A stretch of 64,000 nt of DNA from an uncultured Kordia sp. GTDB taxonomy: Bacteria > Bacteroidota > Bacteroidia > Flavobacteriales > Flavobacteriaceae. The stretch is from contig NZ_CANMEZ010000001.1 of NCBI RefSeq assembly GCF_947496985.1, positions 868,001 through 932,000 on the forward strand, written 5' to 3'. The notes below the pieces were generated by a model. That model saw only the letters and a program-made list of their open reading frames with translations, was not told the origin of the DNA and searched no databases. This document shows positions 1 through 64,000 of this stretch, piece by piece. Numbering within the stretch: the stretch's first letter is position 1; each line of letters starts with the position of its first letter. A program made the translations under genes and the position numbers.

Positions 1-323
1 TCTACATTGCCACCAATTGGCGGATTGATCTTAGAAACAGCAACCGTTGCTTCCTCAATAATTACAATTTCGTCAAAAATTCGATCTAAAATACGCTTGG
101 CAACATGTTCTAACAATGCTGATCTAATTGCCATTTCTTCCTTTACAATCTTATTAATATGAACATAATCAACAGTTTCCTGTAAATCGTCACTCTTTGC
201 AGAAGGTTGTAAATCTGCTTTCACAGAAACATCAACGCTATATTCACTTCCTATCTTACTTTCTTCTACCAAACAACCATGGTAAGCATATACTTTGATA
301 TTAGTAACACGAATAATACCCAT
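1..323 (-). CDS. folB: dihydroneopterin aldolase, C-terminal part cut off by window edge
   Basis: Folate biosynthesis enzyme that cleaves dihydroneopterin to 6-hydroxymethyl-dihydropterin and glycolaldehyde. Translating the reverse strand from the ATG at 321-323 gives a protein starting MGIIRVTNIKVYAYHG, with the typical early YAYHGCLVEE segment, a central TVDYVHINKIV segment, LLEHVAKRIL, and KINPPIGGNV at the edge. This order (ligand-binding tyrosine and histidine region, D-Y segment, E-H-A/V motif, K-x-N-P-P) is that of FolB. About 107 residues are visible of a usual 115-125, so only the end is missing. The gene lies alone here; its downstream neighbours are outside the window. Confidence 0.9.
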   Translation of the reverse strand, partial: MGIIRVTNIKVYAYHGCLVEESKIGSEYSVDVSVKADLQPSAKSDDLQETVDYVHINKIVKEEMAIRSALLEHVAKRILDRIFDEIVIIEEATVAVSKINPPIGGNV

Positions 324-376
324 ACATAAAATTATAAATGATTAAAGCGGCAAAAATACGCCATTCCAATCAAACT

Positions 377-610
377 TTAGTTTGTAAATAAATCAAAAAT
401 ATTACTAATAGCGCTTGTTTTTGCTTTATAAAATTCGGTATATGAACAACGTTCACAACTTACAGAAGTAAATTTTGCACTTTGGACATCAAAAATTTTA
501 GACCAACGTCCACCAGTAGCGCGCATCTCTCCTACTACATAAGTTCTATTATTACATTTTGGGCAAGAGTAATTTGAATGTTGCATAATTAATTTTGTTT
601 TTTGATTCAT
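377..610 (-). CDS. small zinc-ribbon protein (DUF2082-like)
   Basis: Protein of 77 residues with a CPKC pair (residues 16-19) and a second CERC pair (about residues 52-55), spaced like a four-cysteine zinc ribbon. The general layout (SCPKCNNRTYVVGEMRATGG, then the second knuckle and a short hydrophobic-aromatic tail) resembles predicted nucleic-acid-binding Zn-ribbon proteins of the DUF2082 type; that assignment is from memory of the family. No enzyme activity can be inferred. A second in-frame ATG at 584-586 would give MQHSNYSCPKC and is an equally plausible start. It is divergent from glnS across about 106 bases and only 53 bases from folB. Confidence 0.7.
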   Translation of the reverse strand: MNQKTKLIMQHSNYSCPKCNNRTYVVGEMRATGGRWSKIFDVQSAKFTSVSCERCSYTEFYKAKTSAISNIFDLFTN

Positions 611-716
611 AAAATCAGTATCAAAAAAGAAACTTTTGTTACAAACTAAAAAGCAGATTTTTATTTCACATTAATTCGCTAATTTTACGGCTTTATTTGA
701 AGAAGCACTAATTCTC

Positions 717-2753
717 ATGACAGAAGAAACAAAATCACTCAATTTTATTGAGCATATCATAGAAGAAGATATCACAAACGGAATGTCTAAAGACAAACTC
801 CGTTTTCGTTTTCCACCTGAACCAAATGGGTATTTACACATTGGACATACCAAAGCTATTGGAATTAGTTTCGGTTTAGGTGAAACATACAATGCGCCTG
901 TAAACCTTCGTTTTGATGATACAAATCCTGCGAAAGAAGAGCAAGAATATGTAGATGCTATCAAACGCGACATCAAATGGCTTGGTTATGAATGGGCAAA
1001 TGAATGTTACTCTTCTGATTACTTTCAAAAACTATACGATTGGACAATTCAATTAATAAAAGATGGAAAAGCCTATGTAGATTCGCAATCTTCGCAATCT
1101 ATGGCAGCACAAAAAGGAACGCCAACGCAAGTAGGAACCAACAGTCCATATCGTAGTCGTAGTGTAGCAGAAAACTTAGACTTGTTTCAACGCATGAAAA
1201 ATGGTGAATTTGAAGCAGGAACACATGTATTACGTGCCAAGATTGACATGGAAGATCCAAACATGCTCATGCGCGATCCTATCATGTATCGTATACTATT
1301 TGCACATCATCATCGCACAGGTGACGAATGGTGTATATATCCAATGTATGATTGGACACACGGAGAAAGCGATTATATCGAACAAATATCACATTCCTTA
1401 TGTTCATTAGAATTTAAACCGCATCGTAAACTCTATGATTGGTTCAAAGAACATGTATACGAATACAGTAAAGAAGAATATCCATTACAACCAAAACAAC
1501 GTGAGTTTGCACGTTTAAACTTAAGTTATACCATAATGAGTAAACGTAAATTACTCAAACTGGTAGAAGAAAAGATAGTTTCTGGTTGGGACGATCCACG
1601 AATGCCTACTATTTCTGGCTTACGCCGAAGAGGTTATACGCCAAATGCAATCAAAAAATTTGTAGAAACAGTTGGTGTCGCTAAGCGTGAAAATGTAATT
1701 GATGTATCGTTGTTAGAATTCTGTATAAGAGAAGACCTAAACAAAACAGCCAATCGTGTAATGGCGGTTTTAAATCCTGTAAAACTGATCATTACAAACT
1801 ATCCTGAAGGAAAAGAAGAATGGTTAGAAGCAGAAAACAATCCTGAAGACACAAATTCAGGAAGTCATACAGTTCCTTTCTCAAAAGAGCTATACATAGA
1901 ACGTGAAGATTTCAAAGAAGATGCAGGAAGCAAATTCTTTAGATTGACACTTGGAAAAGAAGTACGTCTTAAAAATGCATACATCATCAAAGGAGAAAAT
2001 GTAGTAAAAGACGCTGATGGAAACATTACAGAAATTCACTGTACGTATGATGCCGACAGTTTGAGTGGAAGTGGTTCTGAAGCTAGTTTACGTAAAGTAA
2101 AAGGAACATTACATTGGGTTTCTATTGCACATGCTGTAGAAGCTGAGGTTCGTGTATACGATCGTTTATTTTCGGATGAAGCACCTGGTAACCATAAAGA
2201 CAAAGACTATATGGAGTTTGTAAATCCGAACTCTTTAAAAACGGTAACTGCATATGTAGAACCATACCTAAAAGAAGCAAAAATTGAAGATCGTTTTCAA
2301 TTTCAACGTTTAGGGTATTTCAATGTTGATAAAGATTCAACCAATGAAAAATTAGTCTTCAATAAAACAGTTGGATTGCGTGATACATGGGCTAAGAAAA
2401 AACCAAAGCCACAACAAAATCAGCTAAAACCGCAAAATCAAAAATCTTCAAGACCTGCAATAGAAGAAATAAAAAAGCTAGGTAAAAAATACACCAATCT
2501 TCCTGAAGAAAAACAGCAACTTACAAAAGCTAAAATTCAAGAATTAGCTGAAAAAGTTCCGTATGAAGACTTAGAACCTTTATTCGCAACTGCTGCTAAA
2601 AAAGCAGGAACACGTATTGCTGCAATGATAACTTTAGGTGTTTTATTAAAAGGTGGTCGTCAGCGCGATGGAAAAATCAATGAATTCATTGAAAAAGCAT
2701 TGGACGATAAAAATGAATTATTGGTAGCGGAAGCACAGCAATTAAACCAATAG
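717..2753 (+). CDS. glnS: glutaminyl-tRNA synthetase with extra C-terminal domain
   Basis: Class I aminoacyl-tRNA synthetase charging tRNA-Gln with glutamine in the cytoplasm. The HIGH signature is at residues 41-44 (PPEPNGYLHIGHTKA) and the KMSKS-equivalent MSKRK at 274-278; the LRFDDTNP segment and the two anticodon-binding beta-barrels follow to about residue 558. The enzyme is 678 residues, against about 555 in E. coli: the last 120 residues form a lysine/glutamine-rich linker (KPKPQQNQ) and a helical tail containing a GTRIAAMITLGVLL segment. Fusions of GlnRS to a YqeY/GatB-like tRNA-binding domain are known in bacteria including this phylum; whether this tail belongs to that family is inference. 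It is followed by a strong terminator at 2840. Confidence 0.96.
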   Translation: MTEETKSLNFIEHIIEEDITNGMSKDKLRFRFPPEPNGYLHIGHTKAIGISFGLGETYNAPVNLRFDDTNPAKEEQEYVDAIKRDIKWLGYEWANECYSSDYFQKLYDWTIQLIKDGKAYVDSQSSQSMAAQKGTPTQVGTNSPYRSRSVAENLDLFQRMKNGEFEAGTHVLRAKIDMEDPNMLMRDPIMYRILFAHHHRTGDEWCIYPMYDWTHGESDYIEQISHSLCSLEFKPHRKLYDWFKEHVYEYSKEEYPLQPKQREFARLNLSYTIMSKRKLLKLVEEKIVSGWDDPRMPTISGLRRRGYTPNAIKKFVETVGVAKRENVIDVSLLEFCIREDLNKTANRVMAVLNPVKLIITNYPEGKEEWLEAENNPEDTNSGSHTVPFSKELYIEREDFKEDAGSKFFRLTLGKEVRLKNAYIIKGENVVKDADGNITEIHCTYDADSLSGSGSEASLRKVKGTLHWVSIAHAVEAEVRVYDRLFSDEAPGNHKDKDYMEFVNPNSLKTVTAYVEPYLKEAKIEDRFQFQRLGYFNVDKDSTNEKLVFNKTVGLRDTWAKKKPKPQQNQLKPQNQKSSRPAIEEIKKLGKKYTNLPEEKQQLTKAKIQELAEKVPYEDLEPLFATAAKKAGTRIAAMITLGVLLKGGRQRDGKINEFIEKALDDKNELLVAEAQQLNQ

Positions 2754-2839
2754 ATTAAAAACCGTCAATTCGAGTGATTTTTTATAAAAAAATGTATCGA
2801 GAATAGTTATTTAACTACATATAATACTATAACTATATA

Positions 2840-2871
2840 ATAAAGCCGTACGAAAGTATGGCTTTATTTTT
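2840..2871 (+). terminator. rho-independent terminator after glnS
   Basis: Stem of about 12 base pairs (ATAAAGCC-TAC / GTA-GGCTTTAT, with one G-U pair) closed by a GAAA tetraloop at 2852-2855 and followed by a T tract. It lies 87 bases beyond the glnS stop. Confidence 0.85.
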
Positions 2872-2919
2872 GCTTCAAATTTAAATTGTATATTACATAC
2901 TTCATTAACAAAATACCAC

Positions 2920-4224
2920 ATGAAAAACTTCAGTTACCACGTTACCATTATAGCTTTTATATGTTTACTAAGTAGTTGTTCATTCCTTGAAGATGACGGC
3001 CTCACTCCTATTGAAAAAGAACGATTAGAACTTGAAGAAAGTGTATATTCATACAAAGTGTTATTTTGGAAATATATGAAAATGGCTCAAAAAGCTCAGT
3101 ATGTAAATAAAGATGTATATCCTGAATTACTACCAGTAAAAGAAAAGCTTGGAAATATTGAAAACCTTGCAAAAATGTACAACAAAAAAAGTAACAATGA
3201 TGAGTTGTCTGCTTTAGATTATGTTAGTGTTTATAAAGACTTCACGGAAACAAAAGATTACATAAAAGAAACGGATGAAGATATTTTACCGTCAATATTA
3301 GAATTCAATCACTCAAAGAATAAAAAAGAACTTACAGCAGAAGAAAAAGAATTATATAAATCGGGAGAACACTTTCTATTTTCAGCTGCAGCAATGCTTT
3401 TTAGAGATCTTGGAAGAGAAATTGCCTTATATGAAATTACAAAAGTAGACATGGAGAAATTTCCTGAAGGCGAAGAAAAATGTCTATACCGATTATTTAG
3501 AAGCATGTTATTTTTAGAAAAAGGAATGATATACTTAACAGAAGAAGAATTAACACAAAACATCAATTACATTGCAAATAATAAAGATGTCGACTTTACA
3601 AGTTATTACCTCTTTTTATATGGAAAACAACTTTCAAGAGAACAAGCAAAAGATGTAAGTTTATCTATAAATTATCTATTGCGAGGAGTAGATCGGTTAA
3701 TTATTGGAGGTGAAAAAGAGCAAGGTGCTTTAGATGACTTTCAAGCATTTTTAGACATTGCTAACAAATTAGGTGTACAAACAGAATTAACACTAGCAAT
3801 AGAAACCTATTTACACCTAAAAAATGAAGATTCTGAAAAAGCAATAGTATCATTATTAAAGTTAAAAGAAAGTAATATGCTTTCTGACAAAGAAAAGAAA
3901 TCAATTGATGAAGCTATCGAATACTTAAAAGATAGAGAGCCTGGAAAAGTATTAAATTCAGTATATGACAAATACTTTTTGAGTAAAATAGTAATGAAGT
4001 ATTCATGGAATAAAGTCAAAGAACTAGATTGGAGACGTTTTATGAAAGAAAGAGGTTTTGAAAACGCAGATGTTCTTTTTGATAAAATAAACACTGTAAG
4101 AGAGTTTGTTGAAAATATAGAAAAATACACTACAGAACAAGGAATCAAAGAAGCTGGTAAAGAACTCAAAGAAGGTAGCGAAGAACTTTGGGACAAAGCG
4201 AAGAATTATTGGAATGAAAATTAA
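2920..4224 (+). CDS. lipoprotein of unknown function
   Basis: Protein of 434 residues with a lipoprotein signal: basic start, hydrophobic run, and lipobox LLSSC with the acylated cysteine at residue 20. The mature protein is highly charged and predicted mostly helical, with repeated Glu/Lys-rich stretches that suggest a repeat-type helical (TPR-like) fold, but no motif I can name. The acidic SFLEDD just after the cysteine resembles the surface-export signals (S-D/E-D-D) described for flavobacterial lipoproteins, so it may reach the cell surface. It stands alone between the glnS terminator and the protease gene. I do not recognise the family. Confidence 0.8.
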   Translation: MKNFSYHVTIIAFICLLSSCSFLEDDGLTPIEKERLELEESVYSYKVLFWKYMKMAQKAQYVNKDVYPELLPVKEKLGNIENLAKMYNKKSNNDELSALDYVSVYKDFTETKDYIKETDEDILPSILEFNHSKNKKELTAEEKELYKSGEHFLFSAAAMLFRDLGREIALYEITKVDMEKFPEGEEKCLYRLFRSMLFLEKGMIYLTEEELTQNINYIANNKDVDFTSYYLFLYGKQLSREQAKDVSLSINYLLRGVDRLIIGGEKEQGALDDFQAFLDIANKLGVQTELTLAIETYLHLKNEDSEKAIVSLLKLKESNMLSDKEKKSIDEAIEYLKDREPGKVLNSVYDKYFLSKIVMKYSWNKVKELDWRRFMKERGFENADVLFDKINTVREFVENIEKYTTEQGIKEAGKELKEGSEELWDKAKNYWNEN

Positions 4225-4440
4225 GCTAAAAAAGGCTTTAAAATTGTATAAATTCTATCACAAAAGAATTTGTATCCGTAAAAATCATAACATTTTTTTA
4301 TAAACTAATTAGTATATTAGCAAGCTAATTACTTTTTTGACAATATTTTAGAAGATAAATTCATGCCTTTTTAAATATTGCTAGAAATAGTAATTGAAAC
4401 ATAAGTTTTTCTAAAACCTATAACCTAATTAAAAATTGTC

Positions 4441-7400
4441 ATGAAAAAAATTACTTCTGTAAAGAACTTGCTAGGTTCTTTCATTCCTTTACTAATGGCA
4501 GCAATTTTTCTAAATTGTTCTATAGTAGAGGCGCAAAACACAGTGTATTTCCAAGATGAAATTATTACAATGCCAAATAATATTGCATCATTCGATTGGA
4601 ATTCTATGCCTGAATCGGCTAAATTTAATGAAGGATATTTCGGTTGGATTCGTTTTGATCAAACACCAACACAAGCTATCCAAGATGATTTTGCTACCAG
4701 AAATCTGAAACTTATTGAGTATTATCCAGATAAAACGTATCTTTTTTATTTTCCAAAAAATACGCAAGTATCATTCTTACAACAATCAGGAGCTATCTCA
4801 ATAATTCCTGTAGAAAATAACTTCAAACAATCTTCTGAAGTTAAATTTAATAACATTGATTCCTATGCAATGCAAGGAAACAATGTATTATTGATGATAG
4901 AACATTACAACTTTATCAATAAAACATATGTTTTAGAAGAATTAGTAAAAGTAGGTTCTGTTTCAATAGTAGAAAATTACAAAGGACATAATATAGTTCA
5001 AATAGCTGTTCCGTATGCTAAAATAGACGTAGTAGCTTCAAAACCATTTGTAAAATGGATAGAATTAATTGCGCCACCATCAGAACAAGACGATACAAGA
5101 GGAAGAGGCTTACACAGAGCTTCTAACCTAGAAACACAAACACCAACAGGGAGAAACTACACAGGAGCAGGAATTGGAATTATGGTACGTGATGATGGAG
5201 TAGTAGGACCACATATTGATTTTCAAGGAAGACTTGATAACTCTGGAGCTGTAACATTAGCACAAACGCATGGAGATAGAGTTGCTGGAGTATCAAGTGG
5301 TGCAGGAAACTTAGATCCAACTACCAGAGGAATGGCAGCAGGTTCTGATGCGTATATTGTAGATTATGATCCTTCGTTTTTAGATGCGCCAACAACAAAT
5401 CTAATTAACAATGGTTCAGTACAAATTACTAACTCTTCGTATAGTAATGGTTGTAATGCAGGATATAGTGTTGTTGCAAACAGGCTTGATGACCAAATGA
5501 ATACAAGACCTGAATTACTTCATGTATTCTCAGCTGGTAACTCAGGAACAACAAACTGTGGTTATGGAGCAGGAAACTTGTGGGGAAATATTACAGGAGG
5601 ACACAAACAAGGTAAAAATGTAATTACAGTAGCAAATACTTATTTTGATGGACAAATAGAAGTTTCAAGTAGTCGTGGACCTGCAACAGATGGACGTATA
5701 AAGCCAGATATCTCTGCATATGGTCGTGATGTTACAACAACAATAGAAAATAATGAATATCAAGTAACAAATGGAACTTCGTTTTCAGCACCTGCAATTG
5801 CAGGAATTTCAGCTCAGTTATACGAAGCATATGGAAATTTAAATGGTGGAGCATTTCCAGATGCATCATTAATTAAAGCGGCCATGTTAAACACAACAAA
5901 TGATTTAGGAAATGCAGGACCTGACTTTATTTTTGGTTGGGGAATGGTAAATGGATTAAGAGCAGCAATGCTTCTTGAAGATGGACATTATTTAGACGAT
6001 ACAGTAGCACAAGGAGCTAATAATAATCACTCAATTACAATACCAGCAAACACAAAAGAAGTTCGTTTTATGGTATATTGGAGTGATGAAGCAGCAGCTC
6101 CAGGAGCTAGTACAGCATTAGTTAATGACTTAGATTTAGTAGTAACTGATCCTGGAAATACAACACACCAACCATGGGTTTTAAACACAATAGCAAATGC
6201 AGCATTATTAAATTTGCCTGCAGCAAGAGGAGCTGATCATTTAAACAATATGGAACAAGTATTAATAGACAATCCTGCAGCGGGAACTTATAATATAAAT
6301 GTTGCTGGATTCAATGTTCCTGTAGGACCACAAAAATATTATGTAGTATACGAAGTTATTACTGAAGGATTAACGCTAACATATCCAATAGGAGGAGAAC
6401 AATTTGTTCCTGGAACACAAGAAGTAATTCACTGGGATACAACGCATGATAGTAATGTAGTTACTTTAGAATACTCTGTAGATAATGGATCAAACTGGAC
6501 TTCAATAACAACATCAGCACCAGGAACTACGAATTATCGTTGGATAGTACCATTAAATGTTTCAGGTCAATGTTTAGTTAGAGCTACTACAGGAAGTTTT
6601 ACAGATCAAAGTCCAGAAAACTTCTCTATTGCACAACGTGTCACTGGAGTTTCAATTCAGTCAGTTTGTCCAACAGAAGCCACAATTACATGGAATGCTG
6701 TTGCAAATGCAACGTCATATGATGTATATGTTTTAGGTGAAAAATATATGGAAGTAATTGGAAACTCAACAACAACATCACATACATTCCCAATTGCTGA
6801 TATCACTACGCCACTTTGGTTTGCTGTAAGTGCAAAAGGAGGAAATGGATGGTCAGGTTTACGTACCAATGCTAGAAGTTACTTAGGAGCGGACTTATTT
6901 AATTGTGCATTAAACAAAGATTTATCATTAGCTACAATTAATAATTCAATATCTGATTTCCAAACCATTTGTAGTGGAAATCCAGTTACTATATCTGCAG
7001 AAATAGAAAATACAGGTACAGAATCACAATCGAACTTTATGGTTAGTTACCAACTTGGTACTGACCCAATAGTACAAGAAATGTACACTGGAACATTGGC
7101 TGGTGGAGCAACAAATACATTTAATTTTGCAACACCAATAACAATATCTGGAAGTGAAGCTAGTACATTAAAAGTATGGACATCGTTAGCAGGAGACGAA
7201 TTCTCAAATAATAATGAAAAAACATTAGACATTCTAGCACAAGCAACAGGAACTTCAGTTGATTTTATGGAACCTTTTGATGTTAATGGATTCTTACCTT
7301 TAGCTTGGGTATTAGATAATCCTGATAACAACAGAACTTGGCAAGAAAGAACTAATGTTATAGGAATAGATGGAAATCCAACGACGATGGCTTTTGTTGA

Positions 7401-8052
7401 CGGTGCAAACTATACAACAAGAGGAGAAGAAGATTCTTTTACAACAGAATATTTTGACCTAAACATTAATGGAACATCAGAATTAAAATTTGACCTTGCA
7501 AAAGCACAATGGTCTAATGTTTATAATGATGGTTTACGTGTAGAAATTTCTACAGATTGTGGAGTTACATATACACAAATTTATTTCAAAGACGCATTAG
7601 ATTTAGCAACGGTACCTTATACAAATTCAGCATGGACTCCAACTAGTGCTGCACAGTGGAGAACAGAAACAATTGATTTAACAGCGTATGTTGGAAATAA
7701 CATCTTGTTAAAGTTCACGAGTATTAATGATTATAGTAATAGTACTTTTATAGATAATATTGCTATTGAAAGTACATTATCTGTTGCAGAAAATGCATTA
7801 GAGCGCGCAATCTCAATGTATCCAAATCCAGCAAAAAGTAATGTAGATATTATCATCAATACAACAATTGGAAATACATACGAAATTGAATTACTAAATA
7901 GTTTAGGACAATCAATTTCTAAAACACAAGAAACTCGTTTTAGTGCAAGAGCACAACAAAGCTTAGATGTTTCTCAATATGGAACAGGATTATACTTTGT
8001 AAAAATCAAAGTAGGTGATCAAGTGGCAACGAAAAAATTAATTGTCAACTAA
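4441..8052 (+). CDS. secreted subtilisin-like (S8) serine protease with T9SS sorting domain
   Basis: Large exported protease of 1203 residues. A signal peptide ending about VEAQ (residue 32) is followed by an inhibitor-like prodomain. The S8 triad is visible as D251 (VRDDGVVGPHIDF), H277 (THGDRVAGV) and S447 (NGTSFSAPAIAG), with the oxyanion-hole Asn in SAGNSG. After the catalytic domain come a C-terminal jelly-roll-like P/proprotein-type segment, fibronectin III-like domains and a MAM/jelly-roll-like domain (about residues 940-1110). The last about 75 residues (MYPNPAKSNVDI ... GLYFVKIKV ... KKLIVN) are a type A T9SS sorting domain, so the product should be exported across the outer membrane and anchored or released. 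Likely role: extracellular protein degradation. Monocistronic, with its own terminator. Confidence 0.93.
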   Translation: MKKITSVKNLLGSFIPLLMAAIFLNCSIVEAQNTVYFQDEIITMPNNIASFDWNSMPESAKFNEGYFGWIRFDQTPTQAIQDDFATRNLKLIEYYPDKTYLFYFPKNTQVSFLQQSGAISIIPVENNFKQSSEVKFNNIDSYAMQGNNVLLMIEHYNFINKTYVLEELVKVGSVSIVENYKGHNIVQIAVPYAKIDVVASKPFVKWIELIAPPSEQDDTRGRGLHRASNLETQTPTGRNYTGAGIGIMVRDDGVVGPHIDFQGRLDNSGAVTLAQTHGDRVAGVSSGAGNLDPTTRGMAAGSDAYIVDYDPSFLDAPTTNLINNGSVQITNSSYSNGCNAGYSVVANRLDDQMNTRPELLHVFSAGNSGTTNCGYGAGNLWGNITGGHKQGKNVITVANTYFDGQIEVSSSRGPATDGRIKPDISAYGRDVTTTIENNEYQVTNGTSFSAPAIAGISAQLYEAYGNLNGGAFPDASLIKAAMLNTTNDLGNAGPDFIFGWGMVNGLRAAMLLEDGHYLDDTVAQGANNNHSITIPANTKEVRFMVYWSDEAAAPGASTALVNDLDLVVTDPGNTTHQPWVLNTIANAALLNLPAARGADHLNNMEQVLIDNPAAGTYNINVAGFNVPVGPQKYYVVYEVITEGLTLTYPIGGEQFVPGTQEVIHWDTTHDSNVVTLEYSVDNGSNWTSITTSAPGTTNYRWIVPLNVSGQCLVRATTGSFTDQSPENFSIAQRVTGVSIQSVCPTEATITWNAVANATSYDVYVLGEKYMEVIGNSTTTSHTFPIADITTPLWFAVSAKGGNGWSGLRTNARSYLGADLFNCALNKDLSLATINNSISDFQTICSGNPVTISAEIENTGTESQSNFMVSYQLGTDPIVQEMYTGTLAGGATNTFNFATPITISGSEASTLKVWTSLAGDEFSNNNEKTLDILAQATGTSVDFMEPFDVNGFLPLAWVLDNPDNNRTWQERTNVIGIDGNPTTMAFVDGANYTTRGEEDSFTTEYFDLNINGTSELKFDLAKAQWSNVYNDGLRVEISTDCGVTYTQIYFKDALDLATVPYTNSAWTPTSAAQWRTETIDLTAYVGNNILLKFTSINDYSNSTFIDNIAIESTLSVAENALERAISMYPNPAKSNVDIIINTTIGNTYEIELLNSLGQSISKTQETRFSARAQQSLDVSQYGTGLYFVKIKVGDQVATKKLIVN

Positions 8053-8084
8053 AAAGTAAACACCAATCCAACCAAATGCTAAAA

Positions 8085-8117
8085 ATCCTGAGAAAGTAAT
8101 TTCTCGGGATTTTTTTT
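8085..8117 (+). terminator. terminator after the S8 protease gene
   Basis: Inverted repeat ATCCTGAGAAA / TTTCTCGGGAT (11-base arms, one G-U pair) around a GTAA loop, followed by seven T. It begins 33 bases after the protease stop codon. Confidence 0.88.
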
Positions 8118-8177
8118 ACTTTAAAATCAACTATAAGAAACATTGATGTTTATTAAAAAAACAATTAGGAAATCTTA

Positions 8178-8275
8178 TTAAAAACAGCTTTAAATAAAGC
8201 TATGTGAGATTAAAAAATTTTATTTGAAAGCACTTTGTTTACTTCTTAGAAAAAGTTGTTAAAAACAGCTTTAAA
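8178..8275. repeat. 17-bp direct repeat in a gene-free stretch
   Basis: The sequence TTAAAAACAGCTTTAAA occurs at 8178-8194 and again at 8259-8275, 81 bases apart, within the gene-free region 8053-8515. Apart from this repeat and the two terminators at its ends I see no gene, RNA motif or promoter in this AT-rich stretch. Confidence 0.5.
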
Positions 8276-8460
8276 ATCAGTATTCCTTTATTTATATAGA
8301 GTTATTATGTAAAAATAGATTTGCATTTAAAATTCTTCACATTTCACTCCATAATTTAAGATGTAAAATTTTCTGATGAGGTAGTTGATTATTTTTCTTT
8401 TTTGTAGAAATAGGAGTGAAGCCATTTTTTAAAATGGAGTGTCTCTTAATTTTCAAGCAT

Positions 8461-8493
8461 AAAAAAACCCGAAACATTTAGTTTCGGGTTTTT
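8461..8493 (-). terminator. terminator of the SPFH protein gene
   Basis: Stem ACCCGAAAC / GTTTCGGGT with a five-base loop. On the minus strand it ends in a run of seven T, 23 bases past the stop of the SPFH gene; the plus strand also has Ts, so it may act in both directions. Confidence 0.85.
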
Positions 8494-8515
8494 GCATATT
8501 AAATAGAGAAGAAGA

Positions 8516-9445
8516 CTAATCTTCTTTTTTCTTATTCTTAGCTTCTTTCATTGCTTCACCAATTTGATTACTTGCCGTAAAGCCAGCAACCATATCATTT
8601 AGCATATTACTTGCTGCTTGTGGCGAATTTGGCAACAAAATTAAGTTACTATTTGTATCCTGACCAAGAGATTGTAAGGTATCATAATGCTGTGTTACAA
8701 CAATTAAGGCAGAAGCTTCTTGTGAGTTGATTCCAACTTTGTTTAATACTTCTACTGATTCTTCCAAACCACGTGCAATTTCACGACGCTGATCTGCAAT
8801 ACCTTGTCCTTGTAAACGCTTACTTTCTGCTTCTGCTTTTGCTTTTTCAACGATTAAAATACGTTGTGCATCTCCTTCATATTGTGCAGCAGTTTTTTCT
8901 CTATCCGCAGCATTAATACGGTTCATCGCTGCTTTTACTTGTGCATCAGGATCAATATCTGTTACTAACGTTTTAATAATGTCATAACCATATTCCATCA
9001 TGGCATCATTCAATTCTGTTTTTACAGCAATAGCAATATCATCTTTACGTAAGAATACATCATCCAAAATCATTTTTGGAACTTCGGCACGTACAACATC
9101 AAATACGTACGATGTAATTTGATCATGCGGATAATCTAACTTATAAAAAGCATCTTCAACTTTTAGTTTAATTACTTTGTATTGAACAGATACTTTTAAA
9201 CGAACGAATACATCATCTTTCGTTTTAGTTTCTACAATAACGTCTAACTGTTGAATTTTCAAACTTAATTTTCCAGCAATTCTATCAACTAAAGGAATTT
9301 TAAATTGTAAACCAGACTGACGAATACTATTAAAACGTCCGAAACGCTCTATAATAGCCGCAGTTTGTTGTTTTACAATGAAAACAGAAGAAATTAAAAC
9401 GATGACTGCGAGAACAATCAAGACAATAAAAATGGGATTTGGCAT
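8516..9445 (-). CDS. SPFH/band 7 (stomatin/paraslipin-like) membrane protein
   Basis: Protein of 309 residues from the ATG at 9443-9445 (MPNPIFIVLIV); the frame stays open 24 codons further upstream but that extension would enter the divergent promoter and lacks membrane-protein character. An N-terminal membrane anchor (about residues 5-25) is followed by the SPFH domain (QQTAAIIERFGRF, GLQFKIPLVDRI, TKDDVFVRLKVSVQYKV), then the Ala/Glu-rich coiled coil (AADREKTAAQYEGDAQRIL) and a paraslipin-like C-terminus. Such proteins oligomerise at the inner membrane and organise lipids or proteases; the precise partner here is unknown. No NfeD-type partner lies next to it. Divergent from a beta-barrel gene 95 bases away. 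Confidence 0.92.
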   Translation of the reverse strand: MPNPIFIVLIVLAVIVLISSVFIVKQQTAAIIERFGRFNSIRQSGLQFKIPLVDRIAGKLSLKIQQLDVIVETKTKDDVFVRLKVSVQYKVIKLKVEDAFYKLDYPHDQITSYVFDVVRAEVPKMILDDVFLRKDDIAIAVKTELNDAMMEYGYDIIKTLVTDIDPDAQVKAAMNRINAADREKTAAQYEGDAQRILIVEKAKAEAESKRLQGQGIADQRREIARGLEESVEVLNKVGINSQEASALIVVTQHYDTLQSLGQDTNSNLILLPNSPQAASNMLNDMVAGFTASNQIGEAMKEAKNKKKED

Positions 9446-9505
9446 AACTTGTATATTTAAAATGTTAGTGTGATTAAAAATAATTTTTTTTTGTGTAAAA
9501 AAGGA

Positions 9506-9513
9506 TACTTTTG
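9506..9513 (+). promoter_or_regulatory. TAnnTTTG-type -7 element
   Basis: TACTTTTG matches the Bacteroidota housekeeping -7 consensus TAnnTTTG exactly and lies 27 bases before the ATG at 9541. No well-spaced TTG -33 element is present, so this is a partial promoter match. Confidence 0.5.
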
Positions 9514-9540
9514 ACAACTTTAATCAAAAGTACTCCCAAA

Positions 9541-10197
9541 ATGAACAAAACTTATTTTTTATTATTAGTAGCAATAAACCTACTTTTTGTTACAAAATCT
9601 TTTTCGCAAGGTCGTTATAACGACTATAATCGCTTAGGAATTACCGCAGGAATTCATCAATTTGATATTACTACAAATGACCTAATTACCACAAAAGGAA
9701 CAGGCTTTCATGGAGGTTTATCTACTCGTGGAACAATTGGAAGACATTTTGATATGGTGTATTTTTTACATTTAAATAGACATGAAATGAATGTATTAGC
9801 AAAAGAAAATGCACTTACAGCTACAGTTTCAGAAGAAGTACAAATGAAGTTATTAGCTGCTAAGCTGGGAATTTTAGGAAGTTATAAATTGGGCGGAAAT
9901 CATTTTAGCATAGAATTTGGACCTGCGTTGCAATTATCGGACAAATTTGAGTTCGAAAGTACATTTGCGGAGTATATCTTAGAAGGATATGATACATTTA
10001 CCGTAAACGATGCTCGAAAAACATCAAACTTAAATGTGAATGGAATTATTGGTTTTAGTGCAGGTTTTGAAACATTTAAAATATCTATTCAATACGAATA
10101 TGGATTTACAAACGTTCTAAGTAAGTTAACAGTTGACAATAAAACACTAAAAGGAAATACGACACAGTTGAGTGGTTCAGCCACTTTCTATTTGTAA
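9541..10197 (+). CDS. outer-membrane beta-barrel protein
   Basis: Protein of 218 residues from the ATG at 9541; upstream in-frame codons run through the putative promoter and are not preferred. A signal peptide (MNKTYFLLLVAINLLFVTKSF, cleaved after SFSQ) precedes alternating hydrophobic/polar strands with many Gly and aromatic residues (GITAGIHQFDI, FHGGLSTRGTIGRHFDM, ISIQYEYGFTNVL) and a C-terminal strand ending in FYL, typical of a small OMP. Probably an 8-10 strand barrel of the porin-family/PorT-like type common in flavobacteria; the ligand is unknown. Single gene ended by a strong hairpin. Confidence 0.8.
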   Translation: MNKTYFLLLVAINLLFVTKSFSQGRYNDYNRLGITAGIHQFDITTNDLITTKGTGFHGGLSTRGTIGRHFDMVYFLHLNRHEMNVLAKENALTATVSEEVQMKLLAAKLGILGSYKLGGNHFSIEFGPALQLSDKFEFESTFAEYILEGYDTFTVNDARKTSNLNVNGIIGFSAGFETFKISIQYEYGFTNVLSKLTVDNKTLKGNTTQLSGSATFYL

Positions 10198-10205
10198 TTA
10201 ACACG

Positions 10206-10231
10206 AAAAGAGCGCCAAACGGCGCTCTTTT
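10206..10231. terminator. bidirectional terminator between convergent genes
   Basis: Perfect inverted repeat AAAAGAGCGCC / GGCGCTCTTTT with an AAAC loop, placed 9 bases after the plus-strand barrel gene and 50 bases after the end of the minus-strand OmpA gene. A- and T-rich arms allow termination on both strands. Confidence 0.9.
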
Positions 10232-10280
10232 ATATGTTATATTTCGTCATGTTGAACTTGATTCAGTATCATACAACGCA

Positions 10281-10736
10281 TTAGTTTTCAATAATTATAA
10301 TTTCAATTCTCCGATTCATTTTTCGTCCATCCTTAGTTTTGTTGGAAGCTAAAGGGCGTGTTTCTCCATATCCTTTTGCTATCAAACGAGATGATTTGCA
10401 ACCTTGCGCTACTAAAAGCTTTTTTATTTTTTCTGCTCTTTTTTGTGATAATACTAGGTTTAAACCTTTATTTCCAACAGAATCAGTATGACCAGAAATT
10501 TCCACAGTATATTCACCCGAAATCTTTTTGATTATTTCACTAATGGTTAGAATTTCTGTAGTATAATTTTCAACAAGTTCATCAGTGCCACTTTTAAAAA
10601 CTATATTTTTTGTGTGTTGAGAGAAAGGATTCAATTCATCTGAAACAACTTCTTGATTTGTCTCTTCTGAAATCATACTTTGACTCGTTTTACACGAAAT
10701 AGAAAAAATAAAAATGATGAACAGTATTTTCTTCAT
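10281..10736 (-). CDS. OmpA-family lipoprotein
   Basis: Protein of 151 residues from the ATG at 10734-10736, with a lipobox SISC (Cys 15). The C-terminal two thirds is an OmpA-like peptidoglycan-binding domain: IVFKSGTDEL (usual F-x-x-x-S), VEISGHTDSVGN, LSQKRAEKIKKLLVAQG, RLIAKGYGETRP and NRRIEIII. It should tether the outer membrane to the cell wall, Pal-like. A start five codons upstream exists but overlaps gltX. The gene begins 1 base after the gltX stop, so the two are probably cotranscribed, with gltX first. Confidence 0.9.
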   Translation of the reverse strand: MKKILFIIFIFSISCKTSQSMISEETNQEVVSDELNPFSQHTKNIVFKSGTDELVENYTTEILTISEIIKKISGEYTVEISGHTDSVGNKGLNLVLSQKRAEKIKKLLVAQGCKSSRLIAKGYGETRPLASNKTKDGRKMNRRIEIIIIEN

Positions 10737-10737
10737 C

Positions 10738-12249
10738 CTACAACATATCAATTACTTTCTGAATACGTTTAATAGTTTCTTGTTTTCCAATTAAAAACAT
10801 AATTTGAAATAAATCAGGTCCACTTAATGCGCCAGCTAATGCCAAACGTAATGGTTGCATTACTTTTCCAAAACCAATTTCGTTTCCAGTAATCCAACCT
10901 TTAATATCTGTTTGCAAGCTTTCTACGCTATAATCTTCTATAGATTCTATAATCTCTACCAATTTATTTAAAATATCTCCTGTGCCTTCTTTTAATGCTT
11001 TTTTAGAAGCTTTTGCATCAAACTCTTCTGGAGCTACAAAGAAAAAGTGACTCAAATTCCAGAAATCATTCGTAAAACTTGCTCTTTCTTTAATTAAACC
11101 AACTACCATTTCAATATAATTGATATCAATATCAGCCAATTCAGCTTGACTTTCTTTAAAAGAAATAGCTAAACTTTCGTTAGATTTTTGCTGCATGTAT
11201 TGTTGGTTGAACCATTTCATTTTGTCAATATCAAAACGTGCGCCTGCTTTGTTGATACGTTCCAAATCAAACTCTTGAATCAATTCATCCAAACTAAACA
11301 TTTCTTGTTCTGTTCCAGGATTCCAACCTAAAAATGCTAAAAAGTTTACCAAAGCATCTTCAAAGTATCCATCTTCACGGAAGCCTTTATACATTTCTCC
11401 CGATTTTGTATCATCCCATTCTAATGGAAATACAGGGAACCCAAATTTGGCACCATCACGCTTGCTTAATTTTCCTTTTCCTGTAGGTTTTAATATTAAT
11501 GGTAAATGTGCAAATATTGGCGCGTCCCATCCGAAAGATCGGTATAATAAATAATGCAATGCTAATGAAGGCAACCATTCTTCTCCACGAATTACATGTG
11601 TAACTTCCATTAAATGATCATCTACAATATTTGCTAAATGATAGGTTGGCATTCCGTCACTTTTAAATAGAATTTTATCATCTAAAATATTAGTGTCAAT
11701 TTTTACATCTCCACGAACAATATCTTTTAAATGCAAGGTTTCATCTTGTGGCGATTTGAAACGAACTACGTACGCTTCACCGGCGTCTAACTTAGCCGAA
11801 ACTTCTGTTGCCGAAAGCGATAAAGAATTATTCAGCTTTAAACGATTGTGCCAATTATAGATAAACGTTTTTCCTTTTTCTTCATGATCTTTACGATGTC
11901 CGTCCAAAGATTCTGCAGAATCAAACGCATAATACGCATGTCCTTTTTCAATAAGTTCGTCAGCATATTGTTTATATAGATGCTTACGTTCACTTTGTCT
12001 GTATGGACCAAATCCACCATCTTTTCCAACACCTTCATCAAACGGAATTCCACACCATTCCAATGCTTCCGTAATGTATTCTTCCGCACCTTCTACGAAT
12101 CGGTTTTGATCTGTATCTTCAATACGTAACACAAAATCTCCACCATGTTTTTTGGCGAATAAATAATTAAATAAGGCAGTTCTAACGCCTCCAATATGTA
12201 AAGGTCCAGTTGGACTTGGTGCAAAACGAACACGAACTTTTTTTGTCAT
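10738..12249 (-). CDS. gltX: glutamyl-tRNA synthetase
   Basis: Class I synthetase of 503 residues that charges tRNA-Glu. Motifs: APSPTGPLHIGG at residues 10-21 (HIGH-type), TDQNR, an HLPLILKPTGKGKLSKRDGA block carrying the KMSKS-equivalent KLSKR, and a helical anticodon-binding C-terminal half. The length is normal for bacterial GluRS. Because a dedicated GlnRS is also encoded in this window, this enzyme is expected to be discriminating toward tRNA-Glu. It is followed within 2 bases by the OmpA lipoprotein gene and preceded by the terminator of the T9SS cargo gene. Confidence 0.97.
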   Translation of the reverse strand: MTKKVRVRFAPSPTGPLHIGGVRTALFNYLFAKKHGGDFVLRIEDTDQNRFVEGAEEYITEALEWCGIPFDEGVGKDGGFGPYRQSERKHLYKQYADELIEKGHAYYAFDSAESLDGHRKDHEEKGKTFIYNWHNRLKLNNSLSLSATEVSAKLDAGEAYVVRFKSPQDETLHLKDIVRGDVKIDTNILDDKILFKSDGMPTYHLANIVDDHLMEVTHVIRGEEWLPSLALHYLLYRSFGWDAPIFAHLPLILKPTGKGKLSKRDGAKFGFPVFPLEWDDTKSGEMYKGFREDGYFEDALVNFLAFLGWNPGTEQEMFSLDELIQEFDLERINKAGARFDIDKMKWFNQQYMQQKSNESLAISFKESQAELADIDINYIEMVVGLIKERASFTNDFWNLSHFFFVAPEEFDAKASKKALKEGTGDILNKLVEIIESIEDYSVESLQTDIKGWITGNEIGFGKVMQPLRLALAGALSGPDLFQIMFLIGKQETIKRIQKVIDML

Positions 12250-12295
12250 GAAATTTAGTATATGGTTATAAAGTACAAATGTAGTTGTAAAAGAG

Positions 12296-12326
12296 AAACC
12301 CTCAAAATTAAAAACTTTGAGGGTTT
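12296..12326 (-). terminator. terminator of the T9SS cargo gene
   Basis: Stem AAACCCTCAAA / TTTGAGGGTTT around a nine-base AT loop, located 28 bases past the stop of the minus-strand gene at 12354. The T tract after the stem on the minus strand is short (TTTCTCTT). Confidence 0.7.
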
Positions 12327-12353
12327 TGAAAATTAACAGGCTTGAGAAAAATG

Positions 12354-14300
12354 CTATTTCTTAATAAATTTTTCTGTGTGACTAATACCTGAAGCTGTTG
12401 TTACTGTTACAAAGTACATGTTAGCGCTTAGTTGCGATACATCAATCTCTGAAACCTCAATTGCTTTGCTTTGTACCAACTTTCCTGTAATATCTGTGAT
12501 TTTGTATCCTGTAATAGTTTCGTCAGTAGTAAAATTTAATACATCTGTAGTTGGGTTTGGAAACATAGTAAAGTTGATTAAATCAGACTCTTCTCTTCCC
12601 AAAGTTCCATTGTTAGCTTCACCCATAACAAATAGTGATTTTAAACGCTCTTTAACTTCTGGAGTAAATACATTCATAACTGTATTATCATTGCTTTCTG
12701 TGCTAAGTGTAATTTGATATGACCAATCTTCATCATAACAACTATCGCAACAGCTAGGAACATACAATCCAATCACATATAATTTGTCGTGTTCAAAATT
12801 ATAATTAGGAAAAGTTGTTGTTAATCCCCAAACTGGATTTGTTGAAGTTGGTATTTGACTATTAAATCCTCCAATATTACTAGACCATGCAAATGTATCT
12901 GGAACGAAATTGATAAAGTCTAATGGGTTTGCGAATGGGAATGAAGACAATTCTAATTCATACGTAAACCAAATGTATTGATACCCATTGTTTTGTTCTG
13001 TACAAATATCCTGTACCACTAGTGTATCATCAACAGTATCAATACTATTTATAGAACCTGTTAGTTGCTGTGGATTTCCTTGGTGTAAAACACTAATATT
13101 TAGGTTTTGTTCAAGTTTTGCTTGTAAAGAAATATCATCAATTGCTAAGTCATTACCGTCGCCTAAGCCATCTTCTTTTAAATGAATTTTAATGTCTAAA
13201 ATATCTTGCTCGCCTTCAAAACATTCTGAAATTTGTTGCCAATCACAAGGATCATCACTGTTTGTATCAATAGTAATCCAATCGTATAATTGACCATTTA
13301 CTTCCAAACGAATTTCTGGTTTAATGTTGAAAGTACACTGTGGAATATCTTTGAAGTTTGCACAGAATTTATATGCTTTTTCAAAATCTATTTGTACTGT
13401 TTGTTGCCAAATAATACTTGAAGTTCCTGCTGGTTGTGTAGTTCGTCCGTTGATTAACAAAAAATCTTTATTTGCACTGTATTGCTCAGGATCAACACAA
13501 GCAGAATGATCGGTAATGGTTGTTCCAAAAATGCTAGCATCATCAGAAACGTTAAAAGCACCTGGATATAAATTTGCATCTTCTATATAATCGCTTGTAA
13601 ATCCGTTAGTACCGTTTTCAAAGTTTCCGTTTTCTACCAAATTATCACCTTCACAGCAAAATGCACCTTCATTGGTTGGTTCGCCACCTTGAATGTCACA
13701 ATCCTGAATACAAATATTATCATATCCATATTCTTCTGTTGGACTTGACGTTAAATCTAAATAAAAACGAATTCCGTCAATATTACTGATTAAGTTATTC
13801 CAATCAGTACAATCTGATCCAGCAGCCATTACCCATTCTCCATTTGCGTTTGACGGTAAATCGGCACCTTCACAGGTTTCAATTGGCGCACATACGTGAA
13901 CCCATCCGCCACCTTCTGTGGTTTGCACACTTGCTACAAATGTTGCTGTAGCTGTTGGATTTGTTGGAGATCCGCTGTAAATAATTAATCTTGGAGATAA
14001 TGGTTCGCCAAAATTTCCATCTTCAATTACTTGAAAATCCCAACACAAGCATTGTCCATTATATTCGCGCCAATCGCCACCATAATCAACATCGTTGTAA
14101 ATGTATGATGAACCAGATGCGTCATACGAATGTAAAAAGAAGTCATCTGCGTTTCCACTTGGCCCAAAAGGATCTGCAGTGTTAGCGCCTGCAGCAACGC
14201 CGTTCCAGTTTGAAATGTCTTGATCGTTAAAGTCTTCGCAAAATTGACCAAAGCTTACTCCGTAAACGAAGAGTAAACATAAAGTAAAAATGTTTCTCAT
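12354..14300 (-). CDS. secreted T9SS cargo protein of unknown function
   Basis: Protein of 648 residues with a signal peptide (MRNIFTLCLLFVYGVSFGQ) and a C-terminal type A T9SS sorting domain (FPNPTTDVLNFTTDETITG, then NMYFVTVTT and a final EKFIKK), so it is exported across the outer membrane. The region between is rich in Asp, Asn, Gly and Cys (CCEGDNLVENGNFENG; DYGYDNICIQDC-like), and two segments look like carbohydrate-binding or jelly-roll modules: ENGNFENG ... DDISLQAK is typical of CBM-like/discoidin-type folds. I see no catalytic motif. It probably works at the cell surface in adhesion or polymer binding; this is inference. Confidence 0.82.
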   Translation of the reverse strand: MRNIFTLCLLFVYGVSFGQFCEDFNDQDISNWNGVAAGANTADPFGPSGNADDFFLHSYDASGSSYIYNDVDYGGDWREYNGQCLCWDFQVIEDGNFGEPLSPRLIIYSGSPTNPTATATFVASVQTTEGGGWVHVCAPIETCEGADLPSNANGEWVMAAGSDCTDWNNLISNIDGIRFYLDLTSSPTEEYGYDNICIQDCDIQGGEPTNEGAFCCEGDNLVENGNFENGTNGFTSDYIEDANLYPGAFNVSDDASIFGTTITDHSACVDPEQYSANKDFLLINGRTTQPAGTSSIIWQQTVQIDFEKAYKFCANFKDIPQCTFNIKPEIRLEVNGQLYDWITIDTNSDDPCDWQQISECFEGEQDILDIKIHLKEDGLGDGNDLAIDDISLQAKLEQNLNISVLHQGNPQQLTGSINSIDTVDDTLVVQDICTEQNNGYQYIWFTYELELSSFPFANPLDFINFVPDTFAWSSNIGGFNSQIPTSTNPVWGLTTTFPNYNFEHDKLYVIGLYVPSCCDSCYDEDWSYQITLSTESNDNTVMNVFTPEVKERLKSLFVMGEANNGTLGREESDLINFTMFPNPTTDVLNFTTDETITGYKITDITGKLVQSKAIEVSEIDVSQLSANMYFVTVTTASGISHTEKFIKK

Positions 14301-14451
14301 AATGTAAAATGTTTAAGTTTCTATTGTTTTGTTTCAAGGCAAAGATGCGCCAGCAACAAAAAATAGGGTAGAAGCAAAGCACTAAGAATGTAGAAGTGTT
14401 TTGCCTTCAGAAAACAGTATAGAAAAACCGTAAGCGCTACAGGAAAAACAC

Positions 14452-15492
14452 TTAGGAAATCATTTCACTTGGTATGCGTTTATTCATCACTTTAAACCAT
14501 AAAGGTGGAATTAAAGCTAAAACCATTGAGGTTGGATAACCAAAAGGCATTTGCGGACTTTCCTCATGACAATCTAGTAATTGGTACTTTTTTGAAGCTT
14601 TGTAATGATGATCGCTATGGCGTGTGAGCTCGTATAATACAATACGTCCAATTACGTGATTTGAATTCCAAGAGTGAATTTCACGAACACGTTCGTAACG
14701 ACCAGAAGCTAACTTTTTGCGTTGCAATCCATAATGTTCTATATAATTAATAGTTTCTAACAATAAGAAACTTACAAGGGCACTTCCTAAAATAAAAGTT
14801 AAACCTACAATTCCAAAAAAATAGAAAATAGCAGCTACGTATGTTAGTTGCAACACGGTAAACCAAAACATATTATTTTTTGATGAGAAAAACGAAATAT
14901 TACCACGTTTACGTAAGTTTTTTTGAATTTTCCAGGCGTTTATATATTGTCTAATTGTTGAAGTAAACCAAAATGAATACACAACCTGATTGTATTTAGC
15001 CGTAGCGGGATCTTCTTTTGTTGCTGCATGTAAATGATGTCCAAAATTATGTTCTACAAAAAAGTGCATATACAACGATGGCAATAGTAGAATTTTTGCC
15101 ATAATTTGCTCAACTTGTGTTTGTCTGTGACCGAGTTCGTGTGCGACATTGATGCCGTTGGAACCTAAAACAATTCCTGTAGAAAAGATCAATCCGACTA
15201 ATTCATAGGTTTCATAACTTGTTGTAGAGACACTAATAATTGTTACGATCAACAATCCATATACAATAGGAATGTTTAAGTACAACAACCAATCAAAAAT
15301 TGGATTAGCTGATTTTTCTTCTACTTCTTTTTCTGATAAATTTGTGGTGTTTTGAGAAAAAATTAATTCCATTAACGGAATCATTCCAAAAGCATATATT
15401 GGTGTTAAATATGTATAAACTCCACCTAAGTATAACGCAAGTATAGCAACTAGTGGTGTAGAAAAAGCTGCTAGATATTTCAAATCTTTCAT
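14452..15492 (-). CDS. AlkB-type alkane 1-monooxygenase / membrane fatty-acid hydroxylase
   Basis: Integral-membrane di-iron enzyme of 346 residues. All histidine boxes of the AlkB family are present: HELGHR at 118-123, EHNFGHH at 147-153, the family-specific NYIEHYGL at 249-256, and RHSDHH at 291-296. About six membrane helices surround them. The family hydroxylates terminal methyl groups of medium-chain alkanes using O2 and electrons from rubredoxin. No rubredoxin or rubredoxin reductase gene is adjacent, so the true substrate may be a lipid or another alkyl chain. It stands apart from its neighbours (151 and 131 base gaps). Confidence 0.93.
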   Translation of the reverse strand: MKDLKYLAAFSTPLVAILALYLGGVYTYLTPIYAFGMIPLMELIFSQNTTNLSEKEVEEKSANPIFDWLLYLNIPIVYGLLIVTIISVSTTSYETYELVGLIFSTGIVLGSNGINVAHELGHRQTQVEQIMAKILLLPSLYMHFFVEHNFGHHLHAATKEDPATAKYNQVVYSFWFTSTIRQYINAWKIQKNLRKRGNISFFSSKNNMFWFTVLQLTYVAAIFYFFGIVGLTFILGSALVSFLLLETINYIEHYGLQRKKLASGRYERVREIHSWNSNHVIGRIVLYELTRHSDHHYKASKKYQLLDCHEESPQMPFGYPTSMVLALIPPLWFKVMNKRIPSEMIS

Positions 15493-15623
15493 AGTCTAAT
15501 TCTTCAATTCAGGGTTTTTAAAAATACTACTTTTTTACTGAAATTAAATTTCAAAGCCTACTCTGTATAAGAAATCTTTTAAATGTTTATCAATAAATTA
15601 TCAATTTAAAAATAGGAAAGAGC

Positions 15624-16451
15624 TTAAAACTTATGATACACGCCAACTGTTAAAGCAGCTTGTTTGGCAACATTATTTCCTGAAAACGCACCACCAAAAG
15701 TTAAAATTCCACCAAAAGATTTGTTGATTTCTCCAATAGCTTTCAAGCCAAAAGCAGCATATTCTTGGTTGTTTACATATAAAGCCGTTCCTACATTACT
15801 TATAGGCAAATCGACATCTCCATCATTAAACGAATTTACGATATCTAAAAACCCAACAAGCCAAATTCTACGATGTACCTTGGTTCCGATTTCGCCACCA
15901 ATTTTGAAATTGGTACTATAATCGTTTGTTGTTATATCGATTCCTGTAAAGGCTTGTACATAAAATTTATCAAAACTTCTTCCAATGTTTATTGTTGGTG
16001 TAAATGTCCAAGCATCGCGTCCAGTTCGTATTCCAGAAGAATTGTCAAACGTTCCTGTATTGGCTTCCACGTTCAATTGTCCTGAAATAATCCATTTTTT
16101 CTTATAAAATTGATGTTTTACACCAAATCCAACATTTCCTAAAGCCGTAATAGAATCGCCTTTAATAATAGGAATTTGACCAATCGGATTTCCTGATCGT
16201 ATAAATTTTAGAGGCACATTTAGTACTAATGTTGTTTTTGACGTCAAACCATATTCACTATATAATTGTAAGGTATTATCGGTAATTTCACGACCTGTAT
16301 TGTATTCCGGATCGCCAAAAACTTCATCATAGTTTGAAATTGTACTAAACGAAAGTTGTGTATAAAATTTTCCTTTCTCTTGTGTCCAAGGACTTTGTGC
16401 TAACAAAAATCCTGAACTTAAAAGAGAGATAAGTGTATATAACTTTTTCAT
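15624..16451 (-). CDS. outer-membrane beta-barrel (transporter-like) protein
   Basis: Protein of 275 residues from the ATG at 16449-16451 (MKKLYTLISLLSSGFLLAQ signal peptide); an earlier ATG seven codons upstream is less likely. The mature part is a series of amphipathic strands (KFYTQLSFSTISNYDEV, LQLYSEYGLTSKTTLVLNV, YVQAFTGIDITTND) ending with a short strand TVGVYHKF that carries the terminal Phe expected for BAM-inserted barrels. Its layout resembles the MetA-pathway phenol-degradation/'transporter' OMP group, 12-14 strands, but substrate cannot be deduced. Upstream of it, and divergent, is the DUF4175 gene. Confidence 0.78.
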   Translation of the reverse strand: MKKLYTLISLLSSGFLLAQSPWTQEKGKFYTQLSFSTISNYDEVFGDPEYNTGREITDNTLQLYSEYGLTSKTTLVLNVPLKFIRSGNPIGQIPIIKGDSITALGNVGFGVKHQFYKKKWIISGQLNVEANTGTFDNSSGIRTGRDAWTFTPTINIGRSFDKFYVQAFTGIDITTNDYSTNFKIGGEIGTKVHRRIWLVGFLDIVNSFNDGDVDLPISNVGTALYVNNQEYAAFGLKAIGEINKSFGGILTFGGAFSGNNVAKQAALTVGVYHKF

Positions 16452-16561
16452 AATTGACTTGTTTGTGATCACTTAGTAGCTAGTTTTTCACAAATCTTAC
16501 AGAATGTTTAACAACTATAATATACTAATAATTCGCTAAATATGTTATTTTTATCAGTTAT

Positions 16562-19500
16562 ATGATGAATGCATACGAGCAAATACAAAAGAAACTAGGG
16601 CAATTTGTAACAAAATACTATACAAATGAGCTTATCAAAGGTACGATTCTGTTTTTCAGTATCGGACTGTTATATTTTATTATCACCTTATTAGTTGAAC
16701 ACTTTTTGTGGTTAAATACAGGCGCAAGAACTGCTTTATTCTGGGTTTTTATCTTGGTAGAAGTAGCACTTTTTGCAAAATTTATTGTGTTTCCACTAAC
16801 GAAACTATTCAAACTTCAAAAAGGAATTAGCTATAAAGAAGCGTCAAAAATTATTGGTGATCACTTTCCAGAAGTGAATGATAAATTATTAAACGTATTA
16901 CAACTTTCGGAAACAGCTGCGGAATCTGAATTGTTGCTGGCAAGTATTGAACAAAAATCAAAAGAATTGCAACCAATTCCGTTTCAAGTAGCTATCAATT
17001 TCAAGAAAAACCTCAAATATGCTAAATATGCCATTTTACCATTAGCGATTGTATTATTTGTATGGATTTCAGGAAACAGCTCGCTATTTAGTAAAAGTTA
17101 CGAACGTGTTGTCAACTATCAAACAACATACGAGCCGCCAGCGCCGTTTCAATTTTTAGTTGTAAATGATTCATTACAAGCAATTGAAAATCAATCGTAT
17201 AAATTACAAGTACAAACCTTAGGAGATGTAACTCCAGAGGAAGTTCAAATTACTTTAGGAGACGAAACCTATTTTCTTCAAAACAAAGGAATTGGAAATT
17301 TTGAATACACATTTTCAAAACCAAAAGATGCAACTACATTTACGCTTACAGCTAATGAAGTAACTTCTAAAGAATACACATTAAACGTAGTAAAAGTCCC
17401 TTCATTAGTGAATTTTCAAATGGTATTAGATTATCCTGCGTATACAAAACGTAAAGATGAGGTACTGAAAAGTACAGGAAATGCAACGATTCCTGAAGGA
17501 ACAAAAATTACATGGGAAGCTAAAGCAAAACAAACGAATCAGTTGGAATTAATTTCTAGTGATAGTACTTATATTTTCAATAAAGATGCAAACGAATTCA
17601 AATTAGAAAGGAGAATATATCAAAAACTTGATTATCAAATAAGTACAAGCAATAATGAACTTAAAAACTATGAGAATTTAGGCTTTAACATTAGTGTGAT
17701 TAAGGACGAATACCCAAAGATGGATTTGCAATCAAAACGAGATACTATTGATGAACGTACAATGTATTTTCTTGGGCAAGTTTCAGATGATTATGGTCTA
17801 AAACGTTTACAATTAGTGTATTATCCAACAGAAAATCAAGATAAAAATGTCAAAGAGAATATAGCAATTAGTAAATCAAACATTGATCAATTTCAATATA
17901 CATTTCCCGGAAATCTAGAATTGACAAAAGGTGTGAATTATGAATTCTATTTTGAATTAACTGATAATGATGGAATTCGTGGTGGTAAAAAAGTAAAAAG
18001 TGAAGTATTCAATTATCGTAAACTTACAGATACAGAATTGGAAACGGAACAACTAGAGCAACAGCAAGAAACGATTCAGGACTTAGACAAATCTTTAGAA
18101 AAACTAAAGAAACAACAAGAAGAGTTAAAAAAGATATCTAAAGAGCAAAAGGAGAAAAGTGAATTGAATTTCAATGATCAGAAAAAGTTAAAAAACTTTT
18201 TAGAACGTCAAGAGCGTAATGATCAAATGATGGAAAAATTCTCCAAGCAATTGGAAAAGAATTTAGAAGAATTTCAACCAGAAGATACAAAAGATGATGA
18301 AGACAAAGAATTGCTAAAAGAGCGTTTAGAGCGTCAACAAAAAGAATTAGAGAAGAATGAAAAGTTGATGGAGGAACTCAAAAAACTTGCTGAGAAAATT
18401 AGCGAAGAAGAACTCCAAGAAAAGTTAGAAAAACTTGGAAAACAACAACAAAACAATAAAAAGAATTTACAGCAAATTGTAGAATTAACAAAACGCTTCT
18501 ATGTAACAAAGAAAGCCGAAAAGATTCAACGCGAATTATCTGAACTTGCTAAAGAACAGGACGATCTCTCTAAAAAAGAAGGGAAAGAAAATACAAAGGA
18601 AAAGCAAGAAGAGCTGAATAAAAAGTTTGAAGATTTACAAAAGCAAATGGATGATTTAGACAAAGAAAATAGTGAACTTAAAAAACCACTAGATTTAGAA
18701 CGCAAGAAAGAAGAAGAAGAAGATATCAAAGAAGAACAACAAGATGCGACTGACGATTTAGAAAAAAGTGAAGAATCGCCAAGTGAACAACAAAAGCAAC
18801 AGCAACAACAAAGCGCAAAACAAAAACAGAAAAAAGCAGCTCAGAAAATGCAACGTATGAGTAAAGCAATGCAATCTTCTATGCAAATGAGTGGACAACA
18901 AAGCATTCAAGAAGATGCAGAAATGTTGCGTCAAATTTTAGATAACTTGGTTATCTTCTCTTTCGAGGAAGAAACACTAATGGAAGGCTTTGAAGATATA
19001 GATAACACAAATGCGAGTTATGCTTCAAAACTAAAACGCCAAAATGAATTGCGCAAAATGTTCGAACATGTGGATGATAGTTTATTTGCAATGTCATTGC
19101 GTCAACCAAAAATATCTGAAACAATCAACAAAGAAATTACAGATATCTATTTCAACATTGACAAATCCTTAGAATTATTAGCCGAAAATAATGTATACAG
19201 AGGCGTTTCTGCACAACAATATGCATTGACTTCTACAAACAAACTTGCAGACTTTTTAAGTGGCGTTCTTGATAATCTGAATCAAAGTATGGGACAAGGG
19301 CAAGGTCAGGGTTCTTCAGGAGTTGGACAAAGTGGGCAAAACCAAGGTCAGGGTAAAGGTTTTCAATTGCCAGATCTTATTCAATCGCAAGAAGATCTTA
19401 ATAAGCAAATGCAACAAGGCATGAAGCAAGAAGGGCAAGGAAAAGACGGAAAAGGTGGAAAAGAAGGAGGCAAAGAAGAAGGTGAAAAAGGAAAAGGAGG

Positions 19501-19987
19501 AAAAGATGGTAAGCAAGGAGAAAATGGACAGCAAGGTGGCGGATCGGGAAGTGGAGATGAAAATGAATCAGGAAAACTATACGACATTTATAAACAACAA
19601 CAACAGTTGCGTCAACAGTTTGAACAACAATTAAAAGATAAATACGGTGACAAAATAAAAGACTCTCAATCAATAGAATTGCTTAAGCAAATGGAAGAAG
19701 TTGAAACTGAATTATTAGAAAGAGGTTTTAATGACGAAACAATGAAAAAGATGATTGAACTTAAATATGAACTTCAAAAACTAGACAAAGCAGCTTTCGA
19801 ACAAAAGCAAGAAAGTAGGCGAGAAGCAACTACAAATCGTAAAGATTTTACAAATACTACAAACGAAAAAATGCCTGATGTGAGACAGTATTTCAATCAA
19901 ATTGAAATATTAAACAGACAAGTATTACCTTTGCGCAATAATTACAAAAAGAAAGTACAAGCGTATTTCAAAAATAAAGATGATTAG
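16562..19987 (+). CDS. DUF4175-like membrane-anchored coiled-coil protein
   Basis: Protein of 1141 residues. Two membrane helices near the N-terminus (about residues 23-45 and 52-75) and a third near 155-172 are followed by beta-rich segments, then about 300 residues of extremely charged coiled coil (Glu/Lys/Gln, about residues 480-780), a Gly/Gln/Lys low-complexity region (about 900-1000, MGQGQGQGSSGVGQ-type repeats) and a helical end. This order matches the DUF4175 proteins found next to ybeY and mnmG in Bacteroidota. Function is not known; topology suggests a large periplasmic or cytoplasmic tethering factor. Its stop overlaps the ybeY start by 8 bases, implying translational coupling. Confidence 0.82.
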   Translation: MMNAYEQIQKKLGQFVTKYYTNELIKGTILFFSIGLLYFIITLLVEHFLWLNTGARTALFWVFILVEVALFAKFIVFPLTKLFKLQKGISYKEASKIIGDHFPEVNDKLLNVLQLSETAAESELLLASIEQKSKELQPIPFQVAINFKKNLKYAKYAILPLAIVLFVWISGNSSLFSKSYERVVNYQTTYEPPAPFQFLVVNDSLQAIENQSYKLQVQTLGDVTPEEVQITLGDETYFLQNKGIGNFEYTFSKPKDATTFTLTANEVTSKEYTLNVVKVPSLVNFQMVLDYPAYTKRKDEVLKSTGNATIPEGTKITWEAKAKQTNQLELISSDSTYIFNKDANEFKLERRIYQKLDYQISTSNNELKNYENLGFNISVIKDEYPKMDLQSKRDTIDERTMYFLGQVSDDYGLKRLQLVYYPTENQDKNVKENIAISKSNIDQFQYTFPGNLELTKGVNYEFYFELTDNDGIRGGKKVKSEVFNYRKLTDTELETEQLEQQQETIQDLDKSLEKLKKQQEELKKISKEQKEKSELNFNDQKKLKNFLERQERNDQMMEKFSKQLEKNLEEFQPEDTKDDEDKELLKERLERQQKELEKNEKLMEELKKLAEKISEEELQEKLEKLGKQQQNNKKNLQQIVELTKRFYVTKKAEKIQRELSELAKEQDDLSKKEGKENTKEKQEELNKKFEDLQKQMDDLDKENSELKKPLDLERKKEEEEDIKEEQQDATDDLEKSEESPSEQQKQQQQQSAKQKQKKAAQKMQRMSKAMQSSMQMSGQQSIQEDAEMLRQILDNLVIFSFEEETLMEGFEDIDNTNASYASKLKRQNELRKMFEHVDDSLFAMSLRQPKISETINKEITDIYFNIDKSLELLAENNVYRGVSAQQYALTSTNKLADFLSGVLDNLNQSMGQGQGQGSSGVGQSGQNQGQGKGFQLPDLIQSQEDLNKQMQQGMKQEGQGKDGKGGKEGGKEEGEKGKGGKDGKQGENGQQGGGSGSGDENESGKLYDIYKQQQQLRQQFEQQLKDKYGDKIKDSQSIELLKQMEEVETELLERGFNDETMKKMIELKYELQKLDKAAFEQKQESRREATTNRKDFTNTTNEKMPDVRQYFNQIEILNRQVLPLRNNYKKKVQAYFKNKDD

Positions 19988-20402
19988 TTTTCATTACGAA
20001 ACCCAATTTGAACTTCCAAATGAAGCGCAAATTGAACAATGGATTAGCAACGTTATTGACTCAGAAGACAAACGTGAAGGAGATATCAATTACATATTTT
20101 GTGATGATGAATATCTTCATAAATTAAACGTAGAATTCCTTAACCATGATACGTTAACCGATATTATTAGCTTTGATAACTCAGTGGGAAACGAACTACA
20201 TGGTGATGTGTTTATTTCAATTGAACGTATTGCTGATAATGCAGCGGATTTTAATGTTTCTTTTGAAGAAGAACTAAGAAGAGTCATGGTTCATGGTGTG
20301 TTGCATTACTGTGGGTACAAAGACAAAACTGATGATGATCAAACAGAAATGACAAGTAAGGAAAATGAAAAACTAAAGATGTTCCACGTGGAACAATCTT
20401 AA
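19980..20402 (+). CDS. ybeY: endoribonuclease YbeY, rRNA maturation factor
   Basis: Zinc-dependent RNase of 140 residues acting in 16S rRNA 3' maturation and ribosome quality control. The metal site is HGVLHYCGYKD at residues 105-115: the first two His are present, while the third ligand of the usual HxxxHxxxxxH is Asp here, a substitution I also associate with Bacteroidota YbeY. The DTLTDIISFD segment (usual T-D-V-L-S-F) is at about 57-66. The last seven codons (MFHVEQS) are formed by a parS palindrome. It overlaps the DUF4175 gene by 8 bases and is 56 bases upstream of mnmG. Confidence 0.94.
   Translation: MISFHYETQFELPNEAQIEQWISNVIDSEDKREGDINYIFCDDEYLHKLNVEFLNHDTLTDIISFDNSVGNELHGDVFISIERIADNAADFNVSFEEELRRVMVHGVLHYCGYKDKTDDDQTEMTSKENEKLKMFHVEQS
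20380..20395. promoter_or_regulatory. parS site 1 (ParB-binding palindrome)
   Basis: TGTTCCACGTGGAACA, a perfect 16-base palindrome matching the bacterial parS consensus TGTTnCACGTGnAACA. It lies inside the last codons of ybeY. First of three identical copies within 3.5 kb. Confidence 0.88.
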
Positions 20403-20458
20403 AATACTGCTCAAAAACTTTTAAAAATTGTTACAAAGAGAAATTCAATCGTTAAGAT

Positions 20459-22330
20459 ATGTTTAATACGGAATATGATGTAATAGTTGTTGGTGCAGGT
20501 CATGCAGGTTCAGAAGCTGCCGCTGCCGCTGCCAACATGGGAAGCAAAACATTGCTCGTTACGATGAACCTTCAAAATATAGCACAAATGTCTTGTAATC
20601 CTGCTATGGGTGGAATTGCAAAAGGACAAATTGTGCGTGAAATAGATGCGCTTGGTGGATATAGCGGAATTGTTACGGACAACTCTGCAATTCAATTTAA
20701 AATGCTAAACAAGTCAAAGGGCCCTGCTATGTGGTCGCCAAGAGCGCAAAGTGATCGAATGCGTTTTGCAGAAGAATGGCGTTTAATGTTAGAGCGAACT
20801 GAGAACTTAGATTTTTATCAAGAAATGGTTCGTGGTTTAATTATTGAAGGAGGAAAAATTAAAGGTGTAAAAACATCTCTAGGATTAGAAATACGATCAA
20901 AAACAGTGGTTTTAACCAATGGAACATTCTTAAACGGATTGATTCATATAGGTGATAAAAACTTCGGTGGAGGAAGAGCAGGAGAAAGAGCGGCAACAGG
21001 AATTACAGAAGAATTAGTAGCGTTAGGTTTTGAATCTGGAAGAATGAAAACAGGAACTCCGCCACGAGTTGATGGACGTTCATTAGATTATTCTAAAATG
21101 ATCATTCAACCCGGAGACGCACAACCTGATAAATTCTCATATCTTAAAACAACAAAACCCTTAGAAAATCAACGTGCATGTCATATGACATATACGTCTC
21201 CATTAGTACACGATTTACTAAAAGAAGGTTTCGATAGATCGCCAATGTTCAATGGAAGAATTCAATCTATTGGGCCAAGGTATTGCCCATCAATTGAAGA
21301 TAAAATCAATCGTTTTGCAGACAAAGATCGCCATCAATTATTTGTGGAGCCTGAAGGTTGGAATACGGTTGAAGTATATGTAAATGGATTTTCAACATCG
21401 CTTCCAGAAGATGTCCAATTCAAGGCATTGCGTTCGGTTGTAGGATTTGAAAATGTAAAATTCTTTAGACCTGGATATGCAATCGAATATGATTACTTTC
21501 CGCCAACGCAATTAAAACATACGTTAGAAACTAAAATTGTAGATGGACTGTTTTTTGCTGGACAAATTAATGGAACTACTGGTTATGAAGAAGCCGCTTC
21601 TCAAGGATTAATGGCTGGAATAAATGCAGCGTTGCAAGTTCAGGAAAGAGAAGAATTTATCCTAAAAAGAAACGAAGCATATATTGGAGTTTTAGTGGAT
21701 GATCTTATCACTAAGGGAACAGAAGAACCATACAGAATGTTTACTTCACGTGCAGAATACAGAACGTTATTGCGTCAAGATAATGCTGATTTTAGATTAA
21801 CACCAGTTGGTCATAAACTTGGTTTGGCAAACGAAGAACGATTAAAAGCTATGGAACATAAGAAGACTTCTTCTGATGCTTTTATCAAATTCTTTAAAGA
21901 TACAAGTGTAAAGCCTGCTGAAATAAATCCTGTTTTAGAGACTAAAAACTCGGCTAAGGTAAAGCAACAAGATAAGATGTTTAAGATCTTTGCACGTCCA
22001 AACATTAGTATGGATGACATGAAACAAGTAGCATCAGTTTCACAATATATTGAAGACAATAAGTTGGATAAAGATGTATTAGAACAGACAGAAGTTCAGA
22101 TTAAATATGCAGGATATATTAATAAAGAAAAAAGCAATGCTGATAAGTTGAATAACCTAGAACGTGTAAAAATCCCAACAGATTTTCAATACGAAGGATT
22201 AACCAATTTGTCTATGGAAGCACGTCAAAAACTTGCTAAAATACGTCCGGTAAACTTATCACAAGCATCACGAATCAGTGGAGTTTCTCCAAGCGATATT
22301 AGCGTTATGTTAGTGTATTTAAATAGGTAA
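20459..22330 (+). CDS. mnmG: tRNA uridine-5-carboxymethylaminomethyl modification enzyme MnmG (GidA)
   Basis: FAD-dependent protein of 623 residues which, with MnmE, installs the (carboxymethyl)aminomethyl group on wobble uridine of certain tRNAs. The dinucleotide-binding motif GAGHAGSEAA is at residues 12-21; CNPAMGGIAKG, GTFLNG, the tRNA-binding MKTGTPPR segment and GYEEAASQGLMAG (FAD-contacting) are all present, as is the helical C-terminus ending PSDISVMLVYL. Length is normal. In many bacteria gidA lies near the replication origin and the parABS locus; the flanking parS sites fit that pattern, although gidB, parA and parB are not in this window. Confidence 0.97.
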   Translation: MFNTEYDVIVVGAGHAGSEAAAAAANMGSKTLLVTMNLQNIAQMSCNPAMGGIAKGQIVREIDALGGYSGIVTDNSAIQFKMLNKSKGPAMWSPRAQSDRMRFAEEWRLMLERTENLDFYQEMVRGLIIEGGKIKGVKTSLGLEIRSKTVVLTNGTFLNGLIHIGDKNFGGGRAGERAATGITEELVALGFESGRMKTGTPPRVDGRSLDYSKMIIQPGDAQPDKFSYLKTTKPLENQRACHMTYTSPLVHDLLKEGFDRSPMFNGRIQSIGPRYCPSIEDKINRFADKDRHQLFVEPEGWNTVEVYVNGFSTSLPEDVQFKALRSVVGFENVKFFRPGYAIEYDYFPPTQLKHTLETKIVDGLFFAGQINGTTGYEEAASQGLMAGINAALQVQEREEFILKRNEAYIGVLVDDLITKGTEEPYRMFTSRAEYRTLLRQDNADFRLTPVGHKLGLANEERLKAMEHKKTSSDAFIKFFKDTSVKPAEINPVLETKNSAKVKQQDKMFKIFARPNISMDDMKQVASVSQYIEDNKLDKDVLEQTEVQIKYAGYINKEKSNADKLNNLERVKIPTDFQYEGLTNLSMEARQKLAKIRPVNLSQASRISGVSPSDISVMLVYLNR

Positions 22331-22338
22331 AAACATAG

Positions 22339-22354
22339 TGTTCCACGTGGAACA
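22339..22354. promoter_or_regulatory. parS site 2 (ParB-binding palindrome)
   Basis: TGTTCCACGTGGAACA, identical to site 1, in the 33-base gap between mnmG and the acetyltransferase gene. Confidence 0.9.
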
Positions 22355-22363
22355 TCTTATTCT

Positions 22364-23191
22364 ATGGAAATAAAATCATTACAACTTACGCCAATTCAAG
22401 AAATCATTTCAACCTTGAACTTGGCGTTTTCTGATTACTTTATTCCGATTAATTTTACGATTGATTATGTCAACGAACGTTGGGCTGCTTCAGGTGTAGA
22501 TTACAGTTTGTCGTTTGGTGTTTTTGACAACAATGAACTCGTTGGATTCATCATTCATGCAATAAATATCTATGGAGATACGAAAGTTGCGTATAACGCT
22601 TCTACAGGAATTATTCCGATACATCGCAGAAAAGGTTTGTTGACAAAACTATATGAGAAAGCAATTATTAAGCTCAAGGAAAACGGTATTCAAAAAAGCA
22701 CATTGGAATGTATCACAAAAAATGAACGCGCTATTTTAGCATATCAAAAAGTAGGTTTCAATATTGATAGACAATATCATTTATACAAATTAGAATGGAA
22801 ACAAAAAGATATAGATACGAAGTATAAAATTGACATTTCAAATACATTTGATTTCTCTGAATTTAATCAATTAGAAAACTATTTCCCATCTATAGAAAAC
22901 CAGAATCATTGTTTAGAAAAGTATCAAGATAATTTAATTGCAATTAAAGTTTCTGATCAAAATGAAATCATAGCATATTTACTTTTTCATAAAATATCAA
23001 AGCGAATTCATAGGTTAGGAGTGAAGCAAAATGATTGGAATACATTTGGTGAAGTTTTATTCTCAGGATTGGAAACAGGTAGTTATAATATCATAAATAT
23101 TGATACACAAAATAAAAGTCTACATGCGTTTTTTCGTAAAATGAATTTTGATAATTACATAGATCAATATGATATGAGTTTTGATTTCTGA
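22364..23191 (+). CDS. GNAT-family N-acetyltransferase
   Basis: Protein of 275 residues. The N-terminal half is a GNAT domain: FGVFDNNELVGFIIH (strands beta 2-4), then the acetyl-CoA pyrophosphate loop in GIIPIHRRKGLLTKLYEKAI (R-R-K-G-L motif, about residues 85-105) and LECITKNERAILAYQKVGF (N-x-x-A-x-x-x-Y-x-x-x-G-F). The C-terminal 130 residues look like a second, degenerate GNAT-like half, as in two-domain members. Substrate unknown. It starts 9 bases after parS site 2 and is followed 49 bases later by a lipoprotein gene. Confidence 0.88.
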   Translation: MEIKSLQLTPIQEIISTLNLAFSDYFIPINFTIDYVNERWAASGVDYSLSFGVFDNNELVGFIIHAINIYGDTKVAYNASTGIIPIHRRKGLLTKLYEKAIIKLKENGIQKSTLECITKNERAILAYQKVGFNIDRQYHLYKLEWKQKDIDTKYKIDISNTFDFSEFNQLENYFPSIENQNHCLEKYQDNLIAIKVSDQNEIIAYLLFHKISKRIHRLGVKQNDWNTFGEVLFSGLETGSYNIINIDTQNKSLHAFFRKMNFDNYIDQYDMSFDF

Positions 23192-23240
23192 TTGATGCCT
23201 GCAAATGATTTTGAAAGTGGTTCAATTTTTGAGAATGTAT

Positions 23241-23819
23241 ATGAAAAATAATAGTATGAAATATATTAAAATTACTACTTGTTTTATGTTGTTCTTATTT
23301 GCAACAAATTGCATCTCTCTTAAAAAAGCACCAGAAGTAAATGCGAGTGGATACATAATTGCAAAAGGAAAAAAACTAAAAAAATCATTAAGCAACGCAA
23401 ATCACTTTGTTTTTTACAACCATTTATACGATAGTGACCTAACAGCTTTTATAGAATATAAATTAAAAGCGGAAGAAAATAGCTTTTTGCAAAATCTTCC
23501 AGTCAATATCAAAGAAACTAATTTTTTAATGACATTTTATACGGTAGCAAGTTCTGATAAATCGATCAACTTACTGAAGCCTTTTGTAAATAAAGCAATA
23601 AATGAAAAATTAAATACAGATTTCAGTGAAGATGTTGAAACTAAAGAAACGGAATATTATTATGTAGCTGTATATGTAGAAAGCGATTTAGAATCTGATT
23701 CATTAAAAGAAGAATCCATTCATAGAAAAATTGTAGAAAATTATTTAATTGGTTTGATGAACGAATATCAAAGCATTGGTTCATCTAAAGAATTAAATTT
23801 TATCATAGGAAATAATTAA
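23241..23819 (+). CDS. small lipoprotein of unknown function
   Basis: Protein of 192 residues with a lipoprotein signal ending LFATNC. Starts at 23241 (MKNNSMKYIK) and 23256 (MKYIKITTC) are both reasonable; I list the longer one, and a still longer frame from 23205 lacks signal-peptide character. The mature part is acidic with a strand-rich middle (HFVFYNHLYDSDLTAFIEYKL, YYYVAVYVESDLESD). No recognisable domain. It lies between two parS sites and ends one base before site 3. Confidence 0.7.
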   Translation: MKNNSMKYIKITTCFMLFLFATNCISLKKAPEVNASGYIIAKGKKLKKSLSNANHFVFYNHLYDSDLTAFIEYKLKAEENSFLQNLPVNIKETNFLMTFYTVASSDKSINLLKPFVNKAINEKLNTDFSEDVETKETEYYYVAVYVESDLESDSLKEESIHRKIVENYLIGLMNEYQSIGSSKELNFIIGNN

Positions 23820-23820
23820 T

Positions 23821-23836
23821 TGTTCCACGTGGAACA
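23821..23836. promoter_or_regulatory. parS site 3 (ParB-binding palindrome)
   Basis: TGTTCCACGTGGAACA, identical to sites 1 and 2, directly after the stop codon of the lipoprotein gene and 31 bases before the methyltransferase start. Confidence 0.9.
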
Positions 23837-23867
23837 ATTTAACCAATCAAATAGAAGTACATAAAAA

Positions 23868-24710
23868 ATGAACAACGTAACAGTAAAAGATCATTCAGTT
23901 TCTGGTGAAGAATTTCAATTGGTTTTTGATGAGGTGTTGGAAATGTATAGAACCGAACCACAACCAAGTTTGAAAAAACTACCTTCATATTATCAGAGTG
24001 AAGATTACATTTCGCATACAGATACAAAACGCAATCTTTTTGAAAAAGTATATCATTGGGTTCGTTCATATATGTTGTCTAAAAAAATGGCAATCGTAAC
24101 TCAGTACACTAAAACAGATTTAAAACTTGTATTGGATATTGGTTGTGGAACTGGCGACTTTTTAAAAATGGCACAGGAATACAAGTGGAATGTTTCTGGA
24201 GTAGAACCAGATGACAATGCTAGAAAAATTGCAAGCGAAAAAACAGGAATTAAAATTCAAGACAATAATTGGTTGTCAGAAATTGATGATCATAGTTTTG
24301 ATGCAATAACAATGTGGCATGTACTAGAACATGTTCCAAACTTAGATGAACAAATTGCTACACTTAAAAGAATTGTCAAACCAAACGGAACAATTTTTAT
24401 TGCAGTTCCAAACTTTAAAAGTCATGATGCTAAACATTATAAATCTAAATGGGCAGCGTATGACGTACCAAGACATCTTTGGCATTTTTCACAAAAATCA
24501 ATAAAAGGACTTTTTGAAAAAGAAAATCTAAAAGTAGTAAAAACCTTACCTATGCGATTTGATGCTTATTATGTGAGTTTACTTTCTGAAAAACACAAAA
24601 CAGGGAAAATGAATCCGGTAAAAGCAATGTACAGAGGATTTGTGTCAAATTTTAAAGCAATCACAACTTCTGAGTATTCTTCACTCATTTATGTCATTAA
24701 AAACAATTAA
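23868..24710 (+). CDS. class I SAM-dependent methyltransferase
   Basis: Protein of 280 residues. SAM-binding motif I is LVLDIGCGTGDFL (DIGCGTG at residues 90-96), followed by SGVEPDDNARKIA (acidic motif II), FDAITMWHVLEHVPNLDEQ (motif IV region) and LKRIVKPNGTIFIAVPN (post-motif). This is the Methyltransf_23-like type, usually methylating lipids, quinones or polysaccharide components; no substrate can be assigned. It is the last gene of the plus-strand group from DUF4175 onward before a 307-base gap. Confidence 0.9.
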   Translation: MNNVTVKDHSVSGEEFQLVFDEVLEMYRTEPQPSLKKLPSYYQSEDYISHTDTKRNLFEKVYHWVRSYMLSKKMAIVTQYTKTDLKLVLDIGCGTGDFLKMAQEYKWNVSGVEPDDNARKIASEKTGIKIQDNNWLSEIDDHSFDAITMWHVLEHVPNLDEQIATLKRIVKPNGTIFIAVPNFKSHDAKHYKSKWAAYDVPRHLWHFSQKSIKGLFEKENLKVVKTLPMRFDAYYVSLLSEKHKTGKMNPVKAMYRGFVSNFKAITTSEYSSLIYVIKNN

Positions 24711-25017
24711 AAAGGCATTATTAGTTGTTTTAAGCGCGTTTCAAGCTTTAAATAGTAAATCCTGTCAGGATTTCAGAGAAATCGATTAAAAACAGCGCAT
24801 AATTAAGTTAATTTTTATAGATTTTGTTTATCATCCGATAAAAAATAATCAATTATTATTATATGTTGAGTTTTGCTAAAAATTCATTCAAACTTCACAA
24901 TATGTTATGTAAACTTTATTTCTATTTTTGCGGCAACGAAAATTTATAAATAACGGAGAAATGTCGATTTGTCAATTTTCAAAAACTAAAACTAAAAAAC
25001 AACTTAAATTCATACTC
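24711..25017. other. gene-free interval between methyltransferase and ompH-like gene
   Basis: About 307 AT-rich bases. It contains an inverted repeat AAATCCTG-T-CAGGATTT at 24757-24773 and a TAnnTTTG -7 element at 24923-24930. An in-frame upstream extension of the next gene from 24928 exists but lies at the promoter and lacks signal-peptide character. I see no RNA gene. Confidence 0.55.
24923..24930 (+). promoter_or_regulatory. TAnnTTTG -7 element upstream of ompH-like gene
   Basis: TATTTTTG matches the Bacteroidota -7 consensus; the ATG at 25018 is 87 bases downstream. A spaced TTG -33 box is not obvious. Confidence 0.45.
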
Positions 25018-25542
25018 ATGAAAAAATTAATCGTTTTGGCAATTGCTGCTCTAGGATTATATTCTTGTCAACAACCAACAAAAATTGCCTTTGTTGATAA
25101 TTCTGAATTGGTAAACGAATACCAAGAGAAAAAAGATTTGGAAGAAACAATGAAAATCAAAATTGAAAAATTCCAAAAGAAAAATGACAGTATTGGACGT
25201 GCTTTTCAAATGGAAGTGCAAGATGCACAAATTAAAGCTGCTAAAATGTCTAAAAGCAATCAAGATCAATTAATGCAACAATTACAACAAAAGCAAGGAA
25301 TGTTGCAACAACAATATCAAGTTGAAGAAAATGCTATAAAGCAAGAAAGTCAATCGTTAAACGACTCTTTATTAAGCAAAATAAAAAAATATGTTGCGGA
25401 ATATGGAAAAACAAATGGTTACGATTACATTCTTGGTAAAAACGAATACGTAGGAACAGTTTATTACGGAAAAGAAGAAACAAACGTTACAAAAGAATTA
25501 TTAGAAGCGTTAAATAAAAAATACGCTGAAGAAAAGAAGTAA
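25018..25542 (+). CDS. OmpH/Skp-family periplasmic chaperone-like lipoprotein
   Basis: Protein of 174 residues from the ATG at 25018, beginning with a lipoprotein signal (MKKLIVLAIAALGLYSC, Cys 17). The mature sequence starts KIAFVDNSELVNEYQEKKDLEE, the characteristic OmpH opening (K-I-A-x-V-D ... L), then a long Gln/Lys/Glu helical arm (about residues 45-130) that would form the tentacle of a Skp-type trimer, and closes with the strand and helix YDYILGKNEYVGTVYYG. Skp chaperones hold unfolded outer-membrane proteins; a lipid-anchored version is common in this phylum. Followed by a strong terminator. Confidence 0.88.
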   Translation: MKKLIVLAIAALGLYSCQQPTKIAFVDNSELVNEYQEKKDLEETMKIKIEKFQKKNDSIGRAFQMEVQDAQIKAAKMSKSNQDQLMQQLQQKQGMLQQQYQVEENAIKQESQSLNDSLLSKIKKYVAEYGKTNGYDYILGKNEYVGTVYYGKEETNVTKELLEALNKKYAEEKK

Positions 25543-25569
25543 TTTCAAGACACATACAAGATGTAAACT

Positions 25570-25600
25570 AAAGACTTTCAGGAAACTGAAGGTCTTTTTT
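25570..25600 (+). terminator. terminator after ompH-like gene
   Basis: Twelve-base stem AAAGACTTTCAG / CTGAAGGTCTTT with a GAAA loop and trailing T run, 27 bases past the stop codon. Confidence 0.9.
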
Positions 25601-25757
25601 AGTATATTATTTTCTAATTCCTGCGAAGACTAGAGTCAAGATTTTCAAATTAATACATTGTCTCATTAAAAATGATAATACTTTGTTAAAAACCAACAAA
25701 AAATACAGGCTACCAATTAAGAAGATTATTTTTATCTCTTAAAATAATGTGAATTAT

Positions 25758-25786
25758 GCAACCTTTCATTTTACGAGTTGTCAATA
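25758..25786 (+). promoter_or_regulatory. putative ECF sigma promoter of the TonB receptor operon
   Basis: GCAACCTTT at 25758-25766, 13 bases, then GTCAATA at 25780-25786; the receptor ATG is 34 bases downstream. The same motif with identical spacing precedes the ECF sigma gene (30960-30988). The AAC core and GTC element are of the kind used by ECF sigma factors. Confidence 0.65.
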
Positions 25787-25820
25787 GGTTTAGAATATCA
25801 ATCAGAAAATCTATAAAACA

Positions 25821-28199
25821 ATGAAAAACAGTGTTATCTGGATATGTCTATTTATGAGTACGTTTCTCTTCGCGCAAGAAAAATTCAGTGTAAGCGGAAC
25901 TATAAAAGACAAAAAAAATGGTGAAACCTTATTAGGAGCAACTGTATATTTAAAAGGGACTAGTAATGGAGCAGTAACCAACGAATATGGTTTCTTTTCA
26001 TTAACAGCGCCCAAAGGAACATACACCTTAGTAGTTTCGTTTATTGGGTATGAAACCATTTCCAAAGAAATTAATTTAACAGTAGACCAAACGGTAAATT
26101 TTGAAGTAAAGGAAGCGTCAACGTCTTTAGATACCGTGGTTATTGAAGCGGAAGAATCTGAACGTGTAAGCATTCGAAAACCGCAAATGAGTGTTGCCAA
26201 ACTAAATGCAGCAACCATTAAACAAATGCCCGTAGTTTTAGGGGAAGTTGATGTGATCAAATCAATTCAAATGCTACCAGGTGTTACAAATTCTGGAGAA
26301 GGAACTGCAGGTTTTAACGTTCGTGGTGGAGCAGCCGATCAAAACTTAGTATTGTTAGATGAAGCAATTATTTACAATACATCACACTTTTTTGGTTTCT
26401 TCTCTGTATTTAATGCGGATGCGATTAAAGATATTAAACTCTATAAAGGAGATATTCCTGCAAAATATGGAGGTCGAATTTCTTCAGTGTTAGATGTGCG
26501 TCAGAAAGATGGAAACAGTAAAAACTTAGAAGTAAATGGTGGTGTTGGTTTAATATCGAGTCGTTTGGCGGTTGAAGGTCCAATGTTTAACAAAAAAGGA
26601 TCATTCTTAGTAGCAGGAAGAACTTCGTATGCACATTTATTTATGCCTTTAATTAAAGAAATTAAGGATGATAAAATTTCGTTTTATGACTTAAATCTAA
26701 AAGCAAACTACGAAATCAATAAAAACAATAAAGTATATCTTTCAGGATATTTTGGTAGGGACATTTTTGATATTTCACAATTTATCAAAAACAGATACGG
26801 AAATACATCAGCAAACTTACGTTGGAATCATGTATTTAATGAAAAACTCTTTTCAAATTTATCGTTAATCTACAGTAAATATGACTATCAAATAGTTCTT
26901 GATTTTATAAAGCTAGACTGGGTTGCCGATATTTCAAACTTTAATTTAAAGTATGATTTGCGTTACTATGCAAATGATAAGCTAAAGCTAGATTTTGGTG
27001 TGAGTGGAATTTCATATGATTTCAATCCTGGAGAAGTAAAACCTACAGACCCAAGCTCTTCTATTAACTTTAGAAAACTTGATCAAAAAAGAGCGTTTGA
27101 AGCTGCTGCCTATATGAGTGCAGAACATGAATTAACAGATAAATTAACTGCTCAATACGGATTGCGTTTCAGTACATTTAGTCGTTTGGGAGGACAAACA
27201 TTATCAAACTACGCAAACAATTTGCCTGTTGTATACAATAATGAAATAGGAATTTATGAAGAAGGAGAAGAAATTGGTACTACTGACTATAAAAAGAGTA
27301 AAAGCATCAAAACCTTTGCAAACGTTGAGCCAAGACTTGGACTTTCGTACCAACTTAATGATAACTCTTCGTTAAAAGCTAGTTATACACGATCTGTTCA
27401 ATACGTACATTTACTATCAAATACGGTTTCTGTAACACCTGTTGATGTTTGGGCACCAAGTGGACGTTACATTAAACCACAAAAATCAAATCAATTTGCA
27501 GCTGGATATTATCGAAATTTCAATGATAAAAAATATTCATTAGAGTTTGAAACATATTATAAAAATGTAGATAACAGAATTGACTACATTGATGGTTCTA
27601 ACTTAATAGGGACAAACAATATTGAAACTGAAATCCTAAATGGAGAAGCAAGAGCCTATGGTTTAGAAGTCTTATTCCGTAAAAACAAAGGAAAATTCAA
27701 AGGTTGGATTGCATATACATTATCAAAATCTGAGCAAAGAGCACTTGGTGGAAATGCTGGCGGACCTGGAATTAACAAAGGAAATTGGTACAACACACCG
27801 TATGACAGAACACATGATCTTTCTATAACAGGAAGTTATGATTTGAATGACAAATGGAAATTTAGTGCAAACTTTGTATACCAAACTGGTCGTCCGGTAA
27901 CATATCCAAATGGACAATACCAATATGAAGGTATCTCTATTGCTAGTTTTGATGAACGAAACGCAAATCGTTTACCAGCATATCACAGACTAGATTTATC
28001 AGCAACATTTACACCAACAAAAAATAAAAATAGACGTTGGCAAAGCGAATGGGTTTTTGGTTTGTATAACGCTTACGCGAGAAAAAACGCAGCATCAATC
28101 TCATTCTCACAAGATTTTGATTCAGGTGTAAACGAAGCAAGAAGACTCTCTATTTTTGGAAGTTTTATTCCATCCATAACATATAATTTTAAATTCTAA
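25821..28199 (+). CDS. TonB-dependent outer-membrane receptor with carboxypeptidase-like N-domain
   Basis: Protein of 792 residues. Signal peptide MKNSVIWICLFMSTFLFAQ, then a carboxypeptidase-regulatory-like domain (FSVSGTIKDKKNGETLLGATVYLKG ... SFIGYETISK, shown in parts; residues 20-105), a plug domain (PVVLGEVDVIKSIQMLPGV, GFNVRGGAADQNLVLLDE, residues 115-230) and a 22-strand barrel ending in ITYNFKF. The substrate is unknown. The downstream DUF4249 lipoprotein starts 4 bases later, forming the receptor-lipoprotein pair often seen in Bacteroidota. An ECF-type promoter lies directly upstream, so expression is probably signal-dependent. Confidence 0.93.
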   Translation: MKNSVIWICLFMSTFLFAQEKFSVSGTIKDKKNGETLLGATVYLKGTSNGAVTNEYGFFSLTAPKGTYTLVVSFIGYETISKEINLTVDQTVNFEVKEASTSLDTVVIEAEESERVSIRKPQMSVAKLNAATIKQMPVVLGEVDVIKSIQMLPGVTNSGEGTAGFNVRGGAADQNLVLLDEAIIYNTSHFFGFFSVFNADAIKDIKLYKGDIPAKYGGRISSVLDVRQKDGNSKNLEVNGGVGLISSRLAVEGPMFNKKGSFLVAGRTSYAHLFMPLIKEIKDDKISFYDLNLKANYEINKNNKVYLSGYFGRDIFDISQFIKNRYGNTSANLRWNHVFNEKLFSNLSLIYSKYDYQIVLDFIKLDWVADISNFNLKYDLRYYANDKLKLDFGVSGISYDFNPGEVKPTDPSSSINFRKLDQKRAFEAAAYMSAEHELTDKLTAQYGLRFSTFSRLGGQTLSNYANNLPVVYNNEIGIYEEGEEIGTTDYKKSKSIKTFANVEPRLGLSYQLNDNSSLKASYTRSVQYVHLLSNTVSVTPVDVWAPSGRYIKPQKSNQFAAGYYRNFNDKKYSLEFETYYKNVDNRIDYIDGSNLIGTNNIETEILNGEARAYGLEVLFRKNKGKFKGWIAYTLSKSEQRALGGNAGGPGINKGNWYNTPYDRTHDLSITGSYDLNDKWKFSANFVYQTGRPVTYPNGQYQYEGISIASFDERNANRLPAYHRLDLSATFTPTKNKNRRWQSEWVFGLYNAYARKNAASISFSQDFDSGVNEARRLSIFGSFIPSITYNFKF

Positions 28200-28203
28200 G
28201 AGC

Positions 28204-29052
28204 ATGAAAAAGTATATCAAATTATCAGCAATCTTAGCAGTATTCATCATGTTTGTAGCATGTGATGACAAAATAGATGTAGATGTTCCGGAAGCGGCAC
28301 CACGTTTGGTGATTGAAGCTTCTTTAGACTGGGAAAAAGGAACAGTAGGGAACAATCAAACCATAAAATTAAGTACGTCAACACCGTATTTTCAAACAAC
28401 ATTAAACACGAGTGTTATAGGAGCTTCTGTAAAAGTAACTAACAACAATTCTAATGTAGAATACAACTTTACAGATCAAAATAATGGAGATTATACCATT
28501 AACAATTTTGTACCTGTTATAGGCGACTCTTATACGTTAGAAGTAATTCATGATGGAGAAACCTATACCGCAACAGAAAATTTGATGCCAGTATCACCAA
28601 TTATAAACGTTGAACAATCGTTGGAAGGCGGATTTGATGATGAAGTATTGGATGTTACGATATTCTTTGATGATCCTGCAGGTATAGATAACTATTACAT
28701 GTTTTCAAACAAAGAAGACTCTGACTTATTTGCAGAATTAGAAACACAATCGGATGAATTCTCTGATGGAAATGAGCAAAATGAATTCTTTGAAAAAGAC
28801 AAAGATGATGAAGATCCTGAAGCAGAATATAACCCAGGAGATACGGTAAATATAAAAATGTACGGAATATCTCAACGATATTACAACTATGTAACTTTAT
28901 TAGTAGAACAATATGATGCTGGTGGAGATCCATTTGCAGCAACACCTGCAGAAATAAAAGGAAACTGTATAAATATTACCAATGAATCCAATTATGCATT
29001 TGGTTATTTTAGAGTTACTGAATTTGATCAAGTCGATTATACATTTCAATAA
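28204..29052 (+). CDS. DUF4249-family lipoprotein, partner of TonB receptor
   Basis: Protein of 282 residues with lipobox MFVAC (Cys 20) and an acidic start of the mature protein (DDKIDVDVPEA), followed by APRLVIEASLDW and a beta-rich fold (GASVKVTNNNSNVEYNF, GDSYTLEVIHDGETYTATE), the pattern of DUF4249. These proteins accompany TonB receptors in the manner of SusD, presumably as surface substrate-capturing partners, but this role is inferred. Middle region is strongly acidic (ETQSDEFSDGNEQNEF). It begins 4 bases after the receptor stop and ends at a terminator. Confidence 0.87.
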   Translation: MKKYIKLSAILAVFIMFVACDDKIDVDVPEAAPRLVIEASLDWEKGTVGNNQTIKLSTSTPYFQTTLNTSVIGASVKVTNNNSNVEYNFTDQNNGDYTINNFVPVIGDSYTLEVIHDGETYTATENLMPVSPIINVEQSLEGGFDDEVLDVTIFFDDPAGIDNYYMFSNKEDSDLFAELETQSDEFSDGNEQNEFFEKDKDDEDPEAEYNPGDTVNIKMYGISQRYYNYVTLLVEQYDAGGDPFAATPAEIKGNCINITNESNYAFGYFRVTEFDQVDYTFQ

Positions 29053-29098
29053 AAATACCCTCTTAATTAGTTTGTTTCATAGAAGTAAATTCTATGCG

Positions 29099-29134
29099 AA
29101 AAGCGTAATTCCTCTCCGGATTGCGCTTTTTTTA
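29099..29134 (+). terminator. terminator of receptor-DUF4249 operon
   Basis: Stem AAAAGCGTAAT / ATTGCGCTTTT (one T-G pair) with a ten-base loop followed by T residues, 46 bases after the DUF4249 stop. Confidence 0.85.
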
Positions 29135-29264
29135 GTGGTTAAAATTAAATCAAGAAATGAAACGATTTTGTTTTTTAACTTAAATTCTTTTAAATTTAAG
29201 AGTTAAATCTTACAATTAAAGATATAACCCGATTAGAATAACTAATAAATAAACCCCAAAACAA

Positions 29265-29615
29265 ATGAAAAATGTATTAATTATTGCGTTATTATTGATA
29301 GGTGCATCAATATCTGTACAAGCGCAAAACTTTGATGTTCCTCCGAATCCTGAAGCAGGAAAATGTTATGAAAGATGCTTTGATTACGATAAAAAAATTG
29401 AATGGAAAGAGATTGATTGTTCTAAAGTAAAAGAACAAAATATCAAAATGACAGCAGCGCAACTAGCTAAATTTGAGGAAAAAAAGCAAAAAATGGAACA
29501 ATATCAGGAAAAACTAAAAGCACTCGGTTACAATGTTGAAGTAACAGGAATTGCGGATAACAAAACAATCATAGCACATCATAAATACCTACAACAACGA
29601 AAGAAGAAAAAATAG
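29265..29615 (+). CDS. small secreted protein with peptidoglycan-binding-like end
   Basis: Protein of 116 residues with a signal peptide (MKNVLIIALLLIGASISVQAQ). A GKCYERC motif follows the cleavage site (about residues 30-36), and the C-terminal 30 residues read LGYNVEVTGIADNKTIIAHHKYLQQ, close to the PG_binding_1 pattern (L-G-Y ... G ... D ... T ... A ... Y/F-L-Q). Larger flavobacterial envelope proteins carry a GKCYxxC segment ahead of such a domain, so this may be a minimal relative; that comparison is from memory. The basic tail (RKKKK) is unusual. An inverted repeat CTTAAATT / AATTTAAG sits at 29179-29200 upstream. Confidence 0.72.
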   Translation: MKNVLIIALLLIGASISVQAQNFDVPPNPEAGKCYERCFDYDKKIEWKEIDCSKVKEQNIKMTAAQLAKFEEKKQKMEQYQEKLKALGYNVEVTGIADNKTIIAHHKYLQQRKKKK

Positions 29616-29640
29616 AATTCAACTAAGTACTACAATAATT

Positions 29641-29682
29641 AATAACCTCTAAGCTGATAAAATTGCTCAGAGGTTATTTTTT
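29641..29682. terminator. terminator between convergent genes
   Basis: Long stem AATAACCTCT-AGC / GCT-AGAGGTTATT with T run on the plus strand, 26 bases after the plus-strand gene and 20 bases beyond the end of the minus-strand gene at 29702, so it can serve both. Confidence 0.85.
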
Positions 29683-29701
29683 ACTCAAATTTTAACACAT
29701 C

Positions 29702-30361
29702 CTATTGTGGAAATGTTCTTAAAAATATAGCAGGTTGTCCTCCAGAAATTACTGTTAAATGATCTCTAGTAACTAACTCACCTTTATCAGTATATCCACT
29801 AATAATGATGCGTTTCATTCCTGGGATTAATTCCCCAAAACGTTCACCACTATCAACTTCAACACCCATAAGATGCGGAGCGCCAATTCTAGTTCCAATA
29901 ATATTTCCTGTTCCGTTTTCAATTAAAACTCGCTGACCAATAGCTGGCGGCGGAAATAATTGACTCACAGTAATATTATGTAATGGAGTAAGTTTAATAT
30001 AATCTGATGAATCTACAATTGCTGGCGTTGCTACTTGTGGTGTTGCATCATTTTGCGCTAGCACATGTATCGTACGACCAAATCTTGGTGTATCTGAATT
30101 GTCTAAACAAAACATCCATACTGTTGTCATTGGTTTCCCATCTTCAGTTTCAAATGTAGCATAATATCTTTCATGTACATATAATGGATTTACACGTTTT
30201 CCGTCGTCGTTTAAATCTAGATTATAAAAAATATTTGTTGTTAAAGTTCCTACAGTATATGTTCCTGTAGCACCTTCAATAATAAGCTCTTCTATAGGTT
30301 CTGTTGGTTTAAAATATTTATAAATTCTAATATTTTTAACTGGTACTGGTATTCCTTGCAT
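29702..30361 (-). CDS. protein of unknown function, partner of the cystatin-like gene
   Basis: Protein of 219 residues without signal peptide or membrane segment. It is beta-rich with many Pro, Gly and Thr residues (IEELIIEGATGTYTVGTLTT, YATFETEDGKPMTTVWMF, IGQRVLIENGTGNIIGTRIG, MKRIIISGYTDKGELVTRDH), suggesting a compact beta-sandwich or two repeated beta modules. I recognise no family. It starts 11 bases after the cystatin-like gene and is very probably expressed with it; together they make a two-gene minus-strand unit between two regulated plus-strand loci. Confidence 0.72.
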   Translation of the reverse strand: MQGIPVPVKNIRIYKYFKPTEPIEELIIEGATGTYTVGTLTTNIFYNLDLNDDGKRVNPLYVHERYYATFETEDGKPMTTVWMFCLDNSDTPRFGRTIHVLAQNDATPQVATPAIVDSSDYIKLTPLHNITVSQLFPPPAIGQRVLIENGTGNIIGTRIGAPHLMGVEVDSGERFGELIPGMKRIIISGYTDKGELVTRDHLTVISGGQPAIFLRTFPQ

Positions 30362-30372
30362 GATTAATAAAT

Positions 30373-30639
30373 TTATAAGGTTTGTATATGTGTAATATGA
30401 GCATCTCCTTTAAGAGGTGCATAAATGCTTACGATAGCTGCGCCATTTATTGGCATAATAGTAGCAGCTTCTGTATTACAGAAAAACTTATAGTTCACTC
30501 CTGAAACAACTTGTGTTGAAACGGCAACAGGTGAATAACGTACACCAACAAGTCCTTTTGTAGCTTGTGCGAACGCTTTTTTAGCTTCATCTGAAATATT
30601 ACATGTATATGGAGAATAACCTCCTGGTAGGGTTGACAT
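30373..30639 (-). CDS. stefin/cystatin-like small protein (putative cysteine-protease inhibitor)
   Basis: Protein of 88 residues without signal peptide. It shows the landmarks of a type 1 cystatin (stefin): an N-terminal LPGG (residues 4-7), an amphipathic helix (ISDEAKKAFAQATKG), and QVVSGVNYKFFC at 43-54, matching the Q-x-V-x-G first-hairpin motif followed by N-Y. A last strand pair (GAAIVSIYAPL ... HITHIQ) completes the expected length of about 90-100. Animal and plant stefins block papain-type proteases with exactly these elements. The family call is by motif only; its target and location (cytoplasmic, by lack of signal) are unknown. First gene of a pair with 29702-30361. Confidence 0.62.
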   Translation of the reverse strand: MSTLPGGYSPYTCNISDEAKKAFAQATKGLVGVRYSPVAVSTQVVSGVNYKFFCNTEAATIMPINGAAIVSIYAPLKGDAHITHIQTL

Positions 30640-31125
30640 GATTAAAGTATTTAAATTGGTTCCTACTCTTTTTTAGGCTTTTCGGATTCCGCCTTCCATA
30701 ATCAAATAAAAGGAAGTAGCTACTAAACAATTATTGCTTTTTTAATGATTATGATGCAAATATCTTACGATAATTGAGGAATTTTCAGCGTATAATTACT
30801 TGGTTTTAAAAAAGGTTGATTTACCTAATTGTTTATAAATCAATATATAATCGTTAAAAAATGTACTTTTGGAGAAACTAACAGTACACATTACAAGATG
30901 TTGAAGTATTATATAATGAAAATAAAATGAGTGTTTGAAAAATATTTTTATAAAAATATGCAACCTTTGTAAAATTAACTTGTCTATACAGAGAGAAGTC
31001 AACTATATCATGGTAAATCCGTGAGACATGTGTAAGGAATTTACATAAAACATTGAGAAAGGCCTCGAAGCATTTTACATCTCGATTATTGAGCAAACCA
31101 TAACCGCATCATATTTCATAACATA
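30640..31125. other. divergent intergenic region with ECF promoter
   Basis: About 486 AT-rich bases between the divergent cystatin-like and sigma-factor genes. The right part holds the ECF-type promoter motif at 30960-30988, which would give a leader of roughly 130 bases before the GTG start at 31126. The left part contains a GC-richer imperfect palindrome near 30677-30695 (CGGATTCCG core). I find no convincing gene. Confidence 0.5.
30960..30988 (+). promoter_or_regulatory. putative autoregulated promoter of the ECF sigma operon
   Basis: GCAACCTTT at 30960-30968, 13 bases, then GTCTATA at 30982-30988. Sequence and spacing match the site before the TonB receptor at 25758-25786, which suggests recognition by the same sigma factor, most simply the one encoded next to it. 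Confidence 0.65.
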
Positions 31126-31662
31126 GTGAATAACGCTATACTATTTACACATAAAGATCTTGTTGAAAAAAGCAAGTTAGGTAATCGTAAAATGCAGTAC
31201 AAACTGTATTCATTATACGTTGATGCTATGTTTAATGTGAGTATTCGGATTGTGAAAATAAAAGAAGATGCGGAAGATGTAGTGCAAGATAGTTTTATAG
31301 ACGCATTCAAAAACCTTGATTCATTTAAATATGAAAGTACCTTTGGTTCGTGGTTAAAAAGAATTGTAATCAATAAAAGCATCAATTACCTAAAAGTAAA
31401 GCGGATTCCCCTAGTTGCTATAGAAGAACAAGAATACTGGATTCCTGAAAAAGAAGAAGAAATAAGTAAAGAAGACATAGACGTAGACAAAATAAAAAAT
31501 GCCATTCAACAATTACCAAATGGCTATCAAACAATCATTAATTTATACCTCATTGAAGGATATGACCACAAAGAAATAGGCGACATTTTAGAAATCAGTG
31601 TATCAACTTCAAAATCGCAATATCACCGCGCCAAAAAGAAGTTAATCCAATTAATAAATTGA
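31126..31662 (+). CDS. ECF-type RNA polymerase sigma factor
   Basis: Protein of 178 residues starting at GTG (no earlier or nearby ATG fits). Region 2 is YKLYSLYVDAMFNVSIRIVK, KIKEDAEDVVQDSFIDAFKNL (core-binding and -10 recognition), and region 4 is IQQLPNGYQTIINLYLIEGYDHKEIGDILEISVSTSKSQ in consecutive order (helix-turn-helix for -35 recognition). It has no region 3, as in ECF factors. The gene heads an operon with a membrane protein (anti-sigma candidate) starting 2 bases downstream, then a DUF4097-like protein. A GCAACCTTT-N13-GTC motif upstream suggests self-control and control of the receptor operon at 25.8 kb. Confidence 0.93.
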   Translation: MNNAILFTHKDLVEKSKLGNRKMQYKLYSLYVDAMFNVSIRIVKIKEDAEDVVQDSFIDAFKNLDSFKYESTFGSWLKRIVINKSINYLKVKRIPLVAIEEQEYWIPEKEEEISKEDIDVDKIKNAIQQLPNGYQTIINLYLIEGYDHKEIGDILEISVSTSKSQYHRAKKKLIQLIN

Positions 31663-31664
31663 TC

Positions 31665-32210
31665 ATGAAAGACGAATTAAAAGACTACATACAATCCCAC
31701 AGAAATGAGTTCGATGATCATTCCATAGACGAAGTTGACAGACTAAAGCTATGGGGAAAAATTAGCGAGCAATTGCCCGAAACACCTAAAAAAGTAATCC
31801 CATTATGGAAAAAAGCTTCATTTAGAGTTGCGGCAGCGGTTGTATTACTGTTCGGTTGTATGTTTGCATACTTTGCTACAAATCAATCAACAGGAGAATA
31901 TGATATGGTAAGTGAAGAATTCCGTCAAATAGATACGCATTACAAATCGTTGGTGGAAAATCAAATTCAGTTGGTAAAAAGCAGTACCAACTTATCCAAA
32001 GCAGCTCAAGAAGAGTTTTTAAGTTATATAGACGAGTTAGATAAAGAATACCTCAATCTAAAAAAAGAACTCAAACAAGGAGTCAACAATCAAATAATCA
32101 TTGAAGCAATCATAAACAACTATAGAAAAAAAATACAATTAATGGAAGATCTCTTACGAAGATCCTATCCAACTCAAAATACCCTAGACGATGGTGAGCT
32201 CATTCTATAA
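31665..32210 (+). CDS. membrane protein, probable anti-sigma factor
   Basis: Protein of 181 residues from the ATG two bases after the sigma gene stop (an in-frame TTG at 31659 would add two residues). A cytoplasmic N-terminal part of about 50 residues (DHSIDEVDRLKLWGKISEQLPE) is followed by one membrane helix (ASFRVAAAVVLLFGCMFAYFA, about residues 52-72) and a helical extracytoplasmic part rich in Glu, Lys and Gln. That topology and its position directly after an ECF sigma gene indicate a sigma-sequestering anti-sigma factor; no zinc HxxxCxxC motif is present, so it is not of the ZAS type. The family is not certain. Confidence 0.75.
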   Translation: MKDELKDYIQSHRNEFDDHSIDEVDRLKLWGKISEQLPETPKKVIPLWKKASFRVAAAVVLLFGCMFAYFATNQSTGEYDMVSEEFRQIDTHYKSLVENQIQLVKSSTNLSKAAQEEFLSYIDELDKEYLNLKKELKQGVNNQIIIEAIINNYRKKIQLMEDLLRRSYPTQNTLDDGELIL

Positions 32211-33276
32211 AACATTCCTTTTTGGAGTCTTATGCTTACTGTCTTATCAACACATGTTAGGACAGCATAAACTCAATAAAGAAATTCGGGAAACCTACGC
32301 TTTTACCGACGAAAATAAACTGTACTTAGAAAATTCGTACGGCAATATTTTCCTTACGGGATGGGACAAAAACACTATTGAAATTGTAGTAAATATAGAA
32401 GCGGAAGGAAAAAATGAAGACAAAGCAAAAAAATTGCTCGATAGAGTAAAAACAGACATTATTGACAACAATAATGAAGTAAAAATCATTTCTAAAATAG
32501 AAAAAAATGAAGGTGGGTTTTTAGGACGATATATCAGTAAAATAGATCCTTTTAAAAACGAAAAAACATTTATAAACTATACCATATATCTACCCAAAAA
32601 ATCAATGGTAGAAGTATACAATAAATATGGAGATATTACGATATCTGATTGGAGTGGAAAACTAAAAACGATAGTAGAGCATGGTGATTTACGAATTTCT
32701 AACGAATTAAAAAATGCAGAAATTACACTAAAACATGCTAAACTTGATGTTGTAGAGTTGTATGAATCATACATCATTTCAAAAGATGCAACCTTAGAAA
32801 TTCATAATGGAATTGACCTGAAAATTGATTCTGATGGTTCAGAAATGATCTTAAACAACATACAAAATTTAGAACTTAACGCTAACAAAGATAAAATAGA
32901 TATTGTGAAACTGAACAATATCTCAGGAGATATAAAATATTCAAAAACGGTGTTCAAAACTGTAGGAGGAAAGGTAAAACTCAATCTTTATTACGGAGAA
33001 TTGAGAATTCTAAAACATATACAGAACGAGCCAGATTTTAATATCAATCAACAAGAGGCAGAAGTATATATAAATATTTCTGAAACAAACTTTACTTTCA
33101 ATGCAAAATTAGAACAAGGAGTGTTGCGTATTCCAAAAACAATGGAAAATATAGAAAGTGAAATCATAGACAGAAAAGAGAAAATAAGACGTATAAGCGC
33201 TTCATATGGAGCAAAACAGACTGGAACGATAACATGTACTGGTTACAAAGGCGTCATCATCTTAAAAGAACTATAA
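32191..33276 (+). CDS. exported DUF4097-like beta-solenoid protein
   Basis: Protein of 361 residues overlapping the anti-sigma gene by 20 bases. Signal peptide MVSSFYKTFLFGVLCLLSYQHMLGQ in two halves, then repeated short beta segments: LYLENSYGNIFLTGWD, EVYNKYGDITISDWSG, TIVEHGDLRISNELK, EITLKHAKLDVVELYES. The repeated N-x-Y-G-D-I/L motif is typical of DUF4097 adhesin-like proteins, which are frequent third members of Bacteroidota ECF sigma operons. Probably periplasmic or outer-membrane associated, possibly the sensor of the system (inference). Confidence 0.82.
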   Translation: MVSSFYKTFLFGVLCLLSYQHMLGQHKLNKEIRETYAFTDENKLYLENSYGNIFLTGWDKNTIEIVVNIEAEGKNEDKAKKLLDRVKTDIIDNNNEVKIISKIEKNEGGFLGRYISKIDPFKNEKTFINYTIYLPKKSMVEVYNKYGDITISDWSGKLKTIVEHGDLRISNELKNAEITLKHAKLDVVELYESYIISKDATLEIHNGIDLKIDSDGSEMILNNIQNLELNANKDKIDIVKLNNISGDIKYSKTVFKTVGGKVKLNLYYGELRILKHIQNEPDFNINQQEAEVYINISETNFTFNAKLEQGVLRIPKTMENIESEIIDRKEKIRRISASYGAKQTGTITCTGYKGVIILKEL

Positions 33277-33305
33277 ATACGAAACAACCGAAACAACCAT
33301 ACAAA

Positions 33306-33977
33306 ATGAAAAAGTTAATAACTGCAGTATTCATACTATTCATTTTTAACACACTTACCGCACAAACGGACGAAACCAATGATTATTTCGAATTTGACGA
33401 TCGCAAAAACATTGTACATGGAGTCTATTTAGGATTTACACCACAATTTGGAAGAATATCTGGTGAAGATGCCGCGTTGATTAATTTAAAACTTGCCTAC
33501 GTAGCAAATAGAAAATTTGAAATAGGAATCTCTACAAGTGTATTTTTTAGTGCACAACCAAACAATACTAATGTGTATGCACGTGATGAAGTGCTTTTAG
33601 TTGGCGCTTATGGCGGATTACACATAGAGCCAATTCTATTTGGAAACAGGTTTGTAAGTATCTCTTTTCCTTTAATGATTGGTGGTGGAGTTGCAACTTT
33701 ACTTGAAAAAAAGGCTGATGGTGAATTTGACGAAACTTCTCTGGAAAATGATACAAATGACTATGATTCATTTTTAATTGCTGAACCAGGTGTAAATATA
33801 CTTTACAACATATCTCGTTTTATACAAATAGAAACAGGTGTACGGTATAGAATCTCAGAATCATTTCGATTACCATTCTACGGAAGAGATAATATCAAAG
33901 GGTTTTCTGTTGGTTTAGGACTAAAAATTGGAATCTTCAATATGGGAAGAAAGAAAAAAATTAAAGATAAATTCTAA
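33306..33977 (+). CDS. outer-membrane beta-barrel protein of the ECF operon
   Basis: Protein of 223 residues from the ATG at 33306 (MKKLITAVFILFIFNTLTAQ signal peptide); the frame is open upstream into the preceding gene, but the signal peptide fixes this start. Amphipathic strands (IVHGVYLGFTPQFGRISG, FEIGISTSVFFSAQP, IEPILFGNRFVSISFPLMIGGG-like pieces, FSVGLGLKIGIF) indicate an 8-10 strand barrel. It follows the DUF4097-like gene by 29 bases and is probably the last member of the sigma operon. Confidence 0.78.
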   Translation: MKKLITAVFILFIFNTLTAQTDETNDYFEFDDRKNIVHGVYLGFTPQFGRISGEDAALINLKLAYVANRKFEIGISTSVFFSAQPNNTNVYARDEVLLVGAYGGLHIEPILFGNRFVSISFPLMIGGGVATLLEKKADGEFDETSLENDTNDYDSFLIAEPGVNILYNISRFIQIETGVRYRISESFRLPFYGRDNIKGFSVGLGLKIGIFNMGRKKKIKDKF

Positions 33978-34683
33978 TGAAAGCAGTTTAGTTTAAAGCG
34001 AAAAAAACCTCGATAAATTTAGAATTACCGAGGGAAGAAAAACTAGTAAATAGGTTTGAGATGTATTTTCTTTTTCCCGAATATCTTTAAACAACTTTTC
34101 GGATGTTGTTATTTATTTTTCATAGCAATCTTTTCCCAATCCTTATTGTGTGTTTACAAGTAAAAAAAAGGGCAACAAAGACTTTAGCCTCGATCTCAAT
34201 AGCTTTGCTGCCACTTATTTTCAACTAATAAAAAACCGACTTAATTGAACTTCATTAGTTTTAAAATTTTTTATATCTCAAGAGATAATAAAATTTTGAT
34301 TTTAACTTAACTTGCTAATAAAACAGGCTATCTAGAAAATACCCTACCATTATTTTAAAAAAAAATAAAAAATTAGAAATTTAAATGTTAAAATTATCAA
34401 GAATTACTTGCTTAACTCCTGTTTTTACTAAGGATATGTAAGTTTTTAAAAAAATAAAAAATAATTTACTTTTTCTTCTAATTTCAACAATATCTTCTAA
34501 AAAAACTTGATGAAAACTTAAAATGCAACTGCTTTTTGAGTAAAATTTAATAGTTTCATCACACAAAACTCATCTAAAAAAAAAATCCTTAATTTTGGAG
34601 CAAACCAAAAAAACTCATCTTACCAACTTTTTTCACTAACCAGAAAAATGAAGACGAGCTCAAAACACTAATTATAAAAATTA
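33978..34683. other. 706-base AT-rich intergenic region
   Basis: Gap between the two sigma-factor loci. It contains a hairpin CCTCG-TAA / TTA-CGAGG at 34009-34033, an imperfect pair GGCAACAAAG / CTTTGCTGCC spanning 34171-34213, and a TAATTTTG -7 element at 34590-34597. A 61-codon minus-strand frame at 34381-34566 has no family resemblance and is not called as a gene. Whether the hairpins belong to an untranslated RNA cannot be judged by eye. Confidence 0.45.
34590..34597 (+). promoter_or_regulatory. TAnnTTTG -7 element before the FecI-like gene
   Basis: TAATTTTG fits the consensus exactly, 86 bases upstream of the ATG at 34684. It suggests housekeeping rather than ECF transcription of this sigma gene; no GCAACCTTT motif is found here. 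Confidence 0.45.
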
Positions 34684-35196
34684 ATGGCTACAGAGGAAAA
34701 ATCTGTTTGTGAATCAAAAAACTTTGAAACCATATTCAATGCCAACGCTGAAACGCTTCGTAATTTTATATATTACAAGTGTGGAAGTGAACAACAAGCA
34801 GAAGATATTGTTCAAGAAGCTTTCATAAAACTATGGAAAAATTGCGCAAAAGTAATATTTACCAAAGCAAAGTCGTTCTTGTACACGGTAGCCAATAATA
34901 CCTTCTTAAATGAAGTTGCGCACGAAAAAGTAGTTTTAAAATACAAACAACAAAACACAGGAAAAGTTTCCAACGAAACACCTGAATTCATTCTTAGAGA
35001 AAAAGAATTTCAAGAAAAACTACAACGCACCATCGCAAAGCTACCAGAAGGACAACGAGAAGTTTTTTTACTCAACAGAATTGATAAAAAAACATACAAA
35101 GAAATTGCAGAAATTATAGGACTTTCTGTAAAAGCAGTAGAAAAAAGAATGCACAAAGCGTTAGTAACGCTGAGAAAAGAAATAGGAAAAATATAA
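34684..35196 (+). CDS. FecI-type ECF sigma factor
   Basis: Protein of 170 residues. Region 2: LRNFIYYKCGSEQQAEDIVQ and EAFIKLWKN; region 4: LPEGQREVFLLNRIDKKTYK and EIAEIIGLSVKAVEKRMHKA, which is the LPxxQREVFxLxRxxxxxYxEIA form typical of Bacteroidota FecI-like factors. It is followed by a FecR-like anti-sigma gene (52 bases) and a FecA-like TonB receptor, so it most likely controls import of the receptor's substrate through a cell-surface signalling relay. Confidence 0.94.
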   Translation: MATEEKSVCESKNFETIFNANAETLRNFIYYKCGSEQQAEDIVQEAFIKLWKNCAKVIFTKAKSFLYTVANNTFLNEVAHEKVVLKYKQQNTGKVSNETPEFILREKEFQEKLQRTIAKLPEGQREVFLLNRIDKKTYKEIAEIIGLSVKAVEKRMHKALVTLRKEIGKI

Positions 35197-35248
35197 AAAA
35201 GGTAGGGTTTTCTTTGAGAAAACTGTTCTATTACTGAATCAAGTAGAA

Positions 35249-36166
35249 ATGATGGAAGATAAATATGACGATACATTTTTAGCAAAATGGCTAAGTGGTG
35301 ATATTTCGGAGGAGGAAAAAACTCGTTTTGAAACCACTACAGAGTATCAAGACTATATAAAAATCATAGAAGGCACAAACCAATTTGAAGCACCTTCTTT
35401 TGATAAGCAAAGTCTATTGTCTAAAATTAAAGACAAACAAGACAGAAAAGAAACAAAAAGAAGAAGGTTAGTTCCTTCTTGGATGTATGCAGCTGCCGCA
35501 GTAATATTGTTAGTAGTTGGATTTACATATGTATTTACTGCCGCAGGAGAAACATTTGAAACTGGTTACGGAAATCAAATGACAGTTGCGTTACCTGATG
35601 GATCAGAAGCAATTCTAAATGCAAAGTCAAGTATAACATTTGATAAAGAATTATGGGAAGATAACCGAACAGTTTCACTTACAGGAGAAGCGTATTTCAA
35701 AGTAAAAAAAGGAGAAAAATTTACGGTTTCTACAGATGCAGGAACGATAGAAGTGCTTGGAACACAATTCAATGTAAAAACTGCAGAAAACTTATTTGAA
35801 GTAAAATGTACAGAAGGAAAAGTAAGAGTTGAAACTTCAAACAGTGAAAAAGCAATCTTAACAGTAGGGAAAGCATTTTCTAAGTTAGAAGGAGAAACAA
35901 CGAATTGGGACTTCGATATAAAAGATGAAACATGGAGAGAAGGAGAAAGCAATTTCCGTGTAATCCCTTTAAAACATGTTATTACAGCTATTCAAAATCA
36001 ATACAACATAACAATCATACACGATAACATAGACACTACACAGCGCTTTACTGGGAGCTTTTCTCATAAAAATTTGAAACTTGCTTTGCGTACAGTCTTT
36101 GTTCCTATGGAAATTTCATATACTTTTAAGGACGAAAATACAGTTATCCTTAAAAAGGCGGAATAG
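35249..36166 (+). CDS. FecR-family anti-sigma/signal transducer
   Basis: Protein of 305 residues (a second ATG directly follows the first). The N-terminal cytoplasmic segment (LAKWLSGDISEEEKTRFE) is the sigma-binding part; one membrane helix lies at about residues 75-95 (WMYAAAAVILLVVGFTYVFT). The periplasmic part contains the FecR domain (YGNQMTVALPDGSEAILNAK, VSLTGEAYFKVKKG, TIEVLGTQFNVKT) and a C-terminal DUF4974/STN-like domain (NFRVIPLKHVITAIQNQYNI). It relays receptor occupancy to the sigma factor encoded 52 bases upstream; the receptor gene follows after 59 bases. Confidence 0.93.
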   Translation: MMEDKYDDTFLAKWLSGDISEEEKTRFETTTEYQDYIKIIEGTNQFEAPSFDKQSLLSKIKDKQDRKETKRRRLVPSWMYAAAAVILLVVGFTYVFTAAGETFETGYGNQMTVALPDGSEAILNAKSSITFDKELWEDNRTVSLTGEAYFKVKKGEKFTVSTDAGTIEVLGTQFNVKTAENLFEVKCTEGKVRVETSNSEKAILTVGKAFSKLEGETTNWDFDIKDETWREGESNFRVIPLKHVITAIQNQYNITIIHDNIDTTQRFTGSFSHKNLKLALRTVFVPMEISYTFKDENTVILKKAE

Positions 36167-36225
36167 CCCAACTTTTTTAATACAAAAGAAAGTCTTCGCC
36201 TATTATAGATTTACCATAGCGTAAT

Positions 36226-38826
36226 ATGAGAAGAATTATAAGTGTTGTTGTCTTATTCATCACAACTACATTGTTTGCACAAAACAATGTAGATCTCTCG
36301 TTTACAAATGAACCACTTCAAAACGTATTAACCACCATTGAAAAAGAATATGGTGTTAAATTCTCATATCGTGCAGATTTAGCAAAAGATAAAGTAATTA
36401 CGCTTACTCTTAAAAATGCTACTCTAAATACGGTTTTACAACGATTGCAAGCACAAGTTCCTATCGTTTTTGAAAAAGCAGATAAACGCTATTACATTAT
36501 TAGAAATAAAGAACAAGAAGGCAAAGTTCGAATATGCGGTATATTGGTTGATGCCCAAAATGAAATGCCTATCATAGATGCTTCTGTTGAAAACAAAACA
36601 CAATCCAAAGGAACATTTTCAAATTCAAACGGTTATTTTGAACTCTTCTTAACGAATCCAACGGATACCATAGAAGTTCGATATTTAGGATACAAACCAA
36701 AACAAGTTTTAGCAAAAGAATTAGAACAAAATCCGTGTGCAAAAATTCCTTTAATCGCAGAAAAATTTAGCTTAAAAGAAGTCCTAATCAGTAACTATAT
36801 CACTTCAGGAATCAACAAACAAAAAAATGGAGCCTTAACCATTTCTCCTTCAAAACTTGGAATACTTCCTGGGCTTACTGAGCCTGATGTATTACAAAGT
36901 ATTCAACTATTACCAGGTATTCAAAGCCCAAACGAAACTGCTTCAGGACTCTTCATTCGAGGAGGAACACCCGACCAAAACTTAATTCTTTGGGACGGAA
37001 TCAAAATGTATCATTCAGGTCACTTTTTTGGTTTAATATCTGCTTTCAATCCATATGTAATAGAAGAAGTATCTGTATATAAAAGTGGAACGGAAACACG
37101 TTATGGCGATCGAATTTCAGGAGTAATAGACATTCAAACTGATACCAAAGTTCCAGAAAAATTATCTGGCGGATTAGGGTTTAATATGACACATGTTGAT
37201 GCATACTTAAAAGTCCCTATTGGGAAAAAATTCGGAGTCATGGTATCAGCACGTAGAGCTTTTACAGATGCTTGGGAAACATTTACGTATGATAACTTTT
37301 CTGAACGTGTATTTCAAAATACAAAAATTACAAAAGGAACCGAAATCGCCGAAAATATATTCTCTGAGACAACAAACAGGTTCTTTTTTACAGATTACAC
37401 CGTAAAACTTATTGGAAACATTTCTGATAAAGACGAAATTATGCTTAGTAATTTAATGACGCAAAACGAACTCGATTTTGGCTCTAAAGTTGATTTTTTT
37501 GAAGAAACCTCACGTGATCAGTTAAGTATAAAAAACTCAGGCTTTAGCGGGTTTTGGAAACGTCAATGGAATGAAAAATTTTCACACGATCTAAACGTAT
37601 ACTATTCAAAATTTGATTTTGATTATTTAGGAAGATTTCAAGGAGATATGGTACAATTAGTAGAAGAAGATAGAAAGCAAAATACCATCAGAGATATTGG
37701 TTTTTCGTATGATACTTTTTGGAAAATCAGTGAAAAAAACGAAATCCAATCAGGATTTCAGTTCTCTTCCAATGATGTATCATATAGCTTTTCTGGATTT
37801 AGTGCTGATGAAGGTGGTGTAGATGCCTATGAATCAGCGGAAGAAAGTATCAACAATTCGTACGCATTATACACTTCATACAAATACAACAATAAGAAAA
37901 AACTAATTATCAATGCTGGATTGCGTGCTAACTATTTTAGTACCATTAGAACACTATTTTTAGAACCGCGAGTACACATTGAAAAAAGAATTGATAAAAA
38001 CTTTAGCACAACGCTTTCTGCCGAATTAAAACACCAAGCGGTAAGTCAAATCATAGAATTCAATACGGCAAACTTAGGTTTGGAAAACCAAGTATGGGCA
38101 ATTGCAAATGGTGATGATCTTCCAGTATTAAAAAGTCAGCAAATATCAGCAGGATTTCTATTCAATAAAAGTGGATGGCGTGTGAATTTAGATGGTTATT
38201 ACAAAAACATTAAAGGACTTACATCATTAAACAGAAGTTTTGGTAGTACAAGTGTTGTAGAAACGTTTACCAAAGGAAAAAGTAGAGTAATAGGTGTTGA
38301 TGTCTTGGTTGAAAAAAAGATTGATAACTATCAAACATGGATGGGCTATTCATACACAAATAACTCATTTGAATTTTCCCGAATCAACAATGGAGTTGCA
38401 TTTCCTGGAAACTACGATATAAAACACTATTTCCGTTGGGCACATTCGTATACGATGGGCAATTTTAAGTTTTCACTTGGCTGGAACTATCGTACCGGAA
38501 CACCATACACACCTGTAACGTCCGAAACACAATCAAACGGAGACTTATTTGTCTTTATAGGAGAAACGAATACAGTGCGCATCCCAGACTATCATCGCTT
38601 GGATTTTTCAGGTACTTATACGTTCGATTTCGATAAAAAGAACAGATGGAAAGGGAAAATAGGTTTTTCACTACTTAACATCTACAACCGTAAAAACTTG
38701 TTAGAACGTTTTTACGAAATCAGGCCTTTCATAAATGATAATAATGACGTGCAGTTTCGTTTGCAAACCGTTGATAATATTTCACTTGGCTTAACGCCGA
38801 ATTTAGTATTTAGAGTTGACTTTTAG
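36226..38826 (+). CDS. FecA-like TonB-dependent receptor with STN signalling domain
   Basis: Protein of 866 residues. Signal peptide to about residue 18 (LFITTTLFAQ), then an STN domain (VDLSFTNEPLQNVLTTIEKE, TLTLKNATLNTVLQRL; residues 20-90) that contacts the FecR protein, a carboxypeptidase-like domain (VRICGILVDAQNEMPIIDAS; about 100-185), a plug (PDVLQSIQLLPGIQSPNETA, LFIRGGTPDQNLILWDG) and a barrel ending LVFRVDF. The plug resembles that of the receptor at 25.8 kb. No DUF4249 gene follows. With the sigma and FecR genes it forms a complete surface-signalling uptake system; the substrate is unknown. Confidence 0.93.
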   Translation: MRRIISVVVLFITTTLFAQNNVDLSFTNEPLQNVLTTIEKEYGVKFSYRADLAKDKVITLTLKNATLNTVLQRLQAQVPIVFEKADKRYYIIRNKEQEGKVRICGILVDAQNEMPIIDASVENKTQSKGTFSNSNGYFELFLTNPTDTIEVRYLGYKPKQVLAKELEQNPCAKIPLIAEKFSLKEVLISNYITSGINKQKNGALTISPSKLGILPGLTEPDVLQSIQLLPGIQSPNETASGLFIRGGTPDQNLILWDGIKMYHSGHFFGLISAFNPYVIEEVSVYKSGTETRYGDRISGVIDIQTDTKVPEKLSGGLGFNMTHVDAYLKVPIGKKFGVMVSARRAFTDAWETFTYDNFSERVFQNTKITKGTEIAENIFSETTNRFFFTDYTVKLIGNISDKDEIMLSNLMTQNELDFGSKVDFFEETSRDQLSIKNSGFSGFWKRQWNEKFSHDLNVYYSKFDFDYLGRFQGDMVQLVEEDRKQNTIRDIGFSYDTFWKISEKNEIQSGFQFSSNDVSYSFSGFSADEGGVDAYESAEESINNSYALYTSYKYNNKKKLIINAGLRANYFSTIRTLFLEPRVHIEKRIDKNFSTTLSAELKHQAVSQIIEFNTANLGLENQVWAIANGDDLPVLKSQQISAGFLFNKSGWRVNLDGYYKNIKGLTSLNRSFGSTSVVETFTKGKSRVIGVDVLVEKKIDNYQTWMGYSYTNNSFEFSRINNGVAFPGNYDIKHYFRWAHSYTMGNFKFSLGWNYRTGTPYTPVTSETQSNGDLFVFIGETNTVRIPDYHRLDFSGTYTFDFDKKNRWKGKIGFSLLNIYNRKNLLERFYEIRPFINDNNDVQFRLQTVDNISLGLTPNLVFRVDF

Positions 38827-38916
38827 TTAATGAAACAGGCTATTGAAAAGTAGAATTAATTCCGTTGTAGAATGGAATTTATAAAACTTTAAGAAAAAAG
38901 AATCAAGCTAAAAAGT

Positions 38917-40077
38917 CTACAAAGGCTGATCTTTTCTATGCAACAATCGCGTCAGCTTAATAGACAAATCAGTTAAAACAATTTTGGCATTTCCATTACG
39001 TTCTATATGATAAATAGCATCTTGCAATTCCTTAGAAATGTCCAGAATATTATTTCCATGTACAAAAGGTGCAAACTTCTCTAAAAAGAATCCTTTGGTA
39101 TGTGGTTCAAAAAAAACTAAATCGGTTGCTGTATAATTTTGTAATAAGGCTTGTCTAAAAAGATTTAAACAAAAACCTAAAAACTTCTTTTGAGTTTCAC
39201 GTCCAGTTTTTGCAATCTCTTCGCTCCAAGAAATCAAATCGCGAACCGCTGTTTTATTTCCTTTGGCTTTAAAAGCAGAACGAACCCACGAAACAAACCA
39301 AGTTTCAAACTGTAAATCTTCGGAATCCTGATTCACTAAATCAACCGCTTTATTATAATTTCCATTCGATTGGTGTGCAATTTTAGTGGCTTCAGCTTCC
39401 GATACATTTAACTTTTCCATCAAAGATTCCTTAATAGCTAGTTCGCCCAAAGGAGGGAAATGCAATATCTGACAACGAGAACGAATCGTATTAATAATCT
39501 GTTCTTCGTCTTCGGCAATCAAAATAAATAAAGTCTGATTTGGTGGTTCTTCAATTAGCTTTAATAACTTATTGGCTGCGGCTGTATTCATGCGTTCAGC
39601 CATCCAAATAATCATTACTTTATAACCTCCTTCATAGGATTTTAACGCTAAAGATTTTACAATATCCAACGCTTCGTCAACTCCAATCTGACCTTGCTTA
39701 TTATCAATTCCAAGTAACTTGTACCAATCAAACAGATTTCCATATGGTTGTTCTTGAATAAACTCGCGCCATTCTTCCAAAAAGTGTTTTGATACAGGAT
39801 GACTTTTCACTTTATGATTTCCAGCTACGGGAAAAGCAAAATGCATATCGGGATGTGAAATATTATTAAATTTCAAATTACACGATTCGTTTCCTCCAGT
39901 ATTTTCTCCTTCTGTATTTTGACACAACACATACTGTGCATAAGCAACTGCCATGGAAAGTGTTCCACAACCTTCTGGACCTACAAAAAGTTGCGCATGC
40001 GGAATGCGTCCACGATCTGCACTAAGCGTGAGATGTTTTTTAATATGAGTTAAGCCTAAAATATCTTGGAAAAGCAT
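38917..40077 (-). CDS. holB: DNA polymerase III subunit delta prime
   Basis: Clamp-loader subunit of 386 residues. It has the AAA+ layout: FQDILGLTHIKKHLTLSADR, a Walker A-like GPEGCGTL at residues 33-40, a degenerate zinc module with cysteines around residues 52-66, EEPPNQTLFILIAEDEEQI (sensor region) and TIRSRCQILHF (the S-R-C arginine-finger motif conserved in delta prime). The P-loop has Thr where the catalytic Lys would be, so it should not hydrolyse ATP, as in E. coli delta prime. Single gene between a TonB receptor and the divergent DUF2652 gene. Confidence 0.92.
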   Translation of the reverse strand: MLFQDILGLTHIKKHLTLSADRGRIPHAQLFVGPEGCGTLSMAVAYAQYVLCQNTEGENTGGNESCNLKFNNISHPDMHFAFPVAGNHKVKSHPVSKHFLEEWREFIQEQPYGNLFDWYKLLGIDNKQGQIGVDEALDIVKSLALKSYEGGYKVMIIWMAERMNTAAANKLLKLIEEPPNQTLFILIAEDEEQIINTIRSRCQILHFPPLGELAIKESLMEKLNVSEAEATKIAHQSNGNYNKAVDLVNQDSEDLQFETWFVSWVRSAFKAKGNKTAVRDLISWSEEIAKTGRETQKKFLGFCLNLFRQALLQNYTATDLVFFEPHTKGFFLEKFAPFVHGNNILDISKELQDAIYHIERNGNAKIVLTDLSIKLTRLLHRKDQPL

Positions 40078-40285
40078 GTCGCAAATATAGTTGGAACAGT
40101 TGAATTTTGCACTATCATTTGTTGAGGTTTTCCATAAGTAGAAGATGTGGTTTTACGTAAATAAAGGTAAATTTAGTACGATGAGATATTAAATACTGTC
40201 GAGATATCTTTCAAAAGGAATTACAAAAAATTACGACAAAGGAAGTATCTTTACAGTAACACGATCAAAAACTATAAAAAACAAC

Positions 40286-41353
40286 ATGGCGGAAAAAGCG
40301 CTTCTTTTCATTCCTGATATTTCCGGATTTACCGAATTTGTACAGCATACGGCAATTCAACACAGTCGCCATATTATTTCGGAGCTCTTAGAATTATTAA
40401 TAGATAATAATATTTCAGGATTACAATTGGCAGAAATAGAGGGTGATGCATTGTTTTTTTATAAAGTAGGAGAAATAGACCTTAATGAAATAAGAGCACA
40501 AGTAAAACGCATGTACATAGCGTTTCATACTTATCTAAAACGGTATGAATACGAAAAAATTTGTCAATGTGGCGCTTGTTCATCTGTATATAACCTTTCA
40601 TTAAAATTTATTGTGCATTATGGCGAAATCGAATTTATCTCTATAAAAGATTCAAACAAACCATATGGGCCAAACGTGATAAAAGTGCATCGTTTACTCA
40701 AAAATAATGTACCAATTACTGAATATGCATTATTTACACAAGAAGTAGATGAGGAAAATATTCCAAAAGTCACACATCAATTACAAGCTAATTATGACTT
40801 TGGTCAGATTAACTACGCGTACGAATCACTTTCTGACTATAAAAATGAACTTCCTGAAATTTTACCGATTCCAGATAATGTACCCAAACACAACTTATAT
40901 AGTGAAGAAGCAAGCATTAACTTACCCATCTTAGAACTCTATGAAATCATTAGCAATTTTGACTATCGCTTGTTGTGGGCAAAAGGAATTGATAAAGTAG
41001 AATACGAAAAAAATCGTGTCAATAGAGTTGGAGACAAACACAAATGTCTCATTGATAAAAAAGCTGTCAATCCGACAACGGTAACTAAAAAAGCAAAAAC
41101 AAATCAATTGGTCTATGGTGAATCGACTACGGAAGTTCCTTTCACAAAAAAATTAAATGTATATTATGTATTAGAACCTGTAAATGAACAAGAAACACGA
41201 CTCAGAATAGAAGTATTTGTCGATTTTAAGCCATTTGGTATCTTACTAAAACGTTTGATGAAAAAAAACTTCAAAAAAGTCGTTCCCGAAAATATAAAAG
41301 AACTTATATTGCTTGCTGATTCAGGATTTAAAACAACAATAATCGAAAAATAA
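40286..41353 (+). CDS. DUF2652-like protein (cyclase-fold domain plus SRPBCC-like domain)
   Basis: Protein of 355 residues. The N-terminal half begins [20 protein letters not shown] and continues with [18 protein letters not shown], which is the nucleotide-cyclase-like fold of DUF2652: I-P-D-I-S-G-F and E-G-D-A echo the metal-binding motifs of class III cyclases. A CQCGAC cysteine cluster (about residues 94-99) may bind metal. The C-terminal half ([22 protein letters not shown] to the end) resembles an SRPBCC/START lipid-binding domain. Activity is unknown. pgk begins 7 bases after the stop, so they are likely cotranscribed. Confidence 0.85.
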
Positions 41354-41360
41354 AATACTT

Positions 41361-42548
41361 GTGAAAACGCTAAACGATTTTAACTTTAAAGATAAAAAAG
41401 CACTCATTCGTGTAGATTTTAACGTACCACTAAACGATCAGTTTGAAGTAACTGATGATACGCGTATTCGTGCTGCAAAACCAACAATCATCAAAGTATT
41501 AGAAGATGGTGGAAGTTGTGTATTAATGTCGCATTTAGGACGACCAAAAGGATTTCAAGAAGAACACTCGTTACGTCATATAGTAGAAGCAGTTTCTCAA
41601 ATCATTGGTGTACAAGTAAAATTTGCAGGAAACTGTATTGGCGAAGAAGCTGAAAAAGCAGTTGCAGGTTTGGAAGAAGGAGAAGTATTATTACTCGAAA
41701 ATTTACGTTTTCACGAAGAAGAAAAAGGAGGAGATAAAGTCTTTGCAGGGAAACTTGCTAAGCTGGGAGATATCTATGTAAATGATGCCTTTGGAACGGC
41801 ACACAGAGCGCATGCATCTACAGCAGTAATCGCACAAAACTTTACAGACAAAAAATGTTTTGGGTTATTATTAGCAAAAGAAATAGAAAGTATAGCCAAA
41901 GTAATGGAAACTGGAGAAAAGCCTGTAACAGCTGTACTAGGAGGCGCAAAAGTATCTTCAAAAATCACAATTATTGATAACATTTTAGATAAAATAGATC
42001 ACTTAATTGTTGGTGGAGGAATGACATTCACGTTCATCAAAGCACAAGGCGGAAGCATTGGAAATTCATTAGTAGAAGATGACAAACTAGAATTGGCGAA
42101 AGAAATAATGAAACAAGCCGAAGCTAAAAATGTGACCATTCATTTACCTGTAGATTCTGTCATTGCAGATGCGTTTGCAAATGATGCAACTACGAAAGTA
42201 GTAGATGTGACTCAAATTCCTGATGGATGGATGGGATTAGATGCTGGACCAGCTACACAAGCTAAATTTGCTGAGGTAATTGCGCAATCGAAAACAATTC
42301 TTTGGAATGGACCATTAGGTGTGTTTGAAATGCCAAACTTTGCCAAAGGAACTATTGCGTTAGGACATGCAATTGCTGATGCAACCAAAAATGGAGCCTT
42401 TTCACTTGTTGGAGGAGGAGATTCTGTAGCAGCTGTAAAACAATTCGGTTTTGAACCAAAAGTAAGTTATGTTAGTACTGGAGGAGGAGCAATGTTAGAA
42501 AGCCTAGAAGGAAAAACATTACCAGGTATTGCAGCTATTTTAGCGTAA
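41361..42548 (+). CDS. pgk: phosphoglycerate kinase
   Basis: Glycolytic enzyme of 395 residues transferring phosphate from 1,3-bisphosphoglycerate to ADP. It starts at GTG. Signature segments: [13 protein letters not shown] (substrate site), [49 protein letters not shown], and the nucleotide-binding WNGPLGVFE and [12 protein letters not shown] with GGGAMLE. All catalytic elements are present and length is standard. It follows the DUF2652 gene after 7 bases and is closed by a terminator. Confidence 0.98.
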
Positions 42549-42672
42549 AACTCTTTTGATTCGTTTTGTGTTAAGACAAAAATGAACGCTATTTAAAGCT
42601 TACTATCTAGTAGTTCTATGAAATTCCACAGGAAAGATTAACAAGTTAATTGATTCGAAAATAGATATAAAC

Positions 42673-42703
42673 AAAAGTCTAATTCTAGTAGTTAGACTTT
42701 TTT
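42673..42703 (+). terminator. terminator after pgk
   Basis: Stem AAAAGTCTAA / TTAGACTTTT with a nine-base loop and a T run, 124 bases after the pgk stop codon. Confidence 0.82.
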
Positions 42704-42805
42704 AGTATGCGGGAATTTCAAAATCCGAAGAAAAAACACGAATTTAGCAGCAATCACGTTTCTATATAAGAAACACGTATAAAACGATAAAACGCCATAC
42801 AATAG

Positions 42806-44449
42806 ATGAAATACCTATTCAGCATCGTATTCTTATGTTTAGCTTCTGTGGGAAATGCCCAAGAAGATAAAAAAAAGCCTGCAAAAGAAAAGCCTGCATT
42901 CAAAATAATAAAAGACACAATCATTCTTGACGGAAAAAAAACCGTTATGACTGATACAATATATTTCGATACCAAAAACGAAATCAAACGTACTGCAAGT
43001 GAAATTCTTCCAGAAATGGATAGCACAACTATAATGCTTGACGGAAGAAAGGAATTAACAAAAATTGAAGAAAAATACGAGTTACAAGACAACAAATTTG
43101 CCGCTAAAATAGATAGTCTTTGGTTGCGCGAACTTGGTGGTGCAGACTTATTTGATACCATTCATAAAGAAATATCAGAACTCAAATACGATCCTGTTGT
43201 CTATCAAGAATTACCAACAGATACGCTCAAAGCACGTTTAGAAAGACTGAACGCAAAAACACCGTTCAATATCGAATACAATCCTTCATTAGAAAGTGTA
43301 ATACGTAGGTTTTTAAAACGAAGAAAAAAATCAATGGAACGCTTAATGAAAGTAAGTCAGTACTACTTTCCAATGTTTGAGCAAGAACTTGATAATTACG
43401 ATATTCCTTTAGAAGTAAAATATTTAGCTATTGTAGAATCAGCGTTAAATCCAAGAGCACGCTCACGTGTAGGTGCTACAGGTTTATGGCAATTTATGTA
43501 CAGAACAGGAAAAGAATACGATTTAAATGTAAGTTCATATGTTGACGAACGCAGTGATCCTGAAAAATCAACTAAAGCAGCTTGTAAATACTTAGCTAGT
43601 CTGTACAGAATATTTGGCGATTGGGATTTAGCGTTGGCAGCTTACAATTCAGGCCCTGGAAATGTTTCAAAAGCGATTAGACGCTCAGGCGGATATGAAA
43701 ACTACTGGAATATTCGTAAAAACTTACCACGTGAAACGGCTGGCTACTTACCAGCATTCTTAGCAACTATGTATATTTTTGAATATGCAGACGAACACGG
43801 TTTTCAGGTAGAAAAAATAGAAGTACCACACTTTGCTACAGACACAATTCGTGTAAAAGAAATACTCACATTCGATCAAATATCAGAAGTACTAAACGTA
43901 AAAGTTGAAGACTTGCAATTCTTCAATCCTTCCTATAAATTAGATATCATTCCAAATGTAAAAGGGAGAAACTATTCCTTGCGTTTGCCTGTACAAGAAG
44001 TCGGAAAGTTTGTAAACAATGAAGAAGCTATTTACGCCTTAGCGAAAGAAGAATTAGCGAAACGCGAAAAACCATTACCACAACTATTTGAAATGGACAA
44101 ACGTACACGCTATCGTGTAAAAAGTGGTGACTATTTAGGTAAAATAGCACGACGTTTTGGTGTACGTGTAAGTGACTTAAAACGATGGAATGGACTCCGA
44201 TCAAACAGATTACGAATTGGACAACGTTTAACAGTATACCCTAAAAAACCAGGATTTGCTGTAAAAAAATCAAACAAGAAGAAAAAAAATACTGGAATAG
44301 GAAAAACCTATGTAGTCAAGTCTGGCGACTCTTTGTGGAGTATTGCACAAAAATTTCCAGGAGTTTCTGTAAAGAATATTAAAAAATGGAATGATATTAG
44401 TGGTAACAAGCTAAAACCAGGAATGACCTTGCAGGTTTCTAAAAAATAA
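42806..44449 (+). CDS. MltD-like lytic transglycosylase with two LysM domains
   Basis: Exported murein hydrolase of 547 residues: signal peptide MKYLFSIVFLCLASVGNAQ, then an SLT domain with catalytic Glu 211 (YLAIVESALNPRARS), GATGLWQFM, and LALAAYNSGPGNVSKAI. Two LysM repeats follow: YRVKSGDYLGKIARRFGV (about residues 433-475) and YVVKSGDSLWSIAQKFPGV (about 500-547), which bind the glycan strands. It cleaves peptidoglycan to 1,6-anhydro products in the periplasm. A second gene, for a DUF4837 lipoprotein, starts 25 bases downstream and probably shares the transcript. Confidence 0.94.
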   Translation: MKYLFSIVFLCLASVGNAQEDKKKPAKEKPAFKIIKDTIILDGKKTVMTDTIYFDTKNEIKRTASEILPEMDSTTIMLDGRKELTKIEEKYELQDNKFAAKIDSLWLRELGGADLFDTIHKEISELKYDPVVYQELPTDTLKARLERLNAKTPFNIEYNPSLESVIRRFLKRRKKSMERLMKVSQYYFPMFEQELDNYDIPLEVKYLAIVESALNPRARSRVGATGLWQFMYRTGKEYDLNVSSYVDERSDPEKSTKAACKYLASLYRIFGDWDLALAAYNSGPGNVSKAIRRSGGYENYWNIRKNLPRETAGYLPAFLATMYIFEYADEHGFQVEKIEVPHFATDTIRVKEILTFDQISEVLNVKVEDLQFFNPSYKLDIIPNVKGRNYSLRLPVQEVGKFVNNEEAIYALAKEELAKREKPLPQLFEMDKRTRYRVKSGDYLGKIARRFGVRVSDLKRWNGLRSNRLRIGQRLTVYPKKPGFAVKKSNKKKKNTGIGKTYVVKSGDSLWSIAQKFPGVSVKNIKKWNDISGNKLKPGMTLQVSKK

Positions 44450-44474
44450 AAAGAACTCATAAAAACAAAACCTC

Positions 44475-45461
44475 GTGAAAAAATTATACGCAATTATCGT
44501 TGCTTTGGCACTATTTACTTCTTGCGAAGACAGAAAAAATAGTGAAAATGCGGAACAATATTTACCAGAATCATACGGAAAAGTAAACTTACTTACGGTT
44601 GTTGTAGATGATGATTTATGGCAAGGAAAAGTTGGAGACAGTATCAGAAGTATCTATGCAGCACCAACAGACGGTTTAGCAATGGATGAACCTATATTTT
44701 CAATAAAACACATCAATCCAGAAGTATTTGATGGTTTACTAACGAAATGTAGAAGCATACTTTTTGTAAAATCATCCGACAAAAAACAATTCAAAATCAA
44801 ATCAAATGTATATGCAAAACCACAAAAAATTGTATATGCTACAGGAACTGATGACGAAATTATTGAGCAACTCACAACAAATTCAAAAGAATCAATCACC
44901 ACGTTAAAGCTAAATGAATTACGTTCTAAGCAAAAATTCATTCAAGGTTCATTAAGTAGAGATACAACTTTAGAGGAAACATTTGGGTTTTCACTAAACA
45001 TTCCATCTGCCTACAAAATGGTGAAAAATGAAGAAAACTTTGTATGGTTTGAGCGTGAAGTTCCAAAAGGAACGATGAATATTTTTGCATACACATTACC
45101 ATTTGGAAGCATACCAAAAGATTCTACTACCATTGATGCAATTATTCAAATGCGCGATTCTATTGGAGAAGCATACATTCCTGGAAGAGATCCAAAAAGA
45201 ATGCATATGATTACTGAAAAAGCTTTTGCGCCATACTTATACGATGCTATTGTAGACAACAAACCAGCACTAGAAACCAAAGGAAGATGGGAAATGAAAA
45301 ATTTCCACATGGCAGGACCATTTGTAAACTACATTGTTGAAGATAAACAACACAATAGGTTAGTGGTTGTAGAAGGACTCACATTTGCACCTTCAGAAGA
45401 AAAAAGAGACTTTGTATTTGAAATAGAGGCGATTCTAAAATCGTTAAAAATAAAAGAATAA
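44475..45461 (+). CDS. DUF4837-family lipoprotein
   Basis: Protein of 328 residues starting at GTG, lipobox LFTSC (Cys 17). The mature protein begins with a short disordered acidic linker, then LPESYGKVNLLTVVVDDDLW and VGDSIRSIYAAPTDGLAMDE, PIFSIKHINPEVFDG, which is the DUF4837 pattern, and later FGFSLNIPSAYKMVKNEENF and RGRWEMKN-like segments. Function is unknown; co-occurrence with the LysM transglycosylase suggests a role in envelope maintenance (inference). It ends at a strong terminator. Confidence 0.86.
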   Translation: MKKLYAIIVALALFTSCEDRKNSENAEQYLPESYGKVNLLTVVVDDDLWQGKVGDSIRSIYAAPTDGLAMDEPIFSIKHINPEVFDGLLTKCRSILFVKSSDKKQFKIKSNVYAKPQKIVYATGTDDEIIEQLTTNSKESITTLKLNELRSKQKFIQGSLSRDTTLEETFGFSLNIPSAYKMVKNEENFVWFEREVPKGTMNIFAYTLPFGSIPKDSTTIDAIIQMRDSIGEAYIPGRDPKRMHMITEKAFAPYLYDAIVDNKPALETKGRWEMKNFHMAGPFVNYIVEDKQHNRLVVVEGLTFAPSEEKRDFVFEIEAILKSLKIKE

Positions 45462-45482
45462 ATAACTTACATTAAAACCGAC

Positions 45483-45516
45483 AAAAGCACATGAGTTTAG
45501 TACTTATGTGCTTTTT
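45483..45516 (+). terminator. terminator after the DUF4837 gene
   Basis: Fourteen-base stem (AAAAGCACATGAGT / ACTTATGTGCTTTT, one G-U pair) with a small loop and trailing T, 21 bases past the stop. Confidence 0.9.
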
Positions 45517-45818
45517 ACATTCTCTATTGCAATTAATTTTAGACTTTTAGTTTCTAACTGAATTTAATTTTGTCTAATTTTATTAATTCAATATTAGTTT
45601 TGACCTTAATAAGGTACTTTTATAAAATGATTGATATTAATAAATGAAGCTAACTTGTACGAAAGCCTAAGTTTTTTATTTATAATGCTTATTAATTCAA
45701 ATATATTTACTATATTAATATGAATTTAGATGATATGTTGATTTTTTAATAACAAACTCTTAGTTAAAATTTATATGCAACATGTTGACAATTCAAAAGT
45801 ATTTAATACATTTGCCTT
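45517..45818. other. very AT-rich gap before the Fic locus
   Basis: About 300 bases, far more AT-rich than the flanking genes, without a coding frame I can support. Its right end holds a complete Bacteroidota-type promoter at 45785-45814. The base composition step suggests the small-gene/Fic pair could be an insertion, but there are no recognisable ends. Confidence 0.5.
45785..45814 (+). promoter_or_regulatory. complete TTG-N19-TAnnTTTG promoter, probably giving a leaderless mRNA
   Basis: TTG at 45785-45787, 19 bases, then TACATTTG at 45807-45814: the -33/-7 pair and spacing of the Bacteroidota housekeeping sigma factor. The ATG of the small gene at 45819 begins only 4 bases after the -7 box, where transcription is expected to start. 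Confidence 0.7.
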
Positions 45819-46031
45819 ATGTTAGTTACAAAACAAGACATATTATCTTTAAAAAAATTATCAACTACGAAAGATGCTGTAGCTATTGATACAATACCTC
45901 ATACTTTTAAAACTGATTTCCAAATGTTCTTTTTTGGTAAAACATTTTTAAAAAAAGATAATATTTTGTTTGCTTATCCTCACGATATAAAAAAATGGAC
46001 ACGTTATATGTTTAATAAATATAATGGGTAA
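45819..46031 (+). CDS. small protein of unknown function upstream of fic
   Basis: Protein of 70 residues, basic and aromatic, with no signal peptide or membrane segment: it has a helical N-terminal half (TKQDILSLKKLSTTKDAVAI) and a C-terminal half rich in Phe, Lys and Tyr (DFQMFFFGKTFLKKDNILFA, KKWTRYMFNKYNG). I recognise no family. It lies 3 bases before the Fic gene and shares its promoter, so the two are translated together. It could be an accessory or antitoxin-like partner of Fic; nothing in its sequence proves this. Confidence 0.6.
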   Translation: MLVTKQDILSLKKLSTTKDAVAIDTIPHTFKTDFQMFFFGKTFLKKDNILFAYPHDIKKWTRYMFNKYNG

Positions 46032-46034
46032 TAA

Positions 46035-46829
46035 ATGTTACCTGATTATTTATTAAAATTTAATAAAGCCCTTTTTGATTTTCAAGAAAAATTTCCAAGA
46101 CAAGATTGGACACTAGAATTTAGAAACTCATTAATTAATGATTATTCTTTTTATTCAGCAAGAGTAGAGGATTCTAAACTTCAATATGGTGATACTATTC
46201 GTTTTTTAAATAATGAAACAGTTAGAGGAATTAATTTTAATTCTTTAATGGGAATAGCTGACCATCAATCTGTATTGAAAAACCTGCTAGATACTCTAGA
46301 TGATTTTAGTCTAACCGAAGAAAAAATTAAGGATTTACATCGTTGCTTAATGAATAGCGAAATGGCTTGGGAAACGGAATTTAAACCAGAATTAGTAGGT
46401 AATTACAGGAATGTACCCATTGAAGGATCTCGTGAGCCTTTTTTTAAGAATAAAGTGTATGCGCCTCATTATAATTTAGAAATGATTATGGCTACTTATG
46501 TAGATATGTTTAATGGTAGAATTAGCGATATTGATAATACTATTGAAGAAAAGCATTTGTTAGCTCGATTAGCATATTTGCATAATAAGTTCTTAAATGA
46601 AATACATCCTTTTGCTGATGGAAATGGTAGAGTGTGTAGAATTATTTTAGGTGCAGTACAAATGACTAATAATTGTCCTCCTATATTTCCGAAAATCACA
46701 ACACAAGAAGAACAAATAGAATATATAAGCACAATTGTAAATTGTGAAAAAGAAAATGATGATAAGCTTTTAGTTGCCTATTTTGCAAATGGAATGGCAG
46801 ATTATTTGATCAGAAGAATAGAGTTGTAA
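46035..46829 (+). CDS. Fic-family protein (AMPylase-like)
   Basis: Protein of 264 residues. The catalytic motif HPFADGNGRVCR is intact at residues 191-202 (HPFx[D/E]GNGR consensus), preceded by the LARLAYLHNKFLNEI helix. The flap/beta-hairpin region (VPIEGSREPFFKNKVYAPHY) is also present. Near the N-terminus, SARVED at 41-46 fits the (S/T)xxxE(G/N) inhibitory-helix motif except that Asp replaces Gly/Asn, so this would be a class II, self-inhibited enzyme with inhibitory Glu 45. Fic proteins transfer AMP or related groups onto proteins; the target is unknown. Directly follows a 70-residue protein gene. Confidence 0.92.
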   Translation: MLPDYLLKFNKALFDFQEKFPRQDWTLEFRNSLINDYSFYSARVEDSKLQYGDTIRFLNNETVRGINFNSLMGIADHQSVLKNLLDTLDDFSLTEEKIKDLHRCLMNSEMAWETEFKPELVGNYRNVPIEGSREPFFKNKVYAPHYNLEMIMATYVDMFNGRISDIDNTIEEKHLLARLAYLHNKFLNEIHPFADGNGRVCRIILGAVQMTNNCPPIFPKITTQEEQIEYISTIVNCEKENDDKLLVAYFANGMADYLIRRIEL

Positions 46830-46903
46830 TTTTAATTGATTTCATTTAATATTCTTGTAGAAAAGATATGATATACTAAATTGCAATCGCAAAAAATACT
46901 TTC

Positions 46904-49030
46904 ATGACCGAACTTCAATATATAAAATCACAACTTTCATTACCAGAAAAAAGTATTCTCAAAACAATTCAATTACTCAATGAAGATTGTACAATTCCTT
47001 TTATTTCAAGATATCGAAAAGAAATGACAGGAAACTTAGATGAGGTTCAAATAGGTCAAATTGTAAAACTAAAAACGGCTTTTGCAGAATTAGAAAAAAG
47101 ACGAGAAACCATTTTAAAAGCTATTACGGAACAAGATGCGCTAACGTCACAATTACAGGAAAAAATCGCGCAAGCGAAAACATTAACAGCCCTAGAAGAT
47201 ATCTACTTACCCTACAAAAAAAAGCGTAAAACAAAAGCTTCTATTGCCAAAGAAAATGGATTAGAGTCGTTGGCAAAAATCATCATGAAGCAACAACATG
47301 AAGACGTAAACTATGCTGCGCAACGTTTTGTAAAAGGAGAAGTCGTTTCTACAGAAAAAGCGCTGGAAGGCGCTCGACACATAATTGCTGAGTGGATTAA
47401 TGAAAACGAATACGTTAGAAACAAAATAAGACGTCTATATCAGCGAAAAGCGACAATTACAACCAAAGTGGTCAAAACAAAAAAAGACGACGATAGCGCA
47501 CAGAAATATAAGCAGTATTTTGATTGGAGTGAATCACTACATAGAACACCATCGCATCGATTATTAGCAATGTTACGCGCAGAAAAAGAAGATTTCATCA
47601 AACTAAAAGTTGCTGTTGATAAAGAGGAAGCATTAGACATGATCGATGGATTGATCATTAAAACTGATGTAGCTTCTTGCACAGATCAAGTATTTATGGC
47701 TATTGAAGATGCATATAAGCGTTTGCTATCACCAGCCATTGTAAATGAAGTGATGAATGATGTCAAGGGAAAAGCCGATACAACCGCAATTTCGGTATTT
47801 GCGGACAATTTAAAACAACTACTACTTGGTGCGCCACTAGGTCAAAAACGTGTGTTAGCATTGGATCCAGGATTCAAATCGGGTTGTAAAGTAGTGTGTT
47901 TGGATGAAAAAGGCGATTTATTACATAATGAAAATATCTATCCACATCCGCCACAGCGAAAAACAACTGACGCAGGTAAAAAAATTCGTTCGTTGGTAAA
48001 TGCATATAAAATTCAAGCCATTGCTATTGGAAATGGAACCGCTTCGCGTGAAACAGAATTCTTTATCAAAAAGATTCAATTTGATCGCGATTTGCAAGTA
48101 TTTATCGTAAACGAAGCTGGCGCCTCTGTATATTCTGCTTCCAAAATTGCACGTGCTGAATTTCCAAATTATGATGTTACGGTTCGTGGTGCAGTTTCTA
48201 TTGGAAGACGATTGAAAGATCCGTTGGCAGAATTGGTGAAAATTGACCCAAAAGCCATCGGTGTTGGACAATATCAGCACGATGTTGATCAAACGAAACT
48301 GAAAGAAGAATTAGATACAGTTGTAATGAGTTGCGTAAACGCAGTTGGTGTCAATGTAAACACAGCAAGTAGTGCATTATTGAGTTATGTATCTGGAATT
48401 GGTGCAAACTTGGCAGAAAATGTGGTAAAATTTAGATCGGAAAACGGAAAAATTGATTCTCGAAATAGTTTGAAAAAAGTACCGCGATTAGGTCCAAAAG
48501 CATTTCAACAAGCTGCGGCATTCTTACGAATTACGGATGCCAAACATCCGTTAGACAATTCTACTGTGCATCCAGAAAGTTATCATATTGCGGAAAAAAT
48601 GGCAAAAGATGCAAAGCTTTCGGTAGATGAATTAATTGGAAATAAAACTGTTTTAAGTACAATTAAACTCGAAAATTATTGCACAGAAACCATTGGATTG
48701 CCAACCTTGAACGATATTGTAAAAGAATTGGAAAAACCTGGCGTTGATCCGCGAAAAACGGCAAAACTCTTTGAATTTGATCCGAATGTAAAAAACATTT
48801 CTGATGTAAAAGTTGGTATGTCTTTGCCTGGAATTGTAAACAACATTACCAATTTTGGCTGTTTTGTAGATATTGGAATCAAAGAAAGTGGGTTGGTACA
48901 CATTTCAAAATTGGCCAACGAATTTATAAGTGATGTCAATTCGGTAGTAAAATTACACCAACATGTAACTGTCACAGTTGTTGAGGTTGACGAAAGTAGA
49001 AAGCGAATTCAGTTGTCTATGATTGATTAA
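46904..49030 (+). CDS. tex: Tex-family RNA-binding transcription accessory protein
   Basis: Protein of 708 residues with the full Tex order: N-terminal helical region (IPFISRYRKEMTGNLDEVQI), central YqgF/RuvC-like domain (VLALDPGFKSGCKVVCLDEK, AIGNGTASRETEFF), helix-hairpin-helix repeats (VNTASSALLSYVSGIGANLA, KKVPRLGPKAFQQAAAFLRI) and a C-terminal S1 domain (VGMSLPGIVNNITNFGCFVD, KESGLVHISKLA). It binds nucleic acid and influences transcription elongation and ribosome traffic. Length is slightly under the usual 720-780. Convergent with the RiPP-like gene, separated by a hairpin at 49048. Confidence 0.95.
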   Translation: MTELQYIKSQLSLPEKSILKTIQLLNEDCTIPFISRYRKEMTGNLDEVQIGQIVKLKTAFAELEKRRETILKAITEQDALTSQLQEKIAQAKTLTALEDIYLPYKKKRKTKASIAKENGLESLAKIIMKQQHEDVNYAAQRFVKGEVVSTEKALEGARHIIAEWINENEYVRNKIRRLYQRKATITTKVVKTKKDDDSAQKYKQYFDWSESLHRTPSHRLLAMLRAEKEDFIKLKVAVDKEEALDMIDGLIIKTDVASCTDQVFMAIEDAYKRLLSPAIVNEVMNDVKGKADTTAISVFADNLKQLLLGAPLGQKRVLALDPGFKSGCKVVCLDEKGDLLHNENIYPHPPQRKTTDAGKKIRSLVNAYKIQAIAIGNGTASRETEFFIKKIQFDRDLQVFIVNEAGASVYSASKIARAEFPNYDVTVRGAVSIGRRLKDPLAELVKIDPKAIGVGQYQHDVDQTKLKEELDTVVMSCVNAVGVNVNTASSALLSYVSGIGANLAENVVKFRSENGKIDSRNSLKKVPRLGPKAFQQAAAFLRITDAKHPLDNSTVHPESYHIAEKMAKDAKLSVDELIGNKTVLSTIKLENYCTETIGLPTLNDIVKELEKPGVDPRKTAKLFEFDPNVKNISDVKVGMSLPGIVNNITNFGCFVDIGIKESGLVHISKLANEFISDVNSVVKLHQHVTVTVVEVDESRKRIQLSMID

Positions 49031-49047
49031 AAAAGTATAAACTAAAG

Positions 49048-49079
49048 AAACTCCACTGAAAAAGCGGAGTTTTGTTTTT
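49048..49079. terminator. terminator between tex and the minus-strand precursor genes
   Basis: Stem AAACTCC / GGAGTTT extended by one C-G pair around a central A-C mismatch, followed by a T-rich tract on the plus strand, 18 bases after tex. The minus-strand peptide gene ends 10 bases further on, so it may share it. Confidence 0.75.
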
Positions 49080-49088
49080 CTCCAACTC

Positions 49089-49313
49089 TTAACAACAAAC
49101 TGCATTTGAATCAGTACATGGTTGAGTTTCCAACGTTATTAACGGCGGACAATCAGCTGTGCAATTTTGCTTTGAACAATTCCAAAGGGAATGTATAGGT
49201 GAACATCCGTCAGAGCATCCGCCAGTAATGACTTTTCCTCCATGAACCTTGGTTAAATTGGATACAATTTTTTTACTAAGATGTAACTTTGATTTAAAAT
49301 TTCTTTTCTTCAT
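49089..49313 (-). CDS. Cys-rich RiPP precursor (class I lanthipeptide-like) 1
   Basis: Peptide of 74 residues. A basic leader (MKKRNFKSKLHLSKKIVSNL) ends in two Gly-Gly sites (HGG and ITGG, residues 25-32), after which the core is rich in Cys, Ser and Thr: CSDGCSP, NCSKQNCTADCPP, PCTDSNAVCC, eight cysteines in about 42 residues. The leader pattern K...L.L.K..(I/V)SNL...GG recurs in the two neighbouring small genes and resembles the leaders of Bacteroidota class I lanthipeptide precursors. It follows the larger precursor gene by 24 bases on the same strand. No LanB, LanC or peptidase gene is in the window, so modification would occur in trans. Final chemistry is unknown. Confidence 0.72.
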   Translation of the reverse strand: MKKRNFKSKLHLSKKIVSNLTKVHGGKVITGGCSDGCSPIHSLWNCSKQNCTADCPPLITLETQPCTDSNAVCC

Positions 49314-49337
49314 AAAAATAGTTTTGATGTATAAATA

Positions 49338-49619
49338 TTAAGCACAAGTATATACGGTTGGTTCGTCTGGAGAACAATTTGCAGGTGTAGTTAAATCTCC
49401 ACAACCGTCAGTAACACAGTTTTCTATAGTTGGGCATATGTAGGTAGGTGAGCATCCATAAGCAGGATCGGTAGCGCCACAAAGTGCGGAATTTCCTGGA
49501 GGTCCACAAATACCAAAAGAACAATATGAGGTATTATTTAGCTTTCCACCAATTACGTTATGTGCGTTTGCTAAATTTGAAATACTTGTTTTGTTTAACT
49601 TGAGATTCTTTTTTTTCAT
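49338..49619 (-). CDS. Cys-rich RiPP precursor (class I lanthipeptide-like) 2
   Basis: Peptide of 93 residues. Leader MKKKNLKLNKTSISNLANAH ends NVIGG (Gly pair at 24-25); the core of about 68 residues holds nine cysteines with many Ser, Thr, Pro and Gly (SYCSFGICGPPGN, LCGATDPAYGCSP, ICPTIENCVTDGCGD, ANCSPDEP, YTCA). Ser/Thr and Cys in alternation are suitable for lanthionine formation, although disulfides are also possible. It is the first gene of a minus-strand pair and shares leader features with the genes at 49089 and 49889. Confidence 0.74.
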   Translation of the reverse strand: MKKKNLKLNKTSISNLANAHNVIGGKLNNTSYCSFGICGPPGNSALCGATDPAYGCSPTYICPTIENCVTDGCGDLTTPANCSPDEPTVYTCA

Positions 49620-49888
49620 AATTTTATTTTTATGTTAATGATGAATCAAATAACAAGAAGAAAAGAGGGAAATCAAAAGAACATAACCCATAATTATCGA
49701 ATTACTGGAAATTAAATATTATATATAAACCACTCATTTTCAGCAGATTATGTTATTCATGCGTTAACTTCAATATTTAAAGAAAGTTGTTGTAGAGATT
49801 GATACAAAAAATGTCACGTTTTCATTTCTTTTTGGTTATACGTGTAGAAGGAAGCTAGGAAGGCTTCTATAAATTTAAACCGTTTATT

Positions 49889-50098
49889 ATGAAAAAAAGA
49901 AAATCAAATTCGTTAACATTTAAAAAAGTGACAGTTAGCAATTTTTTAATTGGAGGAGTCTACAGACCATCAGATCATGCATGTGCATCTGCTGTTAGTT
50001 GTGAATCAATTTGTTTTTGTGTACCTGCTACAGAAACTTGTAATTGTGAAGACCAAGCACCAGGCAAAACAGTTCATTGTGACGGACCAGCTGGGTAG
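49889..50098 (+). CDS. Cys-rich RiPP precursor (class I lanthipeptide-like) 3
   Basis: Peptide of 69 residues on the opposite strand from its two relatives. Leader MKKRKSNSLTFKKVTVSNFL ends IGG (residues 21-23); the core has seven cysteines (ACASAVSCESICFCVP, TCNCEDQ, HCDGPAG). The shared basic start, S-N-F/L and Gly-Gly identify it as a divergent member of the same small family. It is transcribed divergently from the pair at 49089-49619 with a 269-base gap, and ends at a perfect terminator. Confidence 0.7.
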   Translation: MKKRKSNSLTFKKVTVSNFLIGGVYRPSDHACASAVSCESICFCVPATETCNCEDQAPGKTVHCDGPAG

Positions 50099-50127
50099 GT
50101 TTAGAAAACATTTTTGACGAATAACCC

Positions 50128-50163
50128 AAAGACTAATAAGTTTCAACTTATTAGTCTTTTATT
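50128..50163. terminator. perfect bidirectional terminator
   Basis: Fifteen-base perfect stem AAAGACTAATAAGTT / AACTTATTAGTCTTT with a two-base loop, ending in T on both strands. It follows the third precursor gene by 29 bases and overlaps the last codons of the minus-strand lipoprotein gene at 50151. Confidence 0.92.
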
Positions 50164-50783
50164 TTTTCAACAACACCTTTACACATTCCCATCATATAAA
50201 AACCACCTGAGCCTATAAAATACATTCGGTTTTCTTCCAATAGAAATTCGTGAGGTGCTTTGCTAATATACGTCCAAACAGAGCTTTTTCCTTTGGAGTT
50301 TAGCAACATTTCGTAGATTGCTTGTGCGTTTTCTGAAGTTTTAAAAATGTATTCTTCAATTGTAAATCTTGGATAAGTGTTTCCGTTTGGTTGCATTGGC
50401 TTGGCACCTTTTAAAAATGATTTTCGTATTTCATGAAGCCCATGTTTAAATGATTTTATATCGATGAATTGAATAGTGTCTTTCAGTTTCAAAACACGCT
50501 TTAAACCACCTAAAAGGATTGTTTTTTCTGATGGAACAATTTCAAGACTTTTCAGTTGATATTGATGTTTTAATTGTGATAAGCGCGTTACTTTTTCTTT
50601 CAACTTTGAAGTAAGCTCTACTTTTTTAATAGGTTCACTTTCGTGAGAATTGACTTTTGGAGAAACCGTATCTTTTGAAGCTTCTAGTTGCTGTTCTTTC
50701 TCAGGAATTGCCTTTTCTTTCTCTTCACAAGCAGAAAATAATACAAGAGAAATAACAAGGAAAAAAGGCGCGATTGTTTTCAT
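50151..50783 (-). CDS. lipoprotein of unknown function
   Basis: Protein of 210 residues with a lipobox (VISLVLFSAC, Cys 19) and an acidic, lysine-rich linker of about 50 residues, then a globular part (TSKLKEKVTRLSQLKHQYQL, TYPRFTIEEYIFKTSENAQA, HEFLLEENRMYFIGSGGFYM). No family recognised. Its last codons lie inside a terminator stem. It sits downstream of the esterase gene on the same strand (24-base gap) and could be cotranscribed with it. Confidence 0.75.
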   Translation of the reverse strand: MKTIAPFFLVISLVLFSACEEKEKAIPEKEQQLEASKDTVSPKVNSHESEPIKKVELTSKLKEKVTRLSQLKHQYQLKSLEIVPSEKTILLGGLKRVLKLKDTIQFIDIKSFKHGLHEIRKSFLKGAKPMQPNGNTYPRFTIEEYIFKTSENAQAIYEMLLNSKGKSSVWTYISKAPHEFLLEENRMYFIGSGGFYMMGMCKGVVEKIKD

Positions 50784-50807
50784 CTTATCAATTTACAATA
50801 AAATAAA

Positions 50808-52061
50808 TTACTTCTTTTTTAAATTTGAGAGCTTCTCTTTATGATAATTGTCGCCACTTATTTTATACGCAATTTCTACATATTTGATCGCATTTTTAAT
50901 ATCTTCTTGTGAAATATAATAATCTGACATAGAATCGTATCCGTTTGCATTTTTTGGATACGACTCAATAAGCATTGTAAAAAACAAAAATGACTTTTTC
51001 GGATCATTAGACATAAACATATACCCTAAATTATTCAACAAATCTTCTTCGGGATAAATTGTATATCCTAAGTGCTTAGAAAGTAATTTATAACGTTCAT
51101 TAAAAGCTTTTTTTACAGCTTCTGCATCAGCACCAGGATTCCTTAAAACATCTACAAAACGACTATTCATTTTATACCAAGGAAAAAGAGAATACATTCC
51201 GTCATATATAGAAATTAAAGGAACTGTTCCATGATTTTCATTTTCATAATATTTATATGAAAATTGCAAAGTACTTGATTTTGTTTCTGAAGCGATCTTA
51301 GTAAAGTTATATGTTGCACGCAATCCTTCGGTTCTAAAAGTAGTGTCTTTAACAAGTACATTCAAGTCTTTTTCTGTATCTGGAGGCAACGGATTTGCCA
51401 TAGAAAGAAACAATGATTTTCCTTTATATTTTTTATCAGACAAACGTTCTGCTAGTTTTGAGTTTAATACTTCATTATCCCACCACAAACTTGGATCAAT
51501 GGCAATATAATTGGCAAACAATTCTGGGTGATTCAATACCGTATTTACAACCAATAATCCTGCAAAAGAATGTCCAATTAGTGTTTTATGACTAGTAGTT
51601 GGATACTTTTTATCTATATATGGAATCAATTCTTTTGCGATAAAATCAGTAAACTTTTCTCCGCCACCAGAATCTTGTACCCAATCAGATGAACCTCTAG
51701 CTTCTTTTACTTTAGTTGGTGTAAGATCACGAGTTCTGTTTTCTGAATTTTCAATACCAACAACAATCATTTCAGGAACAGTATCTGGCGCCAATTGATT
51801 CAGTACGGCACAAATAGATAAAAAATGCACACGTCCATCCAAAATATATACTACTGGATATGTTTTCGGGTGATTTGTGGCAATCTTAGCACTTTCTGGA
51901 ACTTGAACCCAAATTTGTCTATTTTCAGTAAGAATCTCTGAATAAATGCTATCCTTAGTTCCTATTCGTAACAAATTATCTTGATTGGATTGTGCTAAAG
52001 AGTAAAAAAAACTTGTGTTTACAAGCATGCAAATTACAAGGGAAAGTAGTTGGTTTTTCAT
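50808..52061 (-). CDS. exported alpha/beta-hydrolase of the esterase D (PF00756) type
   Basis: Protein of 417 residues from the ATG at 52059-52061; a frame extension of 12 codons upstream is not needed for its signal peptide (MKNQLLSLVICMLVNTSFF). The domain shows YPVVYILDGRVHFLS, an oxyanion-type segment, the nucleophile elbow IGHSFAGLLVV (Ser in G-H-S-F-A-G) and SLWWDNEVL, as in esterase D / siderophore-esterase relatives. The C-terminal 130 residues are helical with a TPR-like end (YISQEDIKNAIKYVEIAYKI). It may cleave iron-chelator or carbohydrate esters; the substrate is inference. Confidence 0.9.
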   Translation of the reverse strand: MKNQLLSLVICMLVNTSFFYSLAQSNQDNLLRIGTKDSIYSEILTENRQIWVQVPESAKIATNHPKTYPVVYILDGRVHFLSICAVLNQLAPDTVPEMIVVGIENSENRTRDLTPTKVKEARGSSDWVQDSGGGEKFTDFIAKELIPYIDKKYPTTSHKTLIGHSFAGLLVVNTVLNHPELFANYIAIDPSLWWDNEVLNSKLAERLSDKKYKGKSLFLSMANPLPPDTEKDLNVLVKDTTFRTEGLRATYNFTKIASETKSSTLQFSYKYYENENHGTVPLISIYDGMYSLFPWYKMNSRFVDVLRNPGADAEAVKKAFNERYKLLSKHLGYTIYPEEDLLNNLGYMFMSNDPKKSFLFFTMLIESYPKNANGYDSMSDYYISQEDIKNAIKYVEIAYKISGDNYHKEKLSNLKKK

Positions 52062-52118
52062 AATAAAAAAGGCAGTTAATGTTTGTAATAATACCACATA
52101 AACAATGCCAAAAATAAA

Positions 52119-52973
52119 TTACTGCTTTACAGGGAATTTATGTTTTAGAAAATTAAAAACCAATTCAAAATGTTGTAAAGATTCTGCATGCGAACCAATA
52201 ATAGCAACATGTTCTGTATAATATTTGAAGCTGTGTTGCTTCAATCGAGACATGATTTTATCACACATTGGTGTAGTTGGAGCAATTTCATCTTCGGTTG
52301 CAGAAATTAGTAAAATAGGAGCCTTTATATTTTCAACCTTAATCAACGATTTTTGTACTGCTTTTGTGTCTTGTAGCATTGCTGTAAAAGCGCCACGCAA
52401 ATCACGTTTCACAAGAAATGGCACTGAGGCTTCATTTACTGGAATAAAAGGTAGTTCCGTATTGTTATATGTCCAAGATGAGGTTGTAAAATGCGTTGTA
52501 TTCCCCGGAAATACAGCATAACTAGGTACAATTCCTATTACACAATCAATATCGTCGTAATAACTTGCAACTAATAATGCTAAATCGCCGCCGCGAGAAC
52601 CACCAACAATAGCAATACGCTCTGCATCAACTTATTTGTTTTGGGTAGCTTTTACAATAGCATTATGTATATCTTCAATAGCTATTTTCTCTAAAAGTTT
52701 TGGGGTTTCTGGTGCATTAAAATATCCAATTGCTAAAAAGGCATATCCTTTCTTAATAAATTGATCTCTTGTTGCTTTCCAATAATTACTTGTCCAAGCA
52801 TTTCCGCCTTCCGAACCGCCAAGTCCAACAATTAAGGGTTGATTTTCGCTTTTGCCAACATATAAAATAGCTTCAGTATTGTTGGTTTGTAGTTTTTCTT
52901 GTGCATAAAATGTTGTTGTAACAGTGAAGAAAAATAGGAATAATACGAATTGTAATTTGTTTGATGAAATCAT
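52119..52973 (-). pseudogene. alpha/beta-hydrolase (dienelactone/BAAT-type) interrupted by one in-frame stop
   Basis: A single reading frame of 285 codons broken by TAA at 52632-52634 (codon 114). The first part has a signal peptide (MISSNKLQFVLFLFFF ...), then QPLIVGLGGSEGGNAW and GYAFLAIGYFNAP; after the stop the same frame continues VDAERIAIVGGSRGGDLALL with the nucleophile Ser, IGIVPSYAVFPGN, and IKAPILLISATEDEIAP with the acid Asp, ending about residue 284. No frameshift or deletion is seen. Without readthrough the catalytic half is lost. Related to BAAT C-terminal/acyl-CoA thioesterase-like hydrolases. A sequencing error is possible. Confidence 0.85.
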
Positions 52974-53039
52974 AGTAGTTTACTTTTAAAGCAAAGTAAC
53001 TTCATCTTACATTTAAAACTTTTGACCTAAATCAAAAAA

Positions 53040-53618
53040 TCATTTTTCAGCGCGAATTCTACTCAAAGTTTCTTGGGTGATACCAATATACGAAGCTACC
53101 ATTCCAAGCGGAATACGATGGTAAATATCATGATACGTTTCTCGAAAATGTGTATATTTTTCTTTGGCAGAAGCAAAACGCATTGAAGTAATTCGTTCCA
53201 TAAGATGTCCAAAAATAGTTCCCATTGAAAATCGTGAATAGCGTTCCATTTCAGGAAAATGATCAAATAAATATCCTAAATCATTTATGTGTAACGAAAA
53301 CGCTTCTGTAGTTTCAATTGCATCAATATAGTAGATATCTTTTTTGCGTTGCATGAAGCTTTTTGGTGAATTCACCCATTCGTTATTACTACAAAAATAT
53401 TCACTTACTTCTTTTCCATCTTTCAAAAAATAGGTGCGTAAAATTCCTTGTTTAATAAAATAACTTTTGGTACAAATTTGATTGGCATCTAAGATAAGTT
53501 CACCTTTTTTAAAAGTTACACTATGCAACCTGTCTTTTAATTCAGTTTTCAGCGCGTCTGAGAGTTGTATAAATTGCTCAAAATGTTCAAATATGTTTTC
53601 GGTAGTTTCTATAATAAT
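53040..53618 (-). CDS. Crp/Fnr-family transcriptional regulator without a standard start codon
   Basis: Cyclic-nucleotide-binding-type regulator: FKKGELILDANQICTKSYFI and KQGILRTYFLKDGKEV (sensor barrel), then a C-terminal helix-turn-helix (PLGMVASYIGITQETLSRIR). The frame lacks ATG or GTG at the expected start. The homologous N-terminal helix (IFEHFEQFIQLSDALKTELK) is encoded upstream of the first TTG (53526-53528) and continues to the stop of the TlpA gene, so the listed end uses an ATT codon at 53616-53618 that would couple it to TlpA. Starting at TTG gives 162 residues and loses that helix. It is the only regulator in this minus-strand group. A mutated start (decaying gene) is the alternative. 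Confidence 0.72.
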   Translation of the reverse strand: MIIETTENIFEHFEQFIQLSDALKTELKDRLHSVTFKKGELILDANQICTKSYFIKQGILRTYFLKDGKEVSEYFCSNNEWVNSPKSFMQRKKDIYYIDAIETTEAFSLHINDLGYLFDHFPEMERYSRFSMGTIFGHLMERITSMRFASAKEKYTHFRETYHDIYHRIPLGMVASYIGITQETLSRIRAEK

Positions 53619-55069
53619 TGTTTTTGAATTAATTCGGTTAACGCTTTTGTACTTGGTCTTGGCGCATCTGTATCTATAATTTTACCTGTTTTATCAAACA
53701 ATAAATATCGTGGAATTGTTTTGATATTATAGTTTTTATAAAGATTGGTTTTTTTCCAGTTTGAAATAATATAATTATGTGTTTCTAGCTGAATTTTTTC
53801 CACTTTTGAAGCTCTTTTCCAAGCATTGAAATCTGTATCAATAGAAATTTCAATAACTTGTAATTCATCTTCGTTAAAAGTAGTTTTTAAATTTTTTAAT
53901 GCAGGCATTTCTTGTCTACAAGGCGCGCACCAACTTGCCCAAAAATCGACAAGTACAATTTTACCTTTTTGGTTTGCTAATACTTCTTCAAAAGTAAAAG
54001 TTCTATCTTCAATTAAATTACTCAAAAGTCCAACAGTTCTATTTGCAGTATTTAGTTTTTTAGTATTCGTATTTAAATATGTCAAAACCGTATTCCATTT
54101 TTCTTCCAATTCCGTATTTGTATTAAACGCATTGAATTTTTCAAGGTATTTTTTGAATTTACTTTTTTCCAGAAAATAAATACTTTTTAAGTACGAATTG
54201 AGTATTACTTCTTTGGAAGTCGTGTTCAAAAAAGTTTCTTTTGCGAGAATCAAATCAAATCGTTTTGAATTTTTGACTCTTCTCTTTTTTTTAAAATAGG
54301 TATAATCAATATAAGCTCTAATCGCAAAAATATATTCTTGATTATCAAGTAAATTGGCATCATTCAATTGAATTCCGATACTATCTAAGTCAATAACTTC
54401 ATTTTTTTGATTTGCTTTTCTAATTTTATTTGCGGCATGTTTTAGTTGTACAAGTTGTTTTTTCTCATTAAAAAAAGTAGTTGTTATTTTGTCAATTTCC
54501 ATCAAACTATCAAGTAAAAAATGTCCGTTGGTAAGTGATTTTTCTAGATTTAAAGAAGAAATTGGATACTCTTTAGTGGTGTCGAGCACAATTCCGCCTT
54601 CGCGAATATTCTTCTTATAGTGTAGATAGTCAAAGTTGAATTCTGCCCAATTTTTAGTGCTTGTTGGAATTTCAAATACTGGAAAATCAACATGTTTTGT
54701 GTTTGATAATTGTATCCTATCAATAGAAATCATAACACTGTCTCCTTTTTCAATAGTTAACACATAATTAAAGGCAACAAAAGGATCGCCGCCTAAAATC
54801 CGTATGTTTTTTTCGGTTGGAATTGTAATAGAAGTTCGTTGCTTTTTTTTACCCAAGTATAACATATCAGGTTTATCCTGAAATTCATCAACATAAAAGT
54901 TTGTGAAAAACTCATCAACAGTATCGTGAACGCTGATAACAATTTCATTTTTCTTTTCTATTCTAATTTTTTCTGTTGGAACAGGTAATTTGGTTTGTGG
55001 TGTTTTTTTTGGCTCACTTTTACATTGGCAAAGTAAAATAAAAGCAAAAATGGGTAGTAGTTTTTTCAT
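53609..55069 (-). CDS. TlpA-like thioredoxin lipoprotein
   Basis: Protein of 486 residues with a lipobox (FILLCQC, Cys 16). The C-terminal 140 residues are a TlpA/ResA-type thioredoxin domain with VLVDFWASWCAPCRQEM (Cys 381 and 384), KNLKTTFNEDELQVIEISID and an IKTIPRYLLFDKTGKI segment carrying the cis-Pro. The N-terminal 330 residues (a beta-rich then helical DUF4369-like part) are typical of Bacteroidota fusions. It acts as a periplasmic thiol-disulfide reductase. Its 3' end overlaps the region where the Crp/Fnr frame begins. Confidence 0.9.
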   Translation of the reverse strand: MKKLLPIFAFILLCQCKSEPKKTPQTKLPVPTEKIRIEKKNEIVISVHDTVDEFFTNFYVDEFQDKPDMLYLGKKKQRTSITIPTEKNIRILGGDPFVAFNYVLTIEKGDSVMISIDRIQLSNTKHVDFPVFEIPTSTKNWAEFNFDYLHYKKNIREGGIVLDTTKEYPISSLNLEKSLTNGHFLLDSLMEIDKITTTFFNEKKQLVQLKHAANKIRKANQKNEVIDLDSIGIQLNDANLLDNQEYIFAIRAYIDYTYFKKKRRVKNSKRFDLILAKETFLNTTSKEVILNSYLKSIYFLEKSKFKKYLEKFNAFNTNTELEEKWNTVLTYLNTNTKKLNTANRTVGLLSNLIEDRTFTFEEVLANQKGKIVLVDFWASWCAPCRQEMPALKNLKTTFNEDELQVIEISIDTDFNAWKRASKVEKIQLETHNYIISNWKKTNLYKNYNIKTIPRYLLFDKTGKIIDTDAPRPSTKALTELIQKQLL

Positions 55070-55088
55070 GAACTAAATCGCGCAAAAA

Positions 55089-55550
55089 TTATTCCATAGT
55101 TGACTTTTGTAATGTTTCTAACAATTGAATTCCTTTCCTGTCTAGACTTTCAAGTATTTGTTCTGTTGATTTTTCTTCTCCATCTTGAAAAACAATTGTA
55201 GCAACTTCTCCAATTAGTGTAATATGTTCAATTTTAGAGATAGGAAGTTTAAATTTTGCACCAATTTCTCTTTTCAAGTAATTTCGAGCAGAAATTGCCA
55301 ACAAAACTAATCCAGCGATTAGTGAAAACTTCACTTTTCCAGAATCAATTGGGAAAATAATAAGGAAAACAATAAGTACGATAATAATAAAAGGAATAAT
55401 TTTCATTCGAAATTGTCGAAATGAGTTTTGTTGTTGAATTCCTTTTTCTTTCAAACCTTTTACTTCAGACCAATTTCCAGTATTCGTAAAATATAGATTT
55501 TCAGCATCAATATTTACAAAACCATATTCGTATCTAAACCACTCTTTCAT
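55089..55550 (-). CDS. small membrane protein of unknown function
   Basis: Protein of 153 residues with two adjacent membrane helices (about residues 50-69 IIPFIIIVLIVFLIIFPI and 74-90 FSLIAGLVLLAISARNY) flanked by a polar N-terminal part (GFVNIDAENLYFTNTGNW) and a C-terminal cytoplasmic tail with a short beta pattern (ISKIEHITLIGEVATIVFQD). The layout resembles PH-like/YcxB-type membrane proteins but I cannot confirm that. It lies 19 bases upstream of the TlpA gene on the same strand. Confidence 0.68.
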   Translation of the reverse strand: MKEWFRYEYGFVNIDAENLYFTNTGNWSEVKGLKEKGIQQQNSFRQFRMKIIPFIIIVLIVFLIIFPIDSGKVKFSLIAGLVLLAISARNYLKREIGAKFKLPISKIEHITLIGEVATIVFQDGEEKSTEQILESLDRKGIQLLETLQKSTME

Positions 55551-55667
55551 CCTATTTTTTTCTAAATATAAGCAGTATTCATTAATAAATAATACGAAAT
55601 GAATAGCATTCCCAATAATATTTAAACATATTTCAAGAGTGAAAATCGATACGAATGTAAACGAATG

Positions 55668-56432
55668 TTATAAACTTAAAGCACTTAAAAAGCTTTCATT
55701 CAGAATATTTTCAGGATCGAGCATATATTGAGTTAAACCAGTTTCTCCAATTAAAATAAGCAGGTTGTTTTGAATAATAACATCAAAACTATCGGCATCA
55801 ATGGCATGAACTAGTTGCATATTTTCAGGATCAGAAATATCAAATATTTTCACCTGATCATCGCATACAAATAGATACTTATTTTGATAAAATCCCATGC
55901 CAACTGGTCCAACCATATTGCGTTGTGAGATAAGTATAGGATTTTCAGCATTGGTAACATCATACACTTCTAACACATTTAAGTTTTCGCCACATAAATT
56001 ACCACCTTTCAAAGTTACAAAGGCATGCGAAGAAGTAGCAATTACAGGATCACAAGCTGTAAAATGTTGTACTGCTGATAATAGTTGCGGTGTTTCTGAT
56101 TGTGAAGCATCATAAATAAACATTCCGTTTCGTGACCCTATATATAGGTATTCTTTATAAGAAGATAATGTTTCAATATTAAAACCTACATTAATCGTGT
56201 TTACCAACACAGGATTTTCTGTATTTACAATACTAAAAACGTTTAAGCTTTGAAAATCTACGGTATATAAATAATCATCTAGTATTACAAAACGTGCTAA
56301 AGATCCTGATTGACCAGTTTCACTTCCTTCGAAAGAAGCAACATCTGATGTTGCATTCGCTGAATCAGAAGAACAAGAAGTATTTAGTATTCCTATACAT
56401 ACCAACGCAATTAAAATTCTTAGTTTTTTCAT
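55668..56432 (-). CDS. LVIVD-like beta-propeller lipoprotein
   Basis: Protein of 254 residues with a lipobox (GILNTSC, Cys 20). The mature part is a set of repeats with the LVIVD-type pattern: FVILDDYLYTVDFQSLNVF, SIVNTENPVLVNTINVG, YLYIGSRNGMFIYDASQSET, VYDVTNAENPILISQR, KIFDISDPENMQLVHAID. The repeated (D/N)-x-x-(N/D)-P-x-L unit indicates a partial beta-propeller, probably at the cell surface. The neighbouring gene at 56437 starts the same way and is a shorter relative; the gap between them is 4 bases, so they are one transcription unit. Confidence 0.83.
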   Translation of the reverse strand: MKKLRILIALVCIGILNTSCSSDSANATSDVASFEGSETGQSGSLARFVILDDYLYTVDFQSLNVFSIVNTENPVLVNTINVGFNIETLSSYKEYLYIGSRNGMFIYDASQSETPQLLSAVQHFTACDPVIATSSHAFVTLKGGNLCGENLNVLEVYDVTNAENPILISQRNMVGPVGMGFYQNKYLFVCDDQVKIFDISDPENMQLVHAIDADSFDVIIQNNLLILIGETGLTQYMLDPENILNESFLSALSL

Positions 56433-56436
56433 GTCT

Positions 56437-56943
56437 TTAGTTTTGTGTCCAATTAATTACTATTTCATTAGGTGCTATATTTGGGTAAAATCCATCAGGA
56501 GAAAGGAGTTGAGGAAATATATTTTCAACTCTTTGCGTTTCAACAATTCCATCGAAAGCCGCATTAAATTTCAGCGCTACAAGATCTACAGCTTGATTTA
56601 TGTAGAAAGAATCATTTTTAAAAATAAGATCCGTTGCTCCTGGAGTTACTAAAAACTTTTCTACAATTGGGTTAGCAGGGTCGGCGTTATTTATAATATG
56701 GAATCCAGTATATGGTTCATTAATAAATAAGTATTGTCCTTTAACATAAATTTTTCCAGTTTCGATAATGGGTTTTGCTTCTTGTAAAGTTATTGAAGTT
56801 TCTAACTCAGAACGTAACATTGTTGTTGGCTCGAAGAGAGATGCTGACGGACCTGTAGCAGTTGGAATAAAGTTGTCATCATTATTATAAAAGCACGAAG
56901 TAAAAATAAGTGCAATGAATACGATGAAGTAGTTGGTTTTCAT
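56437..56943 (-). CDS. short LVIVD-like lipoprotein, paralogue of the next gene
   Basis: Protein of 168 residues from the ATG at 56941-56943 with lipobox LIFTSC (Cys 17); five codons of upstream frame are not required. Repeat-like segments GKIYVKGQYLFINEPYTGFH and IINNADPANPIVEKFLVTPG match the propeller units of the following gene (D-P-A-N-P), then the protein ends after an acidic Asn/Pro-rich tail. It is probably the remnant or a short version of a propeller protein and is expressed together with 55668-56432. Confidence 0.78.
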   Translation of the reverse strand: MKTNYFIVFIALIFTSCFYNNDDNFIPTATGPSASLFEPTTMLRSELETSITLQEAKPIIETGKIYVKGQYLFINEPYTGFHIINNADPANPIVEKFLVTPGATDLIFKNDSFYINQAVDLVALKFNAAFDGIVETQRVENIFPQLLSPDGFYPNIAPNEIVINWTQN

Positions 56944-57012
56944 ATTTATTGTTTTCACAATAGATACACAAAATGCAATTTGGTTGCGTTAAGAATAGCG
57001 AAATTTTTGATG

Positions 57013-57666
57013 CTACCTTTTCTTCTTTCTAAAAAGTAAAATAATATCCGTGATAAAATATGCTGAAACAACTACGATTCCAAGAGTTCCATATATGTAT
57101 TTTTGATTTGGAAAAAAATGAAAAACACAAGCGTATAACGTCATCAAACCTAAAGGATAGGTAAGTATTCGAATAAAAATGCTGAATAACGATGTTTCTT
57201 TGATAGGGTTTTCTTCAGTGATTTCGATAGCTAATTTTTCAAAAATGGCTTTTCGCTGAATTCTCTTTTCACTTTCATACAACACTTTACAAAGAATGAC
57301 ATAGATGCTTAAAAAGATAACCTTGATGCATGTGAAAATCCAAAAATTATTTTGTTGAAACGAAGCCATATCTTTTGGAATAAAAAAGAAAACTAACACA
57401 GCGAAAATTCCGTAAACTAAAATTTTTCCAAAAATATTGAGTTCCGTTTTAATATCAATCAAATGATGTTGTGCATTAAATGAAAATGTAAAAACAGCAT
57501 ATAAACTCATCGTCCACTGATTGCGTTGCCAAAGTTGGACTTCTGTAGAAGAAACACTTCCTGAAACAAAAAGATTATTTCCTAAAATTCCGCTTAAGTG
57601 TGTCCAAAATGAGTTCTCTTTTTTAAGATGTATAAGTTGTTCCACTTCTTTTTTCGTGATTTCCAA
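57013..57666 (-). CDS. four-helix membrane protein of unknown function
   Basis: Protein of 217 residues. After a polar N-terminal domain of about 75 residues (QLWQRNQWTMSLYAVFTFSF) come four membrane segments: ILVYGIFAVLVFFFI, WIFTCIKVIFLSIYVILC, ILTYPLGLMTLYACVFHFF and GTLGIVVVSAYFITDIILLF, ending in a basic FRKKKR. I know no family for it. It is the first gene of the minus-strand group that ends at 55668, with a 69-base gap, and is separated from tatA by a terminator. Confidence 0.7.
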   Translation of the reverse strand: MEITKKEVEQLIHLKKENSFWTHLSGILGNNLFVSGSVSSTEVQLWQRNQWTMSLYAVFTFSFNAQHHLIDIKTELNIFGKILVYGIFAVLVFFFIPKDMASFQQNNFWIFTCIKVIFLSIYVILCKVLYESEKRIQRKAIFEKLAIEITEENPIKETSLFSIFIRILTYPLGLMTLYACVFHFFPNQKYIYGTLGIVVVSAYFITDIILLFRKKKR

Positions 57667-57733
57667 TATGCTGTAGTTTAAATATAACTGTTGATTATAT
57701 ATGTATGATTGTGAATCAAATTGTTACTAAAAC

Positions 57734-57766
57734 AAAAAAACCACACTGATTCAGTGTGGTTTTTTT
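57734..57766. terminator. near-perfect bidirectional terminator downstream of tatA
   Basis: Palindrome AAAAAAACCACACTGA / TCAGTGTGGTTTTTTT with T runs on both strands, 22 bases beyond the tatA stop on the minus strand. Confidence 0.92.
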
Positions 57767-57787
57767 GTTTTTATATAAGAGAATAAA

Positions 57788-57973
57788 CTATTCTTTCTCT
57801 ACTTTTTTAGTTTCGTCATCTTTAGTAGCATCTTTAAATTCTTTAATTCCACTACCTAATCCACGCATTAATTCTGGAATTTTTCTTCCTCCGAACAAAA
57901 GTAATACAACGACTACAATTAAAATAATTGAATATCCGCCTGGAATTGCTAAAAACATGTTTAAAGACATCAT
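57788..57973 (-). CDS. tatA: twin-arginine translocase subunit TatA/TatE
   Basis: Protein of 61 residues: one N-terminal membrane helix ([16 protein letters not shown]), the hallmark [20 protein letters not shown] hinge plus amphipathic helix, and a short charged tail ([11 protein letters not shown]). It forms the pore of the Tat pathway, which exports folded proteins. Start codons at 57971-57973 and 57968-57970 are adjacent. No tatC is next to it, as is usual in Bacteroidota where tat genes are scattered. It is divergent from the M23 peptidase gene. Confidence 0.95.
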
Positions 57974-58105
57974 AATGATTAAAGTTTAAGGTACAAAGGT
58001 AAAAATAAATATATATACCACGACAAAGAAGCATAAAAAAACGCTTTCACACAATATTATACACCATTATTTCAATGTATAAATGGTATTACTAATAATT
58101 TCTTT

Positions 58106-58113
58106 TAAGTTTG
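58106..58113 (+). promoter_or_regulatory. TAnnTTTG -7 element upstream of the M23 peptidase gene
   Basis: TAAGTTTG matches the consensus, 17 bases before the ATG at 58131. No clear TTG -33 at normal spacing. Confidence 0.45.
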
Positions 58114-58130
58114 TAGTGTACAATTGAGCT

Positions 58131-59003
58131 ATGGCGAAAGACAATCAGAAAAAACAACGACTCAAAAAGAAACTTTTACACAAGTATCGTTTAGTTATTC
58201 TGAACGAAGATACTTTTGAAGAACGCGTTTCCTTTAAACTAACACGTTTAAATGTCTTTGTATTGACTGCTTTTTCGATAATTTTACTTATTGTCTTAAC
58301 TACATTTCTTATTGCTTTTACATCACTACGCGAATACATTCCAGGTTATTCATCTACGGCATTAAAAACAAAAGCAATAGAACTCAATGAAAAAATTGAT
58401 TCCTTACAACAGGTTCGTGTCCGTGACTCTATGTATATGGCTTCTATTAAAAATGTCCTTACGGGAGAAATAAAAAGCGAAAACATTAATAAAGATTCAC
58501 TCTATGAATCTTTCAAAATTGATGCTGAAGAAGTAGACTTAACGCCAAGTAAGCAAGATTCGTTACTACGTGAAGAAGTAGCTGAAGAAGACAAATACAA
58601 CTTATTTGAAACGGCAACTTCCAAAGTGAACTATGTATTGTTTCCTCCTGTAAAAGGAAATATTACACAAGAATACAATCCGAAAGAAAAACATTTTGCA
58701 ATTGATATTGTAGCCCCAAAAGATACGCCAGTGAAGGCTACTGCTGACGGAACGGTTATATTTTCAGAATGGACAGTTTCTACAGGATATGTTTTAATCA
58801 TTGAACATCCAAATAATTTAATCTCTGTATACAAACACAATGCTTCACTTACCAAACAACAAGGTGATTTAGTTACTGCAGGAGAAGTAGTAGCAACTGT
58901 AGGAAATACAGGTGAATTGACCACAGGGCCACATTTACACTTCGAATTATGGAGTGAAGGGTATTCTGTGAATCCAACATCATATATTGATTTTAAATTA
59001 TAA
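58131..59003 (+). CDS. membrane-anchored M23 (LytM-type) peptidase
   Basis: Protein of 290 residues. A basic cytoplasmic start is followed by one membrane helix (about residues 44-65), a coiled-coil linker (LKTKAIELNEKIDSLQQ) and the M23 domain: KHFAIDIVAPKDTPVKAT with H188 and D192, then GYVLIIEHPN, VYKHN and GPHLHFEL with H268 and H270 completing the zinc site. It should cleave peptidoglycan cross-links in the periplasm at the inner membrane. The GH3-like gene starts 39 bases downstream. Confidence 0.94.
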   Translation: MAKDNQKKQRLKKKLLHKYRLVILNEDTFEERVSFKLTRLNVFVLTAFSIILLIVLTTFLIAFTSLREYIPGYSSTALKTKAIELNEKIDSLQQVRVRDSMYMASIKNVLTGEIKSENINKDSLYESFKIDAEEVDLTPSKQDSLLREEVAEEDKYNLFETATSKVNYVLFPPVKGNITQEYNPKEKHFAIDIVAPKDTPVKATADGTVIFSEWTVSTGYVLIIEHPNNLISVYKHNASLTKQQGDLVTAGEVVATVGNTGELTTGPHLHFELWSEGYSVNPTSYIDFKL

Positions 59004-59042
59004 AAAGTTACATCTGATCGAATAAAAAAAAACAACCAACAG

Positions 59043-60542
59043 ATGAAATCCTTAAAAGCTTTACTTGCCAAACCTTTTGCCAAACGCATTCAAAAGAAAG
59101 TGTATAAATGGGCAAACAACCCTATAAAAACGCAAGAAAAAGTATTTAAACAACTTATACAGCAAGCAAAAAATACTGCTTTTGGAAAAGATCACGATTT
59201 TGAAAATATTCATTCTTATGAAGATTTTGTAAAACGAGTTCCTATTCGTGATTACGAAGCTTTAAAGTCGTATGTAGAACGTGTTGTTGCAGGTGAAAAA
59301 GATATTCTTTGGAAAGGAAAACCTCTTTACTTTGCCAAAACCTCAGGAACTACATCTGGCGCAAAATATATTCCAATTACGAAAGAATCAATGCCAACAC
59401 ATGTAGAAGCTGCTCGAAATGCAATTTTATTATATGTTGCCGAAACAGGAAATGCCGATTTTGTAGATGGAAAAATGATCTTTTTACAAGGAAGCCCTAT
59501 TCTAAAAGAAGAAAACGGTGTAAAACTTGGACGACTTTCAGGAATTGTAGCACATTATGTGCCTGGTTATTTGCAAAAAAATAGAATGCCAAGTTGGGAA
59601 ACTAATTGTATTGACGATTGGGAAACCAAAGTAGAAGCCATTGTAGATGAAACTTTGGATGAAAAAATGGCGATCATTAGTGGAATTCCTTCGTGGGTTC
59701 AAATGTATTTTGAACGAATTCAGGAACGAACAGGTAAAAAAATTGGAGACGTTTTTCCAGATTTTAAATTGTTCATTTTTGGAGGAGTCAATTATGAACC
59801 GTATCGAAATAAATTTGAAAACTTGATTGGTAGAAAAGTGGATAGCATAGAATTGTATCCAGCTAGTGAAGGATTCTTCGCTTTTCAAGACCAGCAAGAT
59901 GATAAAGGCATGTTATTACAGTTAAAATCGGGTATTTTTTATGAGTTCATCGAAGCAAATACCTTTTTTAACGAAAACCCAACACGCATATCTCTAAAAG
60001 ATGTAAAACTAGGCGTAAATTACGTCATTATTATTTCAACCAATGCTGGACTTTGGGGTTATAATATTGGCGACACTGTAGAATTTACTTCTATAAAACC
60101 ATATAAAGTAATTGTTTCAGGCCGTATCAAGCATTTTATTTCGGCATTTGGAGAACATGTTATAGGGAAAGAAGTAGAACACGCATTAAATGATGCACTG
60201 CAACATTCTGGCGCAAGCATTAATGAATTTACAGTAGCACCTAAAATAAACACAGAAAATGAGTTGCCGTATCATGAGTGGTTTATAGAATTTGAAAAAG
60301 AACCTAAAGATATACAGGCTTTTCAGGAGACAATAGATGCATCATTACAACAACAAAATAGTTACTATTTTGATCTCATAAAAGGGAAAGTTTTACAACC
60401 ATTAAAAATTACGAAAATCCAAAAAGACGGGTTTCAAAATTATATGAAATCAATTGGAAAATTGGGTGGACAAAATAAAATTCCAAGATTATCTAACGAT
60501 AGAAAAATCGCGGAAACGCTAACGAATTACAAAAAAGCATAG
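59043..60542 (+). CDS. GH3-family (acyl-adenylating) protein
   Basis: Protein of 499 residues of the GH3 auxin-responsive-promoter superfamily, ANL-type enzymes that adenylate carboxylic acids and join them to amino acids. Motifs: PLYFAKTSGTTSGAKYIPIT (phosphate-binding loop), LFIFGGVNYEPYRNKFENLI, ELYPASEGFFAFQD (Y-x-A-S-E-G, motif II) and GYNIGDTVEFTS with VSGRIKHFISAFGEHV (the hinge D and Lys/Arg region). Bacterial members are common in Bacteroidota; the natural substrate is unknown. It is 39 bases after the M23 gene and followed 42 bases later by the DUF6909 gene. Confidence 0.93.
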   Translation: MKSLKALLAKPFAKRIQKKVYKWANNPIKTQEKVFKQLIQQAKNTAFGKDHDFENIHSYEDFVKRVPIRDYEALKSYVERVVAGEKDILWKGKPLYFAKTSGTTSGAKYIPITKESMPTHVEAARNAILLYVAETGNADFVDGKMIFLQGSPILKEENGVKLGRLSGIVAHYVPGYLQKNRMPSWETNCIDDWETKVEAIVDETLDEKMAIISGIPSWVQMYFERIQERTGKKIGDVFPDFKLFIFGGVNYEPYRNKFENLIGRKVDSIELYPASEGFFAFQDQQDDKGMLLQLKSGIFYEFIEANTFFNENPTRISLKDVKLGVNYVIIISTNAGLWGYNIGDTVEFTSIKPYKVIVSGRIKHFISAFGEHVIGKEVEHALNDALQHSGASINEFTVAPKINTENELPYHEWFIEFEKEPKDIQAFQETIDASLQQQNSYYFDLIKGKVLQPLKITKIQKDGFQNYMKSIGKLGGQNKIPRLSNDRKIAETLTNYKKA

Positions 60543-60560
60543 AAATATCAAATTAACTTG

Positions 60561-60568
60561 TATTTTTG
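60561..60568 (+). promoter_or_regulatory. TAnnTTTG -7 element upstream of the DUF6909 gene
   Basis: TATTTTTG fits the consensus and lies 16 bases before the ATG at 60585, giving this gene a possible promoter of its own. No spaced TTG -33 is evident. Confidence 0.4.
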
Positions 60569-60584
60569 TGCGGAAAAATCATAT

Positions 60585-62282
60585 ATGAGTAACATTAAAA
60601 TACATAAAAGAACTAGAGCGCAAGAATCGTCAGGAGCTATTGAACGTTTGTACATTACCATGAGACACTTATTTAATCGTGGGTTTTACAAACCAATGGG
60701 AGTTTCTGGAGAGACATTGCGTCAGGCACTACTGTTGTTACGTCCCGAAATATATGGATCTGTTGCTGAAGAAAAAGCTGAAATTAACGGGTTACTATAC
60801 GTTATTGATCGTTTGCCAATAGGAATTGAAGAATGCCGTTTTATCAACCTAACTTCAGATGAAGGCTATAAAAACTCACATTTTAAAGTCATTATTCCGC
60901 CAAAAAGAAGAAGAAACTGTTATCGTATAGACGAAGAACAGATGAATATTGAAATCACGCGTGGACGTTCCGAAATCTATGATATCTTAACGCATTTGAC
61001 GTTTTTGTTTATAGAATCGCACAAAATTTGCAATCGTGTACTTATTGGAGAAGATGGTGAAACCACACGCGATTGGGAAAAATTAGAAGCAGCTGTTTGT
61101 AAAAAGAAAAAATTAACCTTAGCAGAACGCGAAATTGCAATTACGCATACGGCAAACATTCTTGGACGAACATTTAAAGAAATATTAGACGCACATAAAA
61201 CGTTTTCTACCAAAGAAAATCCAGAACGTTTCTTAAACATCATCTATTGGTTAGGGAAACTAGCCATTAAAGAAGTGACTACAGGAGAAAAAAGAACAAT
61301 TACATTCAGTCCTGTATTGCGCGAACGTTTAGGACATCATATTCATGGTGAAGTTTGGGCAAACAACATTAAAAAAGTACTAAAAGAAAATAACTTATTA
61401 CAAAGACCTATTCATATCATTAGTGCAAACATGCATAGTGTAATGAACTCAATATTTGCACCAAAATTATTAGAAAAACAACTCAAAACAGTCAATGAAT
61501 TTGACATTTTTGAAGAGTTAAGTGCCTCTGGAAATAATGCTCTTCGAAATAAAGTAGAAAAAGAAGCGTTGAAAAAGGGAATGATTTATATAGAAGATGA
61601 ATCAGGAACCAATATCAATGTGCAAATATTTGATACGGCAAAAATTGACTTTAGTAAAACAACATACACATGTTGTGCTCCTACAGATGATGAAAAACCA
61701 GTATTATTTGTAATGGATTATGCGTTTGGAGAACAAGCGTATGAAACCATTGATGAATTTTTAAAGCCATACATAAACGGTAATAAAAATCATAAGGAGT
61801 ATTTAAATGTTGCCTCTATCTCTATTATGGGGAAAGCAGGTATATTAGAAGGAGGAAAAGGAGACATTATGATTCCGTCTGCACATATATTTGAAGGAAC
61901 AGCAGATAACTACCCTTTTAAAAACGAATTACAAAAAGAAGACCTAGAAGGTCATGGACTGGAAGTATTTGAAGGTTCAATGATAACCGTTTTAGGGACT
62001 TCATTACAAAACAAAGACATTTTAAAATTCTTTCACGATTCTACCTGGAATGTTATTGGATTAGAAATGGAAGGAGCACATTATCAAAAAGCAATTCAAT
62101 CTGCTTCAAAAATTAGAAGTAGTATCAACGAAGATGTAAAAGTTAGATATGCATATTACGCTTCTGATAACCCGCTAGAAACTGGGAGTACATTAGCTTC
62201 TGGAGGATTAGGGACAACAGGTGTAAAGCCAACATATTTAATTACAAGAAAAATTTTAGAACAACTATTTAACAACAAATAA
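60585..62282 (+). CDS. DUF6909-like protein with nucleoside-phosphorylase-like C-terminus
   Basis: Protein of 565 residues from the ATG at 60585 (MSNIKIHKRTRAQESSG); nine upstream codons would run into the putative -7 element. The N-terminal half (KIHKRTRAQESSGAIERLYI, TMRHLFNRGFYKPMGVSGET) and the whole length match a Bacteroidota family I know as DUF6909. The C-terminal 200 residues contain SISIMGKAGILEGGKGDIMI and NVIGLEMEGAHYQKAIQSAS, the latter the M-E-G motif of nucleoside phosphorylases, so it may bind a nucleoside or ribose phosphate. Activity is not established. A polysaccharide gene starts 7 bases later. Confidence 0.8.
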   Translation: MSNIKIHKRTRAQESSGAIERLYITMRHLFNRGFYKPMGVSGETLRQALLLLRPEIYGSVAEEKAEINGLLYVIDRLPIGIEECRFINLTSDEGYKNSHFKVIIPPKRRRNCYRIDEEQMNIEITRGRSEIYDILTHLTFLFIESHKICNRVLIGEDGETTRDWEKLEAAVCKKKKLTLAEREIAITHTANILGRTFKEILDAHKTFSTKENPERFLNIIYWLGKLAIKEVTTGEKRTITFSPVLRERLGHHIHGEVWANNIKKVLKENNLLQRPIHIISANMHSVMNSIFAPKLLEKQLKTVNEFDIFEELSASGNNALRNKVEKEALKKGMIYIEDESGTNINVQIFDTAKIDFSKTTYTCCAPTDDEKPVLFVMDYAFGEQAYETIDEFLKPYINGNKNHKEYLNVASISIMGKAGILEGGKGDIMIPSAHIFEGTADNYPFKNELQKEDLEGHGLEVFEGSMITVLGTSLQNKDILKFFHDSTWNVIGLEMEGAHYQKAIQSASKIRSSINEDVKVRYAYYASDNPLETGSTLASGGLGTTGVKPTYLITRKILEQLFNNK

Positions 62283-62289
62283 AAAGGAA

Positions 62290-63369
62290 ATGAGCGAGAA
62301 TGTTCAAAACAACCCTGAAACGTCCCCCAAATCTCATAACGAAGTAGATTTAGGAGAGTTATTTAGAATGATTGGAAATGCCATTAATAAGCTTTTCAGG
62401 TTTATAAGAAATATACTTCTAATAGTATTTGACCTTATCATTAAGGTTTTAATAATAATTAGAATTCATATCATAAAATTTACAATCGCAGGAGTTTTAA
62501 GTCTTGTTATCGGATGGTTTATAGATTCTAAAAAACCTCCAATATATTCATCTAGTATGGTTGTTAACACCAACTATGGAAGTTCAAGACAATTTTACTC
62601 AAATATCCGTTACTATAATAACTTGGCTGAGGATGGTAAATCTGAAACATTAGCTAAGATTTTTGGTATTGATGAAGATGAAGCCAAAACATTAGCGGGG
62701 TTTTATATTGAGCCCAGTGTTACTGAAAATGATATATTAAAGTCGTACAATGAGTTTATGGTGCAGGCAGATACTGCTATTGTTAAAGATCAAATTGACT
62801 TTGAAAAATATAAAAGAAGTATTGACCCTTTAGATTACAAATCACACAAAGTAATCATTGCATCTCTTCAGCAGGACATCTTTAGAGAATTACAAGATAG
62901 TTTAATTACTCATAATGTTGAAAACGAATACGTTAGAAGGTTTAAGGATATCCGATTACGTAATATTGATGCGGAAGAAAAAATGTTAGAAAAACGAATG
63001 GTGATAGTAGATACACTTCGTAATGTATACAACAAATCCATTCTCAGTGAATCGCAAAAAACGAGTTCTTCTCAGACAAACATCCAATTGTCTTCGAGCA
63101 CTGTAAAAACAAATGAAATTGAACTTTTTGATTTAGATGAGAAAATCTCTCAAAAAATACTTGAATTAAAAGAGAAAAAAGAATTTGGAGTAAATACTGT
63201 GGAAGTGTTAAATGACTTTACGCCAGGATCTGAAGTCAAAAGATTTTTCGATAGGTTTATTTTCAAAGTGCCAGCAATCATATTAACATTACTATTACTA
63301 TTTATATTAGTAAGAGAGCTAAATAGATATTTAAATACTTACGAAGAAAAGAAACGATTAAATGTCTAA
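62290..63369 (+). CDS. Wzz-like chain-length/polysaccharide co-polymerase membrane protein
   Basis: Protein of 359 residues. A hydrophobic N-terminal block (about residues 33-78, FRFIRNILLIVFDLIIKVLI then IAGVLSLVIGWFI) and a C-terminal membrane helix (about 328-348, VPAIILTLLLLFILV) flank a large extracytoplasmic helical domain, the topology of Wzz-type co-polymerases, here with a Bacteroidota-type short sequence (PPIYSSSMVVNTNYGSS resembles the start of the Wzz domain). It should set the length of a surface polysaccharide. The rfbB start codon overlaps its stop by 8 bases. Confidence 0.78.
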   Translation: MSENVQNNPETSPKSHNEVDLGELFRMIGNAINKLFRFIRNILLIVFDLIIKVLIIIRIHIIKFTIAGVLSLVIGWFIDSKKPPIYSSSMVVNTNYGSSRQFYSNIRYYNNLAEDGKSETLAKIFGIDEDEAKTLAGFYIEPSVTENDILKSYNEFMVQADTAIVKDQIDFEKYKRSIDPLDYKSHKVIIASLQQDIFRELQDSLITHNVENEYVRRFKDIRLRNIDAEEKMLEKRMVIVDTLRNVYNKSILSESQKTSSSQTNIQLSSSTVKTNEIELFDLDEKISQKILELKEKKEFGVNTVEVLNDFTPGSEVKRFFDRFIFKVPAIILTLLLLFILVRELNRYLNTYEEKKRLNV

Positions 63370-64000
63370 AAACTTTGTACTCATAACAGGAGGAGCAGGT
63401 TTTATAGGTTCCAACTATATTCCATATTTTTTGGAAGAATATCAAGATACGGTAGTTGTAAATCTTGATAAACTCACATATGCGGGAAATGTGGCAAACC
63501 TTTCAGAAGTACATAATAATGCAAATTACATATTTGTAGAAGGTGATATTTGTGATAGAAAATTAATAGAAGAATTGTTTGAGAAATACAATTTCAAAGG
63601 AGTCATTCACTTTGCAGCAGAATCGCATGTAGATAACTCTATCAAAAACCCGGATGCATTTATTCAAACTAATATTTTTGGAACATTCAACCTACTTGAT
63701 GTCGCTAAAAAACATTGGATGGATGGGCCAAATCAAATAAAAGTAGGGTGCGAAAATTGCCGATTCCATCACATATCAACAGATGAGGTTTATGGAACTT
63801 TAGGAGAAACGGGCTTATTTACAGAAAGCACTTCGTATGCACCAAATAGCCCATACAGTGCTTCTAAAGCATCATCTGATTTTATTGTACGTAGTTATTT
63901 CCATACGTATGGAATGAATGTGGTAACAACAAACTGTTCTAATAATTACGGACCAAAACAACATGATGAAAAATTGATTCCAACCATCATCCGAAAAGCA
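63362..64000 (+). CDS. rfbB: dTDP-glucose 4,6-dehydratase, cut off by window edge
   Basis: The first 213 residues of an extended SDR enzyme making dTDP-4-keto-6-deoxy-D-glucose for rhamnose and related sugars. The NAD motif TGGAGFIGS is at residues 9-17, NLDKLTYAGN follows, the Ser-Thr-Asp-Glu active-site block HHISTDEVYG is present, and YSASK places the catalytic Tyr 165 and Lys 169. It overlaps the Wzz-like gene by 8 bases, so the two are cotranscribed. More sugar genes probably follow to the right. Confidence 0.95.
   Translation, partial: MSKNFVLITGGAGFIGSNYIPYFLEEYQDTVVVNLDKLTYAGNVANLSEVHNNANYIFVEGDICDRKLIEELFEKYNFKGVIHFAAESHVDNSIKNPDAFIQTNIFGTFNLLDVAKKHWMDGPNQIKVGCENCRFHHISTDEVYGTLGETGLFTESTSYAPNSPYSASKASSDFIVRSYFHTYGMNVVTTNCSNNYGPKQHDEKLIPTIIRKA

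What the first reader, a model, noticed from the sequence alone, without database searches (positions are those of the whole stretch)
49089..50098. Three orphan RiPP (lanthipeptide-like) precursors without modifying enzymes
Genes at 49089-49313, 49338-49619 and 49889-50098 encode peptides with a shared basic leader (K...SNL/F...GG) and divergent cores with 7-9 cysteines plus many Ser/Thr. There is no LanB, LanC, radical-SAM enzyme, peptidase or exporter within the window. Multiple unlike cores next to each other suggest combinatorial substrates of enzymes encoded elsewhere.
Basis: partly seen in the sequence, partly recalled or inferred. Interest (0 to 1): 0.75.

Follow-up and report, generated by a model that had tools for sequence, protein, structure and literature searches.

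The report
Scattered lanthipeptide precursors sharing one enzyme
Three small genes here encode likely precursors of ring-containing peptides whose modifying enzymes sit about 440 kb away, and they belong to a set of at least 252 similar precursor genes scattered over this marine bacterium's genome, some of them placed right behind a gene for a possible peptide-sensing regulator.

Summary
The three ORFs are real and exactly where stated. They have the leader plan of Bacteroidota class I lanthipeptide precursors (LxLxKx5L then GG, loosened in the third). All 24 core cysteines can be paired with distinct Ser/Thr 3-6 residues N-terminal; full pairing was reached by 17, 24 and 0 of 20,000 shuffles. 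The genome (a Kordia) has one lanB, 391 kb from the window edge, in a locus with lanC, a separate LanB C-domain, three leader-type ORFs and a C39 exporter. The leader family is genome-wide: at least 252 precursors in 123 clusters. Over 252 cores, 1105 of 1225 Cys have Ser/Thr 3-6 residues N-terminal (54% shuffled), while the C-terminal side is at chance. All 11 genus genomes searched have exactly one lanB and 23 or more leaders. So the trio are most likely lanthipeptide precursors modified in trans. Kordia's RiPP richness is already in print (PMC11118758). Not seen in my paper searches is a module: a TPR-AraC regulator with a precursor about 100 bp downstream, 22 of 38 such regulators here and 26 of 30 congener loci, suggesting that some peptides are signals. 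No chemistry or expression could be tested.

The parts
49089..49313 (-). Precursor P1, 74 aa. Leader 49236-49313 (to the first GG); core with 8 Cys. A second GG (HGGKVITGG) leaves the cleavage site open.
   Evidence: its core has paralogues elsewhere in the genome (L061, L075, L103, L056), eight local scores of 96-110 against a shuffled maximum of 65
49338..49619 (-). Precursor P2, 93 aa. Leader 49545-49619; core with 9 Cys. Same strand as P1, 24 bp upstream of it.
   Evidence: LxLxKx5L exact
49889..50098 (+). Precursor P3, 69 aa, divergent from P1/P2. Leader 49889-49957; core with 7 Cys.
   Evidence: orthologs at the same place in congeners G001 (L135) and G004 (L131), none in G003 and G008, which keep the same right-hand neighbour
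49812..49857 (+). Upstream element of P3 (TGTCACGTTTT..GGTTATA..GTAGAA), kept at the same place in G004 and also in G008, where the precursor ORF is missing; putative promoter or 5' region
   Evidence: alignment of G000, G004, G008; not a genome-wide motif (TGTCACGTTTT in 1 of 194 upstream regions)
46904..49030 (+). Left flank: Tex (S1/YqgF) gene used as the synteny anchor
50151..50783 (-). Right flank: 210 aa protein with no Pfam match at E<=1e-6, next to the site also in G001, G003, G004 and G008

Best explanation
The three ORFs are class I lanthipeptide precursors of a Kordia species whose modification machinery acts in trans. Steps: (1) the basic leader (LxLxKx5L) is bound by the single LanB; (2) LanB (glutamylation part) and the separate Lant_dehydr_C protein (elimination part) dehydrate core Ser/Thr with glutamyl-tRNA; (3) LanC adds each Cys to a dehydrated residue 3-6 positions N-terminal; (4) the C39-peptidase ABC exporter with its HlyD partner cuts after GG and exports the peptide. 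The same machinery serves at least 252 scattered precursors with a conserved leader and divergent cores, which are gained and lost locus by locus. Shown by sequence: the leader family, the enzymes' presence, LanB and LanC in all 11 genus genomes searched, the directional Ser/Thr-Cys geometry, and presence/absence of precursors at this site. Inferred: binding, dehydration, ring formation, export. What the window trio's products do is open; signalling or antagonism are the likely roles.
For: One lanB locus (L002): LanC, PF04738, PF14028, TPR-AraC, three leader-type ORFs, HlyD, C39-ABC; exporter N-terminus with QLDQMDCGPTCL. Genus: 11 of 11 genomes have exactly one PF04738 match, each with a LanC just upstream, and 23-60 NF038153 leaders at E<=0.01 (in 10 of 11 genomes not all candidates were scored). 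Family sample of 299 genomes: 10 of 11 leader-positive genomes have LanB against 15 of 288 leader-negative ones. Cis linkage: 19 of 20 lanB loci of named genomes carry a leader ORF in the fetched flanks, for example a closely similar leader 0.4 kb from LanC and 1.6 kb from LanB in a Lacinutrix. Geometry: 1105 of 1225 Cys with Ser/Thr at -3..-6 (shuffled 0.543, max 0.587); C-terminal control 642 of 1225 (shuffled 0.542); fully pairable cores 192 of 244 (2-7 residues; shuffled mean 33.9, max 50; C-terminal control 20). The cores played no part in selecting the ORFs. GG in the expected stretch in 187 of 194 (shuffled mean 38.6, max 51), though the search models themselves contain the GG.
Against: All three score below the NF038153 cut-off. 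The precursors inside the lanB locus have a somewhat different leader (LNKLNLTKSRIAELN, residue A where most have S). Three further LanC proteins exist without a LanB beside them and could serve some precursors. One leader-positive family genome (G199) has no PF04738 match. 15 lanB-positive family genomes show no leader at E<=0.001 with NF038153, where only up to 25 candidates per genome were scored. At this site the trio is not conserved: P1 and P2 in none and P3 in 2 of 10 congeners within 1.5 kb of Tex. One of the 20 named lanB loci (Aminicenantes, 8 kb contig) shows no leader. No expression or chemical data.
Confidence: 0.82

Rival explanations
1. The peptides are exported Cys-rich peptides that fold with disulfides; the leader serves only C39 export and no lanthionines form.
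For: Many Cys per core (median 5) and a GG leader would also fit bacteriocin-like disulfide peptides.
Against: Ser/Thr is enriched only on the N-terminal side of Cys at 3-6 residues and can be paired one to one; disulfides predict no such direction. 117 of 252 cores have an odd number of Cys. The leader family tracks lanB.
Confidence: 0.08
2. The trio is modified by another enzyme system: radical SAM thioether/sactipeptide chemistry, or one of the lanB-less LanC loci (nucleotidyltransferase + LanC on C15; APH-like kinase + HopA1 + LanC on C1).
For: PMC11118758 (section 7 read, passages seen) assigns part of the Kordia RiPPs to radical SAM clusters and mentions LanC + nucleotidyltransferase around Kordia precursors; both lanB-less LanC loci exist here and three leader-bearing precursors flank the C15 LanC.
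Against: Only 1 of 425 neighbouring ORFs in 81 fetched stretches shows CxxxCxxC in its first 200 residues, and it looks like BioB. Genome-wide radical SAM genes were not searched. Sactipeptides do not need Ser/Thr N-terminal to Cys (established knowledge).
Confidence: 0.08
3. The trio are decaying or silent copies without a product.
For: Presence varies: no precursor in G003 and G008, although G008 keeps the element upstream of P3, and P1 and P2 are absent near Tex in all 10 congeners.
Against: All three ORFs are intact with every Cys pairable; P3 kept leader, GG and the first four core Cys in its orthologs in G001 and G004.
Confidence: 0.1
4. Signal reading for part of the family: the precursor about 100 bp downstream of a TPR-AraC regulator is the ligand of that regulator, so the precursor set contains many self-sensing channels. 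The window trio would be effector or orphan members.
For: 22 of 38 regulators have a same-strand precursor 71-124 bp downstream; among the 22 regulators not used to build the query, 11 lie within 500 bp of a precursor, against about 1.8 expected by scaling the random placements; 26 of 30 congener loci; 8 of 8 Kordia lanB loci fetched by name carry a regulator, 5 of 8 with a leader ORF 85-91 bp downstream. The model has a TPR superhelix, one long helix and an AraC domain, and the peptide sensors Rap and NprR have the highest TM-scores to the query in the 50 rows shown. Sensor and core similarity correlate (r 0.28, P 0.001).
Against: TPR folds are common and the best E-values are LGN, not Rap. 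The correlation can come from duplicating both genes together. 12 of 38 regulators have no precursor within 500 bp. 3 of 8 Kordia and 3 of 6 Aquimarina lanB loci show none within 390 bp downstream. The window trio has no such regulator beside it.
Confidence: 0.25

Closest known systems
Prochlorosins/synechococsins (ProcM/SyncM with many ProcA/SyncA; class II)
   Same: A single promiscuous enzyme, many precursors with conserved GG leader and divergent cores, scattered singly or in tandem; up to 83 per genome (PMC10783134, passages).
   Different: Class II LanM and Nif11-type leader there; here a class I split LanB + LanC and a short basic LxLxKx5L leader, and at least 252 precursors.
Bacteroidetes class I lanthipeptides (pinensin; Pedobacter lusitanus peptides; NCBIfam NF038153)
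   Same: LxLxKx5L leader, GG end and a C39 protease in the cluster are described for class I LanAs of Bacteroidetes (PMC7268733, passages).
   Different: The passages I saw concern precursors found with their gene clusters; here nearly all lie elsewhere. Details of pinensin and Pedobacter peptides are recalled or seen only as citations.
RiPP-rich Kordia in TrRiPP mining (PMC11118758)
   Same: Reports Bacteroidota genomes with up to 176 RiPP precursors, names Kordia as an example, and notes LanC + nucleotidyltransferase near Kordia precursors.
   Different: The parts I read do not describe one lanB serving the scattered set, the Ser/Thr-Cys geometry, or TPR-AraC/precursor modules; figures, supplements and the rest of the text were not seen.
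RRNPP peptide sensors (Rap-Phr, NprR)
   Same: TPR sensor gene directly followed by a small peptide gene (recalled); similar TPR superhelix.
   Different: Here the TPR part follows an N-terminal signal-like segment and is joined through a long helix to an AraC HTH; membrane placement is my reading of the sequence; the peptide is RiPP-like.

Membership tests
Class I lanthipeptide precursors (LanA), Bacteroidota type | Leader with LxLxKx5L (published for a number of Bacteroidetes class I LanAs) | tested here: met
   P1 and P2 exact; P3 has F at two Leu positions, so loosely met. 114 of 194 precursors exact.
Class I lanthipeptide precursors (LanA), Bacteroidota type | GG end of the leader, matched to a C39 peptidase exporter in the genome | tested here: met
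   GG in all three; C39-ABC with DCGPTCL in the lanB locus
Class I lanthipeptide precursors (LanA), Bacteroidota type | Core Cys each with a Ser/Thr N-terminal partner at ring distance | tested here: met
   24 of 24 Cys
Class I lanthipeptide precursors (LanA), Bacteroidota type | LanB and LanC in the genome | tested here: met
   not next to the trio
Class I lanthipeptide precursors (LanA), Bacteroidota type | Dehydration and thioether rings in the product | not testable with these tools
   needs MS
NCBIfam NF038153 lant_leader_L1a | Score above the curated cut-off of 22 bits | tested here: not met
   15.7, 11.2 and 12.7 bits; so the trio is not filed under this model, although about 30 places elsewhere in the genome are above it
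Prochlorosin system | Class II LanM synthetase | tested here: not met
   The enzyme set found with the leader family is PF04738 + PF14028 + LanC. Works like a prochlorosin system, is not one. A LanM-specific model was not run.
RRNPP sensors (for the TPR-AraC regulators) | Cytoplasmic TPR protein with Xre-type HTH or none (recalled) | tested here: not met
   AraC HTH_18 and N-terminal signal-like segment; resemblance only

The most novel reading that the evidence does not exclude
The scattered precursors are largely a many-channel communication system built on lanthipeptides: one shared LanB/LanC/C39 line makes and exports more than 250 different peptides, and dozens of TPR-membrane-AraC receptors each sense the peptide encoded about 100 bp downstream, as Rap-Phr pairs do, but across the envelope and with modified peptides. 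New channels arise by duplicating receptor and precursor together, while precursors without receptors (such as the window trio) are outputs or competitor signals.
Probability: 0.2. Interest if true: 0.88.

Novelty: new variant of a known kind. Interest (0 to 1): 0.62.

Why it matters
A class I enzyme set serving at least 252 genomic substrates would exceed the 83 precursors reported for a prochlorosin-type genome and the 176 RiPP precursors reported for a Bacteroidota genome (counting methods differ), and would be a natural library with a built-in pairing rule. Mining that starts from enzyme clusters would miss most of these genes because no modifying enzyme lies nearby. The regulator-precursor modules make an open question, what such huge RiPP sets are for, directly testable.

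Tried and rejected
Radical SAM modification as the main route: only one CxxxCxxC ORF (BioB-like) among 425 neighbours; genome-wide radical SAM genes were not searched. A shared promoter motif: the element upstream of P3 occurs in 1 of 194 upstream regions; the most enriched 9-mers are A/T-rich words seen in 8-17 of 194. A conserved core motif for regulator-linked precursors: three patterns tried, at most 2 of 22. Mobile elements at the site: by eye the alignment of three species shows no repeats or insertion borders; no repeat tool was run. Leader count from NF038153 alone: 147 matches at E<=10, with only 150 of 246 candidates scored, and at that threshold 5 of 14 control genomes also ring; 51 at E<=0.01, where 0 of 14 ring. 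So the count was redone with own-genome leader models. The two lists share 78 places, giving a rough capture-recapture figure of 283, which is not independent and not used. Of 93 clusters of NF038153 places, three (C1:597211, C5:123375, C8:31094; weak matches in long frames) were not fetched. 12 of the 147 places were not in my first 194 precursors; at least L040:2501-2743 entered later. P2 and P3 themselves were not among the 147. Literature: PMC9845027 (Pedobacter) is not held.

Full report
OBSERVATION. The three ORFs exist as stated: P1 49089-49313 (-), P2 49338-49619 (-), P3 49889-50098 (+). P1 and P2 are in tandem and P3 is divergent. Each begins with a Lys-rich leader ending in GG, followed by a core with 8, 9 or 7 Cys. 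Of 58 window ORFs of 100 aa or more, 46 were scanned with Pfam at E<=1e-6; none is a LanB, LanC, radical SAM, C39 or ABC export protein; there are an S8 subtilase and an M23 peptidase. The only NCBIfam match of the three is NF038153 (class I lanthipeptide leader), below its cut-off; Pfam gives none.

WHERE THE ENZYMES ARE. The window is C1:868001-932000 of a 5.48 Mb draft genome. The genome has one PF04738 match (C1:475412-477382), 391 kb from the window edge and about 440 kb from the trio. Its locus (L002) holds LanC, LanB, a separate PF14028 protein (LanB is split), a TPR-AraC regulator, three leader-type ORFs (the first only weakly so: HMM E 0.49) and, on the other strand, HlyD and an ABC exporter with a C39 domain whose N-terminus, read across two adjoining stretches, carries QLDQMDCGPTCL. 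That this is the C39 active-site motif, and the glutamyl-tRNA chemistry of LanB, are established knowledge and were not tested. A subtilase (L002:3070-4407) about 4.7 kb from lanC could be a second maturation peptidase. Three further LanC-like proteins lie elsewhere.

A GENOME-WIDE FAMILY. NF038153 gives 147 places in this genome at E<=10 with 150 of 246 candidates scored; at E<=0.01 it gives 51. From stretches around these places (90 of 93 clusters, window) I collected 194 precursors; a model from 80 of their leaders gave 150 places, the worst at E 5e-5, of which 43 were new. After fetching those surroundings, a leader HMM built from all 194 leaders found 252 ORFs at E<=0.01 among 2,701 ORFs of 30-200 aa in 839,302 bases, against 0 of 2,701 shuffled ORFs. 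They form 123 clusters (58 single, largest 8). 252 is a lower bound, since part of the candidates was never scored (150 of 363) and 85% of the genome was seen only through these searches. Random pairs share 50% identity in the leader and 27% in the core (25% with one core shuffled).

CHEMICAL SIGNATURE. LanB/LanC chemistry as known joins a Cys to a Ser/Thr, typically N-terminal to it. In 252 cores 1105 of 1225 Cys have a Ser/Thr 3-6 residues N-terminal (shuffled mean 0.543, max 0.587 of 300); on the C-terminal side 642 of 1225 (shuffled 0.542). Of 244 cores with at least two Cys, 192 allow every Cys its own Ser/Thr at 2-7 residues N-terminal (shuffled mean 33.9, max 50; C-terminal control 20); at the narrower 3-6 residues 144 of 244 (shuffled 15.8, max 24; C-terminal control 7). 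In the window trio all 24 Cys pair at 3-6 residues; complete pairing arose in 17, 24 and 0 of 20,000 shuffles. This direction is not predicted by disulfide bonding, and 117 of 252 cores have an odd number of Cys. One core has no Cys at all (L073).

LINK BETWEEN LEADER AND LanB. In the genus 11 of 11 genomes have exactly one PF04738 match, each with a LanC directly upstream, and 23-60 NF038153 matches at E<=0.01. In a family sample of 299 genomes LanB is in 25 and the leader (E<=0.001) in 11, of which 10 have LanB; the exception is G199 with one match. 15 lanB genomes showed no leader at that threshold, with at most 25 candidates scored per genome. In four genomes outside the genus (G028, G087, G187, G306) a leader lies within 4 kb of LanB. 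Of 20 named lanB loci (8 Kordia, 6 Aquimarina, 2 Psychroserpens, Lacinutrix, Leptobacterium, an unclassified Flavobacteriaceae, an Aminicenantes MAG), 19 hold a leader ORF in the fetched stretch.

GAIN AND LOSS AT THE SITE. The Tex gene anchors the site in 10 congeners. Within 1.5 kb downstream, G001 and G004 have an ortholog of P3 only; G003 and G008 have the same right-hand neighbour gene but no precursor, and G008 keeps the element upstream of P3; the other six show other genes next to Tex and no leader ORF. P1 and P2 occur at this site only here. The first part of the P3 core (ACxSAVSCESxCFCxP) is kept in both orthologs, the rest is not. P1 has close core paralogues at four other places (L061, L075, L103, L056), P2 and P3 only weak ones.

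REGULATOR-PRECURSOR MODULES. All-against-all comparison of 425 neighbours in 81 fetched stretches gave three families present in three or more stretches: TPR/AraC regulators (24), LytTR-type regulators (7) and exporters (3). The first group of 28 ORFs, joined by single linkage, also took in AraC proteins without TPR and histidine kinases. A profile of 16 full-length members finds 38 full-length copies in this genome (I took those above 285 bits, of 53 listed). 26 of 38 lie within 500 bp of a precursor (random placement mean 3.1, max 9 of 2,000); 22 have it on the same strand 71-124 bp downstream. Because 16 regulators were chosen from fetched precursor stretches, the fair test is the other 22: 11 within 500 bp, about 1.8 expected by scaling. 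In congeners 26 of 30 loci (those handed out, of 231 matches at E<=1e-80) have a precursor 92-115 bp downstream; the four misses are regulators beside lanB. At the named lanB loci 5 of 8 Kordia show a leader ORF 85-91 bp downstream of the regulator and 3 of 6 Aquimarina at 142-155 bp; the others none within 390 bp. Pfam shows TPR and HTH_18 in five of five tested; the model (mean pLDDT 87) has a TPR superhelix, a long helix (340-431) and the AraC part. Foldseek's best E-values are LGN-type TPRs; Rap with its peptide (0.42) and NprR and a phage Rap (0.41) have the highest TM-scores to the query in the 50 rows shown. Sensor and core similarity correlate (r 0.28, P 0.001; 21 of 22 pairs), which co-duplication also explains. 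The regulator-linked leaders are a subtype (A instead of S in 13 of 22 against 31 of 230). The window holds no such regulator.

MECHANISM AND VERDICT. Best reading: the trio are substrates, in trans, of the only LanB/LanC/C39 line found in the genome, members of a very large scattered set. It works like the prochlorosin system but is class I. Confidence 0.82 for modification in trans by this line; the biological role of the trio is open. The signalling reading for the regulator-linked part is the most novel one not excluded.

WHAT IS IN PRINT. PMC7268733 (passages): LxLxKx5L + GG + C39 in Bacteroidetes class I LanAs. PMC10783134 (passages): up to 83 SyncA in one genome, scattered. PMC11118758 (section 7 and passages): up to 176 RiPP precursors in a Bacteroidota genome, Kordia highlighted, LanC + nucleotidyltransferase near Kordia precursors. 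PMC7477175 (passages): a lanthipeptide cluster among nine clusters of K. antarctica. PMC10734526 (passages): Kordia rich in clusters, a proteusin-like one shown. PMC9248904 (passages): Kordia with 10 clusters on average. PMC12328550 (passages): review of lanthipeptide enzyme promiscuity. PMC10352776 (passages): TPR proteins noted in two Bacteroidales RiPP clusters. For TPR-AraC regulators next to RiPP precursors, three searches listed 1, 0 and 6 papers; of these I read only passages of PMC10352776, and did not see the module described. The library lacks most subscription papers.

Noticed in passing
L117:6398-11270 (own genome C1:143001-163000): A 460 aa protein of GPTGTQGCTQPGHC repeats (no Pfam match at E<=0.001) directly upstream of an APH-like kinase, a HopA1 protein and a LanC: looks like a class V-type lanthipeptide locus (name recalled) with a giant Cys/Thr repeat substrate; a subtilase-like protein with a kumamolisin pro-domain lies upstream.
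   Followed up: partly
L111:4501-7719 (own genome C15): LanC and a nucleotidyltransferase-fold protein flanked by three leader-bearing precursors, no LanB nearby; PMC11118758 mentions such a pairing in Kordia.
   Followed up: partly
L116:8812-10692 (own genome C5): LanC-like protein inside what looks like a PKS/NRPS cluster with dioxygenase-like ORFs; the enzyme names other than LanC are my reading.
   Followed up: no
38 places in the own genome; L175-L204 in congeners: TPR-AraC regulators, 22 of 38 here and 26 of 30 in congeners with a leader-bearing precursor about 100 bp downstream.
   Followed up: yes
L073:2336-2560 (-): A leader-bearing precursor whose core has no Cys but TDTFTDT-type Thr repeats.
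   Followed up: no
L066:4933-5088, L070:2501-2662; L179, L181, L183, L184, L187: A regulator-linked precursor type with a short C-terminal end (C....C[YF]) seen in several congeners, unlike the variable other cores.
   Followed up: no
L092:2290-2475, L092:3134-3349, L111:8666-8833: A second small GG-leader type (ML.N...L.G) beside the lanthipeptide-type precursors.
   Followed up: no
seven fetched stretches, for example L095:3253-4029: LytTR-type response regulators next to precursors in 7 of 81 stretches; no background control made.
   Followed up: no
L002:3070-4407 (-): An S8 subtilase about 4.7 kb from lanC, a possible leader peptidase.
   Followed up: no
window 31126-38826: Two ECF-type sigma factor genes, FecR and a TonB-dependent receptor.
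   Followed up: no
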